DNA of 44,117 bases from a virus, in the IMG/VR virus record IMGVR_UViG_3300046477_000269, positions 1-44,117 of that record, one strand, 5' to 3'. This document shows positions 1 through 44,117 of the stretch, one piece after another. A program made the translations under genes and the position numbers. How positions within the stretch are numbered: the stretch's first letter is position 1; each line of letters begins with the position of its first letter. Under the pieces are notes generated by a model. That model saw only the letters and a list, made by a program, of their open reading frames with translations, was not told where the DNA came from and ran no database searches.

Positions 1-141
1 GCTGGGTCGGGGGGGGGCGGGGATAGCGGCGGCAGTGCTGGCGTTACTCAAGGCAACGGTTCCACAGGATCGAATGGTGGTGCGGCCCAGGACTCGACAG
101 CCGGGGGTACCGGGGGAAATCCACAGACCAATGGAACGGCA
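1..141. repeat. Left copy of the terminal direct repeat (circularisation overlap)
   Basis: Positions 16-141 are identical to 43992-44117 (126 bp). The match extends to position 1 (43977) with three differences, at positions 3, 9 and 15. All three are third codon positions and silent in the gene that crosses the junction. An exact overlap at the two ends is what a circular or circularly permuted phage genome gives on assembly. A packaged short terminal repeat is less likely because the overlap lies inside a gene. Confidence 0.93.
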
Positions 142-537
142 GGATCACATGGTTCTGGTGGTGGCGGCGGTGGTTCTACTGGCGATAGTTCGGCGGCTGG
201 CAATGGCGCAAACGGTGGCGCCGGGGTGAATTTCGACTCTACGCATGGCTCTGGTGGTGGCGGCGGTGGGGGTGGTGGTGCGTCAACGAACGGTCACGGT
301 GGTAATGGTGGTGCTGGTGGCCTCTACGGTGGCGCGGGTGCTGGCGGTGGCTATTCAAGTTCTGGCACGATGGGCGCGTTCGGCGCAGGCGCGAACGGCA
401 TCATCAAGATCACCTACACGCCAGGAGGCGGGGCAACTATCGGCATGTCTGCTGCTGGTCTTGGTGGTGGTTTGAATGCGCTTGGCACTGGTCTTACGAG
501 AGCAATCCTGCCCTCCGGACTTGGGAACATGGGGTAA
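1..537 (+). CDS. Glycine-rich tail protein, 3' part (continues from 43479)
   Basis: This is the C-terminal part of a gene that begins at 43479 and crosses the circular junction. The reading frame is the same on both sides, so the joined protein is about 344 residues. The part here is dominated by Gly, Ala, Ser and Asn, with runs of eight or nine glycines, then a less repetitive end containing GANGIIKITYTPGG, and stops with TAA at 535-537. The tail resembles C-terminal segments of glycine-rich phage fibre and adhesin proteins, which build polyglycine-II bundles. Two earlier genes encode fibre-like proteins and the next gene is also structural, so a role in the tail or in adsorption is likely. 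A caller that ignored the circle would wrongly start it at GTG 226. Confidence 0.85.
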   Translation, partial: AGSGGGGDSGGSAGVTQGNGSTGSNGGAAQDSTAGGTGGNPQTNGTAGSHGSGGGGGGSTGDSSAAGNGANGGAGVNFDSTHGSGGGGGGGGGASTNGHGGNGGAGGLYGGAGAGGGYSSSGTMGAFGAGANGIIKITYTPGGGATIGMSAAGLGGGLNALGTGLTRAILPSGLGNMG

Positions 538-540
538 ATC

Positions 541-1443
541 ATGGCGACAGATTGGCCTAACGGCGTTGCTCGAGTAGTCGTCTTCAAAGCCTACCTGACC
601 TCGGATCACGTATCCGTCGCCACAGGAAAGACGATTGCCATCACGATCTCGAAGAATGGCGCGACTTCGTTCTCCAATCCGAATGCGGGAGCGACCAACG
701 CAACCGAGATGGCGAGCGGGTTCTACAAATTCACCCTGGACACCACGGATACCGGAACGAATGGTCCTCTCGCGTGGAGAGGAGCCGTAGCGACAGTCGA
801 TGATGTAGGAGACGTTTTTGATGTCGTCAACGCAACCAACGGAAAGATGACAGGTGTCCCTGCGGCAGTAGCCGGTGCTTCTAGTGGTCTTCACATCAAT
901 GGTTCCAATTCAGGCACGACCACATTGGCAGCGTTGACAGTTACAGGTGCGACGACGATGACTGGTGGGCTCGTTGGAAATATCACTGGAAATCTGTCCG
1001 GTACCGTTGGTTCCGTCACTGCTGCTGTGAATGTTGGTCAACTTGCTGGTCAGACGGTTACTGCGGCAGCTGGAGTTACGTTCCCGACCTCGGTCGCCTC
1101 TCCGACTAACATTACGGCTGGGACGATCACGACAGCGACGAACTTGACCAACGCTCCCACGAACGGTGACCTCACAGCGACGATGAAGACGAGTGTCAAA
1201 ACTCAGGTCACCGATGGTCTTGCGGTAGATACATACGCAGAGCCGGGACAAGGAAACCCAGCAGCAACAACGACGCTCGCTCTTAAACTGGCATGGCTGT
1301 ACAAAGCGTGGAGAAATCAATCCACGCAGTCCAGTTCTCAATACAGTCTCTACAACGACGCCGCGAACGTTGTGGACCAAAAGGCTCCCGTGAGCGATGA
1401 CGGTTCCACATTGACTCGCGGAGAAGTCGCAACAGGTCCATGA
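541..1443 (+). CDS. Phage virion/tail protein with conserved C-terminal module
   Basis: A 300-residue protein starting with ATG three bases after the glycine-rich gene. The N-terminal 90 residues look beta-rich (KTIAITISKNG, FYKFTLDTTDTG), like a small jelly-roll or BppU-like domain. The middle is a low-complexity Thr/Ala/Gly stretch (about residues 105-225) typical of fibre shafts. The C-terminal 70 residues carry a module I recognise from many podovirus and siphovirus tail proteins: YAEPGQGNPAAT, then KLAWLYKAWRNQ, then VSDDGSTLTRGEVATG. It overlaps the following beta-helix gene by 4 bp (ATGA). Function in detail is unknown; a tail-fibre or baseplate-like role fits the context. Confidence 0.85.
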   Translation: MATDWPNGVARVVVFKAYLTSDHVSVATGKTIAITISKNGATSFSNPNAGATNATEMASGFYKFTLDTTDTGTNGPLAWRGAVATVDDVGDVFDVVNATNGKMTGVPAAVAGASSGLHINGSNSGTTTLAALTVTGATTMTGGLVGNITGNLSGTVGSVTAAVNVGQLAGQTVTAAAGVTFPTSVASPTNITAGTITTATNLTNAPTNGDLTATMKTSVKTQVTDGLAVDTYAEPGQGNPAATTTLALKLAWLYKAWRNQSTQSSSQYSLYNDAANVVDQKAPVSDDGSTLTRGEVATGP

Positions 1444-3704
1444 GCAACCTTTGGACAGACAACGTTGGGGGTAACGACTCCAACGATGGTCTGTCCTCAT
1501 CTACTCCGAAAAAGACCATCACGGCTCACAGTCCGGTTGATGGAGATACGCTGATCCTGAAGGGAACTGGTACTGCCTACGACAACCAACCCGGTGATGC
1601 TTACACGATCCCGTGGCAGGGATTCGCAAATGCGACTATCAAGAGATGGGACGGTTTTCCTAAACCAGTCGTCACGCAGACCTATGGACAGGGATTCGGG
1701 AGAGCCATCGGGGTCGGTTCCGGGGGCGCTGGTTCAGTCCTCGTAAGCGGAATCATCGTTCAGGACACGCTCGAGGGCGGTCTTGGCTCTCCCGGTTCTG
1801 CGGGTTCTGTCGTCACTGTAGACAACTGCGAGTTCTATCGTTGCGGGATGACCAATGACAATGTAGCGATCGGCGCCTGCATCTGTATCGGGGCGACTAC
1901 GACGATCGACTCGCTATACGTCACGAACAGCATTCTGACGGACTGTGGACGGTCAAACATCTTCTGCCACGCATCCGGCACGTTCGAGATCTACAACAAC
2001 ACTATTTCCAACCCAGGAGCCTCGTCACCTGGAGTGAATCAGGGGGATTGCATCGCAATCGCAGATGTGACTCCATCAGTCCTTTGGGTTCATAACAACA
2101 CGGTTATTCATCCAAAGAACTCCAAGCAATGCGTATTGCAGTCAGGAGGAAGTCTCTCAGGTACTGCAACCATCGAGTACAACACCTTTACTGGGGCAGT
2201 GGGAACTGGCAGTAGTCATAAGACTGTCTACTGTGACATGCCCGCGATCGTGCGGAGCAACAGGATCACTACTGGAGGAATGGCGATAGAACTCACTGGA
2301 GGCGGTGAGATTTATGCCAATGATGTAATCATCAACGGAGACGGTTGGCTTGGCGGAACACTACCTGCTATTTATGGAGACAACACAACCGGTTCCGGTA
2401 CGACGATCAAGAACAATAACCTGACGATCCAGTCAGGTGGGACCAACTTCGGCTCTGGAATAGGGTGCTTCGAGAGCGCTTCTCTGACAGGAGCGATAGC
2501 CAACAACATCGTCATCGGAGCATGGCCGGTGGGTATCCGAAGACACCACACATTGGTGTCCGAAGACCATAACGACATCTTCGGGGCTACGCAACCTGTA
2601 GCGGACGAAAGCAGCGGTGCCTTAGCCACTGGTACGGGAACGATCACCACCGATCCACAGCTTGATGTGAACGGCTATCCCCAAGTAACGTCTCCGGTCT
2701 TTCACGCAGGGACATCTGTTTCGTTCAAAGACCTGAACGGGATGACATTCAACAGTTCCCCGTCGATGGGAGCGAGGGAATGGGGGGCGCTGGACAATTC
2801 TGCCAAACGCTACTCATCGATGAATATCTCCTCTCCATGGAGAGGCATAAGTCTGATTCCGGATGGAACGATAGGTACGTTGGATCGACTGGTCCTGGAT
2901 GATCTGTATGCTCGGATATCGACAGTCAACAACTACTTGATAACTGCATTGTCGGGAACGTATTCATACACGGGATTTTCTGCAGACCTGTCCGCTGCTA
3001 CAAGAATCGATACCTCACAAGAACGGTTTGCCGCGATGAACATCGGCAATGTTTGGAGAGGATTGAACCTGTTCCCTACAGGAACGATTACGAAGTCTGG
3101 ACGATCGATTCTGGCGAACTTCTATGCGGTTCCCGTTACTGTCAATGCCTACACGATCGACTGCGCATCCGGAATCTACGTATACGATGGGGAGCCTTCG
3201 TTCAGCGACTTCGAGATCGCCTGTGTCTCAGGGGTCTATGCGTACACCGGAAGTGACGCAGATATCACTTCGGTCAGGTTCATCAACGCTCAGTCTGGTG
3301 TTTACACCTACACCGGGTATGACGTAACGTTCGCTCAATTCCTAGGAGCCACGCTCGAGGCGATCAGCGGAACTTACTCGCTGGTCGGTTACGACGCCAC
3401 CTTTGAAAGACCCAGGCAGATCAAGCCCATTTCCGGGCTCTACAGCCTGGTGGGCGGGTCGGCTGACATGACCTGGTACGACGCCAACGGGAATCCGATC
3501 CTTCCTGTCGTCTTCCAGGGTGGAGGATTCCCCGAATACATCCCCTACAAGAAGAAACCCAAGAAAAAACTGGTCCAAGAAGCGATCACGACACCAGCAG
3601 AGATCGTGGAGATCATCGAAAAGCCCAAGAAACCGGCAAAGGATGCACAAAAAGAGGACGAAGACCGCAGAAAGAAGGAAGAAGAACTGCTTTTGCTAGG
3701 TTGA
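1440..3704 (+). CDS. Right-handed beta-helix adhesin with SGxY repeats
   Basis: A 754-residue protein in three regions. Residues 1 to about 430 are Asn/Gly/Thr-rich with short beta-strand repeats (YVTNSILTDCG, EIYNNTIS, IEYNTFTG, ATIKNNNLTIQ-like pattern), as in parallel beta-helix/pectate-lyase-fold proteins; the N-terminal WTDNVGGNDSNDGLSS is typical of such domains. Residues about 480-690 hold at least seven short repeats around the motif SGxYxxxGxdAd (for example SGTYSYTGFSAD, SGVYAYTGSDAD, SGTYSLVGYDAT). The last 60 residues are Lys/Glu-rich and look helical (KKPKKKLVQEAI). The same repeat occurs in the protein at 39836. It is probably a receptor-binding or polysaccharide-binding virion protein. 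The stop codon lies inside the -35 box of the next promoter. Confidence 0.85.
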   Translation: MSNLWTDNVGGNDSNDGLSSSTPKKTITAHSPVDGDTLILKGTGTAYDNQPGDAYTIPWQGFANATIKRWDGFPKPVVTQTYGQGFGRAIGVGSGGAGSVLVSGIIVQDTLEGGLGSPGSAGSVVTVDNCEFYRCGMTNDNVAIGACICIGATTTIDSLYVTNSILTDCGRSNIFCHASGTFEIYNNTISNPGASSPGVNQGDCIAIADVTPSVLWVHNNTVIHPKNSKQCVLQSGGSLSGTATIEYNTFTGAVGTGSSHKTVYCDMPAIVRSNRITTGGMAIELTGGGEIYANDVIINGDGWLGGTLPAIYGDNTTGSGTTIKNNNLTIQSGGTNFGSGIGCFESASLTGAIANNIVIGAWPVGIRRHHTLVSEDHNDIFGATQPVADESSGALATGTGTITTDPQLDVNGYPQVTSPVFHAGTSVSFKDLNGMTFNSSPSMGAREWGALDNSAKRYSSMNISSPWRGISLIPDGTIGTLDRLVLDDLYARISTVNNYLITALSGTYSYTGFSADLSAATRIDTSQERFAAMNIGNVWRGLNLFPTGTITKSGRSILANFYAVPVTVNAYTIDCASGIYVYDGEPSFSDFEIACVSGVYAYTGSDADITSVRFINAQSGVYTYTGYDVTFAQFLGATLEAISGTYSLVGYDATFERPRQIKPISGLYSLVGGSADMTWYDANGNPILPVVFQGGGFPEYIPYKKKPKKKLVQEAITTPAEIVEIIEKPKKPAKDAQKEDEDRRKKEEELLLLG

Positions 3705-3729
3705 CACGGGAATATTCCCGATCTAGTAT
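3701..3729 (+). promoter_or_regulatory. Promoter of scaffold/coat operon with palindromic spacer
   Basis: The -35 box TTGACA (3701-3706) is perfect, the spacer is 17 bp, and the -10 box is TAGTAT (3724-3729, four of six). The spacer contains the perfect 14-bp palindrome CGGGAATATTCCCG (3707-3720), a good candidate operator for a dimeric regulator that would occlude polymerase. Transcription would start near 3736, about 35 bases before the scaffold ATG. Confidence 0.72.
3707..3720. promoter_or_regulatory. Candidate operator, 14-bp perfect palindrome
   Basis: CGGGAATATTCCCG is fully self-complementary and fills most of the spacer between the -35 and -10 boxes of the capsid-operon promoter. A bound protein here would compete directly with RNA polymerase. 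It does not resemble the three operator-like sites at 27.35-27.45 kb, so a different regulator, perhaps host-encoded, is implied. Confidence 0.5.
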
Positions 3730-3770
3730 GTACATGCCCACTTGTGGGGGCTAGACCACATGAAGGACGA

Positions 3771-4469
3771 ATGACACCCGATCCAGAAGTCTCTCCTGGC
3801 GAAGAGACTGAAAAGCCGCCAGAGGTAGTCGAGCCTGAAAAGGAAGAGACACCAGTCACGGAACCCGAAAAGGTCGAAGAGGACGAACGCGACAAGGAAC
3901 TGAAGCGGTTATCCCGAGAGCTTCGGAAAGCTCAGCGGAACAACTCCCGACTTCACCTCGAAACGGAAACCCTCCGAAAGAACCCACCGGCAGAAAAGGC
4001 CGAAGAGGTTGACGTAGAGAGACTCGCAGAGCAGAAGGCGGAAGCAAAGACCTACGCCAAAGACGCCGAGCGAATCGTCGAGACTGGGAAAAAGTCCAAC
4101 GCAGACTTCATCGAGGTATTGCGTGACCTGGCGCAGGAAGTGGGACCGTTCGTCAAACCAGACGGACTACCAACCCCTTTCATGGTTGCGGTCAGGGACA
4201 TCTCAGAAGACCCGGCGAAGCTTCTCTACCACCTCGGAAAGAATCCGGACGTAGCGTCCGAATTGGCGGATCTGCCAGTAACGAAACTGGCGGCAAGACT
4301 CGACCGTATCGAACGGGAGATGAATGCCACTCCGAAAATCAGTTCCGCTCCGAAGCCTATCGAGCCAGTAAAGCCGAAGGCAACGGTGGCAAAAGACATC
4401 TCCGACCCGAAACTGTCATTCGAAGAGTTCGTGAAAATACGGAGGCGTCAGATTGCGCAGCGGCACTAA
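3771..4469 (+). CDS. Capsid scaffolding protein
   Basis: A 232-residue, highly charged protein directly upstream of the coat gene, the usual place of the P22-type scaffold (gp8). The N-terminal third is Glu/Pro/Lys-rich and probably disordered; residues about 35-110 (ELKRLSRELRKAQRNNSR and onward) look like a coiled coil. The C-terminal end is basic (FEEFVKIRRRQIAQRH), matching the small positively charged C-terminal coat-binding domain known for P22 scaffold. ATG 3771 is preferred over an in-frame GTG at 3744 because AAGGA lies just upstream. The P22 homologue is longer (about 300 residues). Assignment rests on position and composition, not on sequence identity. Confidence 0.8.
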   Translation: MTPDPEVSPGEETEKPPEVVEPEKEETPVTEPEKVEEDERDKELKRLSRELRKAQRNNSRLHLETETLRKNPPAEKAEEVDVERLAEQKAEAKTYAKDAERIVETGKKSNADFIEVLRDLAQEVGPFVKPDGLPTPFMVAVRDISEDPAKLLYHLGKNPDVASELADLPVTKLAARLDRIEREMNATPKISSAPKPIEPVKPKATVAKDISDPKLSFEEFVKIRRRQIAQRH

Positions 4470-4483
4470 CCGAAAGGTAGACC

Positions 4484-5734
4484 GTGGCTCAGACCCTTTT
4501 GACCATCGACATGGTGACGAAAGAGGCGATGCGCATCGCCCACGAGAAATGTCAATTCATCGGTACGGTTGATCGTCAATACGACGATTCCTACGCCAAC
4601 ACCGGAGCCAAGATCGGTTCCGCGCTCCGAGTCCGACTTCCGAACCAGTACGTCCGTACCCAGGGTTCCCGGGTCATGGACGTTCAGGAACAAGCCGAAA
4701 CGGCCGGCACGATCACCCTGGCAACTCAGGACCACGTGGACATGCGGTTCAACTCCGCAGAACTGGCCTTGAGCATCGATGAAGTCTCCCGCAGATACAT
4801 CGAACCCGCCATGTCGGTTCTCGTCTCGGGGGTCGAATCCGACTTTCTGGCCTATGCCACGAAGAAGGTCTACAACTGGGCCGGTACCGCAGGGACGGCG
4901 ATCACAGATCTGACCGCTCCCGGCGCGGCTCGAGCCAAGTTGAATCAGTTCCTGGCTCCCAAGGATGGGAATCGGTACATCCAGATGGACTCCACGAACA
5001 TGGGAGTCATCATCAACGGACTGAGACTCACGGTGAATCCGTCCGATCAGACATCGGAAGCCTATCGTGAGGGCTACATCACCCGCACCTCGATGGCGAC
5101 CTGGTACGAAAACGACCGCCTGTGGAGTCTGACCAACAACGCCGACATCGTTGGGACTCCGAATGCGACTTCAGGTGTCACGGATGGTGGGAATCAGATG
5201 TACATGTACTCCACCGTCGCTTCAGCAGCTCAGGTGGTGGGCTCCGTCTTCACGATGGCAACCGTCTACGCATGTCACCCTGAAACGAAGGCTCCGTACC
5301 CGTTCCTGAAGAGTTTCGTGGTCACTGCAGCGAGTACCACGGACACGACCGCAGCGACGGGTCTGACGACTTTCGATCCGCCGATCTACCTGACCGGTCC
5401 GAAGCAGAACGTCTGCACCAAGGCGGGTGCAAAGATGCTTGCCAGCGACTTCGGTACGAACATGACGTTCGCTTTTGAAGGTGTTGCCTCAGCAAGCTAT
5501 GTCCAACCTTTGATGTACCACAAGGAGGCTTTCCAGTTCGTCACGGCTGATCTGCCGATCATGGACGACGCTGCGAAATGCGTTCGGATGACGCAGGATG
5601 GGTTGAGTCTGCGGGTCTGGCAAGCCTCTGATATCCGGAACGATGAACTCTTGATGCGGATCGACATGCTCTACGGATTCGCTGCTCTCCGACCAGAGTG
5701 GGCTTGCCGGATCATCGGCTCGGCCACCGCCTAA
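4484..5734 (+). CDS. Major capsid protein, P22 gp5-like
   Basis: A 416-residue protein, close to the 430 residues of P22 coat. Recognisable parts are the N-terminal helix LLTIDMVTKEAMRIAHEK, the early segment IGSALRVRLPNQYVRT, the DHVDMRFNSAELALSIDE segment, and the C-terminal strand LLMRIDMLYGFAALRPEWAC, which matches the P22 coat C-terminus pattern (CRIALWYGVNATRPE). An HK97-like fold with an insertion domain (around residues 215-340) is therefore expected. The start is GTG 4484 with AAAGGT six bases upstream. It assembles the T=7-type shell on the scaffold encoded just before. Confidence 0.9.
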   Translation: MAQTLLTIDMVTKEAMRIAHEKCQFIGTVDRQYDDSYANTGAKIGSALRVRLPNQYVRTQGSRVMDVQEQAETAGTITLATQDHVDMRFNSAELALSIDEVSRRYIEPAMSVLVSGVESDFLAYATKKVYNWAGTAGTAITDLTAPGAARAKLNQFLAPKDGNRYIQMDSTNMGVIINGLRLTVNPSDQTSEAYREGYITRTSMATWYENDRLWSLTNNADIVGTPNATSGVTDGGNQMYMYSTVASAAQVVGSVFTMATVYACHPETKAPYPFLKSFVVTAASTTDTTAATGLTTFDPPIYLTGPKQNVCTKAGAKMLASDFGTNMTFAFEGVASASYVQPLMYHKEAFQFVTADLPIMDDAAKCVRMTQDGLSLRVWQASDIRNDELLMRIDMLYGFAALRPEWACRIIGSATA

Positions 5735-5743
5735 GGAGACATC

Positions 5744-6235
5744 ATGACCTCAACAGTTCTCCAGAACTACGAGCAACTCTCCTACGGGGGTGCGGCTTCT
5801 CAGTGGAGGGGTCAGCATCGTCAGATCATCTCCGATGTGGTCGCCTCTCGATACCTCACCGCGAAAGAAGCAGGATCCCTGTGTGTGTACGACGCCAGCA
5901 CCACGGTGACGTACTACCTACCAACTCCTGTAGCTGGGATGACGTTTGCGTTCTTCACTGCGGTTTCCGTGGTGGCAACGGATGTTCACGTCCTCAGATG
6001 TTCGACGGGATCGTTTCTGCTCGGGGCTCTGACGGTCGGATCGATCGCTACGGCTTCTGCGGCTGGTGTGGCGGCAAATGGAACAACCCACTTGGGTATG
6101 TCCAGCAACGGAAGCACGACGGGTGGATTGATCGGGAGTTATTACACGCTCACCGCACTAAGCACGACTCAGTGGGCGATCGAAGGATTCCTGATCGGAT
6201 CGAGCACTCTGGCAACTCCGTTCACCACGACGTGA
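5744..6235 (+). CDS. Virion protein, first copy of tandem pair
   Basis: A 163-residue protein starting MTSTVLQNYEQLSY, with AAGGAG seven bases before the ATG. Nearly the whole length aligns with the next gene: shared blocks include YEQLSY, WRGQH, IISD, KEAGS, PVAGMTF, SSNGSTTGG and STQWAIEG. The sequence is rich in Ser, Thr, Gly and Ala and looks all-beta. Position after the coat gene and size suggest a head decoration or stabilising protein, but this is inferred from place rather than family. Confidence 0.82.
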   Translation: MTSTVLQNYEQLSYGGAASQWRGQHRQIISDVVASRYLTAKEAGSLCVYDASTTVTYYLPTPVAGMTFAFFTAVSVVATDVHVLRCSTGSFLLGALTVGSIATASAAGVAANGTTHLGMSSNGSTTGGLIGSYYTLTALSTTQWAIEGFLIGSSTLATPFTTT

Positions 6236-6242
6236 GGTAGAA

Positions 6243-6728
6243 ATGACCTCAACAGTCGCACAGAACTACGAGCAGCTTTCCTACCGTTCCCCCGCTTCAA
6301 TGTGGCGGGGTCAACACGCTCCGATCATCTCGGATGCTGTAGCAACCAGGATCCTGCTTCCAAAAGAGGCAGGTTCCGTGTGCATGTTCGACGTGGCAAC
6401 GGGGACGGTCTACACCCTTCCCGTTCCAGTCGCCGGGATGACTTTCACCTTCTACACGACGGTGACGGCAACCTCCAACGCGCACCAGGTTTCCACATCA
6501 GGGGCGACGGTGTTTCTTCTGGGTGCTGTGTCAATCAAGACGATCGCTACAGCAGCTGGCGGGAGTTTCTCAGCAGACGGAACCTCCATCGTCGGGATTT
6601 CCAGTAATGGAAGCACGACAGGGGGCGTGATCGGAGGCAAGTTCACCGTCACCGCGTTGAACTCTACTCAATGGGCGATCGAGGGAACTTTGATCGGTTC
6701 GGGCGGCGTCTCAACTCCGTTCATCTAA
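6243..6728 (+). CDS. Virion protein, second copy of tandem pair
   Basis: A 161-residue paralogue of the preceding protein, starting MTSTVAQNYEQLSY. The two copies are seven bases apart and differ mostly in the surface-like middle (residues about 75-110), while both ends are conserved. This looks like an old tandem duplication with divergence. A decoration or minor head role is inferred. Confidence 0.82.
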   Translation: MTSTVAQNYEQLSYRSPASMWRGQHAPIISDAVATRILLPKEAGSVCMFDVATGTVYTLPVPVAGMTFTFYTTVTATSNAHQVSTSGATVFLLGAVSIKTIATAAGGSFSADGTSIVGISSNGSTTGGVIGGKFTVTALNSTQWAIEGTLIGSGGVSTPFI

Positions 6729-6730
6729 TC

Positions 6731-6928
6731 ATGCTGATCGTCTACAGACCCAAGACACAGGACTTTGGTACATGGGGAGTTCCTCAAGGGGATCTCCCGG
6801 TGGCTGAAGTTCTGTTACTCAACATCCTCATCGAGTTGCAAGTACAGAGCGCGATCCTGAAAGACGCCAATCCGAGTCTGGATCTGGATTCTCTCGAAAT
6901 CATGCGGGCCGATGCGGTCGGCAACTAA
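6731..6928 (+). CDS. Small conserved protein of head gene block
   Basis: A 65-residue protein, MLIVYRPKTQDFGTWGVP onward, two bases after the previous stop. The second half is a single leucine-rich amphipathic helix (LLLNILIELQVQSAIL). An in-frame ATG at 6671 would overlap the upstream gene by 58 bp, so 6731 is chosen. Small proteins in this position of podovirus head operons are common; the function is unknown. Confidence 0.72.
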   Translation: MLIVYRPKTQDFGTWGVPQGDLPVAEVLLLNILIELQVQSAILKDANPSLDLDSLEIMRADAVGN

Positions 6929-6937
6929 GGAACACAC

Positions 6938-7594
6938 ATGGCACAGTTTCAAGCATTCACCGGCTACCAGAGCGCTCCGGACGGCGGGGTAAACCTGGTC
7001 CGTGGCATGAGAACGGGGGAACTGGCCGTAGGTCAGGTCCATGGTCCCTACTATGAGTCCGCCTCAAGGGGTGTGGTCTACACCGCCAGCACAGTCATTG
7101 CTGGTGTCGTAATCCCAACTGCCGCAGCGACGTTGAACTCGAAGTTCACGTTATGGAATCCGGCCACATCCGGTAAGGTGGCTGAGATCATCAGTCTGTA
7201 CATCGGCTGTGATACGGTGACCACGGTCGCAGGTAACAACGGTCTTCTGCTCCAGACGAACCTAGCAAACGGCGCTGGTATCCCGACCACGGTCACGACT
7301 CCGTGCGCAGCAGTTTCCACCGGGAAGGCTGGGGTTACCTCCGGCATGACCGTAGCAGCCCAGGCAACCCTCACGAACGTGGCGATCCCAGGTGCTTCAG
7401 GCTCGGCCGTTCCGATCCCGTTCATCCCGCTGTCGAACTACGGGGCCGTTACGTCGGTGAGCAACTACAACCCGGTCTACTACTTCTACGGTTCGCTGGT
7501 TGTGTACCCTGATTCACTGATCGCGCTCTGTGCGTCTGTGGCTCCTTCGACAGCTGCGGTATGCGCGATCCAGTGGGCTGAATATCCGGTGTGA
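6938..7594 (+). CDS. Structural virion protein of head-tail region
   Basis: A 218-residue, Ala/Thr/Val-rich, probably all-beta protein (FQAFTGYQSAPDGGVNLVR at the start, VYPDSLIALCASVAP near the end). AAGGAA precedes the ATG. The C-terminal pattern, with a core strand followed by QWAEYPV, is common in phage proteins of unknown role found beside capsid genes. It overlaps the gp4-like gene by 4 bp (GTGA). A minor head or connector protein is likely. Confidence 0.8.
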   Translation: MAQFQAFTGYQSAPDGGVNLVRGMRTGELAVGQVHGPYYESASRGVVYTASTVIAGVVIPTAAATLNSKFTLWNPATSGKVAEIISLYIGCDTVTTVAGNNGLLLQTNLANGAGIPTTVTTPCAAVSTGKAGVTSGMTVAAQATLTNVAIPGASGSAVPIPFIPLSNYGAVTSVSNYNPVYYFYGSLVVYPDSLIALCASVAPSTAAVCAIQWAEYPV

Positions 7595-8295
7595 CAACCG
7601 CTCTGACGCTGGCTACATCGGCCTTGTCGAAACTCGGCCTCATGGGGCCGGGTGATGCCCTGTCTGCTGAAGACGCACAGTTGTGCAGGACGAGACTCAA
7701 CTCTCTGGTCGATGCATGGGTTCTCGAGACTCTGCTGGCCTACGCAACTATCGAGACGGTGTTCACTCTCCCGGGGAACACGACCTCCAGGACGATCGGG
7801 ACAGGTCAGCAGATCAACGTCTCACGACCGATCAGGATCGAGGATCAATCGTTCGTTCGTGTCTCAGGAATAGACTTCCCTCTGAAGCCGATCACCGAAC
7901 TGGAATACAACAGCATCGGCTTGAAAAGCCTGTCTCTAGGGGTTGTCCCAAGCGTGTGCTTCTTTGACGGGAATTTCCCCACGGCGAATGTGTTCTTCTA
8001 CCCTCCGACCACGGCCGCGACCGAAGTTCACCTAGTCACTCTCGCGAAACTGTCGTCCTTCGCTGATCTGACGACCGACTACGGACTGCCTCCCGGGTAT
8101 CAAAGGGCTCTCGAGTTCAACCTGGCAATCGAAATAGCTCCTGACTTTGAACAAGTCCCGACCCCCATGATTTTCTCGATGGCATCCACCACCAAGAGAC
8201 TCGCCAAGAGAGCAAACATGATGATTCCGCAACTTGAGTGCGATTATCCGAGTGAAGGTGGCTCGTCTCTCCAGGCGATTCTCTCAGGGCAATGA
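7591..8295 (+). CDS. Tail accessory factor, P22 gp4-like
   Basis: A 234-residue protein with the family's opening (TLATSALSKLGLMGPGDALS, followed by LNSLVDAW), the IDFPLKPITELEYNSIG segment and YGLPPGYQRALEFNLA. P22 gp4 (about 166 residues) forms the first ring below the portal and plugs into it; this protein is longer, as in many relatives. It lies directly before the gp10-like gene, the same order as in P22. GTG start at 7591, overlapping the previous stop. Confidence 0.87.
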   Translation: MTTALTLATSALSKLGLMGPGDALSAEDAQLCRTRLNSLVDAWVLETLLAYATIETVFTLPGNTTSRTIGTGQQINVSRPIRIEDQSFVRVSGIDFPLKPITELEYNSIGLKSLSLGVVPSVCFFDGNFPTANVFFYPPTTAATEVHLVTLAKLSSFADLTTDYGLPPGYQRALEFNLAIEIAPDFEQVPTPMIFSMASTTKRLAKRANMMIPQLECDYPSEGGSSLQAILSGQ

Positions 8296-8298
8296 GCG

Positions 8299-9678
8299 AT
8301 GGTTCCGTTCAACTTCGTGGGGCCTGCGTACTCAGGAAGATCGACGAACTACTCGGCTCAAAAACTCATCAATTTGTACCTGGAGACGGGAAAAGGTAAG
8401 TCCAATCTCCAACTTATCGGTTCTCCAGGTCTTTCTACTCCCCTTGTAGAACTAGGTGACCCGATCAGGGGCTGCAAGAGGATCAGCGACGATGTTTCTG
8501 TCGTCGTTTCGGGATCCACGGTCTATCGCGTCAACAGCGACTTCACTACAGCGGTTCGTGGGTTCATCAGTGATGACTCAAGACCTGTGAGGATCGCAAC
8601 TAACGGCATCGATGTTGTTGTCGCTTCTGCAGGAAATCTCTACGCGATCACCGATGCAGGGTCTGTCTTCCTGAGAACTGCGAGTTCCGTGGATGAGATG
8701 GATGGGATCTTTCTCATCACTGAACCAGGAACTGGGAACTTCTTCGTCTCCGATGTCAATTCAACGACCATTGACGCACTGTCATTCTCTGTAGCCAACG
8801 GTTCACCAGACAATCTGGTTACGTTACTCGTCGATCACAGAGAGGTATGGCTTTTCGGAACCAACACGATCGAGGTCTGGTACAACTCAGGAGTAGGAGT
8901 TCCACCGTTTGCAAGGATCTCCGGAGCGTTCATCGAGACAGGATGTGCTGCAAAAGACTCGGTACAGAAACTGGCGAACACCGTCTTTTGGCTCGGTTCA
9001 GACGAAAGAGGCAAAGGAACGGTCTGGTCAGCTCAAGGGTACGTTCCAAAGAAAATCTCTGACCACGCCATCGAGTACCACATCGGTCAGTGGACGACTC
9101 TGGATGATGCGGAAGCCTTCGTATACACCCAGGAAGGACACGGCTTCTACGTCCTCACGAGTCCGTCTTCAAAGCAGACTTGGGCGTTCGATGTCACCAC
9201 TGGTGAGTGGCACCAGAGGGCCTATCTCGAGGCGAACGGAGACTTGAACCGCATCCGTCCAAGGGCTCATATGTTCTTCGCCAACAAGAACATCGTGGGA
9301 GATTGGACGAACGGGAATCTCTACGAGTACAGCCTGAACACCTACTCCGACAACGGGAACCCTCTCCCGAGGATCAGGAGTTGTATGACGCTCCAGGAAC
9401 CAGGAATGCTGAGACAGCGGAACAAGTCCTTCCGTCTCGACATGGATACCGGGGTAGGTCTGACGACAGGTCAGGGTTCAGATCCTCAAGCCATGCTGAG
9501 ATGGTCAAAAGACGGCGGTAAGACCTGGAGCGCTTCCATCTGGCGTTCCATGGGAAAAATTGGTCACTACGGCTGGAGAACGATGTGGCGCCGGATTGGG
9601 GGAGGGGATAGAACCGTCCTCGAGGTGACGATCACCGATCCGATTCCCGTAGCCATGACCGGGGCTGTGTATGGGTAA
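8299..9678 (+). CDS. Packaged-DNA stabilisation protein, P22 gp10-like
   Basis: A 459-residue protein that opens with VPFNFVGPAYSGRSTNYSAQ and LINLYLET, the usual start of the gp10 family, in which the protein must first describe the head-to-tail contact and then a beta-propeller. The repeats of VVVASAGNLYAITD type and LVDHREVWLFGTNTIEVWYN fit a six-bladed propeller. P22 gp10 is 472 residues. It forms the hexameric ring between gp4 and the tail needle and prevents DNA leakage. It overlaps the next gene by 8 bp. Confidence 0.88.
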   Translation: MVPFNFVGPAYSGRSTNYSAQKLINLYLETGKGKSNLQLIGSPGLSTPLVELGDPIRGCKRISDDVSVVVSGSTVYRVNSDFTTAVRGFISDDSRPVRIATNGIDVVVASAGNLYAITDAGSVFLRTASSVDEMDGIFLITEPGTGNFFVSDVNSTTIDALSFSVANGSPDNLVTLLVDHREVWLFGTNTIEVWYNSGVGVPPFARISGAFIETGCAAKDSVQKLANTVFWLGSDERGKGTVWSAQGYVPKKISDHAIEYHIGQWTTLDDAEAFVYTQEGHGFYVLTSPSSKQTWAFDVTTGEWHQRAYLEANGDLNRIRPRAHMFFANKNIVGDWTNGNLYEYSLNTYSDNGNPLPRIRSCMTLQEPGMLRQRNKSFRLDMDTGVGLTTGQGSDPQAMLRWSKDGGKTWSASIWRSMGKIGHYGWRTMWRRIGGGDRTVLEVTITDPIPVAMTGAVYG

Positions 9679-10270
9679 TCCCGTACGTCCATGGGAACCG
9701 CCCAACCAGTTCACAGATCTGACAACAGGTGCTTTGACTCGTCGGGCGGACGCTTTCCTGAGGGACTGGTTCCACTTCACCGGAGCCGCGAACGGAAAAG
9801 TACCTGTTGGGAGTCTCGGTGGTAACGGAACAGATGCCACGACGTTTCTGAGGGAAGATGGCACTTTCGCAGTGCCAAATTACCCAGTGGGCGCCAATCC
9901 AACGGCCCCGCTGGGTCTTTCTATCGTCAACGGATCTGCTCTCACTTGGATGAGAAGCGACGCGGCACCTGCTCTAGACCAAGGAATTGTCCCTACTTGG
10001 ACGGCACTTCACATCTTCTCCGCAGGGATCCAGGGCACGACGATCAATTTCTCGTCCTCGATTACTGGAGATTCATTGATTGCGGTCAATGGATTTGGCT
10101 GTAATGGGAAAACAGCACAGACTGAAGTAACAGTAAATGCGTCGGTGGCGACCACTGCTGCTACCCAGACTCTTCCCTACGGATATTCAACACAGGCGCA
10201 GGCTGACAACATCGTGGCTCTGCTGAATCAGATCAGGGCAGCGCTCGTCTCGAATGGGATCCTCGTATGA
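9671..10270 (+). CDS. Tail appendage/needle-region protein
   Basis: A 199-residue protein starting MGNPVRPWEPPNQF. It contains a fibre-like segment, GGNGTDATTFLREDGTFAVP, a motif frequent in phage tail-fibre and minor tail proteins, and ends in a helix (AQADNIVALLNQIRAALVSN). That C-terminal helix could trimerise. The place after gp10 is where P22 has its tail needle (gp26), but no needle-type long coiled coil is visible. Function beyond virion component is not assigned. Confidence 0.78.
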   Translation: MGNPVRPWEPPNQFTDLTTGALTRRADAFLRDWFHFTGAANGKVPVGSLGGNGTDATTFLREDGTFAVPNYPVGANPTAPLGLSIVNGSALTWMRSDAAPALDQGIVPTWTALHIFSAGIQGTTINFSSSITGDSLIAVNGFGCNGKTAQTEVTVNASVATTAATQTLPYGYSTQAQADNIVALLNQIRAALVSNGILV

Positions 10271-10746
10271 ACTATGAGATCACCAGTTTCAAGGTGGGCT
10301 GGGTCCAAAAGTCCAAACCCATCACTCGGGAGTCGATCCTGAATCTACAGGATCGGATGATCGAACGGCTCAGAGCCGCTGGTGAGGTAGTGACTCCTGG
10401 GAACACGGACGATAAATGTCCTCTGACCCACCACTTCGCTCCGGGCCTGTACGCGAGGGAGATTTTCATCCCTGCGGGGATTCTCATCATCGGCAAGATC
10501 CACCGACATGCCCATGTCAATACGATCTCCAAGGGTCACGTAGTCGTGGCGACTGAGTTCGGGATGATGGAAATGAAGGCTCCCCACTCGTTTATCTCAC
10601 AGCCAGGGGTAAAAAGGGCCGTTCTAGCCCTAGAAGACACCATCTGGACGACGTATCATCCAACTGATGAAACCGATCTAGACAAGATCGAAGAGTATGT
10701 AATCGCTCCTACCTTCGAGGAGTTCGACCGAATGAGGCTCACATGA
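10267..10746 (+). CDS. Cupin-like phage protein
   Basis: A 159-residue protein with a central beta-barrel pattern: YAREIFIPAGILIIGKIHRH, then INTISKG-like strand (VNTISKGHVVVATEFG), then APHSFISQPGVKRAVLALED. The IHRHAH cluster (about residues 77-82) resembles cupin metal-binding histidines. Such proteins are common among podovirus virion genes and are sometimes found in particles; the biochemical role is unknown. Both ends overlap neighbours by 4 bp (ATGA), so it is translated with the connector and ejection genes. Confidence 0.78.
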   Translation: MNYEITSFKVGWVQKSKPITRESILNLQDRMIERLRAAGEVVTPGNTDDKCPLTHHFAPGLYAREIFIPAGILIIGKIHRHAHVNTISKGHVVVATEFGMMEMKAPHSFISQPGVKRAVLALEDTIWTTYHPTDETDLDKIEEYVIAPTFEEFDRMRLT

Positions 10747-11480
10747 CCTGGGGTTTTGTAGCTGGCTCCGTCGTTTCTCTTGGTGCTGCAGCGATCTCGG
10801 CTGATTCTGCTCGATCCGCAGCCAATACCCAGAGTGACGCCGCGAACCGCGCAACCGATCTTCAATGGCAGCAGTACCAACAAAATCGCCAAGACCAGAT
10901 GCCATGGATGCAGGCTGGCCAACAAGCTCTAGCGAAACTCACCGGACTCCTGAACTCTGGAGACTTGACCAGCAAGTTCGCTCCGAAGGATCTCCAGAAC
11001 GAACCTGGCTATCAATTTGGTCTGAAGCAAGGTCAGCAGAGTCTGGATTACAGCGGAGCTGCAAGGGGTGCAGGAGGTGCTGCTCTCAAAGCGGCTGCTC
11101 AGTACGGTAATGACTACGCAGGCACGAAGTACAACGAAGCCTTCAACAGGTTCCAGACCGAACAACAGAACATCCAGAATCCGCTCTTCCGGCTCGCTGG
11201 CCTTGGTTCCACGGCAAACCAACAGGTAGGCATGGCCGGTATGAACTATGCCAACCAGGCAGGTCAGGACTACATCGGTGGAGCTAATGCTCAAGCCGCC
11301 GCAGGAGTCGCTCGAGGCAACATCTACGGCAACGCATTGGGCCAGATCGGCGCTCTTGCGAGTAGATATCCGTGGGGCGGAGCGACGACTGACACCGGAT
11401 ATGGAAGTGTCTCAGGAGGGTACGTCGATCCCTACACTGGAATGACGTATAACAATCCCAGCGCATACGGGGGTCCGTGA
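10743..11480 (+). CDS. DNA ejection protein (P22 gp7-like place)
   Basis: A 245-residue protein. The N-terminus (WGFVAGSVVSLGAAAISADS) is hydrophobic and membrane-active in appearance. It is followed by a Gln/Ala-rich helical body (QYQQNRQDQMPWMQAGQQAL; AARGAGGAALKAAAQYGNDY) and a Gly/Tyr-rich C-terminus. The PWMQAGQQALA motif with the AGTKYNEAFNRFQTEQQN segment is typical of podovirus injection proteins, which leave the virion and form a channel through the envelope. It is first of three consecutive large genes of this type. Confidence 0.82.
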   Translation: MTWGFVAGSVVSLGAAAISADSARSAANTQSDAANRATDLQWQQYQQNRQDQMPWMQAGQQALAKLTGLLNSGDLTSKFAPKDLQNEPGYQFGLKQGQQSLDYSGAARGAGGAALKAAAQYGNDYAGTKYNEAFNRFQTEQQNIQNPLFRLAGLGSTANQQVGMAGMNYANQAGQDYIGGANAQAAAGVARGNIYGNALGQIGALASRYPWGGATTDTGYGSVSGGYVDPYTGMTYNNPSAYGGP

Positions 11481-12910
11481 TGCCCGTAGATGTCAGTTTT
11501 TACAACCAGAACCCGCTACGGTCGGTATTCGACTATCAGGGTCAGATCGACCGAAATGCACTGAGCAATCAAGCGGTTCAACAGAACGCGCTTGCGTTCC
11601 AGGATCGAGCAAGAGCACTTCAGGAATCGAATGCTCTACGGGACTTGATGCGTTCCGGGGTCGATATCACGACTCCCGAAGGATCGATGAAAGCAGCGGC
11701 TGTCGCTCCAAACGTTGCTCCTGCGATGGTCAAGACATTGAGTCAGGCTGGACTTGAGAGATCACAGGCTGGTGCTGCACAAGCGAACACAGCAGAGACC
11801 AACGTCAAGACGCAGGGTCTTCAGTGGCAGCAGCAGATCGACAAGGCAAACAACGCTGTTAAGGAAATCACGTCGTTCAATACTCCTGAGGACATCGTCT
11901 CGAGCATCTTGAAGCACAGCAGTTCTGGTGAACTACCCATCGACAGAGCAACGTCGATGCTTCAGAACCTTCCGAAGAATCCACAGGAATTTGCGGATTG
12001 GAAGCAGAAGATGCTGATGCAGACCATGACTGCCAAGCAGCAGTTGGACATGCAGAAGCCGACGATTCAAGTGCGCAACACTGGCGGGTCCACCGATGTA
12101 CTAGCGATCGATCCGATGACCGGCCAACCAACGGTGACCAACAGCGTTCCCAACACGCAGAGTCCTGAAAGCATCGCACAAGCAGAAACGGCAAGACGTG
12201 GGCAGAACATGCAGCAACAGACAGCAAGAGAAGGACATCAGACCCAACTGACCATTGCAGGGATCGGCCCCAATGGCGAGATCGATCAGAACATGGAGAG
12301 GACAGCTCAAGCAGTCGCTTCTGGTCAACTTCCACCACCGACCGGGATCGCTTTGCTGAATCCGAAGAATCAACGGATGCTGGGTCGAGTGATGGAGATC
12401 AATCCAGAGTACGACTTCAGCAGCGTCACTGCCAAGAAAGCAGCAGCTTCGGCGTTTACTTCCGGATCACAGGGTAACGCGTTGAGGTCCATCTCTACAG
12501 CTAATGCACACCTGGATCAACTCGGGACGTTGGTTGATGCATTGAAGAACGGAAACATCCAGGTCATCAATAGAGTGGCCCAGGATTACTCTGCTGCTAC
12601 CGGTAATCCGGCTCCGACTACCTTTGATGCGGTGAAGAACATCATCGGGCAGGAAGTCGTCAAGGCAATCGTTGCCGGTGGTGGGACTGGCGGAGAACGG
12701 GACGAAGCTGCTAAAGCATTCGACAGGGCCAATAGTCCCACTCAGTTGAAAGAGGCGATCGGTCACTATCGAATGGTCATGGGTGCGCAGGAATCAAATC
12801 TGCTTGAGCAACGCCGAGCGGCGGGACTTCCAGATTCCACCCTTCCGAAGTACAACAAACCAAGTACAGCAAAGGCCAGTTCTGTTGTTGATTGGTCTAC
12901 GCTGAAGTAA
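11480..12910 (+). CDS. DNA ejection protein, helical
   Basis: A 476-residue protein, Gln/Ala/Asn-rich and almost entirely helical (SNQAVQQNALAFQDRARALQ near the start; QTARRGQNMQQQTAREG-type stretch in the middle). No catalytic motif is seen. Order and composition match the second ejection protein of P22-like phages (gp20/gp16 class). The ATG at 11480 shares its A with the previous TGA; a GTG one codon earlier is also possible. The C-terminus (about residues 330-470) resembles a conserved helical region common to Burkholderia-type podovirus homologues. Confidence 0.8.
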   Translation: MPVDVSFYNQNPLRSVFDYQGQIDRNALSNQAVQQNALAFQDRARALQESNALRDLMRSGVDITTPEGSMKAAAVAPNVAPAMVKTLSQAGLERSQAGAAQANTAETNVKTQGLQWQQQIDKANNAVKEITSFNTPEDIVSSILKHSSSGELPIDRATSMLQNLPKNPQEFADWKQKMLMQTMTAKQQLDMQKPTIQVRNTGGSTDVLAIDPMTGQPTVTNSVPNTQSPESIAQAETARRGQNMQQQTAREGHQTQLTIAGIGPNGEIDQNMERTAQAVASGQLPPPTGIALLNPKNQRMLGRVMEINPEYDFSSVTAKKAAASAFTSGSQGNALRSISTANAHLDQLGTLVDALKNGNIQVINRVAQDYSAATGNPAPTTFDAVKNIIGQEVVKAIVAGGGTGGERDEAAKAFDRANSPTQLKEAIGHYRMVMGAQESNLLEQRRAAGLPDSTLPKYNKPSTAKASSVVDWSTLK

Positions 12911-14536
12911 ATGGACGTTCGCCTGCCAGATGGAACTGTTATTCAAGGAGTTCCTGACGGAACGTCCAAGGCTGATCTGACGGCAAAACTCAAGACCAAC
13001 GGCTACGATACTTCTTCGTGGGAGCCACAGACTCCGAATCCGGTACTTGAAACGATCAAGAACATTCCCGGCAGCGCCCTCAGGTTTGCTGGAGGAATCG
13101 GCCATGCGGTGATGCATCCTGTCGATACCGCAAGTGGGGCTTTCGATGCATTGGCTGGAGGATTGCGGAATATCACTCCCGAGCCGATCAGGAACGCACT
13201 GGACGTGATCGATCCGAATCAGCAAGCTGGATTGAGGGCCACTCAGACAGCTGATGCCATCGGGCAGTTCTACAAGAACAGGTATGGGGGCTTGGAGAAC
13301 GTCAAGAACACTGTCATCACTGATCCTGTCGGATTTGCTGGTGACGTTTCTGCTGTCTTAGGGGCCGGTTCTGGTCTTGCGAAGTTGGCAGGAACAGGAC
13401 TTGGCGCGTTCAGGGCAACTGCTGCTGCAGCACCAGCGCTACAGGGAGCAGCCAACGTCTTAGGTACTGCTTCCGCATACACGAACCCTCTAAGCGTTGT
13501 CGTTCCCGCTGCGAAGGCAGTAGGACAAGTAGGAAAGTACGCTTTGGGTCTGACAACTGGCGTCGGTCCTGAAAATGTCGCGCAGGCTGCGAAGTCCGGC
13601 TACGCAGGAGATTCTGCGTTCATCAACAACCTGTCTGGTAAATCGGATATGACCGATGTTCTCCAGCAAGCAAAGGAAGGCTTGCAGAATATGAGGGAGA
13701 CCCGAACAGGTCTCTACAAATCACAGATTGCCACTACTGCTGCCGATACGACCAAGCTCGATTTCGGTCCCATCGATCAGAAACTGGCAGATGTGGTTGA
13801 TAGTCTCAAGGAAGGAAAACACTGGACGATCGGAAAGTCGGAACTCGGCGACATCAAGAAACTGCAATCGACAGTCGCCGAATGGCGCATCGATGAAGCA
13901 GCGCATACTCCGATCGGACTGGACGCTTTGAAGCGTAGGTTGGATGCTTTGTATCCATCTTCGGCCGACAATACTCAGGCACAGCGAGCGATCACGAGCG
14001 TCAGAAACGCGGTCAAGGACACGATCGTTGAACAGTCACCACAGTACGCTGAGACGATGGCGAACTATGAATCTGCTCTCGGAGTGGAAAAGGAAATCCA
14101 GCGGGCATTGTCTCTTGGAACAAAAGCCTCACAGGACACAGCCATCCGCAAACTACAGTCGCTATCTAGGAACAACGTCAGTACCAATTACGGTAATCGT
14201 CTTGGTCTAGCGCAGACTCTGGAGGATCAAGGTGGAGTAAGTCTGCTTCCTTCAATCGCCGGTCAGGCTATGAATTCCTGGACAGCTCGAGGACTAGCAG
14301 GACAGGCTGAAAACCTCGGTACGCTAGGTGTTGCCGCATTACACAATCCATTGGCATTGTCGACTTTGCCTCTCCAAAGCCCCAAAGCAGTCGGAGCGAC
14401 CCTCTACGGGCTAGGAAGTCTTGCGAGACTCGGAAACAGCGGAGCCAACGCGCTCGGGTTGACTGCTGACCAGATTCGCTATGGCGGCCTATTGGCTAGC
14501 CAACTAGGAAATCTTCCCGTCGAAGGACAGCGCTAG
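12911..14536 (+). CDS. DNA ejection protein with LPDGTVI N-terminal motif
   Basis: A 541-residue protein starting immediately after the previous TAA. The first 32 residues (MDVRLPDGTVIQGVPDGTSK, then LTAKLKTNGYD) are a short module found at the front of many phage virion proteins. The rest is Ala/Gly-rich and helical, with hydrophobic patches (SALRFAGGIGHAVMHPVDTA; GFAGDVSAVLGAGSGLAKLA) that could insert in a membrane. It completes the three-gene ejection set. No lytic transglycosylase motif was found in any of the three, so peptidoglycan cleavage during entry would need another protein. Confidence 0.8.
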   Translation: MDVRLPDGTVIQGVPDGTSKADLTAKLKTNGYDTSSWEPQTPNPVLETIKNIPGSALRFAGGIGHAVMHPVDTASGAFDALAGGLRNITPEPIRNALDVIDPNQQAGLRATQTADAIGQFYKNRYGGLENVKNTVITDPVGFAGDVSAVLGAGSGLAKLAGTGLGAFRATAAAAPALQGAANVLGTASAYTNPLSVVVPAAKAVGQVGKYALGLTTGVGPENVAQAAKSGYAGDSAFINNLSGKSDMTDVLQQAKEGLQNMRETRTGLYKSQIATTAADTTKLDFGPIDQKLADVVDSLKEGKHWTIGKSELGDIKKLQSTVAEWRIDEAAHTPIGLDALKRRLDALYPSSADNTQAQRAITSVRNAVKDTIVEQSPQYAETMANYESALGVEKEIQRALSLGTKASQDTAIRKLQSLSRNNVSTNYGNRLGLAQTLEDQGGVSLLPSIAGQAMNSWTARGLAGQAENLGTLGVAALHNPLALSTLPLQSPKAVGATLYGLGSLARLGNSGANALGLTADQIRYGGLLASQLGNLPVEGQR

Positions 14537-14583
14537 TAGAGCGATGCAGATGATGAGAACAACTACCATGGATGGAGCATAGC

Positions 14584-15483
14584 ATGACGATGCTCGCTCC
14601 CGTCCCAAGATTCGGAGTCACCTTCGTTGATGTGGACGGACTGACGAAGCCGGGCATCGGGTGGAAGCTATACACCTACGCTGCGGCTTCCTCCACTCCG
14701 AAAGCAACTTACACCGACATCACTAAAGGTTCATCGAATCAGAACCCGGTGATTATGGATGCTCGAGGTGAGTGCGATCTCTGGCTCGATGGATCGTACA
14801 AGTTCATCCTCAAAGATGATCTGGATCAAACAATCTGGACGATCGACGAGATCAGGGACGTTTTCACTGGTCAGACGCTGACCAACACAACATTGGCAGG
14901 TACGCTGACCGTCACATCGACAGCGGTTACCTGGTCAGGAAATCCGACGCATTCAGGGAATCACACGTTCTCTGGAAACGTGACTATCAACGGAAACGTC
15001 CAACTCGGGAACGCTTCTGGAGACACGTTGAGGATAGATTCCGATGCGATCACCTGGACTAACAATCCGACTCATAGCGGGAATCATACGTTCAGCGGTA
15101 CTTTGTCGAATGCTCACGGAGAGATCACTGACAGTTTCTATACGCCGACCTTGACGAACGTTGCCAATGTCACGTCGTCTTCATCCTCTGCCACTTTCTA
15201 TGACAGGAATGGTGCTTCTGTCACTGTCTCCGGAGCGGTTACGGTAGACCCTACAAACACGACCACGTTTACCCAACTCGGGATCAGTTTGCCGATTCCA
15301 TCGAATCTCGTTGGGAACGACTGCAACGGCTCCGCGTGGAGTCTTCAGGGAAGCGGAACAAGCGTTCTATCTGGATACATCGTAGCGGATACAGTCAACG
15401 ATAGGGCAGAACTCAACTTCGTGACCACCACTGATGTCGCTAATAGAGGGTGGGGATTCCTCTTCTGGTACCGGATCAACTAG
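14584..15483 (+). CDS. Short tail appendage protein with tailspike-type anchor
   Basis: A 299-residue protein. Residues about 10-90 form an anchor domain (GWKLYTYAAASSTPKATYTD; NQNPVIMDARGECDLWLDGS) that aligns with the N-terminus of the tailspike at 16137. A duplicated segment follows, with NPTHSGNHTFSG occurring twice about 40 residues apart. The C-terminal 110 residues are beta-rich and end WGFLFWYRIN, like a small receptor-binding head. ATG 14584 is chosen over 14572 because GGAG lies six bases upstream of it. It probably competes with, or complements, the larger tailspike on the same tail attachment site. Confidence 0.82.
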   Translation: MTMLAPVPRFGVTFVDVDGLTKPGIGWKLYTYAAASSTPKATYTDITKGSSNQNPVIMDARGECDLWLDGSYKFILKDDLDQTIWTIDEIRDVFTGQTLTNTTLAGTLTVTSTAVTWSGNPTHSGNHTFSGNVTINGNVQLGNASGDTLRIDSDAITWTNNPTHSGNHTFSGTLSNAHGEITDSFYTPTLTNVANVTSSSSSATFYDRNGASVTVSGAVTVDPTNTTTFTQLGISLPIPSNLVGNDCNGSAWSLQGSGTSVLSGYIVADTVNDRAELNFVTTTDVANRGWGFLFWYRIN

Positions 15484-15614
15484 CGGCACAACTCAGGATG
15501 AGCAACACAGTCTGGTTTGGTCGGAAGCTGAACGTCATGGCCTTGGACGGCTGGTTCAGGATCTCCGCCACCACAACCGACTAGAAGCAACAGGACTAAG
15601 AAAATGGTCTTCAT
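15480..15614 (-). CDS. Small lipoprotein, reverse strand
   Basis: A 44-residue ORF opposite to the surrounding late genes. The N-terminus MKTIFLVLLLLVGC is a clear lipoprotein signal with the lipobox ending at Cys14; the mature part is about 31 residues (GGGDPEPAVQGHDVQ and a CVAHPELC end with two further cysteines). AAGGAG lies six bases before the ATG and overlaps the stop of the HNH gene, so the two are translated together. It could be a superinfection-exclusion or envelope-modifying lipoprotein; it is too far from the spanins to be Rz1. The function is inferred only from the signal. Confidence 0.7.
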   Translation of the reverse strand: MKTIFLVLLLLVGCGGGDPEPAVQGHDVQLPTKPDCVAHPELCR

Positions 15615-15624
15615 GAATAACTCC

Positions 15625-16122
15625 TTAGATGGTGCAGCCTGCGTGAAGCAAGCGTTTGGCTGCGATGTAGGCGACATGCGCATCTTCCTTGGTTGCGAAT
15701 GAGCCTAAGTGAATATGTTTTCCTCTAACCTGTATGCGTGCACGCCAGCGCTTGCCCCAAGGCTGAACGCCGAGCAGTCCGCTTTTGCTATGGCATCGCG
15801 GTTTCCTAATGTTCTCGACATTGGTTGTACGGTCAACATCGCGCAGATTGACGATTCTGTTATCTCCACGATTCCCATTGATGTGATCGATCTGTCCACT
15901 CGGCATTTCACCGTAGAACATCAACCAAGCGATTCGATGTGCAAGATACCGATGACTGTCGAAGGCGATGCGTCTATATCCGACAAGATTGCCACCAGCG
16001 ACTACAAAATCAGCACGATCACCGATGGAGTGTCGTTGAGCAAGACGCACCCTTCGATAGAAATGACCTGTATCAGGTTCGTATCTGACGAGTTGTCTAG
16101 CACGTTCGGCAGTAGGTTCCAT
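15625..16122 (-). CDS. HNH endonuclease with AP2 DNA-binding domain
   Basis: A 165-residue protein. Residues about 50-100 hold the HNH motif: HRIAWLMFYGEMPSGQIDHI, with the DH pair at 79-80, then NGNRGDNRIVNLRDV. Residues about 112-160 hold an AP2-type DNA-binding domain (SKSGLLGVQPWGKRWRARI; LGSFATKEDAHVAYIAAKR). This arrangement is typical of phage homing endonucleases. It is inserted in antisense between two related appendage genes, and its start codon is only 14 bases from the tailspike start. No strong ribosome site precedes the ATG. Confidence 0.88.
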   Translation of the reverse strand: MEPTAERARQLVRYEPDTGHFYRRVRLAQRHSIGDRADFVVAGGNLVGYRRIAFDSHRYLAHRIAWLMFYGEMPSGQIDHINGNRGDNRIVNLRDVDRTTNVENIRKPRCHSKSGLLGVQPWGKRWRARIQVRGKHIHLGSFATKEDAHVAYIAAKRLLHAGCTI

Positions 16123-16136
16123 TTGGAAATGATATC

Positions 16137-17891
16137 ATGTCTGGCGTAGTTTTACCAAACGGCAGGAACTACTTCGAGGCAACCGGAGGGGGGCCGGCTG
16201 TCGGCTACAAGTTGTACACCTACGTTCCCAATTCGAGCACGCTGAAGGACACGTACACCACCGCTCTAGGAAATGTCGCTAATCAGAATCCAGTAGTGAT
16301 GGATTCGCGGGGTGAGGCTGCGATCTATTGGGTTGGTGACTATGACGTGACTCTCAAGACGGATGTTGATGTCACGGTTTGGGGGCCAGAGAGGCTGAAT
16401 CAACCTGAGACAGCAGGAACAGCGGCAATTATCCTAACTGACCTAGCTGACTTTGCAGACGCAGCAAAAGGTGATGCGCTAATAGGCGTCAGGTCCACAC
16501 TGAGTGGTGGGTTTGCAAGGACTCAACATGCTAAGAATGCCGATGTCGTTTCTGTGAAGGATTTTGGAGCTGTAGGAGATGACTCGGCAGACGATACAGC
16601 TGCTGTGGGCGCTGCGATAGCAGCCGCTGCTGCCTCTTCTGGGACCGTCTACTTTCCTTCTGGAATCTATAAAGTATCCAGTCAGATCGCACAGTCAAAT
16701 TTCAATGGTTTGGTGCTTCAAGGAGCCGGTGCTTCATTGGAGACGACAGCCGTTAGATACGCTCAAAACACCGTCTTGCGGTTTGACAGTCTATCAGCTG
16801 GTGTCGACGCGATGATCTTCTCTGACTTCGTGGGACTCACCATTCGAGACATGGTGATTTCTCACAATCGCGGTGGTTCCGGTGGAGGAAAGACTCTTTA
16901 TCTCCACACAGCGCATGATTATGTGATTGAGAATGTCAAGGTAGAAACCAAGACTGGAAACACTGGTAAATCGATCGTGCTTGGTGGAGGATCTGGGGTT
17001 ACCAGTGCCTTTCTAGGATCGCTTCGCAACATCAAAGTTTTTGGAGATGGCGGGACATCTATTGAATCCAATAGCAATACGACTCTAACGTTTCTTAATT
17101 GCTATCAAGTAGGCGGTAGATTCTCTTTCAATGCCACGGTGTATTCCACGCTAATCAGTTGTGCGAGCGAATTGTCACCAACATACGGATATACCTTTAG
17201 CGGTGGATCCAATATCTCAATCATTTCCTGTGGAGGAGAAGATAATGCAAAAGGTGTGTTTTATTTGTCTACGACCGCCACCAATTATGTCTTGAGTGCT
17301 CCTTATGGGGCGTCGAATAATACGAGTGCTGATGCAACGATCGGGGACTTGGTCTACATCGACAGCGCTGGTGGTGCCTGCAACAGTATCACGATCGACA
17401 ATCCGACCTCCGTATCTCCCAACGCCGCGACCGTTCAGAGTATTTATGCGAATGCGGGGAATGGCTTCGTCGAGGTGCGAAACGTCGATGCAACGCTGCT
17501 TCCGAAAGGCATCAACGGAAACGGAACGTGGGTAGCGACGAAGCTGAGTGTCACCGGCACTGGAGAGGTCAGGGATTGGACGCCTGCGCTGGTGAACTGG
17601 ACGAACGTCGGTTCTCCGACGCTGGTCGGAAAGTACACGCTTAAAGGCAATCTGGTTCATTTCTACTGCATCATCACTCCTGGTACCAGTATCTCTAGCA
17701 CTAAAGGAACGTCACAGATCACCGGGTTGCCATTCACGACACCACCAGGAGCAATCGCGATGATGGTAGATGGGAACGCAAACAGTTATGGGGCTTGTGC
17801 AATGAGCACCATCACAGGAGCAATCTTTCCGCAGACAAGTGGAGTCCTTACCGTTCCAATCACGATATCCGGAACATTCCTACAGGGATAA
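16137..17891 (+). CDS. Tailspike with pectate-lyase-type beta-helix
   Basis: A 584-residue protein. Residues 1-90 are the anchor shared with the protein at 14584 (VGYKLYTYVPNSSTLKDTY; NQNPVVMDSRGEAAIYW). From about residue 137 there is the hallmark of the pectate-lyase-3 superfamily, VSVKDFGAVGDDSADDTAA, then SGTVYFPSGIYKVSSQI, leading into beta-helix repeats (LTIRDMVISHNRGGSGGG, YVIENVKVETKTGNTG). The last 100 residues form a separate beta-rich tip. Such spikes bind and often cleave host surface polysaccharide. Catalytic residues cannot be assigned by eye. Confidence 0.88.
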   Translation: MSGVVLPNGRNYFEATGGGPAVGYKLYTYVPNSSTLKDTYTTALGNVANQNPVVMDSRGEAAIYWVGDYDVTLKTDVDVTVWGPERLNQPETAGTAAIILTDLADFADAAKGDALIGVRSTLSGGFARTQHAKNADVVSVKDFGAVGDDSADDTAAVGAAIAAAAASSGTVYFPSGIYKVSSQIAQSNFNGLVLQGAGASLETTAVRYAQNTVLRFDSLSAGVDAMIFSDFVGLTIRDMVISHNRGGSGGGKTLYLHTAHDYVIENVKVETKTGNTGKSIVLGGGSGVTSAFLGSLRNIKVFGDGGTSIESNSNTTLTFLNCYQVGGRFSFNATVYSTLISCASELSPTYGYTFSGGSNISIISCGGEDNAKGVFYLSTTATNYVLSAPYGASNNTSADATIGDLVYIDSAGGACNSITIDNPTSVSPNAATVQSIYANAGNGFVEVRNVDATLLPKGINGNGTWVATKLSVTGTGEVRDWTPALVNWTNVGSPTLVGKYTLKGNLVHFYCIITPGTSISSTKGTSQITGLPFTTPPGAIAMMVDGNANSYGACAMSTITGAIFPQTSGVLTVPITISGTFLQG

Positions 17892-17894
17892 ATC

Positions 17895-18023
17895 ATGAAC
17901 TTCCTCAAACGCTGCTGGCACGGCTTCCGATACATCTGTACGGGTCATCCGCCACCACCCGTAGTGCCTCCGGCCCCACGGCCGGACTTAGCGGGCCACC
18001 CACCTCCTCCTGGCGGACCGTAG
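17895..18023 (+). CDS. Small proline-rich protein before the lysis genes
   Basis: A 42-residue ORF starting three bases after the tailspike stop, with AGGG seven bases upstream. It begins MNFLKRCWHGFRYICTGH and ends in a Pro-rich tail (PPPPVVPPAPRPD, then HPPPPGGP). It fills an otherwise empty gap in the late operon. Short peptides of this kind are common just before holin genes. No function is known. Confidence 0.5.
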   Translation: MNFLKRCWHGFRYICTGHPPPPVVPPAPRPDLAGHPPPPGGP

Positions 18024-18061
18024 GAACCTCGTGGCTGTTTGTTCTCCTGGTATGGGTCTAT

Positions 18062-18364
18062 ATGTCGGATTCCCTGTTCGAGGAACCGACTCGCAGATGG
18101 GGCGCTGGAGTCTCTGCTTTGGGCTTAGGAATGATGATCCTGACCTGGAAGCAAAGAGGCAGAAGATTTTCGCTTCGGTGGATGATCTGTCTGTGGGGAG
18201 CCGTCGAAGGACTGGAGGTGTTCGTATGCCAGGGGTTGTACGTATTCTTTCCGAAACCTGGCACGATGGGGCAATGTAGCGCCTACACAAATCTGCCTCT
18301 TTACCAGTGGGGGCTGGTATCGGTGGCTGTTCTGACGTATTGGATCGCGAAAGGGCGACCATGA
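18062..18364 (+). CDS. Membrane protein of lysis cassette (start uncertain)
   Basis: The frame from ATG 18062 gives 100 residues with about three hydrophobic segments (AGVSALGLGMMILTW; MICLWGAVEGLEVFVCQGL; WGLVSVAVLTYWIA). In-frame codons upstream add another hydrophobic segment (SWLFVLLVWVYM), so the true start may be a rare codon such as CTG 18035, nine bases after AGGA. The CSAYTNLPLYQWGL motif resembles small membrane proteins found beside podovirus endolysins. It overlaps the next gene by 4 bp. It is a candidate holin or antiholin. Confidence 0.65.
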   Translation: MSDSLFEEPTRRWGAGVSALGLGMMILTWKQRGRRFSLRWMICLWGAVEGLEVFVCQGLYVFFPKPGTMGQCSAYTNLPLYQWGLVSVAVLTYWIAKGRP

Positions 18365-18714
18365 GTGACATAACAACGGGAGCAGCGGTCGGAGCCCTCA
18401 CGATCGCCACCCTATCAATCCTGGGAGTGGAGCCTCAATCCGTTGTCTGTGCTGCGATGGGGGCTGGAATTGGAACGACCTGGGCTCCTGAGATGGGGCG
18501 TATCCGAGGGGTTGTGATCTTTACCTGTGTTACAGGCCTTTGCGCTATCGGTGGCACGGCGGCTGCTATCCACTGGTCTGATGGTTCCGGGATCTACAGG
18601 AATCTCTTCGCAGGAACCCTTGCCACCTTATTTCACCCACTCATAGCGGGTGTGGTGACCAAGCTCCCGGATGTGTTGGACGGGATCCTGCGCAAGTTCG
18701 GACTGAAGCAATGA
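18361..18714 (+). CDS. Putative holin-like membrane protein
   Basis: A 117-residue protein with three to four hydrophobic stretches: TGAAVGALTIATLSILGV, SVVCAAMGAGIGTTW, GVVIFTCVTGLCAIGGTAA and LFAGTLATLFHPLIAGVV. The C-terminus is basic (GILRKFGLKQ). Size, topology and location between tailspike and endolysin match a holin, the protein that opens the inner membrane for the endolysin. ATG 18361 overlaps the preceding stop, which rules out the longer in-frame ORF. No family-specific motif was recognised. Confidence 0.68.
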   Translation: MSDITTGAAVGALTIATLSILGVEPQSVVCAAMGAGIGTTWAPEMGRIRGVVIFTCVTGLCAIGGTAAAIHWSDGSGIYRNLFAGTLATLFHPLIAGVVTKLPDVLDGILRKFGLKQ

Positions 18715-18974
18715 ACATGGTATTCCTCCTCCTATCAGTCGCTGCGGTTGTCGGTATCTTCTGCCGACTGAATAAACTCGATATCCGTCAACACAAACTG
18801 AGCGTGATCCTGTTTAATGTCGGCATGTTGGGAGCCGTTGGATCAGTCGGAGAACATGCCTGGATCGATGCCTTGGATGTTCAGGACGGATGCATCTTGA
18901 TGGCGTGTCTAAGTTGGGTGATAGTCTCTTACAAGACCTGGCAATCGGACGTGCCTGAGTACGTGAACAAGTGA
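18711..18974 (+). CDS. Small membrane protein of lysis cassette
   Basis: An 87-residue protein with an N-terminal hydrophobic segment (MNMVFLLLSVAAVVGIFC), a conserved-looking linker (RLNKLDIRQHKLSVIL), and two more hydrophobic segments. The pattern of RLN, then HKLSVILFNVG, then EHAW is familiar from podovirus lysis regions, where such proteins are annotated only as membrane proteins. It could act as holin partner (antiholin or pinholin). Start overlaps the previous gene by 4 bp. Confidence 0.7.
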   Translation: MNMVFLLLSVAAVVGIFCRLNKLDIRQHKLSVILFNVGMLGAVGSVGEHAWIDALDVQDGCILMACLSWVIVSYKTWQSDVPEYVNK

Positions 18975-19006
18975 ACCCGTTTCTAATTTTGAAGAGGATA
19001 AACCAA

Positions 19007-19213
19007 ATGTCTGCTGAAATCGACGCGCTCAAGGCTTCTCTGGCGACCCTGACTGCTGAGGTCGCCAACGCGATCACGTTGATCCAGGGTTTCCCGGCAA
19101 GGATTGCTGCTGCTGTGGCTGCTGCTGAGAATGGCCCTGCTCTTGCTGAACTGACAACTGAAATCAATGCGACTGCAAACACCTTGGCGGCTGCTGTTGC
19201 GGCTGCAAGTTAG
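19007..19213 (+). CDS. Small alanine-rich coiled-coil protein
   Basis: A 68-residue protein, nearly all Ala, Leu, Thr and Glu with heptad spacing (IDALKASLATLTAEVANAI; AAAVAAAENGPALAELTTEI). ATG 19007 has GAAGAGG nine bases upstream; an upstream in-frame GTG at 18971 lacks this. Similar short coiled-coil proteins occur in phage lysis or tail regions. Function unknown. Confidence 0.72.
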   Translation: MSAEIDALKASLATLTAEVANAITLIQGFPARIAAAVAAAENGPALAELTTEINATANTLAAAVAAAS

Positions 19214-19410
19214 TGGAATCAGACGAATTCCAACTGACGTGGTCGCCTGACACGGTGGCCGAACTAAGGTTCAGGCTTACCCTTCGACTAGCGCCGAATT
19301 ACATGTCACTCACTACGGGAGACGCAACTTCTGACGCTGTCAATGCGGCCAATAGGTTGAAAGCGGCTGTAGATGCTGTCATTGCGATCTGTCCTCCGGT
19401 GAAAGCATGA
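19213..19410 (+). CDS. Small conserved phage protein
   Basis: A 65-residue protein from GTG 19213, which shares a base with the preceding TAG. It has a beta-like front (FQLTWSPDTVAELRFRLTLR) and a helical back (AANRLKAAVDAVIAIC). It lies just before the endolysin gene, with the next ATG two bases past its stop. No family recognised. Confidence 0.65.
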   Translation: MESDEFQLTWSPDTVAELRFRLTLRLAPNYMSLTTGDATSDAVNAANRLKAAVDAVIAICPPVKA

Positions 19411-19411
19411 G

Positions 19412-19996
19412 ATGTCCGATGGCTGGGCAATCTGGTATGGACGCGAGTTGAAGTGCTTTTCCTTCGACTACGCCCGCGCTCTACAGATGGCCCGTGATCT
19501 CCATGGAATCATTCACGCAATGGTGTACGAAATGACGAGAGACGATCTCAAATCCGCTCTAGATGACACCAACGTCCAGGCGATGATTACCGTCATACGT
19601 ACCGGAGAAGGAACACTAGGTGACGATGGGTTCCGCAAACTCTTTGGCGGAGAGTTGTTCACTTCATTCGCAGCCCATCCGCACAAACTCGTCAACCTCA
19701 GCGGGTATTCAAGCACTGCTGCGGGAGCTGGGCAGTTCCTATCCAAGACTTGGGATCACCTCGTCGAGGAATACGGATTTCCTGACTTTAGCCCTGAGTG
19801 TCAACTCGAGGGGATCGTCGCTCTCATCGCTGGCCGTGGAGCCTTGGACGATGTGAAAACCGGGAATCTTCAGGAAGCGATCAGGAAATGTAATAAGGAA
19901 TGGGCATCCCTGCCTGAGTCACCCTACGGGCAACCCGTGAGAACGATGGCGCAGGCTGAGAAGACGTTCACGGATCATGGCGGGACTCTCGCGTGA
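19412..19996 (+). CDS. Endolysin, lambda R-type lysozyme-like transglycosylase
   Basis: A 194-residue protein. Residues about 55-194 align with lambda R: ITVIRTGEGT (catalytic Glu probably E66), FGGELFTSFAAHPHKLVNL, AAGAGQFLSKTWDHL, FSPECQLEGIVALIAGRGAL, CNKEWASLPESPYGQ and FTDHGGTL. This enzyme class cleaves the MurNAc-GlcNAc bond to a 1,6-anhydro product. The first 40 residues (DGWAIWYGRELKCFSFDYAR and onward) have no counterpart in lambda R. An internal ATG at 19532 would give a lambda-sized enzyme, so either start is possible. No signal peptide is seen, so export needs a holin. Confidence 0.9.
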   Translation: MSDGWAIWYGRELKCFSFDYARALQMARDLHGIIHAMVYEMTRDDLKSALDDTNVQAMITVIRTGEGTLGDDGFRKLFGGELFTSFAAHPHKLVNLSGYSSTAAGAGQFLSKTWDHLVEEYGFPDFSPECQLEGIVALIAGRGALDDVKTGNLQEAIRKCNKEWASLPESPYGQPVRTMAQAEKTFTDHGGTLA

Positions 19997-19997
19997 A

Positions 19998-20074
19998 TGG
20001 TGCCCAGAGCAGGATTCGAACCCGCAGTCTCCGACTTCTAAGGACGGCGCGTTTGCCATTTTCGCCATCTGGGC
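19998..20074 (-). tRNA. tRNA with anticodon TAG (Leu, CUA codon), short variable loop
   Basis: Read on the reverse strand it has a 7-bp acceptor stem (GCCCAGA with TCTGGGC), D-stem GCG/CGC, anticodon loop CTTAGAA, five-base variable loop, T-arm GCGGG-TTCGAAT-CCTGC, discriminator A and encoded CCA. The anticodon stem CCGTC/GTCGG has one U-U mismatch. Anticodon TAG reads CUA (Leu), yet bacterial Leu tRNAs normally have a long variable arm. It is the last of three reversed tRNA genes and is separated from the next by one base. Confidence 0.85.
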
Positions 20075-20075
20075 T

Positions 20076-20150
20076 TGGTTGCGGTACCCCGGAGTTGAAC
20101 CGGGTATCTCTGGCTTATGAGGCCAGCGGATTGCCGTCTTCCCCGTCCGC
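20076..20150 (-). tRNA. tRNA-Met (CAT), imperfect acceptor stem
   Basis: On the reverse strand: anticodon arm CTGGC-CTCATAA-GCCAG is perfect with anticodon CAT; T-arm CCCGG-TTCAACT-CCGGG is perfect; D-stem GGA/TCC; CCA encoded. The acceptor is irregular: GCGG pairs with CCGC, but the inner part pairs only if one A bulges, and two A residues precede CCA. The CAT anticodon may mean elongator Met, initiator, or Ile with lysidine; identity elements do not settle it. Confidence 0.75.
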
Positions 20151-20173
20151 GTCAGATGGTCAGAGTCGTAAGA

Positions 20174-20251
20174 TGGTCTGGGTGGCGAGATTCGAACTCG
20201 CGGCCTCCTGCTTCCAAGGCAGGCCGTCTACCGGGCTGACAATACACCCAG
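20174..20251 (-). tRNA. tRNA-Pro (TGG)
   Basis: On the reverse strand it has a perfect 7-bp acceptor (CTGGGTG with CACCCAG), anticodon arm CCTGC-CTTGGAA-GCAGG with anticodon TGG, T-arm GCGAG-TTCGAAT-CTCGC, discriminator A and encoded CCA. The D-arm (TGTC/GACG) carries one extra base. It is the first tRNA behind the reverse-strand promoter at 20283-20311. Confidence 0.87.
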
Positions 20252-20282
20252 AGATGGTAGGTCGCGGTCGATTCATGAGCAC

Positions 20283-20311
20283 ATTATAGTGAACCCGCTC
20301 CTCCTGCTCAA
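20283..20311 (-). promoter_or_regulatory. Reverse-strand promoter for the tRNA cluster
   Basis: Reading leftward: TTGAGC (20311-20306, four of six), 17-bp spacer, perfect TATAAT (20288-20283). The predicted start near 20276 is about 25 bases before the first tRNA. It overlaps the first codons of the spanin gene on the other strand, so the tRNAs are likely transcribed independently of, and against, late transcription. Confidence 0.68.
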
Positions 20312-20819
20312 GTACCTGCCCTACATTGCGGTTGCTGTTTTTGCTGCGGCGCTCATCTGGTACATATCCCACCTCAAATCGCAGAACCAGGCCATAACAC
20401 AGCAATTGCTCACAGAGCGAGAGATTTACGCTTCCCAGCGATCAAAGGCAGCAGAAGAAGCAGCGAGTGCTTCAGAAGCCTACAGGGCCAAAGAACACGA
20501 CTGGGCTGCATCAGCGGTGAAGATTCAACAGGACGGAGAGGCCAAACATGCTGAAGTTGTTGCTGATGCTGATCGGGCTCGCAAGTCTGCTGGGAGCCTG
20601 CGCGCAGCCCTCGATATCGCCACTAAGGCAATCCGTAGTGGCGCCCCCTCAAGTTCCACCTCTGCCGCAGATTGCACGCCAGCCTTTAAGACCGCCGATC
20701 TGCTCTCCGAGTTGCTCAAGCGCGCTAGTGACAGAGCAACAGCGCTGGCAGGATATGCTGATGACGCTTCAGTTGCCGGACAAGCCTGCGAGCGCTCCTA
20801 CGAAGCCTTGACGCGATAG
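20289..20819 (+). CDS. Rz: i-spanin (Rz-like, DUF2514 type)
   Basis: A 176-residue protein with one N-terminal membrane segment (YLPYIAVAVFAAALIWYI, about residues 10-27) followed by a long Ala/Glu-rich coiled coil (about 30-115) and a C-terminal region with three cysteines. This is the layout of the inner-membrane spanin subunit, which spans the periplasm and, with the nested lipoprotein, fuses the two membranes in the last lysis step. The start is GTG 20289, overlapping the reverse tRNA promoter. The end overlaps the last gene of the leftward operon by 22 bp (convergent). Confidence 0.85.
   Translation: MNPLLLLKYLPYIAVAVFAAALIWYISHLKSQNQAITQQLLTEREIYASQRSKAAEEAASASEAYRAKEHDWAASAVKIQQDGEAKHAEVVADADRARKSAGSLRAALDIATKAIRSGAPSSSTSAADCTPAFKTADLLSELLKRASDRATALAGYADDASVAGQACERSYEALTR
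20548..20811 (+). CDS. Rz1: o-spanin (Rz1-like lipoprotein) nested inside Rz
   Basis: An 87-residue ORF wholly within the i-spanin gene in another frame, as in lambda Rz/Rz1. The signal LLLMLIGLASLLGAC ends in a lipobox with Cys18. The mature protein is proline-rich (APPQVPPLPQIARQPLRPP), a hallmark of Rz1 proteins. GGAGAGG lies six to seven bases upstream of the ATG. It is expected in the outer membrane, where it contacts the i-spanin C-terminus. Confidence 0.85.
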   Translation: MLKLLLMLIGLASLLGACAQPSISPLRQSVVAPPQVPPLPQIARQPLRPPICSPSCSSALVTEQQRWQDMLMTLQLPDKPASAPTKP

Positions 20820-20995
20820 CATTCAGGACAAAGATCGTGGTTCAGAGCGCGGTCTTTCTCGTGGAACCAACCTAGTTTCTCTGCCTCTTCCAAGAACTCT
20901 CTGCTCATCGACCAGTGTGGAATGCGGTCCTTGAACACTTGTTCCATCCCGAGCGTTTTCCCGCATTGGTTGCATTGAAGGCACAGGCTCGTCAC
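20798..20995 (-). CDS. Small zinc-ribbon protein, last gene of leftward operon
   Basis: A 65-residue protein with two Cys pairs: CLQCNQCGKTLG near the N-terminus and CPEC near the C-terminus, plus a central helix (SMSREFLEEAEKLGW). A zinc-ribbon fold is expected. GTG start with GGAG eight bases upstream. It ends the leftward early operon and overlaps the spanin gene tail to tail. Function unknown. Confidence 0.68.
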   Translation of the reverse strand: MTSLCLQCNQCGKTLGMEQVFKDRIPHWSMSREFLEEAEKLGWFHEKDRALNHDLCPECYRVKAS

Positions 20996-21018
20996 GAGTG
21001 CGACTCCGGGTTGCGCGG

Positions 21019-21249
21019 CTAGTGCCTGTACGGCAGAGATTTCCTGGCTCTCTCCGATTCTTCAGGAGTAGGGGCTACCTCGCTCGGGCACTTGTTAGCG
21101 TTGTGCTCTATCAGGTCCGAGTGTTTGTAGACCCTCCAGAACCGCTTGTTCTCTGTGACGTATCCACAGACGACGATGTTCTGCTCGGGGATCTCAGTAG
21201 GGCCCAAGCCGTCTGACTGAGCGAGCGCGGCGAGCATGAGGGCTAGCAT
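21019..21249 (-). CDS. Small protein with signal-like N-terminus
   Basis: A 76-residue protein. The short hydrophobic start (MLALMLAALAQS) could be an export signal; the rest is polar with two cysteines (VVCGYVTENKRFWRVYKHSD; ANKCPSE) and a charged end. It overlaps the upstream gene by 7 bp. No family recognised; a periplasmic role is a guess. Confidence 0.6.
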   Translation of the reverse strand: MLALMLAALAQSDGLGPTEIPEQNIVVCGYVTENKRFWRVYKHSDLIEHNANKCPSEVAPTPEESERARKSLPYRH

Positions 21250-21512
21250 GTCTTCCCCTCTACGATTGCACGAGCAGCGGCCCAGGCGGATTCAACGCGA
21301 GCGCTGGTGATGCCGTACAGCATCTCTCTCTTATATTCGTCAGCGGCGGATACCAACTCCCTCAGCGCCTGCTCTGCCCGCTGTGCTCGAGCTTCGGCGG
21401 CTACGAGGTCGGAGCGGAGTGTCAAGAAATCACCATAGGAGACGAAGCCACCATTTGGATGCGCATCGACAATGCCGGTCCAGCGCGCCACTGTCTTAAC
21501 CTCGGTGCTCAT
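21243..21512 (-). CDS. Small helical early protein
   Basis: An 89-residue protein: a short N-terminal region (VKTVARWTGIVDAHPNGGFV) then an Ala/Glu-rich helix with heptad character (LVAAEARAQRAEQALRELVS) and a second helix. The start overlaps the previous stop by 4 bp, the same coupling seen through this operon. Coiled-coil proteins of this kind are common as unassigned early phage genes. Confidence 0.68.
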   Translation of the reverse strand: MSTEVKTVARWTGIVDAHPNGGFVSYGDFLTLRSDLVAAEARAQRAEQALRELVSAADEYKREMLYGITSARVESAWAAARAIVEGKTC

Positions 21513-21697
21513 GTCCGATCCTTTTGTTCATCTGATCGAGGCTGCGTTGTGGCACCGCTGCGTGCCAACAGAGCAAACGCAACCAGACCAGCTGCTGTAG
21601 CTTGATCCTCTGGCGATTCACCAGATTCACGGATCATGGCGAGCGCTTCCGCAAAGAGTTTCTCAAGCGAAGGCTCAGTCAGATTCACATCAGGCAT
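21509..21697 (-). CDS. Small early protein
   Basis: A 62-residue acidic, helical protein (EPSLEKLFAEALAMIRESGE; TAAGLVAFALLARSG) with a polar tail. It overlaps both neighbours (8 bp and 4 bp). No motif recognised. Confidence 0.62.
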   Translation of the reverse strand: MPDVNLTEPSLEKLFAEALAMIRESGESPEDQATAAGLVAFALLARSGATTQPRSDEQKDRT

Positions 21698-21932
21698 TTG
21701 GAGTCTCCCCTATGCTTGCAGCAGCGCGGACGACCTCGACAAGCGGAGCATCCTCGACGATGGCGATTAGGTGCTGTTCCTCATCGCGCCGCAGTTCTTC
21801 GATCACATCCCACACTTCCTGCATCGAATTGGCCGCGTAGCGATACTCAAAGCGCTGGACCTCTGTCTCCGAGATACCGGGCGCCTTGACTGTCTTGCCA
21901 TCGCGTTCAACCACTACCCTGAACAGCTTCAT
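21690..21932 (-). CDS. Small early protein with beta-alpha layout
   Basis: An 80-residue protein: beta-rich start (MKLFRVVVERDGKTVKAPG), a likely helix (ANSMQEVWDVIEELRRDEE) and a beta strand (HLIAIVED). The layout resembles small DUF-type phage proteins that act as inhibitors, but no family can be named. It overlaps both neighbours by a few bases. Confidence 0.65.
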   Translation of the reverse strand: MKLFRVVVERDGKTVKAPGISETEVQRFEYRYAANSMQEVWDVIEELRRDEEQHLIAIVEDAPLVEVVRAAASIGETPNA

Positions 21933-22231
21933 TTCGGAGTCTCCGATTGGGGTGATGCAGCGAGCACTGCCCGAGCAAATGCAATCTTGTCTGCATCAGC
22001 GAGCGGCAGTTCTGGCATTGGCTCTCCGACATGCGTATCCCACAGGTGCAGGATTCGCGCATCAGTCAGAGGCTCCGGTGCCCTTTGTGCTTGTGCGGCG
22101 AGCCAGCCTTCCCATAGCAGATTCACCTCAAGCGACACGTAGAAATCATCCTTCCGGCGCGCCATGGACAGGCCATATCTAGTCTGACCGAATTGCTTCT
22201 CGAACGCAGCCCTTTGTTCCACGTCACTCAT
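21929..22231 (-). CDS. Small early protein with W-G-W motif
   Basis: A 100-residue protein from ATG 22231, chosen because AGGAG lies six bases upstream. The segment AAFEKQFGQTRYGL, then YVSLEVNLLWEGWLAAQAQR is a pattern found in many short phage proteins (an FEAWxxxxxxY...WxGWLAAR-like motif). The C-terminal half ends in a helix (ADADKIAFARAVLAA). Function unknown. Confidence 0.7.
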   Translation of the reverse strand: MSDVEQRAAFEKQFGQTRYGLSMARRKDDFYVSLEVNLLWEGWLAAQAQRAPEPLTDARILHLWDTHVGEPMPELPLADADKIAFARAVLAASPQSETPK

Positions 22232-22452
22232 TTTGGCTCCTGTGCCTTGCACTTAAGGCAGATTCCGTTGTGATGCCAAGTAGCACCCGGTGCGCACTTG
22301 GGACAGAGCATGGTTCGCACTTCGCCGATCAGCCGATTGATGCACTTCGTGTCCGGCTCGACAAATGCTCGACACTGCCCAGGATCACAGTCGCACGGAT
22401 TGTTCGCGTGCAGATCGACGCTCACGCTTGTTCCCCTTGGGTCATGGCTCAC
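22228..22452 (-). CDS. Small cysteine-rich zinc-binding protein
   Basis: A 74-residue protein with seven cysteines: CDCDPGQC, then C in VEPDTKCI, then a C-terminal ribbon CPKC...CLKCK. At least one zinc site is likely. ATGA overlaps on both sides. Role unknown; such proteins often bind nucleic acid or host protein. Confidence 0.68.
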   Translation of the reverse strand: MSHDPRGTSVSVDLHANNPCDCDPGQCRAFVEPDTKCINRLIGEVRTMLCPKCAPGATWHHNGICLKCKAQEPK

Positions 22453-22967
22453 TCCTGCGGAGCTTTCGTTTCATCTGACCGAGCGCTATCGGCGAGACCG
22501 CTGCGCGTTTCCCAATCGGCATCCTCGAACGGCACCTCGACAAGCGCGTGGCCGCAGTAGCAGCAGAACTGCATGCTGTTTTCTTTGGGTCCGCCGTCGT
22601 TGAGCACGAACATATGCTTGCACGTCGTGGCCCAAGTGTCCGATTCCTCATCGCCGTCTTGCACCCATTCGCAAATCGGTGATGGCGTAGGCGCCTGCAT
22701 GCCTTGAAGCGCGGTCGGATTGCTCAGCGCAGCAAGCTCTTTGCGAACGTGCTCTGCCCCATCTGGTCCAAGGCCCAACCACTGGTCGATGAGTAGAAAC
22801 GCCAGTTCCTGCGCATTCGGCATCGCATCAATTGCTGCGTGGAGTGTGGCGCGGGCTTCGCGGCGAGCCTTCAATGCGGTAACAACTTCCGTCGGCTCTG
22901 AGAGGCCGAGCCATTCGGCGTTATCAGCGAACTCATCCGCCAGCCGCTTGATTTCCTCGCGTGTCAT
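22449..22967 (-). CDS. Early protein with C-terminal cysteine cluster
   Basis: A 172-residue protein starting MTREEIKRLADEFADNAEWL. The first 100 residues are helical and acidic. The C-terminal part has CEWVQDGDEESDTWATTC, then CCYCGHALVEVPFED, a zinc-ribbon-like end found in many phage hypothetical proteins. ATG 22967 overlaps the previous stop; the longer ORF to 23222 runs over two other genes and is rejected. Confidence 0.72.
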   Translation of the reverse strand: MTREEIKRLADEFADNAEWLGLSEPTEVVTALKARREARATLHAAIDAMPNAQELAFLLIDQWLGLGPDGAEHVRKELAALSNPTALQGMQAPTPSPICEWVQDGDEESDTWATTCKHMFVLNDGGPKENSMQFCCYCGHALVEVPFEDADWETRSGLADSARSDETKAPQE

Positions 22968-23164
22968 GGCTTCTCCCCTGTTGGGGTCGCTAGCTTCGAT
23001 GAGGCAGGAACTGCATCCTGTTTTATCGCATCGATGATTGCATCGAGTTCCCTGTCTGGTTCGATGCGGTGTTTGAAGCATGCCCAGATGCCGGGTTGGC
23101 CCTTTGCGTTGACGCGGTACAGGGTTGCGTATGGCGCTCTCGCATCGCATTTGAAGCACTTCAT
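22964..23164 (-). CDS. Small zinc-finger-like protein
   Basis: A 66-residue protein opening MKCFKCDARAPYATLYRVN with a second C..H pair (WACFKHRIEP), which suggests one zinc site. The rest is helical (LDAIIDAIKQDAV). Overlaps neighbours by 4 bp on both sides. Confidence 0.68.
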   Translation of the reverse strand: MKCFKCDARAPYATLYRVNAKGQPGIWACFKHRIEPDRELDAIIDAIKQDAVPASSKLATPTGEKP

Positions 23165-23415
23165 TTCGCCCCTCCTGTTGGGGCCGATGAGCCCAAACCG
23201 GCTTTGTAGCCGTCGATCGCATCGCAGACCAGATTCGTCAGCGGCTCAGGCAATGGCTGGCGGGTGGCGAGGGCAGCCAATCGATCAACATCGCAAAGCG
23301 GGCAGGTGCACTTGTCGCCAAGTGAAAGCATCTTGCACTTTCCTGGCGCATGCTCTCGAATGAACGCCAATAGACGCGCACGCGGCAACTCCGGTGCATC
23401 TGGTGTCGAATTCAT
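23161..23415 (-). CDS. Small early protein with CxxC motif
   Basis: An 84-residue protein with a helical start (ARLLAFIREHAPGKCKML) and CTCPLCDVDRLAAL in the middle, likely a zinc site. AAGGA lies seven bases before ATG 23415. Function unknown. Confidence 0.66.
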   Translation of the reverse strand: MNSTPDAPELPRARLLAFIREHAPGKCKMLSLGDKCTCPLCDVDRLAALATRQPLPEPLTNLVCDAIDGYKAGLGSSAPTGGAK

Positions 23416-23451
23416 GTTGGTTTCCTTGTTTCATCCTACCGAGCGTTGTGG

Positions 23452-23835
23452 TCAAACCGCTGCGTGTTCCACGAACTTCACGTTGTGCTCAGCGCCGAAC
23501 GCCTCGATCAGGGTCAGCAGATCATTCATCTCGCGCACGCTCATCACGCTGGTGCTTTGGCCTAGAACTACGAAACCTCCGTCTATCCCAGGGACGACTT
23601 CCTGCTTCTTCAAAGCTGCCGAGAACACGAACTTCCACTCGACCGGCGTTAGCTTCCTGCCGTGCCAGATCACCTGATCTGATACGTCTTGCAGCGATGC
23701 CCAGAGCCTGGCGTTCTGCTCGAGCGAGCGGGTCTTGGGCTTGATCTGCACAATGTAGCCTTCTGGCGCGTCCATGACAGCGCTTGCAGCGTTCCTGCGC
23801 GCTTCCCGGTGGCTTAGGATGTAAGTGGCTCTCAT
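23452..23835 (-). CDS. ninB: NinB-like recombination protein
   Basis: A 127-residue protein (lambda NinB/Orf is 146). Family features: KPKTRSLEQNARLWASLQDV, WHGRKLTPVEWKFVFSAAL, VVPGIDGGFVVLGQSTS and MSVREMNDLLTLIEAFGAEH. NinB binds single-stranded DNA and SSB and stands in for RecFOR in phage recombination. In this phage it is the clearest functional gene of the leftward operon and suggests that block is expressed early for replication and recombination. Confidence 0.9.
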   Translation of the reverse strand: MRATYILSHREARRNAASAVMDAPEGYIVQIKPKTRSLEQNARLWASLQDVSDQVIWHGRKLTPVEWKFVFSAALKKQEVVPGIDGGFVVLGQSTSVMSVREMNDLLTLIEAFGAEHNVKFVEHAAV

Positions 23836-24131
23836 TCTTCGTCAGGCCCATAGTGGACAACCTTGGGCGGAACGTCATCAGTCAGCCATGCGTGATATCC
23901 GTACCATTTGCCGCGACTCCATGGACCAACCTGTTCCGGTGTTTTTGGTGTTGGTCGCGTGAGCGGAACATGACCGTCTTCTATGTGGTTGAAATCTTCC
24001 ATATCTGGATCGGGTACAGCGCGATACCATTCCGTAATGGGTTTCACGAAACCACCTTGTTCTGCTGCATCAGCCTGCGCACGGCTATCACTTGATCTTC
24101 CTGCAATTGAGCCATCCATCAGATGCCGCAA
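23832..24131 (-). CDS. Small early protein (start uncertain)
   Basis: A 99-residue ORF overlapping ninB by 4 bp. The first 28 residues overlap the preceding gene by 44 bp and look unlike the rest; a GTG at about 24047 with AAGGTGG upstream would give a 71-residue protein starting near KPITEWYRAVPDPDMEDFNH. The C-terminus contains SRGKWYGYHAWLTDD. No family recognised. Confidence 0.6.
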   Translation of the reverse strand: MRHLMDGSIAGRSSDSRAQADAAEQGGFVKPITEWYRAVPDPDMEDFNHIEDGHVPLTRPTPKTPEQVGPWSRGKWYGYHAWLTDDVPPKVVHYGPDEE

Positions 24132-24456
24132 TGGTTAGCATGCGAACGATGTATTCGTCCTCTATCACATCCCTCTCTTCCTTGGTGCAGTCTAGGCACT
24201 GATCGTTCGTCGTATGACACCCAACTCGACCATCCCTGTCAGCGCAGAGAGGGAAACTGAATTCATCAGATGCCTTGATCCCACGTCCATGCCCGTACTT
24301 TGCTTGATTGCTGTGGGCGCATTGAGAATAGCCAGCGATGCCACATCCAAAGCACGGATGCCTAGCCACGTACCGCCTATAGGACGGAGAGCGGATGTAG
24401 TTGAACTTGGCCCTTGAGATGTGGGCGCGCTCACTGGGCTTTAGAGAATTATTCAC
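24088..24456 (-). CDS. DUF968/HNH-like putative nuclease
   Basis: A 122-residue protein with a conserved layout: SPSYRRYVARHPCFGCGIAG, then QCAHSNQAKYGHGRGIKASD, then FPLCADRDGRVGCHTTNDQC. The CxxC, HSN, and CH...C groups fit a zinc-stabilised HNH-like site as in phage recombination nucleases of DUF968/Ref type. It is next to ninB, which supports a recombination role. GTG start 24456. The family name is my recognition of the pattern and is not tested. Confidence 0.72.
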   Translation of the reverse strand: MNNSLKPSERAHISRAKFNYIRSPSYRRYVARHPCFGCGIAGYSQCAHSNQAKYGHGRGIKASDEFSFPLCADRDGRVGCHTTNDQCLDCTKEERDVIEDEYIVRMLTIAASDGWLNCRKIK

Positions 24457-24703
24457 TGTTCCACTCTGCGTGCGCGAAGGCTTTGATACAGGCTCTGAGG
24501 GATGAATGGGGTTTCAGGATCATCCACAAGACCATCTTTTCATGGTCGTCCGTGATGCCCCTGACTTCTTCGTAAGCGCCCCATTCGTTGTCCTCGTGAT
24601 ACTTCTGGAGAGCTGCTCCTGCGGTTTGTCTGACGATCCTGTATCTGTCAAAGGTCAGCCCCCCGTATTGGGGCCACTCAAGAGGATCGTCAGGCAGTTC
24701 CAT
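24449..24703 (-). CDS. Small early protein
   Basis: An 84-residue protein (PDDPLEWPQYGGLTFDRYRI; ITDDHEKMVLWMILKPHSSL). Helical C-terminus, no cysteine sites. The ATG shares its A with the preceding TGA, so it is coupled to the upstream gene. No family recognised. Confidence 0.66.
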   Translation of the reverse strand: MELPDDPLEWPQYGGLTFDRYRIVRQTAGAALQKYHEDNEWGAYEEVRGITDDHEKMVLWMILKPHSSLRACIKAFAHAEWNSE

Positions 24704-25101
24704 CAGAAAGGCGGCTCTTCTTCGTCAGGAGGCGCCGGACGCGGATCTGGGCTTCCAATAGCCGGCTTTTGAGGCTTCGGCTTCTTGGGCCCGCGAACGC
24801 GAACCCCACCGACCAGCTTGCCAGCGAAAGAGACGTTGGGATCGTGGTACAGGACGATCTGCTTGCCGATCCAGTCGTCGGTATCCTGGCTTCCGAAGGC
24901 AATCGCTGCGAGTTGGAGGTTCGTGGTGTTCATCACCAGACCTTTCTCCGCGTCTCGGAAGTACATCACCCACTTGTTGTCCTCGGGCTGGTTGTCTTTG
25001 GCGACGTTCTCTTCCTCGAAACGGTCGATCGTCAACATCGTGGGTTCGTCAACGTCTTCCTTCTTGAAGTACTTGCCTGACATCATTTGAGAGATTTTCA
25101 T
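24703..25101 (-). CDS. Conserved phage early protein, OB-like
   Basis: A 132-residue protein starting MKISQMMSGKYFKKEDVDEP. The pattern ISQMxxxKYFKKEDV, NVAKDNQPEDNKWVMYF, LAAIAFGSQDTDDWIGKQIV and LVGGVRVRGPKK is one I recognise from many phage hypothetical proteins near recombination genes. The beta-rich core and acidic C-terminal tail (PPDEEEPPF) are like those of single-stranded DNA-binding proteins, whose acidic tips recruit partners; this comparison is inference. A longer ORF to 25218 exists, but its extra part reads poorly. Confidence 0.72.
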   Translation of the reverse strand: MKISQMMSGKYFKKEDVDEPTMLTIDRFEEENVAKDNQPEDNKWVMYFRDAEKGLVMNTTNLQLAAIAFGSQDTDDWIGKQIVLYHDPNVSFAGKLVGGVRVRGPKKPKPQKPAIGSPDPRPAPPDEEEPPF

Positions 25102-25527
25102 GTCTGTCTGTTCCAGTTGAGTTCGCTGCCATTCACCGTTGGCATGCATGACGGTTTCGTATTCCTGTTGACAACCTGATGTCTGATACCACTGAAGAAA
25201 CGACATATGAGGTAGCAACGTTTTGGGAGAGGGGGTACGCCCGCTAGGCTGAGGGCGATTCGTGTGTTCGGCGCGTTGATGACGAAGGAATCAAACAGCC
25301 GAAGTTAGTGTAAGTGCGCATTTTCACGAAACCTTGAGAATGAGAATTACTCCAGACGAACGGTCACTTGCACTAGACGAGCGGTCGTTTTTGCGTTGCT
25401 TTTCTGTCTCTCAGCACTTGACAGATTTTGGCCCTATAGACAACGCGGTATTTGTAAGGGTGGTCGCCTATCTGAATCCATCGAGGGCGAAGCACCAGAT
25501 ACATTGCCGATGGTTCGCGCGCCTCGA
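25102..25527. other. Intergenic stretch in the leftward operon with 21-bp tandem repeat
   Basis: About 425 bases without a convincing gene. It holds two direct repeats of AGACGA(A/G)CGGTC at 25354-25365 and 25375-25386, exactly 21 bp apart, which suggests binding sites on one face of DNA. A 43-codon reverse ORF (25373-25504) and the upstream extension of the 24703 gene lack ribosome sites. A TTGACA at 25428 has no -10 box at normal spacing. It may be an internal control region. Confidence 0.45.
25354..25387. repeat. Tandem direct repeat, 21-bp period
   Basis: Two copies of AGACGARCGGTCRY start at 25354 and 25375; the match continues with a looser TTGC-containing part. The 21-bp period equals two helical turns, as expected for operator repeats or short iterons. 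No third copy is seen on either side. Confidence 0.55.
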
Positions 25528-26094
25528 TCACTCATCAACCTCTTGCGAACTACAATCGTGCTCCATCTCTTCCACTGTTGGCAGTTTGTCGTCTAGCGAA
25601 TACCAGTGCACGAGCCGGACCTGCTGGTATTCCTTGTGATCCAGCGGTGATTTGGCAAATCGCTCGTGAGGCTCCAAAGGCTCTTTGTTAAACCCTTCGT
25701 GCACCTCAAGTCGGTTCGTGTCGAGGTCTATGACGTAGGCCCACTCACACATCAGCGAGTCACCAGCAAAGTCAATGGAGTTCTTGAGCTTGATGCCGGC
25801 CGGCTGGTTGAGAACGTATGAAAGGATGTCAGCACCAGCATCACGATTGAGCCACGGGTAATCTTTCTGCCAATTGATAGATTCGCGCTTGAAACGCTCA
25901 CTTTCGGCTTCCAGTTCTTCTTGGCTGTAGAACTGCGCTGCACGCAACTTCGCCAAGAATTGCTCTCGGTTCAGATCATCTAGGAAGCTCAACACTTTGG
26001 CGCCTTGCACGCTCGGATATCCGTCCCATTGCCCATATTGAGCGATACGGTATTGGCCGTCGAGTTGAACAGCGATCAAATGACGTGTGCCCAT
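25528..26094 (-). CDS. Conserved phage protein (GTRHL family)
   Basis: A 188-residue protein that opens MGTRHLIAVQLDGQYRIAQY and continues GQWDGYPSVQG, a start I recognise from many phage and bacterial hypothetical proteins. The middle has alternating strands and helices (SFLDDLNREQFLAKLRAAQF), the C-terminus is acidic. ATG 26094 has GGAG five bases upstream. Its function is unknown. Confidence 0.75.
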   Translation of the reverse strand: MGTRHLIAVQLDGQYRIAQYGQWDGYPSVQGAKVLSFLDDLNREQFLAKLRAAQFYSQEELEAESERFKRESINWQKDYPWLNRDAGADILSYVLNQPAGIKLKNSIDFAGDSLMCEWAYVIDLDTNRLEVHEGFNKEPLEPHERFAKSPLDHKEYQQVRLVHWYSLDDKLPTVEEMEHDCSSQEVDE

Positions 26095-26156
26095 ATGTTC
26101 TCCGAATGCAGCGGTGTAGAGAAAAGACGCTCGGTCAAATTGCACAGATCACTCAT
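26076..26156 (-). CDS. Possible 26-residue peptide
   Basis: An ATGA-coupled ORF (MSDLCNLTERLFSTPLHSEN onward) bridging the preceding and following genes. The coupling fits the rest of this operon, but the length makes it weak evidence; it may be only a translational bridge to the gene at 26094. Confidence 0.3.
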   Translation of the reverse strand: MSDLCNLTERLFSTPLHSENIWAHVI

Positions 26157-26317
26157 CTGCGCCACCCGAAGAACATGAGCACACGTCTCCACCAGGGGAT
26201 AGAAGCCACCTGGATGATGCAGGTAGCAAGCCATTTGTCCGGGTGATCCCGATACGCTCGGTGGTCCACGGAGGGCCGCTGCACCGCTTTGAGCGAAGGA
26301 TCGGTAGGATTGCTCAT
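26153..26317 (-). CDS. Small basic protein with possible membrane segment
   Basis: A 54-residue ORF (MSNPTDPSLKAVQRPSVDHR; C-terminus IPWWRRVLMFFGWRR). The end is rich in Trp, Phe and Arg, suggesting membrane association. ATG overlaps the stop of the 29-residue membrane peptide upstream (ATGA). Confidence 0.52.
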   Translation of the reverse strand: MSNPTDPSLKAVQRPSVDHRAYRDHPDKWLATCIIQVASIPWWRRVLMFFGWRR

Positions 26318-26403
26318 AGAACCACAATCGCAACAACAAGTAGACCCACCAAACAAACATAGGGGATCAGGCGCCAGCCGAGTTCGGTCATATCAGAATC
26401 CAT
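26314..26403 (-). CDS. Tiny single-span membrane peptide
   Basis: A 29-residue ORF (MDSDMTELGWRLIPYVC then LVGLLVVAIVVL). More than half is hydrophobic and forms one membrane segment. ATG 26403 or ATG 26391 could start it, the first overlapping the upstream stop. Small phage membrane peptides can affect host membrane or exclude other phages. Called from composition and coupling only. Confidence 0.45.
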   Translation of the reverse strand: MDSDMTELGWRLIPYVCLVGLLVVAIVVL

Positions 26404-26629
26404 TGCGACGATCAATCTCAGCAGACCTCGGAAACTCCCGCCTCTCGGCTTCGCGTTCTTCACGAGCATCCATGTCGTCGTGCCGAGCTTTCTTGAAGCC
26501 TTCGCGGTAGGCGTCGCTGTCTGCGTATTCCAGATCGAAGGAGGGCCAGTCACGGCGCCCCTGGTATCGCTCCGCAGCGGCCACGAAGGCGGGATCGACA
26601 TTCGGGCCTAGAAGTTGTGAGAGGTTCAT
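26393..26629 (-). CDS. Small charged early protein
   Basis: A 78-residue protein (MNLSQLLGPNVDPAFVAAAE; then FKKARHDDMDAREEREAERR). The C-terminal half is a highly charged helix. GAGGAAACG precedes ATG 26629. No family recognised. Confidence 0.66.
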   Translation of the reverse strand: MNLSQLLGPNVDPAFVAAAERYQGRRDWPSFDLEYADSDAYREGFKKARHDDMDAREEREAERREFPRSAEIDRRNGF

Positions 26630-26639
26630 CGTTTCCTCG

Positions 26640-26894
26640 CTAGTCAAGTGTGTGCCCAGCATCCACCCATTCCTGCATCGTCATCGGCTTCGATGGCATC
26701 TCACACGGCGTGATCTGGATGCAGAAGTACCGATCTGCGTAGTTCCGCAGGCTCATCGCCACGGCTTCGCGCAGGGTGGGGATCTCAGTGTCTCCTCGGT
26801 AGCTGCACTCGAACTGCAAACCCTCAGCGGTGAAGGCTTGGAGTTTGTAGCCACGCGCTGCGGCCAGATTTTGCAGTTCAGTGAGGATTTTCAC
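26640..26894 (-). CDS. Small early protein
   Basis: An 84-residue protein (MKILTELQNLAAARGYKLQA; TLREAVAMSLRNYADRYFCI; MTMQEWVDAGHTLD). Mixed alpha/beta. GTG start with AGGAGAG just upstream. No family recognised. It follows two RNA hairpins in the leader between it and the first operon gene. Confidence 0.68.
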   Translation of the reverse strand: MKILTELQNLAAARGYKLQAFTAEGLQFECSYRGDTEIPTLREAVAMSLRNYADRYFCIQITPCEMPSKPMTMQEWVDAGHTLD

Positions 26895-26911
26895 GTTCTC
26901 TCCTAATTGAT

Positions 26912-26950
26912 GCCGGTTACCTAATCCGGCTCTGACCTATCGCGTCAGAG
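26912..26950 (-). promoter_or_regulatory. Two adjacent stem-loops in leftward operon leader
   Basis: CTCTGAC/GTCAGAG (26930-26936 with 26944-26950) and GCCGG/CCGGC (26912-26916 with 26926-26930) are perfect stems of seven and five pairs. They lie between the first and second genes of the leftward operon, overlapping the end of the first. No U-run follows, so they are more likely RNA-processing or antitermination structures than a terminator. Confidence 0.42.
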
Positions 26951-27322
26951 GCCTGTGTTGAACGCGACGTATGGCATGCCGCCCGGCAAAACAGACCACA
27001 GGTCGCGCGGCAGCGGGTACGATGCCATGCCAGCAGCGATGCCGAGAACGACCAAGGCTTCCATTGTTGGATGTTCGCCCCATTGATTCCCGTCGCGATC
27101 CACACACAGATTCAGGAACGACATGCCCCCGCCTTTGCCGGCCTGGAACTCGTCAGGCATCTCGGCCAGCAGTGCGCGGATTTCGTCTTTGTGCTCTGTG
27201 ATCTTGGTCGGCGAGAAACCGAACGTGCGGACGATGCCTTGCACGATCTGCGCACCGGATTTCTCTCCGTTGAGGCATTGCTCAACCAACGCATAGACTT
27301 TGGCGGATTTGTCTTGCATCAT
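26945..27322 (-). CDS. First gene of leftward early operon
   Basis: A 125-residue protein starting MMQDKSAKVYALVEQCLNGE. The N-terminal half is helical (GAQIVQGIVRTFGFSPTKI; EIRALLAEMPDEFQAGKGG); the C-terminal half is mixed with LCVDRDGNQWGEHPTMEALV. GGAGAG lies four bases before the ATG. As first gene behind the leftward promoter it is probably among the earliest made. The longer ORF start at 27376 lies within the -35 box and is rejected. No family recognised. Confidence 0.7.
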   Translation of the reverse strand: MMQDKSAKVYALVEQCLNGEKSGAQIVQGIVRTFGFSPTKITEHKDEIRALLAEMPDEFQAGKGGGMSFLNLCVDRDGNQWGEHPTMEALVVLGIAAGMASYPLPRDLWSVLPGGMPYVAFNTGL

Positions 27323-27347
27323 CTGTCTCTCCGGTTGCGATGGGTGT

Positions 27348-27376
27348 ACTGTGCCTAATGGCGCGACACCTGTCAA
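27348..27376 (-). promoter_or_regulatory. Leftward early promoter
   Basis: Reading left: TTGACA (27376-27371, perfect), 17-bp spacer, CACAGT (27353-27348, three of six). The predicted start near 27341 gives a 19-base leader with a good ribosome site. The spacer and -10 are overlapped by operator-like site O1 (27351-27364), so repressor binding would block it. The weak -10 suggests dependence on an activator or leaves room for alternatives. Confidence 0.62.
27351..27364. promoter_or_regulatory. Operator-like site O1
   Basis: GTGCCTAATGGCGC, near-palindromic (GTGC and GCGC arms around six bases). It overlaps the -10 and spacer of the leftward promoter. The same core occurs reversed at O3. Confidence 0.55.
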
Positions 27377-27406
27377 GCATCTTTTGCAATACCCGACACG
27401 TTAACT

Positions 27407-27420
27407 GTGCCATTGTGCAC
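27407..27420. promoter_or_regulatory. Operator-like site O2
   Basis: GTGCCATTGTGCAC, perfect GTGC/GCAC arms around six bases. It lies between the two divergent promoters, directly upstream of the rightward -35 box. Centre-to-centre distances are 56 bp to O1 and 28 bp to O3. Confidence 0.5.
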
Positions 27421-27422
27421 GC

Positions 27423-27451
27423 TTGACAACCGCTACGCCATTAGGCATGAT
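27423..27451 (+). promoter_or_regulatory. Rightward promoter of HTH regulator gene
   Basis: TTGACA (27423-27428, perfect), 17-bp spacer, CATGAT (27446-27451, four of six). The start would be at about 27458, the A of the first ATG, so the mRNA would have no leader. O3 overlaps spacer and -10. Confidence 0.65.
27435..27448. promoter_or_regulatory. Operator-like site O3
   Basis: ACGCCATTAGGCAT, the reverse complement of ATGCCTAATGGCGT and so nearly the same as O1. It covers the spacer and the start of the -10 box of the rightward promoter, where a bound regulator would repress its own gene. Confidence 0.55.
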
Positions 27452-27457
27452 AGAGCA

Positions 27458-27634
27458 ATGATGACCTATAAGCAACTCCAGAAAGCGGTGCGGGACTTGC
27501 CGAACATCAGCGAGTTCTGCGCAAAGCACAAGCTCCCGCTACGAACGGTAATGCGGGTCAAGGCTGGCGGCTTCCCAAGGCTCGGCACGATGATCCAGCT
27601 TGAAGCAGCGCTAGCCGCAGAGGGCAAGGCATGA
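27458..27634 (+). CDS. Cro/CI-like helix-turn-helix regulator
   Basis: A 58-residue protein (MMTYKQLQKAVRDLPNISEF; CAKHKLPLRTVMRVKAGG; TMIQLEAALAAEGKA). The ISEFCAKHKLPLRTVMRVKAG stretch, slightly over one HTH unit, has a recognition-helix look. The size matches Cro (66 residues) and not CI, as there is no dimerisation/cleavage domain. It is the natural ligand for O1-O3. It overlaps the next gene by 4 bp. No other repressor gene is seen in the window. Confidence 0.78.
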   Translation: MMTYKQLQKAVRDLPNISEFCAKHKLPLRTVMRVKAGGFPRLGTMIQLEAALAAEGKA

Positions 27635-28272
27635 TCGTCAATTGCGCTCAATGCGGAGCCGAGTGCGACCGCAAGCCTGGTGATGTGATCCGCGCGAGGA
27701 AAGAAGGCCGCTCGCACTTCTGCTCTAAAGCGTGCTCATCTATCGGGGCTATCCGTCGATCAAAGATGGGCAATGCGGTCTATGAACTAGCGTCCAGAGA
27801 ATGCGGAACGAACTGCGTAGAAGCCGTGAGCAAGGGCTTTCGCAGGATCAGCGTCAATGAAATCCTCATCGGCTGGCACAGACGGGGAATCGTGGTTCGT
27901 GCTGAATCTCACACTTCCGGGCCGTGTGCCATCGCATATCAGTATTTCCTCAGTCAGAAGCACAAGGATGCCTGGGAAGCGCTGCCTCTGGCAGATCGAC
28001 CGAATGCCGCTCGCAAGCGCAAGCACTTCAAAGAGCCCAAGATTCGCAAGCCGAAAGTTCTGAAACTCAAACCCCTACCGAGCGGAAACAGGATTCAGCT
28101 ATCTACGTGGGCCCGAGCGCCGCTGGTCGGCAGCATCCACGCCAAGAAGACGGTTGTCCGCCAGCAAGGAATCAGCTTGGGCTACGACGAGCGATACCAG
28201 ATCAGCCCAGAAGCGGCTGCGGCATTCGAGGGTGAGTTTTCAAAGCTAGGCCCAGGAAGGTACGTCAAGTGA
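27631..28272 (+). CDS. Zinc-finger early protein
   Basis: A 213-residue protein with an N-terminal Cys4-type site, MIVNCAQCGAECDRKPGDVI, then SHFCSKACSSIG (similar to zinc ribbons in homing endonuclease tails). The middle has WHRRGIVVRAESHTSGPCAI, the later part is basic (RKRKHFKEPKIRKPKVLKLK). Nucleic-acid binding is likely. No family named. Translationally coupled to the HTH gene and overlaps the ligase gene by 4 bp. Confidence 0.72.
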   Translation: MIVNCAQCGAECDRKPGDVIRARKEGRSHFCSKACSSIGAIRRSKMGNAVYELASRECGTNCVEAVSKGFRRISVNEILIGWHRRGIVVRAESHTSGPCAIAYQYFLSQKHKDAWEALPLADRPNAARKRKHFKEPKIRKPKVLKLKPLPSGNRIQLSTWARAPLVGSIHAKKTVVRQQGISLGYDERYQISPEAAAAFEGEFSKLGPGRYVK

Positions 28273-28835
28273 AGAAGATCATTTCACTATTCCAGCGCAA
28301 CTATGATGGCGATCGTCTGGTGCGCAACGAAGTGGTGCCAGGTGCTGAGTGGGTGCTTCATGGCGAAGGCATTGCTACGCAGAAATATGACGGCACCTGC
28401 TGCATGATTCGTGGCGGCAAGTTGTTCAAGCGCTTCGATGCCAAGAAAGGCAAGACTCCTCCGGAAAGCTTTGAAGCCGCTCAGGAACCTGATCCAGTCA
28501 CTGGACACTGGCCCGGTTGGATGCCAGTTGGAGACGGTCCTGAAGATCGCTGGCACAGAGAAGCCGTGGATTCATCTCTTGAGGACGGAACCTACGAATT
28601 ATGCGGGCCGAAGGTCCAAGGTAATCCCGAGGGCTTCGGAAAGCATACGCTGATCCCACATGGGGCCATCAAGTATCCAGGCGCTCCGCGTGAGTTCTTC
28701 GGGCTCAAGGAATGGCTACGCCACGCTGAGATCGAAGGACTTGTCTTTCATCATCCAGACGGCCGTATGGTCAAGATCAAAGCCAAAGACTTCGGGTTCA
28801 AGAGGGAGTGGAAGCAACTGAGGGGCGAGCGGTGA
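28269..28835 (+). CDS. RNA-ligase-like nucleotidyltransferase
   Basis: A 188-residue protein with ligase superfamily motifs: motif I QKYDGTCCMI with nucleophile K39, a YELCGPKVQGNP segment (about 109-120) in the motif III position, motif IV EGLVFHHPDG (about 156-165), and motif V MVKIKAKDFGF (about 167-177). It is close to the short DUF5565-type phage proteins thought to be RNA ligases. No helix-hairpin or BRCT domain is seen, so only end sealing is expected. Candidate substrates in the same genome are tRNAs. GTGA overlap with the next gene. Confidence 0.82.
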   Translation: MKKIISLFQRNYDGDRLVRNEVVPGAEWVLHGEGIATQKYDGTCCMIRGGKLFKRFDAKKGKTPPESFEAAQEPDPVTGHWPGWMPVGDGPEDRWHREAVDSSLEDGTYELCGPKVQGNPEGFGKHTLIPHGAIKYPGAPREFFGLKEWLRHAEIEGLVFHHPDGRMVKIKAKDFGFKREWKQLRGER

Positions 28836-29344
28836 ACCCGGTCATCATCGGCAACGCCACGCGCATCTATGCTTTGTGCGAGTTTCCGAGCATGGTGCCG
28901 CGGTACGTTGGAAAGACGATTCAGCCGTTGCGACTTCGGCTTGCGGCTCACCTTAGGATGGCGCGGAGCGCGCCACGTTTGCCGGTTGCTAGGTGGCTGG
29001 CGAAGCGGGAGCGAGAAGGGCGCCAGGTTTGCATCAAGTGGCTCGAAACGACTGGAGATGATTGGCAGGCGCGCGAGCGGCACTGGATCGACGTGCACCG
29101 CCAAGACGGCGCCGAGTTGCTAAACCTCACGAGTGGCGGAGAGGGGCTGCCTGGGCACAGGTTCAGCGACGAACACAAAGCCAAGATCGCGGCCGCGCTG
29201 CGCACGGGCGGTACTTTCGCGTGCATTCTGTGCGGGGCGACATTTTGGCGCAAGGCGCACGAGATTCGCAAGGGGCACAACAAGTTCTGTAGCCACAAGT
29301 GCGCGAACGTGCACCAGCAGGAGGTGCGCCGTGCAGCCGCATAA
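28832..29344 (+). CDS. GIY-YIG endonuclease with NUMOD and zinc finger
   Basis: A 170-residue protein. RIYALCEFPS and RYVGKTIQPLRLRLAAHL form a GIY-YIG-like core (the GIY is degenerate to IYA, the YIG to YVG). Around residue 105-125, GHRFSDEHKAKIAAALR matches a NUMOD3 DNA-binding motif. The end has CILCG and CSHKCANVH, a zinc finger. This combination is typical of homing or free-standing phage endonucleases. GTG 28832 overlaps the ligase stop. It overlaps the methyltransferase by 14 bp. Confidence 0.82.
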   Translation: MNPVIIGNATRIYALCEFPSMVPRYVGKTIQPLRLRLAAHLRMARSAPRLPVARWLAKREREGRQVCIKWLETTGDDWQARERHWIDVHRQDGAELLNLTSGGEGLPGHRFSDEHKAKIAAALRTGGTFACILCGATFWRKAHEIRKGHNKFCSHKCANVHQQEVRRAAA

Positions 29345-30011
29345 GGTCACTATCGGGAACGCTGAACTCTGGCTCGGAGATTGCTTAGACGTGCTTCCGA
29401 CGCTGCCGAAGGTGGATGCGGTGATTACTGATCCGCCTTATGGGATGGCCTTTCGGTCCAATTATAGGCTGCAGCGCCATGACGCCATCGAAAACGACCA
29501 AGGTATCGGCCACCTGCTGGCGGCGTGTGAGCTTGAGGCAGCGCATTCAAAGTACATCTTCTGCAGGTGGGACAACCTAGCGGACGCCCCAAAGCCAAAA
29601 AGCCTCATTACCTGGGTGAAGAACAACTGGTCAATGGGCGACCTGAACCATGAACACGCCAGGCAAACAGAGGTCGCGCTGTTCTACCCCGGCCCAGAGC
29701 ATGACTTCCCATCTGGCAGACCGACCGATGTAATCGACTGTGCCCGGACCGGCAACGATTGGCATCCAACCGAAAAGCCGGTTCATCTCATGGCGTCGTT
29801 CGTGAAGTGGACGCGCGGCGTCGTGTGTGATCCGTTCATGGGCAGCGGCACCACCGGAGTCGCGGCGATCCAGTGCGGGCGATCGTTCATCGGAATCGAG
29901 ATCGAGCCCAAGTATTTCGATATTGCTTGCCGCCGCATAGAACAAGCCCAAGCCCAGGGCAAGCTGTTTGAGCCGGAACATACTGCACCGCAGCAACTGG
30001 ATCTGACATGA
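29331..30011 (+). CDS. DNA N6-adenine/N4-cytosine methyltransferase, beta class
   Basis: A 226-residue protein with the catalytic motif DPPYGM (about 34-39) before the SAM-binding motif CDPFMGSGTTG (about 166-176), the order of beta-class enzymes. HPTEKPVHLM (about 145-154) is another family signature. GTG 29331 has AGGAGGTG six bases upstream and replaces a longer in-frame ORF start. There is no restriction enzyme beside it, so it probably protects phage DNA or regulates. Target base and site are not predictable here. Confidence 0.9.
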   Translation: MQPHKVTIGNAELWLGDCLDVLPTLPKVDAVITDPPYGMAFRSNYRLQRHDAIENDQGIGHLLAACELEAAHSKYIFCRWDNLADAPKPKSLITWVKNNWSMGDLNHEHARQTEVALFYPGPEHDFPSGRPTDVIDCARTGNDWHPTEKPVHLMASFVKWTRGVVCDPFMGSGTTGVAAIQCGRSFIGIEIEPKYFDIACRRIEQAQAQGKLFEPEHTAPQQLDLT

Positions 30012-30190
30012 CCCAAGGCCGCCGCATCATCGCCCACCTCAAGCGCCGCCCCATGACCTACATGCAGATGCTGATGCTTGGGATATCTACCTGCCCTCAG
30101 AAGAGAGTTACTGAAACTCTTAGGGAAGATGAGCACCTGTTCAAGCGCAAGAATGCGCGGGGCTTGACAACGTGGTTCATAACCCGATGA
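30008..30190 (+). CDS. Small winged-helix-like protein
   Basis: A 60-residue protein (MTQGRRIIAHLKRRPMTYMQ; LGISTCPQKRVTETLREDEH). It looks like a small winged helix, of a kind often found between replication and methyltransferase genes in phages. ATGA overlaps on both sides. DNA binding is inferred. Confidence 0.72.
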   Translation: MTQGRRIIAHLKRRPMTYMQMLMLGISTCPQKRVTETLREDEHLFKRKNARGLTTWFITR

Positions 30191-30411
30191 GCAATCCTAC
30201 CGAGCGCATGTTTGATCCGCACCATGCTCAATGGTGGAATGCTGCGCCTGATCGGATGTTCGAGGCCTATTACATGACGCTGCGTGTCCATTACGAGATG
30301 CCTGCGATTGAGGCATTCAGGTATGCCAAAGAGCATGGGCACAAGGTTGGTGTAGGCGTGCCTGGTGGCATCATCGGATTGATGAAGCGCGAACTGAGGA
30401 TTGGTGAGTGA
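30187..30411 (+). CDS. Small conserved phage protein
   Basis: A 74-residue protein (MSNPTERMFDPHHAQWWNAA; YEMPAIEAFRYAKEHGHKVG; IIGLMKRELRIGE). Mostly helical. Starts at ATG 30187 overlapping the previous stop and ends GTGA in the dcm start. No family recognised. Confidence 0.7.
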   Translation: MSNPTERMFDPHHAQWWNAAPDRMFEAYYMTLRVHYEMPAIEAFRYAKEHGHKVGVGVPGGIIGLMKRELRIGE

Positions 30412-31181
30412 ATGAGTTGGCTCTTTTCGCGGGCGCTGGTGGAGGCATCCTCGGAGGAAAACTCCTCGGATGGACAACCGTCTGCGCAGTCGAGATCGAA
30501 CCCTACGCCGCAAGCATTCTTGTCGCCAGACAGAATGACGGACTTCTCCCGCCTTTCCCGATTTGGGATGACGTTCGAACCTTTGACGGAAAACCTTGGA
30601 GAGGTCGTGTTGACGTGGTGTCTGGTGGATTCCCTTGCCAGGACATCAGCATTGCAGGCAAAGGAACCGGCATCAATGGCGAGCGATCTGGACTCTGGTC
30701 GCACATGGCGCGAATTGTGGGCGAGATACAACCCAGATACGTCTTCGTGGAAAACTCTCCAATGCTCGTTATTCGCGGACTTGGAAGAGTTGTCTCCGAC
30801 ATGGCCGCGCTCGGGTATGGTTGTCGATGGGGAGTGTTGGGCGCTGCCGATGTTGGCGCAAGACACCAGCGAGACAGACTCTGGATTGTGGCCCACTCCA
30901 ACGAAGTTCGACGCGCATACCCCCTCCATGATGCCGAGAAATGGGGACACGACGAGACTGGATGTTCATGGGAAGGCGCGCAAGGTGCTTGCGGATGGCC
31001 GGACAGCTTCGATGGGACTTTCCCGCTTGGTTATCTATCTGACCAAGAGATTTCCGACAGCGATGTTGTTCGAGAACATCATGCTGTGGCCGACTGGGTG
31101 GACAGGGTTAGCACCATTGGGAATGGACAAGTCCCATTGTGCGCCGCAACAGCATGGCACCTATTGACAAAGGTCCCGTAA
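30408..31181 (+). CDS. dcm: DNA C5-cytosine methyltransferase
   Basis: A 257-residue protein with the family motifs in order: I LALFAGAGGGILGG, IV GGFPCQDIS with catalytic Cys77, VI VFVENSPML, VIII HQRDRLWIVAH, and the X region DWVDRVSTIGNGQVPLCAAT. The target-recognition part between VIII and X is short, so the enzyme is compact. GTG start 30408. It probably masks host restriction sites. Nearly its entire length is also open in the next frame (see 30412). The promoter for the downstream structured RNA lies in its last codons. Confidence 0.92.
   Translation: MNELALFAGAGGGILGGKLLGWTTVCAVEIEPYAASILVARQNDGLLPPFPIWDDVRTFDGKPWRGRVDVVSGGFPCQDISIAGKGTGINGERSGLWSHMARIVGEIQPRYVFVENSPMLVIRGLGRVVSDMAALGYGCRWGVLGAADVGARHQRDRLWIVAHSNEVRRAYPLHDAEKWGHDETGCSWEGAQGACGWPDSFDGTFPLGYLSDQEISDSDVVREHHAVADWVDRVSTIGNGQVPLCAATAWHLLTKVP
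30412..31167 (+). CDS. 251-residue ORF overlapping dcm in the +1 frame
   Basis: An uninterrupted same-strand frame from ATG 30412 (4 bases after the dcm start) to 31167 (14 bases before its end). It reads MSWLFSRALVEASSEENSSD, later FSRLSRFGMTFEPLT, SSWKTLQCSLFADLEELSPT, WPTPTKFDA, and MLWPTGWTGLAPLG near the end. I recall database proteins with these same blocks (MSWLFSRALVE; SSWKTxQxSLF; WPTPT), which would mean the frame is retained in relatives, but I cannot search here. A long antisense ORF also crosses this region, so some openness is compositional. It may be a real overprinted gene or an echo of dcm codon constraint. Confidence 0.42.
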   Translation: MSWLFSRALVEASSEENSSDGQPSAQSRSNPTPQAFLSPDRMTDFSRLSRFGMTFEPLTENLGEVVLTWCLVDSLARTSALQAKEPASMASDLDSGRTWRELWARYNPDTSSWKTLQCSLFADLEELSPTWPRSGMVVDGECWALPMLAQDTSETDSGLWPTPTKFDAHTPSMMPRNGDTTRLDVHGKARKVLADGRTASMGLSRLVIYLTKRFPTAMLFENIMLWPTGWTGLAPLGMDKSHCAPQQHGTY

Positions 31182-31192
31182 TGCGTTCCAAT
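31164..31192 (+). promoter_or_regulatory. Promoter for the structured RNA
   Basis: TTGACA (31164-31169, perfect), 17-bp spacer, TCCAAT (31187-31192, four of six). It straddles the dcm stop codon (31181). The predicted start is at about 31199, right where the structured non-coding stretch begins. The box quality equals that of the capsid and switch promoters. Confidence 0.65.
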
Positions 31193-31198
31193 TCTTCG

Positions 31199-31810
31199 GT
31201 CAGCGTGGTGGCGCAGACGCAAGAGGCCCTAGGCTTCTGCTTCAACCCCTTAGGTGGGGAACGTGCCACCACACGGAAGCAGAGACCTAGGGCCTTTGCT
31301 TTGAGTCGGTTTTGTGGTGCTCGTGGCCATACGCATCGAAGTCCCGCTATTTGGGCTCCTCTACAGAGGTCGGTGCCGTGGTTGCTGGCTGTAGACGGCA
31401 GAAGTTGGCGGCACAGAGCCGATCAACGAAGCGCGGGCACCACAAAGCCGATCCCTGACCCTCAGGGCGGGTGCTTTGAGTGTTTTTATGATGTGCAAGT
31501 TGGCCGAGCAGTAAGGCCCCGACGGGAATTCGCTGGTGGCGGAACCAGCACTTGCGCATCTTCAAAACACTCAAAGCAGAGCAGATGGGCCTGTATGGGC
31601 TGCACCCAAGAAACACAGGGCTACGAAGACCATCGGGAGCCTTTCTGAACTCGGTGCAGGTATCAGGTCAACCGGTAGCCTCGAAAGTGACTGGGAATTG
31701 CGAGGCAGGGAATGAATGCACCCCGCATGGAACTTGGGTGGGAAGAGGCAGAAGAACTCCCCCGCCGGAGCGTGAACCCCACGGGTCACCCGGGCAGTCT
31801 TTTCTCTGAA
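31199..31810 (+). ncRNA. Candidate large structured phage RNA (about 600 nt)
   Basis: There is no convincing ORF, but many long complementary stretches. P1: 31224-31243 with 31276-31295, 18 of 20 pairs. P2: 31306-31323 with 31434-31451, 18 of 18 pairs including two G-U, extendable by G-U at both ends, enclosing GTGCCG/CGGCAC (31373-31378 with 31409-31414) and a CCTC/GAGG hairpin. P3: 31472-31500 with 31550-31578, 27 of 29, enclosing GGCC/GGCC, CCC/GGG and GCTGGT/ACCAGC hairpins. P4: GATGG/CCATC, CCTGT/ACAGG, TGGG/CCCA nested at 31584-31634. P5: GGTGCA/TGCACC (31653-31722) with GCCTCG/CGAGGC inside. The 3' side has GTGA-CCC/GGG-TCAC (31772-31789) before a U-rich stretch. Size, phage home and complexity are like GOLLD or ROOL RNAs; family unassigned. 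Confidence 0.68.
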
Positions 31811-31820
31811 GGATGGTGCA

Positions 31821-32120
31821 ATGCAGCAGCGTTATGCACAGTGGCTCCAAGAAGAAGCATGGGAAGCCTTCAAAGAAATGCGAAAGCTCAAGGGCCAAAG
31901 AGCCCCATTCACGCAAAGGGCCGAATCTCTAGTTCTGAAGCGGCTAGAGGAATTCCACCGCCAAGGCTATGACACTGGCTGGATACTGGAGGATGCAGTC
32001 ATCAACGGCTGGAGTTCGGTCTACGTGAACAACAGGACCCCAATGCGGGATTTGTCCACAGGCGAGAAGCAGAGCGCAGCCAAGATCATACAAATGGCCT
32101 CAGGAGCAGTGAAGCGATGA
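31821..32120 (+). CDS. Replication-O-type C-terminal protein
   Basis: A 99-residue helical protein (MQQRYAQWLQEEAWEAFKEM; RLEEFHRQGYDTGWILEDAV; INGWSSVYV). The segment with EFHRQGYD, then ILEDAVINGWSSVYV resembles the helicase-loader-contacting C-terminus of phage replication initiators (a pattern of LxxSIxxGWxGL type). It lacks the N-terminal DNA-binding half, so it is either a stand-alone loader-like protein or only similar in helix pattern. AAGGA precedes the ATG by eight bases. Confidence 0.68.
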   Translation: MQQRYAQWLQEEAWEAFKEMRKLKGQRAPFTQRAESLVLKRLEEFHRQGYDTGWILEDAVINGWSSVYVNNRTPMRDLSTGEKQSAAKIIQMASGAVKR

Positions 32121-32329
32121 AAACGCTTGGTCAAATTGCTTACGAGGGTGCTCACCCAACCGACTACTCCTTCGACATGGAGGGAGCCCGCATACGTATG
32201 CAATGGGAATCAGCCGCCCAAGCAGTAAGAGCCGCGGTCATCGAGGAATGCGCAGAGATCATTGACGATCTACAGCTGGACCCACACGTCACGAATCCCT
32301 GCATGGAAGCCATCAGGAGCCTGAAATGA
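32117..32329 (+). CDS. Small conserved phage protein
   Basis: A 70-residue protein (MKTLGQIAYEGAHPTDYSFD; AAVIEECAEIIDDLQLDPHV). The MKTLGQIAYE opening is one I have seen in many short phage proteins. Helical, acidic. ATGA overlaps at both ends. Function unknown. Confidence 0.72.
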   Translation: MKTLGQIAYEGAHPTDYSFDMEGARIRMQWESAAQAVRAAVIEECAEIIDDLQLDPHVTNPCMEAIRSLK

Positions 32330-32490
32330 TCTACTGGTCCGACAGCGAACTACGCCAGGGCCGAGACGATCCCAGGCCGTACCACCTCGCAGGCTGGGCA
32401 TGTGTCGGCGTGGCTGCAATCGCCGTTTCAGCCATTGTGACGCTGCTGATACTGACGTACCTGGCGATGCACTTTCCGGAGTTGTGGTGA
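32326..32490 (+). CDS. Small single-span membrane protein
   Basis: A 54-residue ORF starting MIYWSDSELRQGRDDPRPYH with one hydrophobic segment (GVAAIAVSAIVTLLILTYLA, about residues 29-48). ATG overlaps the previous stop and its own stop overlaps the next GTG, so it belongs to the operon. Topology probably N-in. Function unknown. Confidence 0.6.
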   Translation: MIYWSDSELRQGRDDPRPYHLAGWACVGVAAIAVSAIVTLLILTYLAMHFPELW

Positions 32491-32816
32491 GATACGCCAA
32501 CAGAACAGACGCCAACCATGCTGCAGTGCGGGATGGACTCAGAGACAAAGGTTATGACGTGCTGGATCTCTCAGACGTAGGAAACGGCATTCCAGACCTC
32601 TGTGTAGCTCACCCATTCGGCCTTGAGCCATTATTCCTGGAAGTGAAAGACGGCAACAAGCCTCCCAGTGCCCGTAGATTGACCCAGGACGAAGAAACAT
32701 GGGCTAGGTACTGTGGAGCTATCACACAGACCGTTCTGACGCTCCAGGAGGCTTTAATCGCTTGCGAGCGTTTCTCTCCGGGTGTTGATATTGACGCGGT
32801 GCACAAGGATCGATGA
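32487..32816 (+). CDS. PD-(D/E)XK nuclease, VRR-NUC-like
   Basis: A 109-residue protein with RTDANHAAVRDGLRDKGYDV, then GIPDLCVAHP and PLFLEVKDG. The D37 and E52-V-K54 pair make the PD...ExK active site, and the short length matches phage VRR-NUC or resolvase-like nucleases. It could process branched or replicating DNA. GTG 32487 overlaps the previous stop; the longer ORF from 32400 overlaps the membrane gene and is rejected. Confidence 0.82.
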   Translation: MRYANRTDANHAAVRDGLRDKGYDVLDLSDVGNGIPDLCVAHPFGLEPLFLEVKDGNKPPSARRLTQDEETWARYCGAITQTVLTLQEALIACERFSPGVDIDAVHKDR

Positions 32817-33067
32817 TGGCTACAGTGAGCAAGGAACTGACGCAGCGATTCATGGATCAGTATGTATGGGGAAAGCTGGAGATGACGGACAAGCAAAGGA
32901 TCGCTGCACTGCGTAAAGCACTCAAGCTTGCGATGGAGTATTGGCGGTCGTGGGAAGAAGGATTTGATGAGGAACGCGGAAAGTCGTGCTCGTTGGACGT
33001 TCCTGGGCATCATGGCAACGATGATTGGCTGCGTTGTCAACAGGCCTTGAAAAATAGCTCATCGTGA
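32813..33067 (+). CDS. Small early/middle protein
   Basis: An 84-residue protein (ATVSKELTQRFMDQYVWGKL; ALRKALKLAMEYWRSWEEGF; HHGNDDWLRCQQAL). Helical, with a conserved-looking C-terminal end. ATG overlaps the nuclease gene by 4 bp. No family recognised. Confidence 0.68.
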   Translation: MMATVSKELTQRFMDQYVWGKLEMTDKQRIAALRKALKLAMEYWRSWEEGFDEERGKSCSLDVPGHHGNDDWLRCQQALKNSSS

Positions 33068-33081
33068 GGCAAAATACCCTT

Positions 33082-33150
33082 ATGTCTCGTAAACCAGTCT
33101 CAAAGACAAACGCTCGCGCAGTTGGTAACAGTGTGCGCTACGGGAAATAG
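33082..33150 (+). CDS. Possible 22-residue basic peptide
   Basis: ATG 33082 opens MSRKPVSKTNARAVGNSVRY, ending just before the terminator. Lys/Arg-rich. There is no strong ribosome site, so it may be part of the 3' leader. Confidence 0.35.
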   Translation: MSRKPVSKTNARAVGNSVRYGK

Positions 33151-33181
33151 CAGGGCCTCCGATCGGGGCCCTGCGGCTTTT
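33150..33181 (+). terminator. Rho-independent terminator of rightward middle operon
   Basis: GCAGGGCC (33150-33157) pairs with GGCCCTGC (33167-33174); inner bases can extend the stem by two. GGCTTTT follows (33175-33181). It ends the operon that starts at the HTH gene, with the late genes following. Confidence 0.82.
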
Positions 33182-33192
33182 CAGGAGTAGTC

Positions 33193-33261
33193 ATGGCAAA
33201 GAAAGCGCCGGCCAAGAAATCCTCAATGCCCAGCAAGATGCCAGGCAAAGGCTGCAAGTGA
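33193..33261 (+). CDS. 22-residue lysine-rich peptide
   Basis: MAKKAPAKKSSMPSKMPGKG then CK. AGGAG lies six bases before the ATG, one of the best ribosome sites in the window. It is coupled (TGATG) to the next gene. It is similar in composition to DNA-binding tails, but nothing more can be said. Confidence 0.55.
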   Translation: MAKKAPAKKSSMPSKMPGKGCK

Positions 33262-33437
33262 TGGCCAAGGTCAAAACCACGGGTTCCTTTCAAGGAAAAA
33301 GCAACAAACTCGGCTTCGGAGGCCGCGCAGCCCAACTCAAAGCCCAAGGCGTCCCAGGTGGCGTCATCGGCAACCTCGCTCGCCAAGCCGGCGCAGCTCC
33401 AGGTGGCCCGAACTACCACGGCAAGAAGAAGAAATGA
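33261..33437 (+). CDS. Small basic protein before terminase genes
   Basis: A 58-residue protein (MAKVKTTGSFQGKSNKLGFG; AQGVPGGVIGNLARQAGAAP; YHGKKKK). The GKSNKLGxGGRxAQL start and Gly/Lys-rich end are familiar from short genes upstream of terS in podoviruses. ATG shares one base with the preceding stop. Possibly packaged or nucleic-acid-binding. Confidence 0.65.
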   Translation: MAKVKTTGSFQGKSNKLGFGGRAAQLKAQGVPGGVIGNLARQAGAAPGGPNYHGKKKK

Positions 33438-33613
33438 CAGAGCAACGTCTCCCGAGCTTTGAAATCCTGCAGGTAGCCAATGGCTTCTTAGTCAATCCAG
33501 TAGCCAACGTGAACCAAGGCAACTACTGGATGCAAAGCGACGTCCAAGTCTTCAACACCTGGCCAGAAGCCAGTAAATGGCTAGGCGACCAGTTCCGCGC
33601 AAAGACCGAATGA
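33434..33613 (+). CDS. Small protein before terminase genes
   Basis: A 59-residue protein (MTEQRLPSFEILQVANGFLV; NYWMQSDVQVFNTWPEASKW; LGDQFRAKTE). A beta-alpha layout, like other short phage proteins with a pattern of GFLV...VFxxxxEA..WL. ATGA overlap with the previous gene. A TTGACA at 33660 downstream has no -10 at normal spacing. Confidence 0.65.
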   Translation: MTEQRLPSFEILQVANGFLVNPVANVNQGNYWMQSDVQVFNTWPEASKWLGDQFRAKTE

Positions 33614-33724
33614 CAGCAGACTGTCAGTAGGACATACCCTCAAAACATTGCCAAAACTCTTGACAAAGACGACACTAAATAAGCTCTGTAGGACGCAGTA
33701 GCCTGCGAGTGGCAAAGGGACCCT

Positions 33725-34114
33725 ATGGCAATCAGCCAGAAACAGCGCGAGACAGTCCTAACTGAACTCAAGAGAGGCGAAAGCCTGCGCAAAGCCTGCG
33801 AAGCTGCAGATATCCCAGAACCCAGTTCAGTGATCCAGGCTACTCAAAGTGATGATGAGTTCGCATCACACTACGCGCGCGCACGCGAGATAGGCTGGTC
33901 GATGCACGCAGACCGCATCCGTGAGACAGCAGCTGACCCAAACATCCCAGCAGACCACAAGCGCATCATGGTAGACACAGACAAGTGGATGCTGAGCAAG
34001 ATGCTCCCCAAGATCTACGGAGACAGGCTCAACCTCGAGCACTCAGGGAAAGTGCAGACAGAACAAGCACTTACCGATGCTGAGTTAGCTGCAATCGCTG
34101 CCAAGGGCAAGTAG
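33725..34114 (+). CDS. terS: Terminase small subunit, Sf6-like
   Basis: A 129-residue protein with an N-terminal HTH (GESLRKACEAADIPEPSSVI), then the segment SDDEFASHYARAREIGWSMH typical of small terminases, and a C-terminal helical end (TDAELAAIAAKGK). Sf6 TerS is 140 residues and forms an octamer that binds the packaging site. It stands two small genes before the large subunit. Confidence 0.87.
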   Translation: MAISQKQRETVLTELKRGESLRKACEAADIPEPSSVIQATQSDDEFASHYARAREIGWSMHADRIRETAADPNIPADHKRIMVDTDKWMLSKMLPKIYGDRLNLEHSGKVQTEQALTDAELAAIAAKGK

Positions 34115-34190
34115 GGGGGGGCCTTGGTGGGGGTGGGGGCCGTGCTTGATTGAGAGGGTGGTCAGCCCCTAATTCAGAGCAGAATTAGCC
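34115..34190 (+). promoter_or_regulatory. G-tract and start-proximal hairpin between terS and next gene
   Basis: The first 25 bases contain G-runs of eight, five and five, able to form a quadruplex. Then CTAATTC (34169-34175) pairs with GAATTAG (34182-34188) as a 7-bp hairpin ending two bases before ATG 34191. No ribosome site is visible, so the hairpin may control translation of the next gene. The G-run end could also be part of a packaging site. Confidence 0.4.
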
Positions 34191-34466
34191 ATGGCACCTC
34201 TGTGTAAGTTGTGCAAGACGCGGCATTACGGCAGTGAAATTGCTGTGTGTAGGAGGGCTATGGCCGAGTTGAGGCTAGCGAACCAGTTGTCTGCACAGGT
34301 TGTTTTGGTGGATCAAACGAGAGAAACTAGGTCAGGAACGGTGGTTCACGCTGGTGGTTCACGGGAAGAAGTGGTGGTTCACAAGAGCAAGCATGGGGTT
34401 CACTTGAAGACTGAAGAGCGCAAGGCGTACCGGCGTGAGTGGATGCGCAAACGCAGGATGAAATGA
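34191..34466 (+). CDS. Zinc-binding small protein, terminase locus, copy 1
   Basis: A 91-residue protein. MAPLCKLCKTRHYGSEIAVC is a CxxC...H...C site. The C-terminus is strongly basic (ERKAYRREWMRKRRMK), fit for DNA binding. The next protein has the same Cys/His pattern and a similar end. Between terS and terL, an auxiliary packaging or nuclease-regulating role is possible. Confidence 0.66.
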   Translation: MAPLCKLCKTRHYGSEIAVCRRAMAELRLANQLSAQVVLVDQTRETRSGTVVHAGGSREEVVVHKSKHGVHLKTEERKAYRREWMRKRRMK

Positions 34467-34684
34467 AGATCTGCATCTACTGCAATCTGGACCACATGGG
34501 GTGGGTTTCCTGCCGGAACGCGAGGCGGGAAAACGAGGAACGCAAGGCAGCTTTGTTGAGTCCCAAAATTTCTCCGTTAGTAATTAGTGATGAAGTGCAG
34601 CAAAATTCCACAGTACGGAGCAAGGGTGAGGCTCAAAGCCAGCGTATGAAGGAATACTGGGCCCGTCGTAAGGCTCAGGTGTGA
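34463..34684 (+). CDS. Zinc-binding small protein, terminase locus, copy 2
   Basis: A 73-residue protein starting MKICIYCNLDHMGWVSCRNA, with the same CxxC...H...C pattern as the previous one, and ending KEYWARRKAQV. ATG 34463 overlaps the preceding stop; its stop overlaps the terL GTG. Probably a divergent tandem duplicate. Confidence 0.66.
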   Translation: MKICIYCNLDHMGWVSCRNARRENEERKAALLSPKISPLVISDEVQQNSTVRSKGEAQSQRMKEYWARRKAQV

Positions 34685-36087
34685 CACCTTCCCAAGCGGC
34701 CAGGGAGTTGCTAGCTAGAAGGAGCGCGCGTTCCTCGCTGGCTTCCTGGTTGGAGTATAGGAAAGCCCCGTTCAAACCTGCTTTACATCAGCAGTTGCTG
34801 ATTTCGGAACTGGAGTCGGTCGAGGTTGGAAACACCAAAAACCTGATGGTGTGCATGCCTCCCGGATCAGCCAAATCCACCTACGGATCTGTAGAGTTCC
34901 CTGCCTGGTACATGGGCCGGAATCCCAAGAATCTCGTTATCGGGTGTGCGAACACCGATGAACTGGCGGAGGTTTTCTCCAGGAGATGTCGGAACATCGT
35001 CGATACCCCTGAATTCAGGGCGGTTTTCGAGGTTTCTCCGAGTGATAGGTGGGCCACCGGAAATTGGGTCACTTCGACGGGGGGGGAATACTTCGCTGCC
35101 GGGGTGGGGGCTGCGATCGCAGGAAGACGGGGAGATCTGGGACTCATCGACGATCCTGTGAAGAGCAGAGAGGATGCTGATTCCGAGCGATCCAGGAATT
35201 CCAAGTGGGAGTGGTATGTCAATGATTTTCTTACCAGGCTAAAGCCCAATGCCAGGAAGATCCTCATCATGACCCGTTGGCATGAAGATGATCTTGGAGG
35301 CAGGATTCTCGAGCGGGAAAGTAAAGACTGGAAGGTCATCACCATCCCGATGGAAGCTGTAGATAACGATCCTCTCGGGAGAGAACCCGGGGATCGGTTG
35401 TGGCCTGAGTACTACACCGACGACCAAGTTAATTCAGCCAAGCAGGATACGCGGTCGTGGTGGGCTCTGTACCAACAAAGCCCGACGAGTGACCAGGGCG
35501 GGTATTTCAAGGCGGAGTGGCTTCATGAGTACGATAAAGAGCCTCAGAACCTCAAGATCTACGGAGCCTCGGATTACGCCGTTACCGAGGGAAGTGGAGA
35601 CTTCACGGAGCACGGGGTGGTGGGAACGGATGCTTCTGGAAATGTCTACGTCCTCGACTGGTGGAGGGGACAAAAATCAGCAGACAAGTGGATCGACAAG
35701 AAGGCGGATCTCGTGGAGCGATGGGCTCCCGTCTGCTGGTTTGGGGAAGCTGGTCCGATTCGTAGATCTGTAGAGCCTTTCATGATGAAACGTCTCTCCG
35801 AAAGGGGTGCTTTCGTCAGGATCGAGTGGCTACCTTCTCTCCATGACAAGGAAGCTCGAGCTAGAGGAATCCAAGCTCTCATGAGCATGGGAAAGGTTTT
35901 CTGGCCCAAGTTCGCTTCCTGGAAATCGGACGTTCAGGGCCAACTCCTGAGATTCCCTGCGGGTAAACACGATGATTCAGTTGACGTGATGAGCCTGTTT
36001 GGACGAGGATTGAAGTTCGTCAATTCTTCCAAGAAGAAGGGTTATAGGTCTATCATCTCGCCCATTACCAACTGGATGTCGGGATGA
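34681..36087 (+). CDS. terL: Terminase large subunit
   Basis: A 468-residue protein with ATPase and nuclease halves. Walker A: MPPGSAKST (59-67). Walker B: GLIDD (154-158). Coupling motif MTRWHEDDLGG (about 198-208). RNase-H-type nuclease residues: D296 in YGASDYAV and the HDDSVDVMS group (428-436). It packages DNA through the portal with headful cutting, the usual mode of P22/Sf6-like phages. GTG start 34681. Confidence 0.93.
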   Translation: MTPSQAARELLARRSARSSLASWLEYRKAPFKPALHQQLLISELESVEVGNTKNLMVCMPPGSAKSTYGSVEFPAWYMGRNPKNLVIGCANTDELAEVFSRRCRNIVDTPEFRAVFEVSPSDRWATGNWVTSTGGEYFAAGVGAAIAGRRGDLGLIDDPVKSREDADSERSRNSKWEWYVNDFLTRLKPNARKILIMTRWHEDDLGGRILERESKDWKVITIPMEAVDNDPLGREPGDRLWPEYYTDDQVNSAKQDTRSWWALYQQSPTSDQGGYFKAEWLHEYDKEPQNLKIYGASDYAVTEGSGDFTEHGVVGTDASGNVYVLDWWRGQKSADKWIDKKADLVERWAPVCWFGEAGPIRRSVEPFMMKRLSERGAFVRIEWLPSLHDKEARARGIQALMSMGKVFWPKFASWKSDVQGQLLRFPAGKHDDSVDVMSLFGRGLKFVNSSKKKGYRSIISPITNWMSG

Positions 36088-36093
36088 TCCACT

Positions 36094-36249
36094 GTGGAAC
36101 GGGAATTCGTCTGGACCGACAATCGGAACACGGGAGTAGTCGTCTGGTATGACGAGCCCTCGAAATTCCCTGAAGGTAAGTTCCTAGAGGTTACAGCCGA
36201 GGATTTGTACACAGCCAGAAAACAAGCAGAAGAACTGTGGACTATCTGA
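36094..36249 (+). CDS. Small protein between terL and portal
   Basis: A 51-residue ORF from GTG 36094: MEREFVWTDNRNTGVVVWYD, then FLEVTAEDLYTARKQAEELW. It fills the 150-base gap and overlaps the portal start by 13 bp. A short strand-helix protein in this place is common among podoviruses. Function unknown. Confidence 0.6.
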   Translation: MEREFVWTDNRNTGVVVWYDEPSKFPEGKFLEVTAEDLYTARKQAEELWTI

Positions 36250-38621
36250 AAGAAGCCAAGGACAACTGGGAAGACGCAAAGGAATTTTGCAAGGAACAGT
36301 ATTCCCGCATCGAAGAGGACTTCGAGTTCTCGAATCCGAGTGATCCAAAGCAATGGGCCGAAGAAGCACTCAATGCGAGAAAAGGCAGACCTACTCACAC
36401 CCTCGACCGGACGAATCAGTACGTCCAGCACGTTGTAAACAGGAACCGGGAAGCCAAAACCTCCTGTGACGTCCTTCCTGCTGATTCAAATGCCGATCCC
36501 GAAGTCGCAAAGAAGATAAAAGGCATCATCCGCCACATCGAGTACACCTCCAAAGCCGATTTAGCGTGGGATACCGCTTCGGATCACCAGGTACGGGGGG
36601 GTCTTGGGTGGGTCAGAGTCGTTCCTAGGATCGTGGATCCTGAGAGAAATGAACAGGAAATCATCATCCAGAGGGTCCACGACCCTCTTTCTTGTGTCCT
36701 CGATCCCAATTCAACTGAACCAGACGGTTCGGATGCGATGTTCGGGTTCGTCGAGACGAATCTCACGAATACCTACTTCGAGAGACGGTATCCGAACGCG
36801 AAGAAGGAAAGCTTTGATACGGAAGGGTGGTTTTCAGACGATTCAGTGAGGATCTGCGAGTACTTTAGGGTCGTAGAGACGGAGATTCCGATGATCTCCG
36901 TGAGGAGCGGAGAAGGAAACTTCACGCTCTCTCAAGAAGAATACTCATCCTACGAAGCAACCACCGGCGTAAAACCTCCGGAAGGTACCCCTTTCAAGGC
37001 AAAGAAACGCTCTGTCAAGTGGTGCACCCTCACAGGGGCTGAGATCCTAGACGAGACCGAGTATCCAAGCAACTGGATCGGTCTGGTCCCGATGTTAGGT
37101 CATGAAATCTGGATCAAGGGCAAACGGTTCTACTGTGGTCTGGTCCGTAGATTGATGGATGGTCAAAGACTCCATAACTACGAGATGTCGGCTCTTACAG
37201 AGAGCCTCATGATCCAGCCAAAAGCCCCGTTCATGATTCCCGGAAGAGCCATCGAGGGTTATGAGGCTGAGTGGGCCGGATTGAACAAGGGAAACCCCGC
37301 TTTCCTACCGTACAACGACATCGACGAGAGCGGCCAACCCGTCGCTCCCCCGAACAGACTCGTACCTCCACAATTTCCCATCGCATACGCCAACACCTCA
37401 CAGTTGGCGATCCAGGAAATGGAGAACTCGATCGGTCTTCCCAAAGCATCTCTGGGAATGCCCTCACAAGCGATCTCTGGTAGAGCAAAACTTGCCGATA
37501 CGAGTCAGGGAGAGACAGCCACTTTCCACTTTGCTGACAACCGAAGGATTTGTCAGGAGCAGGTCTACAGAATCGTCGTGGACATGATCCCCCAGATCTA
37601 TGACTCCCGTAGACAGGCCAAGATCATGGGTGAGGATGGTCAACAAAGCACCATCCTCATCGACCCAGAACTGAAAACAGCTTCTGATACTCAAGGCGGA
37701 AAAGTCGTTGCGATCAATCCCGGGGTAGGTAGATACGACGTACGAGTAAAAGTAGGCCCGAGTTACACCACCATCCGTGAAGAGATGGGGGTGAAGCTCC
37801 AGGAACTTGGGAAGGGAAACCCGATCCTCGCGGCAGCTTTGACCCCGATCCTCCTAAAGCTTTCAGACATGCCCGAGGCGGACCGTCTCGAGCGGATTGC
37901 AATGGCAATCCTTCCTCCAGAGGTTCAGAAAGCGTACCAGGAAGACAACTCGAGCATTCCTCCACAGGCCCAGGTTCAGATCTCTCAACAGGGACAACAG
38001 ATCACCCAAATGGCACAGGCCATGGAACAAGCTACTCAGGTCATCCAAGACCTTCAGGGTCAATTAAACGACAAGAACGACAAGGTTCAGTCCGAAGCCA
38101 AAGCAGCGATCGCTGAGATCACAGTCGCTCAGACCCAGTTGAAACAGCAGTCCGACGCGATTCAACAGCAACGACAACTGCTGATGAAGGAAGACCAACT
38201 CGTTCAGAAGAATGCGGAACTCGCTACCCAACAGATCGAGAACGAGAAACTACAACTTCAACTGTTCGGCGTCGAGCAAACGAAGAAAGTAGCTGAGGAC
38301 TCAGCAAACAAGATTGGCGAAAACGTCCAATCAACAGTTAAAGAGTCCACGATGAGTCTGTACAAGACCATCGAAGAGGGAATGATGATCCTCGCTGAAG
38401 CGACGAAGAAAAACGCTCAAGCGATCGATTCTCTTCAAAAGGTGGTCTCTCAAGACGATCCACAGATGAAAAGCGTCTCGGATACCCAAGCGAAGACCCT
38501 CGAAACTCTCTCAACGCTCATCAAGATGGTGCAAGCGGACAGGGAAAGAATCCCCGAAAAAGATCCCAAGACGGGGGCCATCACCAAGGTGGTCGATCGC
38601 ATCGTGATGCCGAAGGAATGA
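36237..38621 (+). CDS. Portal protein, P22-like
   Basis: A 794-residue protein, near the size of P22 gp1 (725). Recognisable family segments are DTASDHQVRGGLGWVRVVPR, IQRVHDPLSCVLDPNSTEPD, LVPMLGHEIWIKGKRFYCGL, LMDGQRLHNYEMSALTESLM, and QEMENSIGLPKASLGMPSQA. From about residue 570 the sequence becomes Gln-rich and helical, like the long C-terminal barrel of P22 portal. It forms the dodecameric packaging vertex. GTG start 36237. Confidence 0.92.
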   Translation: MDYLKEAKDNWEDAKEFCKEQYSRIEEDFEFSNPSDPKQWAEEALNARKGRPTHTLDRTNQYVQHVVNRNREAKTSCDVLPADSNADPEVAKKIKGIIRHIEYTSKADLAWDTASDHQVRGGLGWVRVVPRIVDPERNEQEIIIQRVHDPLSCVLDPNSTEPDGSDAMFGFVETNLTNTYFERRYPNAKKESFDTEGWFSDDSVRICEYFRVVETEIPMISVRSGEGNFTLSQEEYSSYEATTGVKPPEGTPFKAKKRSVKWCTLTGAEILDETEYPSNWIGLVPMLGHEIWIKGKRFYCGLVRRLMDGQRLHNYEMSALTESLMIQPKAPFMIPGRAIEGYEAEWAGLNKGNPAFLPYNDIDESGQPVAPPNRLVPPQFPIAYANTSQLAIQEMENSIGLPKASLGMPSQAISGRAKLADTSQGETATFHFADNRRICQEQVYRIVVDMIPQIYDSRRQAKIMGEDGQQSTILIDPELKTASDTQGGKVVAINPGVGRYDVRVKVGPSYTTIREEMGVKLQELGKGNPILAAALTPILLKLSDMPEADRLERIAMAILPPEVQKAYQEDNSSIPPQAQVQISQQGQQITQMAQAMEQATQVIQDLQGQLNDKNDKVQSEAKAAIAEITVAQTQLKQQSDAIQQQRQLLMKEDQLVQKNAELATQQIENEKLQLQLFGVEQTKKVAEDSANKIGENVQSTVKESTMSLYKTIEEGMMILAEATKKNAQAIDSLQKVVSQDDPQMKSVSDTQAKTLETLSTLIKMVQADRERIPEKDPKTGAITKVVDRIVMPKE

Positions 38622-38622
38622 C

Positions 38623-38907
38623 ATGGAAGGCGAAATCCTAGCTCCTCAAGACTTACTGATGCTCAAGCCTCTCGGAAGCTGTCAAGGCCCGAACGGAGTC
38701 TACAAACTCTTCGTGGATCAGCATGGACAGCCAGTTGTTCTCAGTGAACTGACGAAGAGGAAGTTCAAGCTGACATGGCCTGGAATCGTTGAATTAGCTG
38801 TAGACAACGGCATCGACGATGGGGTTGTCACAGACGATAAAGACTCACCGGGTTTTAAGTCCACCTACACCATCGAGTGCGAGAGCGGTCGATACACGAG
38901 CAACTAA
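38623..38907 (+). CDS. Small protein after portal gene
   Basis: A 94-residue beta-rich protein (MEGEILAPQDLLMLKPLGSC; LFVDQHGQPVVLSELTKRKF). It follows the portal after one base with GAAGGAAT upstream. It may be a head component; there is no family match I can name. Confidence 0.68.
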   Translation: MEGEILAPQDLLMLKPLGSCQGPNGVYKLFVDQHGQPVVLSELTKRKFKLTWPGIVELAVDNGIDDGVVTDDKDSPGFKSTYTIECESGRYTSN

Positions 38908-38911
38908 GGCC

Positions 38912-39403
38912 ATGGACTATTTCAAGGCTTACTACCAAGCCAACAAAGAGCGCATCAAGGCGCGCTCTGCGAAACGTCGTCTGGAGAAGCCTGATGAGTG
39001 CAAGGCTGCTGTAGAACGGTGGCACAAAGATCCAGCGAACGAGGAACGTCGGCGAGCTTACTACCGAGAAGTGGTTGCTAAAAGCGAAGCAGCGAAGAGG
39101 GCGAAGAAGAAATATCACGCGAAGCCAGAAACCAAGGCGATGATGGGAGCAAAGGCTCGCGCATATCACATCCGCAAGGATCAACGCATGCCGTTGTGGC
39201 TGACTGAAGATCATGTGGACCAGATCAACAGCATCTATAAGTTGGCTAGCATCTATAGCAATTGTTTAGGTCGGCAGCTTCACGTTGACCACATCGTGCC
39301 ACTGTACGGGGAGCGCGTTAGCGGTCTTCATGTGCCGTGGAATCTTCAAGTGATACCCAGCGAGGAAAACCTTAGCAAGGGCAACACTTTCATCATCTGC
39401 TAA
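38912..39403 (+). CDS. HNH endonuclease, homing-type
   Basis: A 163-residue protein. The N-terminal 90 residues are basic and helical (KAYYQANKERIKARSAKRRL), a DNA-binding region often seen in such proteins. The C-terminus has the HNH core: LHVDHIVPLYGERVSG, HVPWNLQVIP, EENLSKGN. It sits between head genes and its sense matches them, so it is probably a mobile insertion in the late operon. ATG 38912 follows AAGG; a longer ORF overlapping the previous gene is rejected. Confidence 0.87.
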   Translation: MDYFKAYYQANKERIKARSAKRRLEKPDECKAAVERWHKDPANEERRRAYYREVVAKSEAAKRAKKKYHAKPETKAMMGAKARAYHIRKDQRMPLWLTEDHVDQINSIYKLASIYSNCLGRQLHVDHIVPLYGERVSGLHVPWNLQVIPSEENLSKGNTFIIC

Positions 39404-39418
39404 ACAGGATTCCACATT

Positions 39419-39835
39419 ATGGCAAGCCCCTACAATAAGTTCCAAAGCTTCGGCGCTCTCTCGATGAACGGGGGACACAACCTGTCCACGGCAGCGATCA
39501 CCATCGCTCTATGTGCAGCAGCAAATCCTCCGTCAGCTTCAAATGCCGTCTTGAACGATATCGTTCAGGTCGCCTATACGAATCTGTCCGCGAGAGTTCT
39601 GACAACCACCTCGAGTACCCAATCTTCAGGTGTCTACAAACTCATCTGCCAGGACTTGATCCTCACAGCTTCAGGTGGTGTAGCGACTTTCAGGTACGTC
39701 GTTGCTTACAACGGAACCGCAGCGGGTGGACCTCTCATCGCGTGGTGGGACTATTCCTCGGATGTGACCCTGGCAGCCACGGAGACCTTTACCGTGAAAC
39801 TGGACCAGGCCAACGGTGTTTTCTCGTTCAGTTGA
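39419..39835 (+). CDS. Virion protein, small beta-rich
   Basis: A 138-residue protein (MASPYNKFQSFGALSMNGGH; ALCAAANPPSASNAVLNDIV; GGPLIAWWDYSSDVTLAATE). The pattern of short start, NLSTAAITIAL strand, T...A region and YNGTAAGGPLIAWWDYS is well known to me from phage structural genes near head or tail fibre genes. It probably forms a minor or decoration protein. One base gap to the next gene. Confidence 0.8.
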   Translation: MASPYNKFQSFGALSMNGGHNLSTAAITIALCAAANPPSASNAVLNDIVQVAYTNLSARVLTTTSSTQSSGVYKLICQDLILTASGGVATFRYVVAYNGTAAGGPLIAWWDYSSDVTLAATETFTVKLDQANGVFSFS

Positions 39836-41224
39836 ATGCGCCGCATCCGGATCTCGAGACTCCAGCATCTGGTATTGGATGCTGGGAGCGGTATCTATTC
39901 ACTTTCAGGACACAACAGTGATCTCCTGAAAGCGAGACACCTGATTGCCAGTCTCCTTCCGGGTGTCTATTCCCTGGCAGGAAACAATGCAACCTTGACG
40001 AGACAGACTCGGCTGCTAAGCACGATCAGTGGAACGTATTCCTACGTCGGAAACCCAGCAACACTAACCTGGGCGACAAGCCCGAATATCACGACAGCAC
40101 CGATCATCATCGGGATTCCGACTGTCGGAATTCCAGTTTCATACACCGCAGGAAATGTTACGGGAAGTCCTGTTCCGACCAGAACCCAACAGTGGCTATT
40201 GGACGGAAATACGATCATCGGGGCCACTGCTTCGACCTACACGCCGATTACCAGCGATGCGGGGCATAACCTGAGTGTCCGACAGATCGAGACAAACACT
40301 TTCGGATCTGCAAACAGGACAAGCGCAGGAGTCGTGGTCGCAAGTGCGACGGCAGATCCAACCTGGATCGCAACGATCCCCACGATCACGTTCACAAAAG
40401 GAACCGCTTCTTCTCCATTCAGTCTTGCCCCGTATCTTTCCAACTACAACCCAGCCCTTCATCTTCTGCAAGTCAGTTCTGGAACACTGCCTACCGGTAT
40501 AGGAATCAACCAGACGACTCCTTCGCTCACTTATGACGACTTGACAAGCGTCGTGGCTAGTAATAGCGGGATCGTCCTCACCGTTGTAGATGGATTCGCA
40601 GTATCGTACACGACGAACTTCCCGCTGACGGAACCCCTCATCAGCGAAGGCGGAAAGTGGATCAGCGGTGGAGTCAATCCTCCGAGAACTGATGTCCAGA
40701 CAGACGGAGTGCACGCGTTCGGGACAATGATCTCGCAACCATCGAACGTATTCCCAGATTCGATAGCTTGCCTGAATTCGTTCTCTAGCAATAACCATCG
40801 AGTCACCGGTACGCTATACAACGTAGGCGCGGTGTCTGGGCTCGAGGTAGAACTGGTGCTTCGTTGCAATTTGACATCGGCAACAAACACAGGTTACGAA
40901 ATCGACCTCGTAAGGTCGATCAGCGCAGTCAACTTCGTTCGCTGGAACGGTCCCGACAATAACTTCACAATCGCAACGGGGTTCCCGATTTCGACGAATG
41001 TGAACCTCAACGATGGCGCTGTTTGGGTGGCACAGATAGTAGGCAATATCGTTACGGTCACATGCAACGGCAACGCAGTATTTACGGCAGACATAACTAC
41101 CGCATTCTCTGGCGGTCTGGTGATCTCTTCAGGCACCCCTGGAATTGGATTCTGGTGCGAGACTGGAAACGCCGCAGACCGCACGAAATTTGGACTTCGT
41201 AACTTTTCCGCTGTCGCCCTATGA
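39836..41224 (+). CDS. Tail fibre/adhesin with SGxY repeats and Ig-like domain
   Basis: A 462-residue protein. It starts with three short repeats like those of the 1440 protein: SGIYSLSGHNSDLL, PGVYSLAGNNATLT, SGTYSYVGNPATLT. A region of GIPVSYTAGNVTGSPVPTRT, then QWLLDGNTIIGATASTYTPI resembles an Ig-like or fibronectin-type strand set. The later part (about 280-460) looks like a concanavalin-like jelly roll (VELVLRCNLTSATNTGYEID; ITTAFSGGLVISSGTPGIGF). It may bind carbohydrate. It overlaps the next gene by 4 bp. Confidence 0.82.
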   Translation: MRRIRISRLQHLVLDAGSGIYSLSGHNSDLLKARHLIASLLPGVYSLAGNNATLTRQTRLLSTISGTYSYVGNPATLTWATSPNITTAPIIIGIPTVGIPVSYTAGNVTGSPVPTRTQQWLLDGNTIIGATASTYTPITSDAGHNLSVRQIETNTFGSANRTSAGVVVASATADPTWIATIPTITFTKGTASSPFSLAPYLSNYNPALHLLQVSSGTLPTGIGINQTTPSLTYDDLTSVVASNSGIVLTVVDGFAVSYTTNFPLTEPLISEGGKWISGGVNPPRTDVQTDGVHAFGTMISQPSNVFPDSIACLNSFSSNNHRVTGTLYNVGAVSGLEVELVLRCNLTSATNTGYEIDLVRSISAVNFVRWNGPDNNFTIATGFPISTNVNLNDGAVWVAQIVGNIVTVTCNGNAVFTADITTAFSGGLVISSGTPGIGFWCETGNAADRTKFGLRNFSAVAL

Positions 41225-43482
41225 GCAGAACCTCGAATGCGTTTTCGATCTCGGTAGTGGCTGGAACCCCACCACCGCCAGGGGGCGCACTTGAGCAGGA
41301 CTGGGCCGCTCGGGCTACTGTCGGGGTGAATGGTGTCTTCCTCGCAAAGCGCTGGCAGACCAACACAGATATCGATCCGTGGCCCACAGGGACGGAAACG
41401 CACCTCACACTCGAAACCAGGATCAAGCGCAGTGGGATGGGGGCGCTCAGGTTTGCCAAGCTCGTGAGCGATGGCGCAGACATGGGTCTTACTCGCATCC
41501 TGCTGGGGCAGACCAGGGGTAACGGAACCGAGACGTGGTATCAGATCAGCGTCTACTTCCCAGAGGCCGCTGTGCGGTACAAACCTCAAAGTAGCAGTGG
41601 AGAAGGTGGGCAGAAGATGCTATGGGTTTCCGGTGGTGGCAATGCCAGCAACACCAACAACGAAGTTGTCAGTACTAATTCACAATGGCGCGGATTTGCA
41701 TCTGGGTATCACTCGAACGGAGGCGCATTTGAGGATTTCGCCAATAATGTATCCACGCCAAGTCATCCAGGAGGATTGAACGCAACCTACAGTAATGCAG
41801 TTGATAGAGGGGCTCCGACTACTATCAATACAGATGCTGACTATGAAAGTCGGTATGGCATTATCTATTACAGCAATGCAGTAGGATCATCTCCTATCCC
41901 TGCGCCGGGAGATATTTACGCCCAGGGATTCCCGTCTCCATTCGTCATTCAGTCTGGACTTCCAAGACTTCAGCCCGATGCGTGGACGACACTTCAATTC
42001 CGCATCAAGATTGGCACTCTCGGGACTGCATCAAGTGAAGTGGATCTATGGGTTGCTAGATCTGGGCAACCATTCGTTAAGCAGTTCGGATATACGGGTG
42101 TAACGCTTGGAACAGAGAACGGTGGCCACGGTGCTGTGTGGGTTTCTGCTTACGAGACGAACCGGACAGCTAATAGCCCAGGCATGCAGAACACGTTTTG
42201 CTGTTTCACCGAACTCATCGCCAGCACACAAAACATCGCCGCTCCCGCAGTCGTCCAGTTCGCGCCTGGTTATTCCCTCCCAACGTTGGGGACAAGCCTT
42301 CGCCTATCAAGCACGAACACACTGAGCGCAATCAGGCCAGCAGTGTGGGATCAGAACAGTTGGCTCTACTCGATCATCAATTCCTACGGCTTCGGTGCGT
42401 TCAACGAGTATTACTCACTCGGCGGCGCGATGATAGTAGGCTGTACAGGGGGGCATCAACACCCTGACTTCACTGGTGCTGCAGCTTACGACTTCACCGA
42501 TTTGACGTGGAAACTCCACGAACACCAGAATGGGGGCGTCAGATATTCTCCAGGCGATCTTTGGTTCGATGAGAGCGAAACCAACGGCTCTCCATATCGA
42601 GAGATCCCGAGTACGACTGGAAATGTCCCCGCTCCTGGGCACCCGTGTCAGACGCAAGCGATCATCCCACCTCAACTCGGCGGTGGTCCGAAGGGGAGTT
42701 TTGCCTCCATCACGCGTGGTTCCATGGGTGTTGGCGGTATCCTGCACTCAGGATCTATTCACAGATTCGATCTATCCACTAATCTATGGTCACGAGTAAC
42801 TAACAATCTATATGACCGAATCACCACTGGAAATGCGAACGGATACGAGGTTGGAACGGTCTTTGATGCCGGCCGTAAGCGCTATTGGCAGCTCCACCAG
42901 AACGACCATGAGTTGCTCTATTTCCCCTATCTCGACGCTAGCAACGCCAGCATGTCAGCTTGGGCGTATAGCACCTCGGCTGCGTACGGAGGTTTTCAGA
43001 GCGGCGACATCGGCAACGGTGCACGTTTGTGGATGTTCAATAGCTGCGTGTTCATGCAAAACGCAGGGAGCGCTGGGGGAACGTTCAACCTGCGCATCTT
43101 CGATCCTGCGAACCCCAGTCTTGGCTGGAGAGTGATCAACGTAAGCGGAGCACTCCCGGCGACTTTCAGTCGAAACGCTTATGCCTACTACCCGAGGACC
43201 GGGAGTTTCTATCTATTGAGCCAGTTCGGCGGGTCTAGCATAGGTCGTCTTAGGCCACCATCAAATCTCTCTGGCTTGGTCGGTCCTGCCTTGGTAACCG
43301 CGATGGTCAGCGGTACGTGGGTGAGCGATACGGTCACGATCAATCCGGCGCTTCCCAGGCAGACGAATGCGGGGGATCTGAGCGATCTCACGGAAAACTA
43401 CACCGCTCTAACTTACGTACCTTCGATCAACCGCCTTGCATGGTTCATCGGTGATGATGTGTATCTACTGGACCCGACATGA
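41221..43482 (+). CDS. Large two-domain adhesin (lyase-like jelly roll plus propeller)
   Basis: A 753-residue protein. Residues about 30-345 resemble polysaccharide-lyase-type jelly rolls (TETWYQISVYFPEAA; TLQFRIKIGTLGTASSEVDL; GGHGAVWVSAYETN). Residues about 360-750 have kelch/propeller-like repeats (GAAAYDFTDLTWKLHEHQN; SGSIHRFDLSTNLWSRVTNN; RNAYAYYPRTGSFYLLSQFG; LPSINRLAWFIGDDVYLLDP-like end). Such pairs occur in phage surface proteins that bind or degrade sugar. Assignment is by fold pattern, not by motif. It overlaps the next start by 4 bp. Confidence 0.8.
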   Translation: MSRTSNAFSISVVAGTPPPPGGALEQDWAARATVGVNGVFLAKRWQTNTDIDPWPTGTETHLTLETRIKRSGMGALRFAKLVSDGADMGLTRILLGQTRGNGTETWYQISVYFPEAAVRYKPQSSSGEGGQKMLWVSGGGNASNTNNEVVSTNSQWRGFASGYHSNGGAFEDFANNVSTPSHPGGLNATYSNAVDRGAPTTINTDADYESRYGIIYYSNAVGSSPIPAPGDIYAQGFPSPFVIQSGLPRLQPDAWTTLQFRIKIGTLGTASSEVDLWVARSGQPFVKQFGYTGVTLGTENGGHGAVWVSAYETNRTANSPGMQNTFCCFTELIASTQNIAAPAVVQFAPGYSLPTLGTSLRLSSTNTLSAIRPAVWDQNSWLYSIINSYGFGAFNEYYSLGGAMIVGCTGGHQHPDFTGAAAYDFTDLTWKLHEHQNGGVRYSPGDLWFDESETNGSPYREIPSTTGNVPAPGHPCQTQAIIPPQLGGGPKGSFASITRGSMGVGGILHSGSIHRFDLSTNLWSRVTNNLYDRITTGNANGYEVGTVFDAGRKRYWQLHQNDHELLYFPYLDASNASMSAWAYSTSAAYGGFQSGDIGNGARLWMFNSCVFMQNAGSAGGTFNLRIFDPANPSLGWRVINVSGALPATFSRNAYAYYPRTGSFYLLSQFGGSSIGRLRPPSNLSGLVGPALVTAMVSGTWVSDTVTINPALPRQTNAGDLSDLTENYTALTYVPSINRLAWFIGDDVYLLDPT

Positions 43483-44117
43483 CGATCGTCTACCTGACCA
43501 GCGCCGATACATCACCGTGGACTGTCCCTGGCGACTGGAACAACTCCAACAACACCATTGAGTGCATTGGCGGCGGTGGCGCTGGTTCCAATCCAGTCTT
43601 CAACACATCTAACGGGGCCGGTGCTGCCGGTGGACACTACGCTAAATCCAGCAATGTCTCTCTGTCTGGAACAGCAGCGTTCGTTGTCGGACTCGGCGGC
43701 TCGACAAATGGCGCTTCTGGAGGGTCTACCTATTTCAATGGCGCCAGTCTTGCTGGTTCGAGTTGCGGCGCCCAGGGCGGCAACGGAGCTACTGCTAACA
43801 CGCCAGGTTCTGCGGGCACTACGACCAACGATGTCGGGAATATCAGCAAGGTAACGGGTGGTGCTGGTGGCGCACAGGACGATGGGGGCACCGGGAGTTC
43901 TGGCGGGGGTGGTGCTGGGGGGCCCAATGGCGCAGGGGCCACTGGCGGAGCCAACACGGGGGCTAGTGCGAGCAACGCAGGGTCCGGGGGTGGCGGGGAT
44001 AGCGGCGGCAGTGCTGGCGTTACTCAAGGCAACGGTTCCACAGGATCGAATGGTGGTGCGGCCCAGGACTCGACAGCCGGGGGTACCGGGGGAAATCCAC
44101 AGACCAATGGAACGGCA
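43479..44117 (+). CDS. Glycine-rich tail protein, 5' part (continues at 142)
   Basis: The gene starts with ATG 43479, overlapping the previous stop, with MTIVYLTSADTSPWTVPGDW, then NNSNNTIECIGGGGAGS, a start common to glycine-rich phage tail proteins (a WTVPxDW...IECIGGGGxG pattern). About 90 residues with normal composition precede the Gly-rich shaft. Its end lies beyond the window's last base and continues without frame change from position 142, giving about 344 residues. Confidence 0.87.
   Translation, partial: MTIVYLTSADTSPWTVPGDWNNSNNTIECIGGGGAGSNPVFNTSNGAGAAGGHYAKSSNVSLSGTAAFVVGLGGSTNGASGGSTYFNGASLAGSSCGAQGGNGATANTPGSAGTTTNDVGNISKVTGGAGGAQDDGGTGSSGGGGAGGPNGAGATGGANTGASASNAGSGGGGDSGGSAGVTQGNGSTGSNGGAAQDSTAGGTGGNPQTNGTA
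43977..44117. repeat. Right copy of the terminal direct repeat
   Basis: Matches 1-141 with an offset of 43,976. The last 126 bases are identical. The three differing bases (43979, 43985, 43991) are silent third positions, which suggests mixed strains in the sample rather than random error. Removing one copy gives the circular unit. Confidence 0.93.

Follow-up and report, generated by a model that had tools for sequence, protein, structure and literature searches.

A previously undescribed class of structured RNA carried as an optional, single-copy unit by phages

We know of only a few large ornate RNAs, and to our knowledge the functions of GOLLD, ROOL, and OLE are still open. The put RNA of phage HK022 has about 70 nt and two stem-loops, and it makes RNA polymerase resistant to terminators. 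Both GOLLD and ROOL RNAs have a variable 5' half, a conserved 3' half, inserts in the linker, and pseudoknots, and some GOLLD RNAs have tRNAs in the linker (PMC12286853). In pull-down experiments, GOLLD reportedly bound ribosomes (PMC12286853). ROOL is phage-borne and about 600 nt long, has several pseudoknots and no protein partner, and is non-essential in one host (PMC12286853).

We analyzed a stretch of viral DNA of 44,117 nt (IMG/VR record IMGVR_UViG_3300046477_000269; hereafter, the window). Between dcm, which ends at 31181, and a gene for an O-like replication protein, which starts at 31821, a sequence-only reading had proposed a large ornate non-coding RNA: some 600 bases of long helical pairing, preceded by a promoter and ending in a stem and a U-rich run. 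The pairing is present and is not random: the minimum free energy is -299.6 kcal/mol, versus -250.2 ± 7.9 for shuffled sequences (z = -6.28; 0 of 20 dinucleotide shuffles were equal), and the RNA contains inverted repeats of 29, 20, and 18 nt. A promoter-like site is there as well (Table 1), and sigma70-like promoters are found at the equivalent place in relatives. Two of the claimed domains are peripheral insertions that most relatives lack. Both insertion sites (in the linker and in the core) carry inserts in other members too; for instance, L011, L022, and L065 have 7-nt inserts at the site of insertion 2. The claimed ending did not hold up as a conserved terminator: of 63 relatives, 0 have a terminator-like signal at a distance of up to 120 nt from the 3' end. 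Model R1 detects the window RNA at 31566-31723 (E = 2.9e-7), the second insertion notwithstanding, and by inspection we could match each helix to a counterpart: P0, A, B, P1 with its GGG/CCC pairing, P2, P4, P5, and P6.

Table 1. Features of the RNA and its flanks in the window
Feature	Coordinates	Strand	Details and basis
Promoter-like site	31164..31192	+	-35 TTGACA 31164-31169, 17-nt spacer, -10 TCCAAT 31187-31192; overlaps dcm end
Structured RNA, ~610 nt	31197..31806	+	fold z -6.28; R1 match
P0, 5' strand	31198..31203	+	GGTCAG, partner CTGACC 31455-31460; closes 5' domain; sequence, family complementarity
Pseudoknot helix A	31205..31272	+	31205-31212 GTGGTGGC / 31265-31272 GCCACCAC; crosses helix B; family A/A' score
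Helix B	31224..31305	+	31224-31243 / 31276-31295; inner small hairpin 31246-31259; then U-rich run
Lineage-specific insertion 1	31306..31451	+	branched hairpin in linker between 5' domain and core; missing in L003 and most relatives
Core P1	31460..31471	+	31460-31462 / 31469-31471; homologous columns of alignment A1
P1-loop pseudoknot		+	GGG 31465-31467 / CCC 31605-31607; G-C/C-G/U-A swaps in 39 sequences (A1)
Lineage-specific insertion 2	31472..31578	+	29-nt arm hairpin in core; inverted repeat
Core hairpin P2	31588..31601	+	GGCC/GGCT; helix 99.4% paired in alignment
Core hairpin P3	31619..31641	+	GGCT 31619-31622 / AGCC 31638-31641; relatives' alignment, window assignment by inspection
Core hairpin P4	31645..31666	+	CTGA-AC / GT-A-TCAG; 99.6% paired; 6/6 pairs covary
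Long-range pseudoknot P5	31653..31722	+	loop GGTGCA 31653-31658 / TGCACC 31717-31722; 6/6 pairs covary; window pairing from sequence
P6	31678..31706	+	GCCTCG 31678-31683 / CGAGGC 31701-31706, GUGA in loop; partner swapping in relatives
3' hairpin and tail	31772..31806	+	canonical SD-AUG tail degenerate in window; sequence
Downstream gene	31821..32120	+	O-like replication protein domain, outside RNA; phrog_678, E 1.8e-11

The window RNA belongs to a class of phage-borne structured RNA that was previously undescribed; we found no prior description of the family in the open-access literature. At Rfam's gathering scores, the only matches in the whole window are three tRNAs, which lie outside the RNA region (11 kb away, on the opposite strand), and the loci of 32 relatives have no family match, three tRNAs aside. 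At E ≤ 10, the RNA region has no credible match, and two canonical members have chance-level matches only. The covariance models for GOLLD and ROOL were thus blank at both thresholds, and no match was found to OLE or to the phi29 pRNA. The RNA is not detectably GOLLD, ROOL, or OLE, and it resembles GOLLD and ROOL in kind. Like GOLLD, it is large and rich in pseudoknots, occurs in phages or prophages, and has a conserved 3' part and a variable 5' part. But GOLLD is often over 800 nt, versus roughly 400-610 nt here, and is often near tRNA islands, whereas the new class lies away from tRNA arrays in the loci examined (none in L020, L011, L021, or L322). Also, a tail with a Shine-Dalgarno (SD) sequence and AUG is a feature of the new class that is undescribed for GOLLD. 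GOLLD forms an RNA-only nanocage, and the new class is described here from its sequence. With ROOL, the class shares phage carriage, a size near 600 nt, several pseudoknots, and the lack of a protein partner, but the conserved core differs. ROOL forms homo-oligomers via conserved kissing loops, and the new class has loop-loop pairings that may be intermolecular.

When phage and plasmid sequences were searched by blastn with the window RNA, nothing matched, and short core patterns were needed to find relatives. Searching with neighboring proteins yielded one relative, L003, which has the same RNA minus two of the hairpins in the window; its first stem differs in sequence and stays complementary. 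A 19-base core pattern identified 29 viral contigs, all of which share one flanking architecture. The 3' motif CACCCTTGGNNAACCTATG alone occurs in at least 120 viral contigs among the matches listed, and removing near-duplicates left 97 non-redundant members. Most members are about 400 nt long. The carriers are mostly environmental phages; in INPHARED, they are MW202674 and MW202484. Within the window's terminase clade, L384 is the only relative that shows the RNA; it is absent from several others whose records include 4-6 kb of DNA upstream.

Bacterial genomes rarely carry the RNA: we found it in one Hydrogenophaga genome and, as a weaker locus, in a beta-proteobacterial MAG (L059/G002). Among 85 pattern matches in genome contigs, L059 and L065 are the only apparent true members, and most of the others are probably coding coincidences. 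The known Hydrogenophaga locus was all that turned up when 399 Burkholderiales genomes and 369 class-level genomes were searched with the model (with few candidates scored per genome), or when 399 and 401 genomes were searched with patterns. Some loci combine the 5' core half (CGTCAGGGCGCG...AGCTAATGGGCC...) with a different 3' half; these are L016, L122, L124, L126, and L059, which score 17-29 bits with R1 or not at all. Their sequences suggest a sister class, in viral contigs and the beta-proteobacterial MAG, with a swapped 3' domain.

The structure of the RNA is conserved, with compensatory changes above those in shuffled and slid controls. In the core alignment (A1, 39 sequences), RNAalifold predicted 17 pairs, 16 of which have two-sided changes. 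Adding two pseudoknots gives 28 pairs, with two-sided changes in 25. Across these 28 pairs, 93.5% of the cells are paired, versus 68.4% when shuffled, and the covariation score is 0.668 versus 0.203 (reached by 0 of 500 shuffles), with the caveat that relatedness among the members inflates the shuffle tests. Sliding the partners by 1-3 columns reduces pairing to ~27-36%. The + strand is the transcribed one, as fixed by its roughly 57 G-U cells.

The 5' domain consists of crossing helices, in the order A-B-A'-B', followed by a U-run. In an automatic search across the family, A/A' complementarity was 19.2, versus 16.0 ± 0.2 for swapped partners; the closing helix P0 was weaker (12.5 versus 11.0 ± 0.39) and exceeded all 200 swaps. 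The core contains two further covarying pseudoknots. Beside the linker lies P1 (CG/CG), whose loop pairs downstream as GGG-CCC in one subgroup and as CTCC-GGAA in the other. In P5, the loop of P4 pairs far downstream, with variants such as CAGCGA/UCGCUG, GAUUGA/UCAAUC, and CUCUA/UAGAG. For P6, the complementarity in relatives is 18.5, versus 10.4 ± 0.37 with swapped partners.

Could the signal instead come from GC-rich DNA that folds by chance, or from a protein gene that went unnoticed? GC-rich sequence does fold easily, and open reading frames of 60-170 amino acids cross the window RNA region. But the covariation refutes this explanation, and so does the absence of a conserved frame. The core-to-tail length ranges from 203 to 264 nt and is evenly spread across the three classes modulo 3 (20/16/15), and in 40 of 73 members no frame stays open across 180 nt. 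Both refuting outcomes that the earlier reading had named, a conserved reading frame and stems that do not covary, were checked, and the results favored the RNA. The earlier claim that the region lacks a plausible open reading frame therefore stands across the family, and together with the fold and the covariation this supports a large ornate phage RNA.

The canonical 3' tail is an SD-like GGAG or GGGG followed by AUG, NCU, and AAA, whether or not a gene lies behind it. GGAGA or GGGGA precedes AUG or UUG in 71 of 83 distinct 3' ends; the pattern by which the loci were partly picked includes ATG, so the AUG carries no weight by itself, and the positions downstream of it are unselected. Members selected by their core include tails with CTATT(G) variants. 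Where no gene lies behind the tail, the third codon is AAA in 30 of 55 cases, several of which are related loci. In many phages, the next gene truly starts at this tail. We considered an excess of minigenes, and rejected it: 25 of 83 tails have an open reading frame of at most 8 codons, which is roughly the chance level. A terminator-like stem with a U-run does occur in the 5' domain, in 33 of 97 members versus 1.4 for shuffled sequences.

The RNA is found beside quite different genes. It lies between head-assembly and major head genes in the L182 group, between terminase and portal in L011 and L122, after terminase in L020, L177, and L059, before replication or recombination genes in the window, L003, L246, and MW202484, before PAPS reductase in L193, and at the start of a rightward operon in MW202674. 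In most loci its strand is that of the following genes (according to automatic, noisy counts of ORF orientation).

The RNA is accessory and single-copy. At two unrelated sites, near-identical phages differ cleanly in whether they have it. At the capsid site, 7 of 80 loci have the RNA (the capsid proteins are 84-100% identical to that of L182). The unit, which starts with its -10 box and ends with CTATG, is inserted exactly between the terminator of the upstream scaffold gene and the capsid promoter, which starts about 10 nt past the RNA. The empty site in L267 reads ...GGGTCTTTTTTTGTGCGTTCCTAATAAAAATAGTTGACC, and the occupied site in L286 reads ...GGGTCTTTTTTTGTG TATAAT ... CACCCTTGGGGGACCTATGCC TAAAAATAGTTGACC. 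At the other site, 35 of 71 relatives with the O-like gene carry the RNA. In carriers, the O-like protein starts at the RNA's AUG (giving an MSKENN extension); non-carriers use the ancestral ATGGATAACTTT, a site close by, or a start of their own. In L178 (reverse strand), the body of the RNA has been replaced by other sequence, while the 3' domain and the SD-AUG tail are kept; the gene behind this tail, whose start region the tail forms, is nearly identical to that of L252. Copy number was one in all 33 carrier records in which a match was found, and in 18 records without the RNA at the capsid site (which are fragments) no copy turned up at another place. Since some close relatives lack it, the unit can be seen as an additional gene that is optional and consists of RNA. 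We found no universal protein partner in 21 carrier phages. The most widely shared cluster, ERF/Sak-like annealing proteins, is chained together by similarity and occurs in 15 of the 21; these proteins might explain the spread of the RNA by recombination.

The best explanation, to which we assign a probability of about 50%, is that this new class of phage RNA, an accessory "moron" set between genes, works in trans in the form of a folded particle. Like protein morons, it is an independent unit between a terminator and a promoter that only some relatives have, but its product appears to be RNA. A trans role is favored, and a trans-acting moron RNA is our most likely prediction, since unrelated genes gain and lose this same unit as a neighbor while retaining expression signals of their own. 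The RNA would be made during infection. Given that there is no 3' terminator, a discrete RNA would need processing, and the 3' end may be processed or diffuse. The particle would benefit the phage instead of regulating one neighboring gene. Its likeliest contact would be the host translation machinery, via the initiation-like tail, and the next likeliest would be with itself, with self-assembly via loop-loop pairings. Contact with ribosomes is our preferred, if unproven, lead because of this tail and the GOLLD pull-downs (PMC12286853). It is more doubtful that the RNA docks on the host 30S subunit via its own SD-AUG-NCU-AAA and thereby diverts or reprograms translation during infection. Either way, the tail offers a concrete biochemical lead. 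The class is compact and widespread in viral contigs, and because near-identical phages can have or lack it, nature provides RNA-plus and RNA-minus pairs for direct functional comparison.

Some features fit poorly with a trans role: the 5' domain resembles an intrinsic terminator, which would suit transcription control, and the tail doubles as the next gene's start site in many phages and is degenerate in the window. The main rival, which we consider possible, is a leader that acts in cis, either by put-like antitermination or by controlling translation of the first gene via the SD-AUG tail. As with put, phage RNA stems lie between a promoter and an operon, with no terminator behind them, and could act alike. 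The unit's own promoter, the terminator-like stem in its 5' domain, its usual agreement in strand with the following genes, its position at the head of the MW202674 operon, and the use of its tail as the start codon of the O-like gene in one large clade are all consistent with a leader, and an antiterminator would need no particular gene downstream. But where relatives lack the RNA, the same downstream gene is still there and has a start or promoter of its own, the capsid gene has its own promoter just past the RNA, and L178 retains the gene after losing the RNA body. Also, unlike put RNA, the new RNA is optional, and with six or more helices and several pseudoknots it is far larger and more elaborate.

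Clean insertions at unrelated intergenic sites might also suggest a selfish mobile RNA element, akin to an intron or an omega RNA. We consider this improbable: the carriers have no nuclease or reverse transcriptase in common, the RNA is always intergenic, on the same strand, and in single copy, its promoter belongs to the unit, and ordinary phage recombination would suffice for its spread. A divergent GOLLD, ROOL, or OLE would account for the similar size, the phage location, the pseudoknots, the variable 5' and conserved 3' parts, and the linker inserts (PMC12286853). Rfam's silence, even at E ≤ 10 for the window RNA and two canonical members and at gathering scores for the 32 relatives' loci, leaves that half of the original suggestion unsupported and highly improbable, and favors the other half, a new class. 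Least plausible of the three is a packaging RNA like the phi29 pRNA, which is required for packaging and likewise is a phage RNA with loop-loop pairing; the new RNA does adjoin terminase, portal, scaffold, or capsid genes in several phages. However, it is unrelated to pRNA in sequence (with no Rfam match), it is missing from close relatives with near-identical capsids, and in other phages it is often in early regions.

Other genes near the RNA in the window include an RNA ligase about 2.4 kb upstream (28269-28835; phrog_14301, E = 4e-82) and, shortly upstream, two distinct DNA methyltransferases (29133-30011 and 30408-31181). The window also has a cluster of tRNA-like genes at 19998-20251 on the - strand (three according to Rfam and two according to ARAGORN), flanked by lysis genes on the opposite strand. 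In L021, we noticed by eye a tRNA-like sequence (13950-14060, with T-arm GTGTGGTTCGAGTCCACAC) in the linker that joins the 5' domain to the core, much as some GOLLD RNAs have tRNAs in a linker; neither ARAGORN nor Rfam calls it a tRNA.
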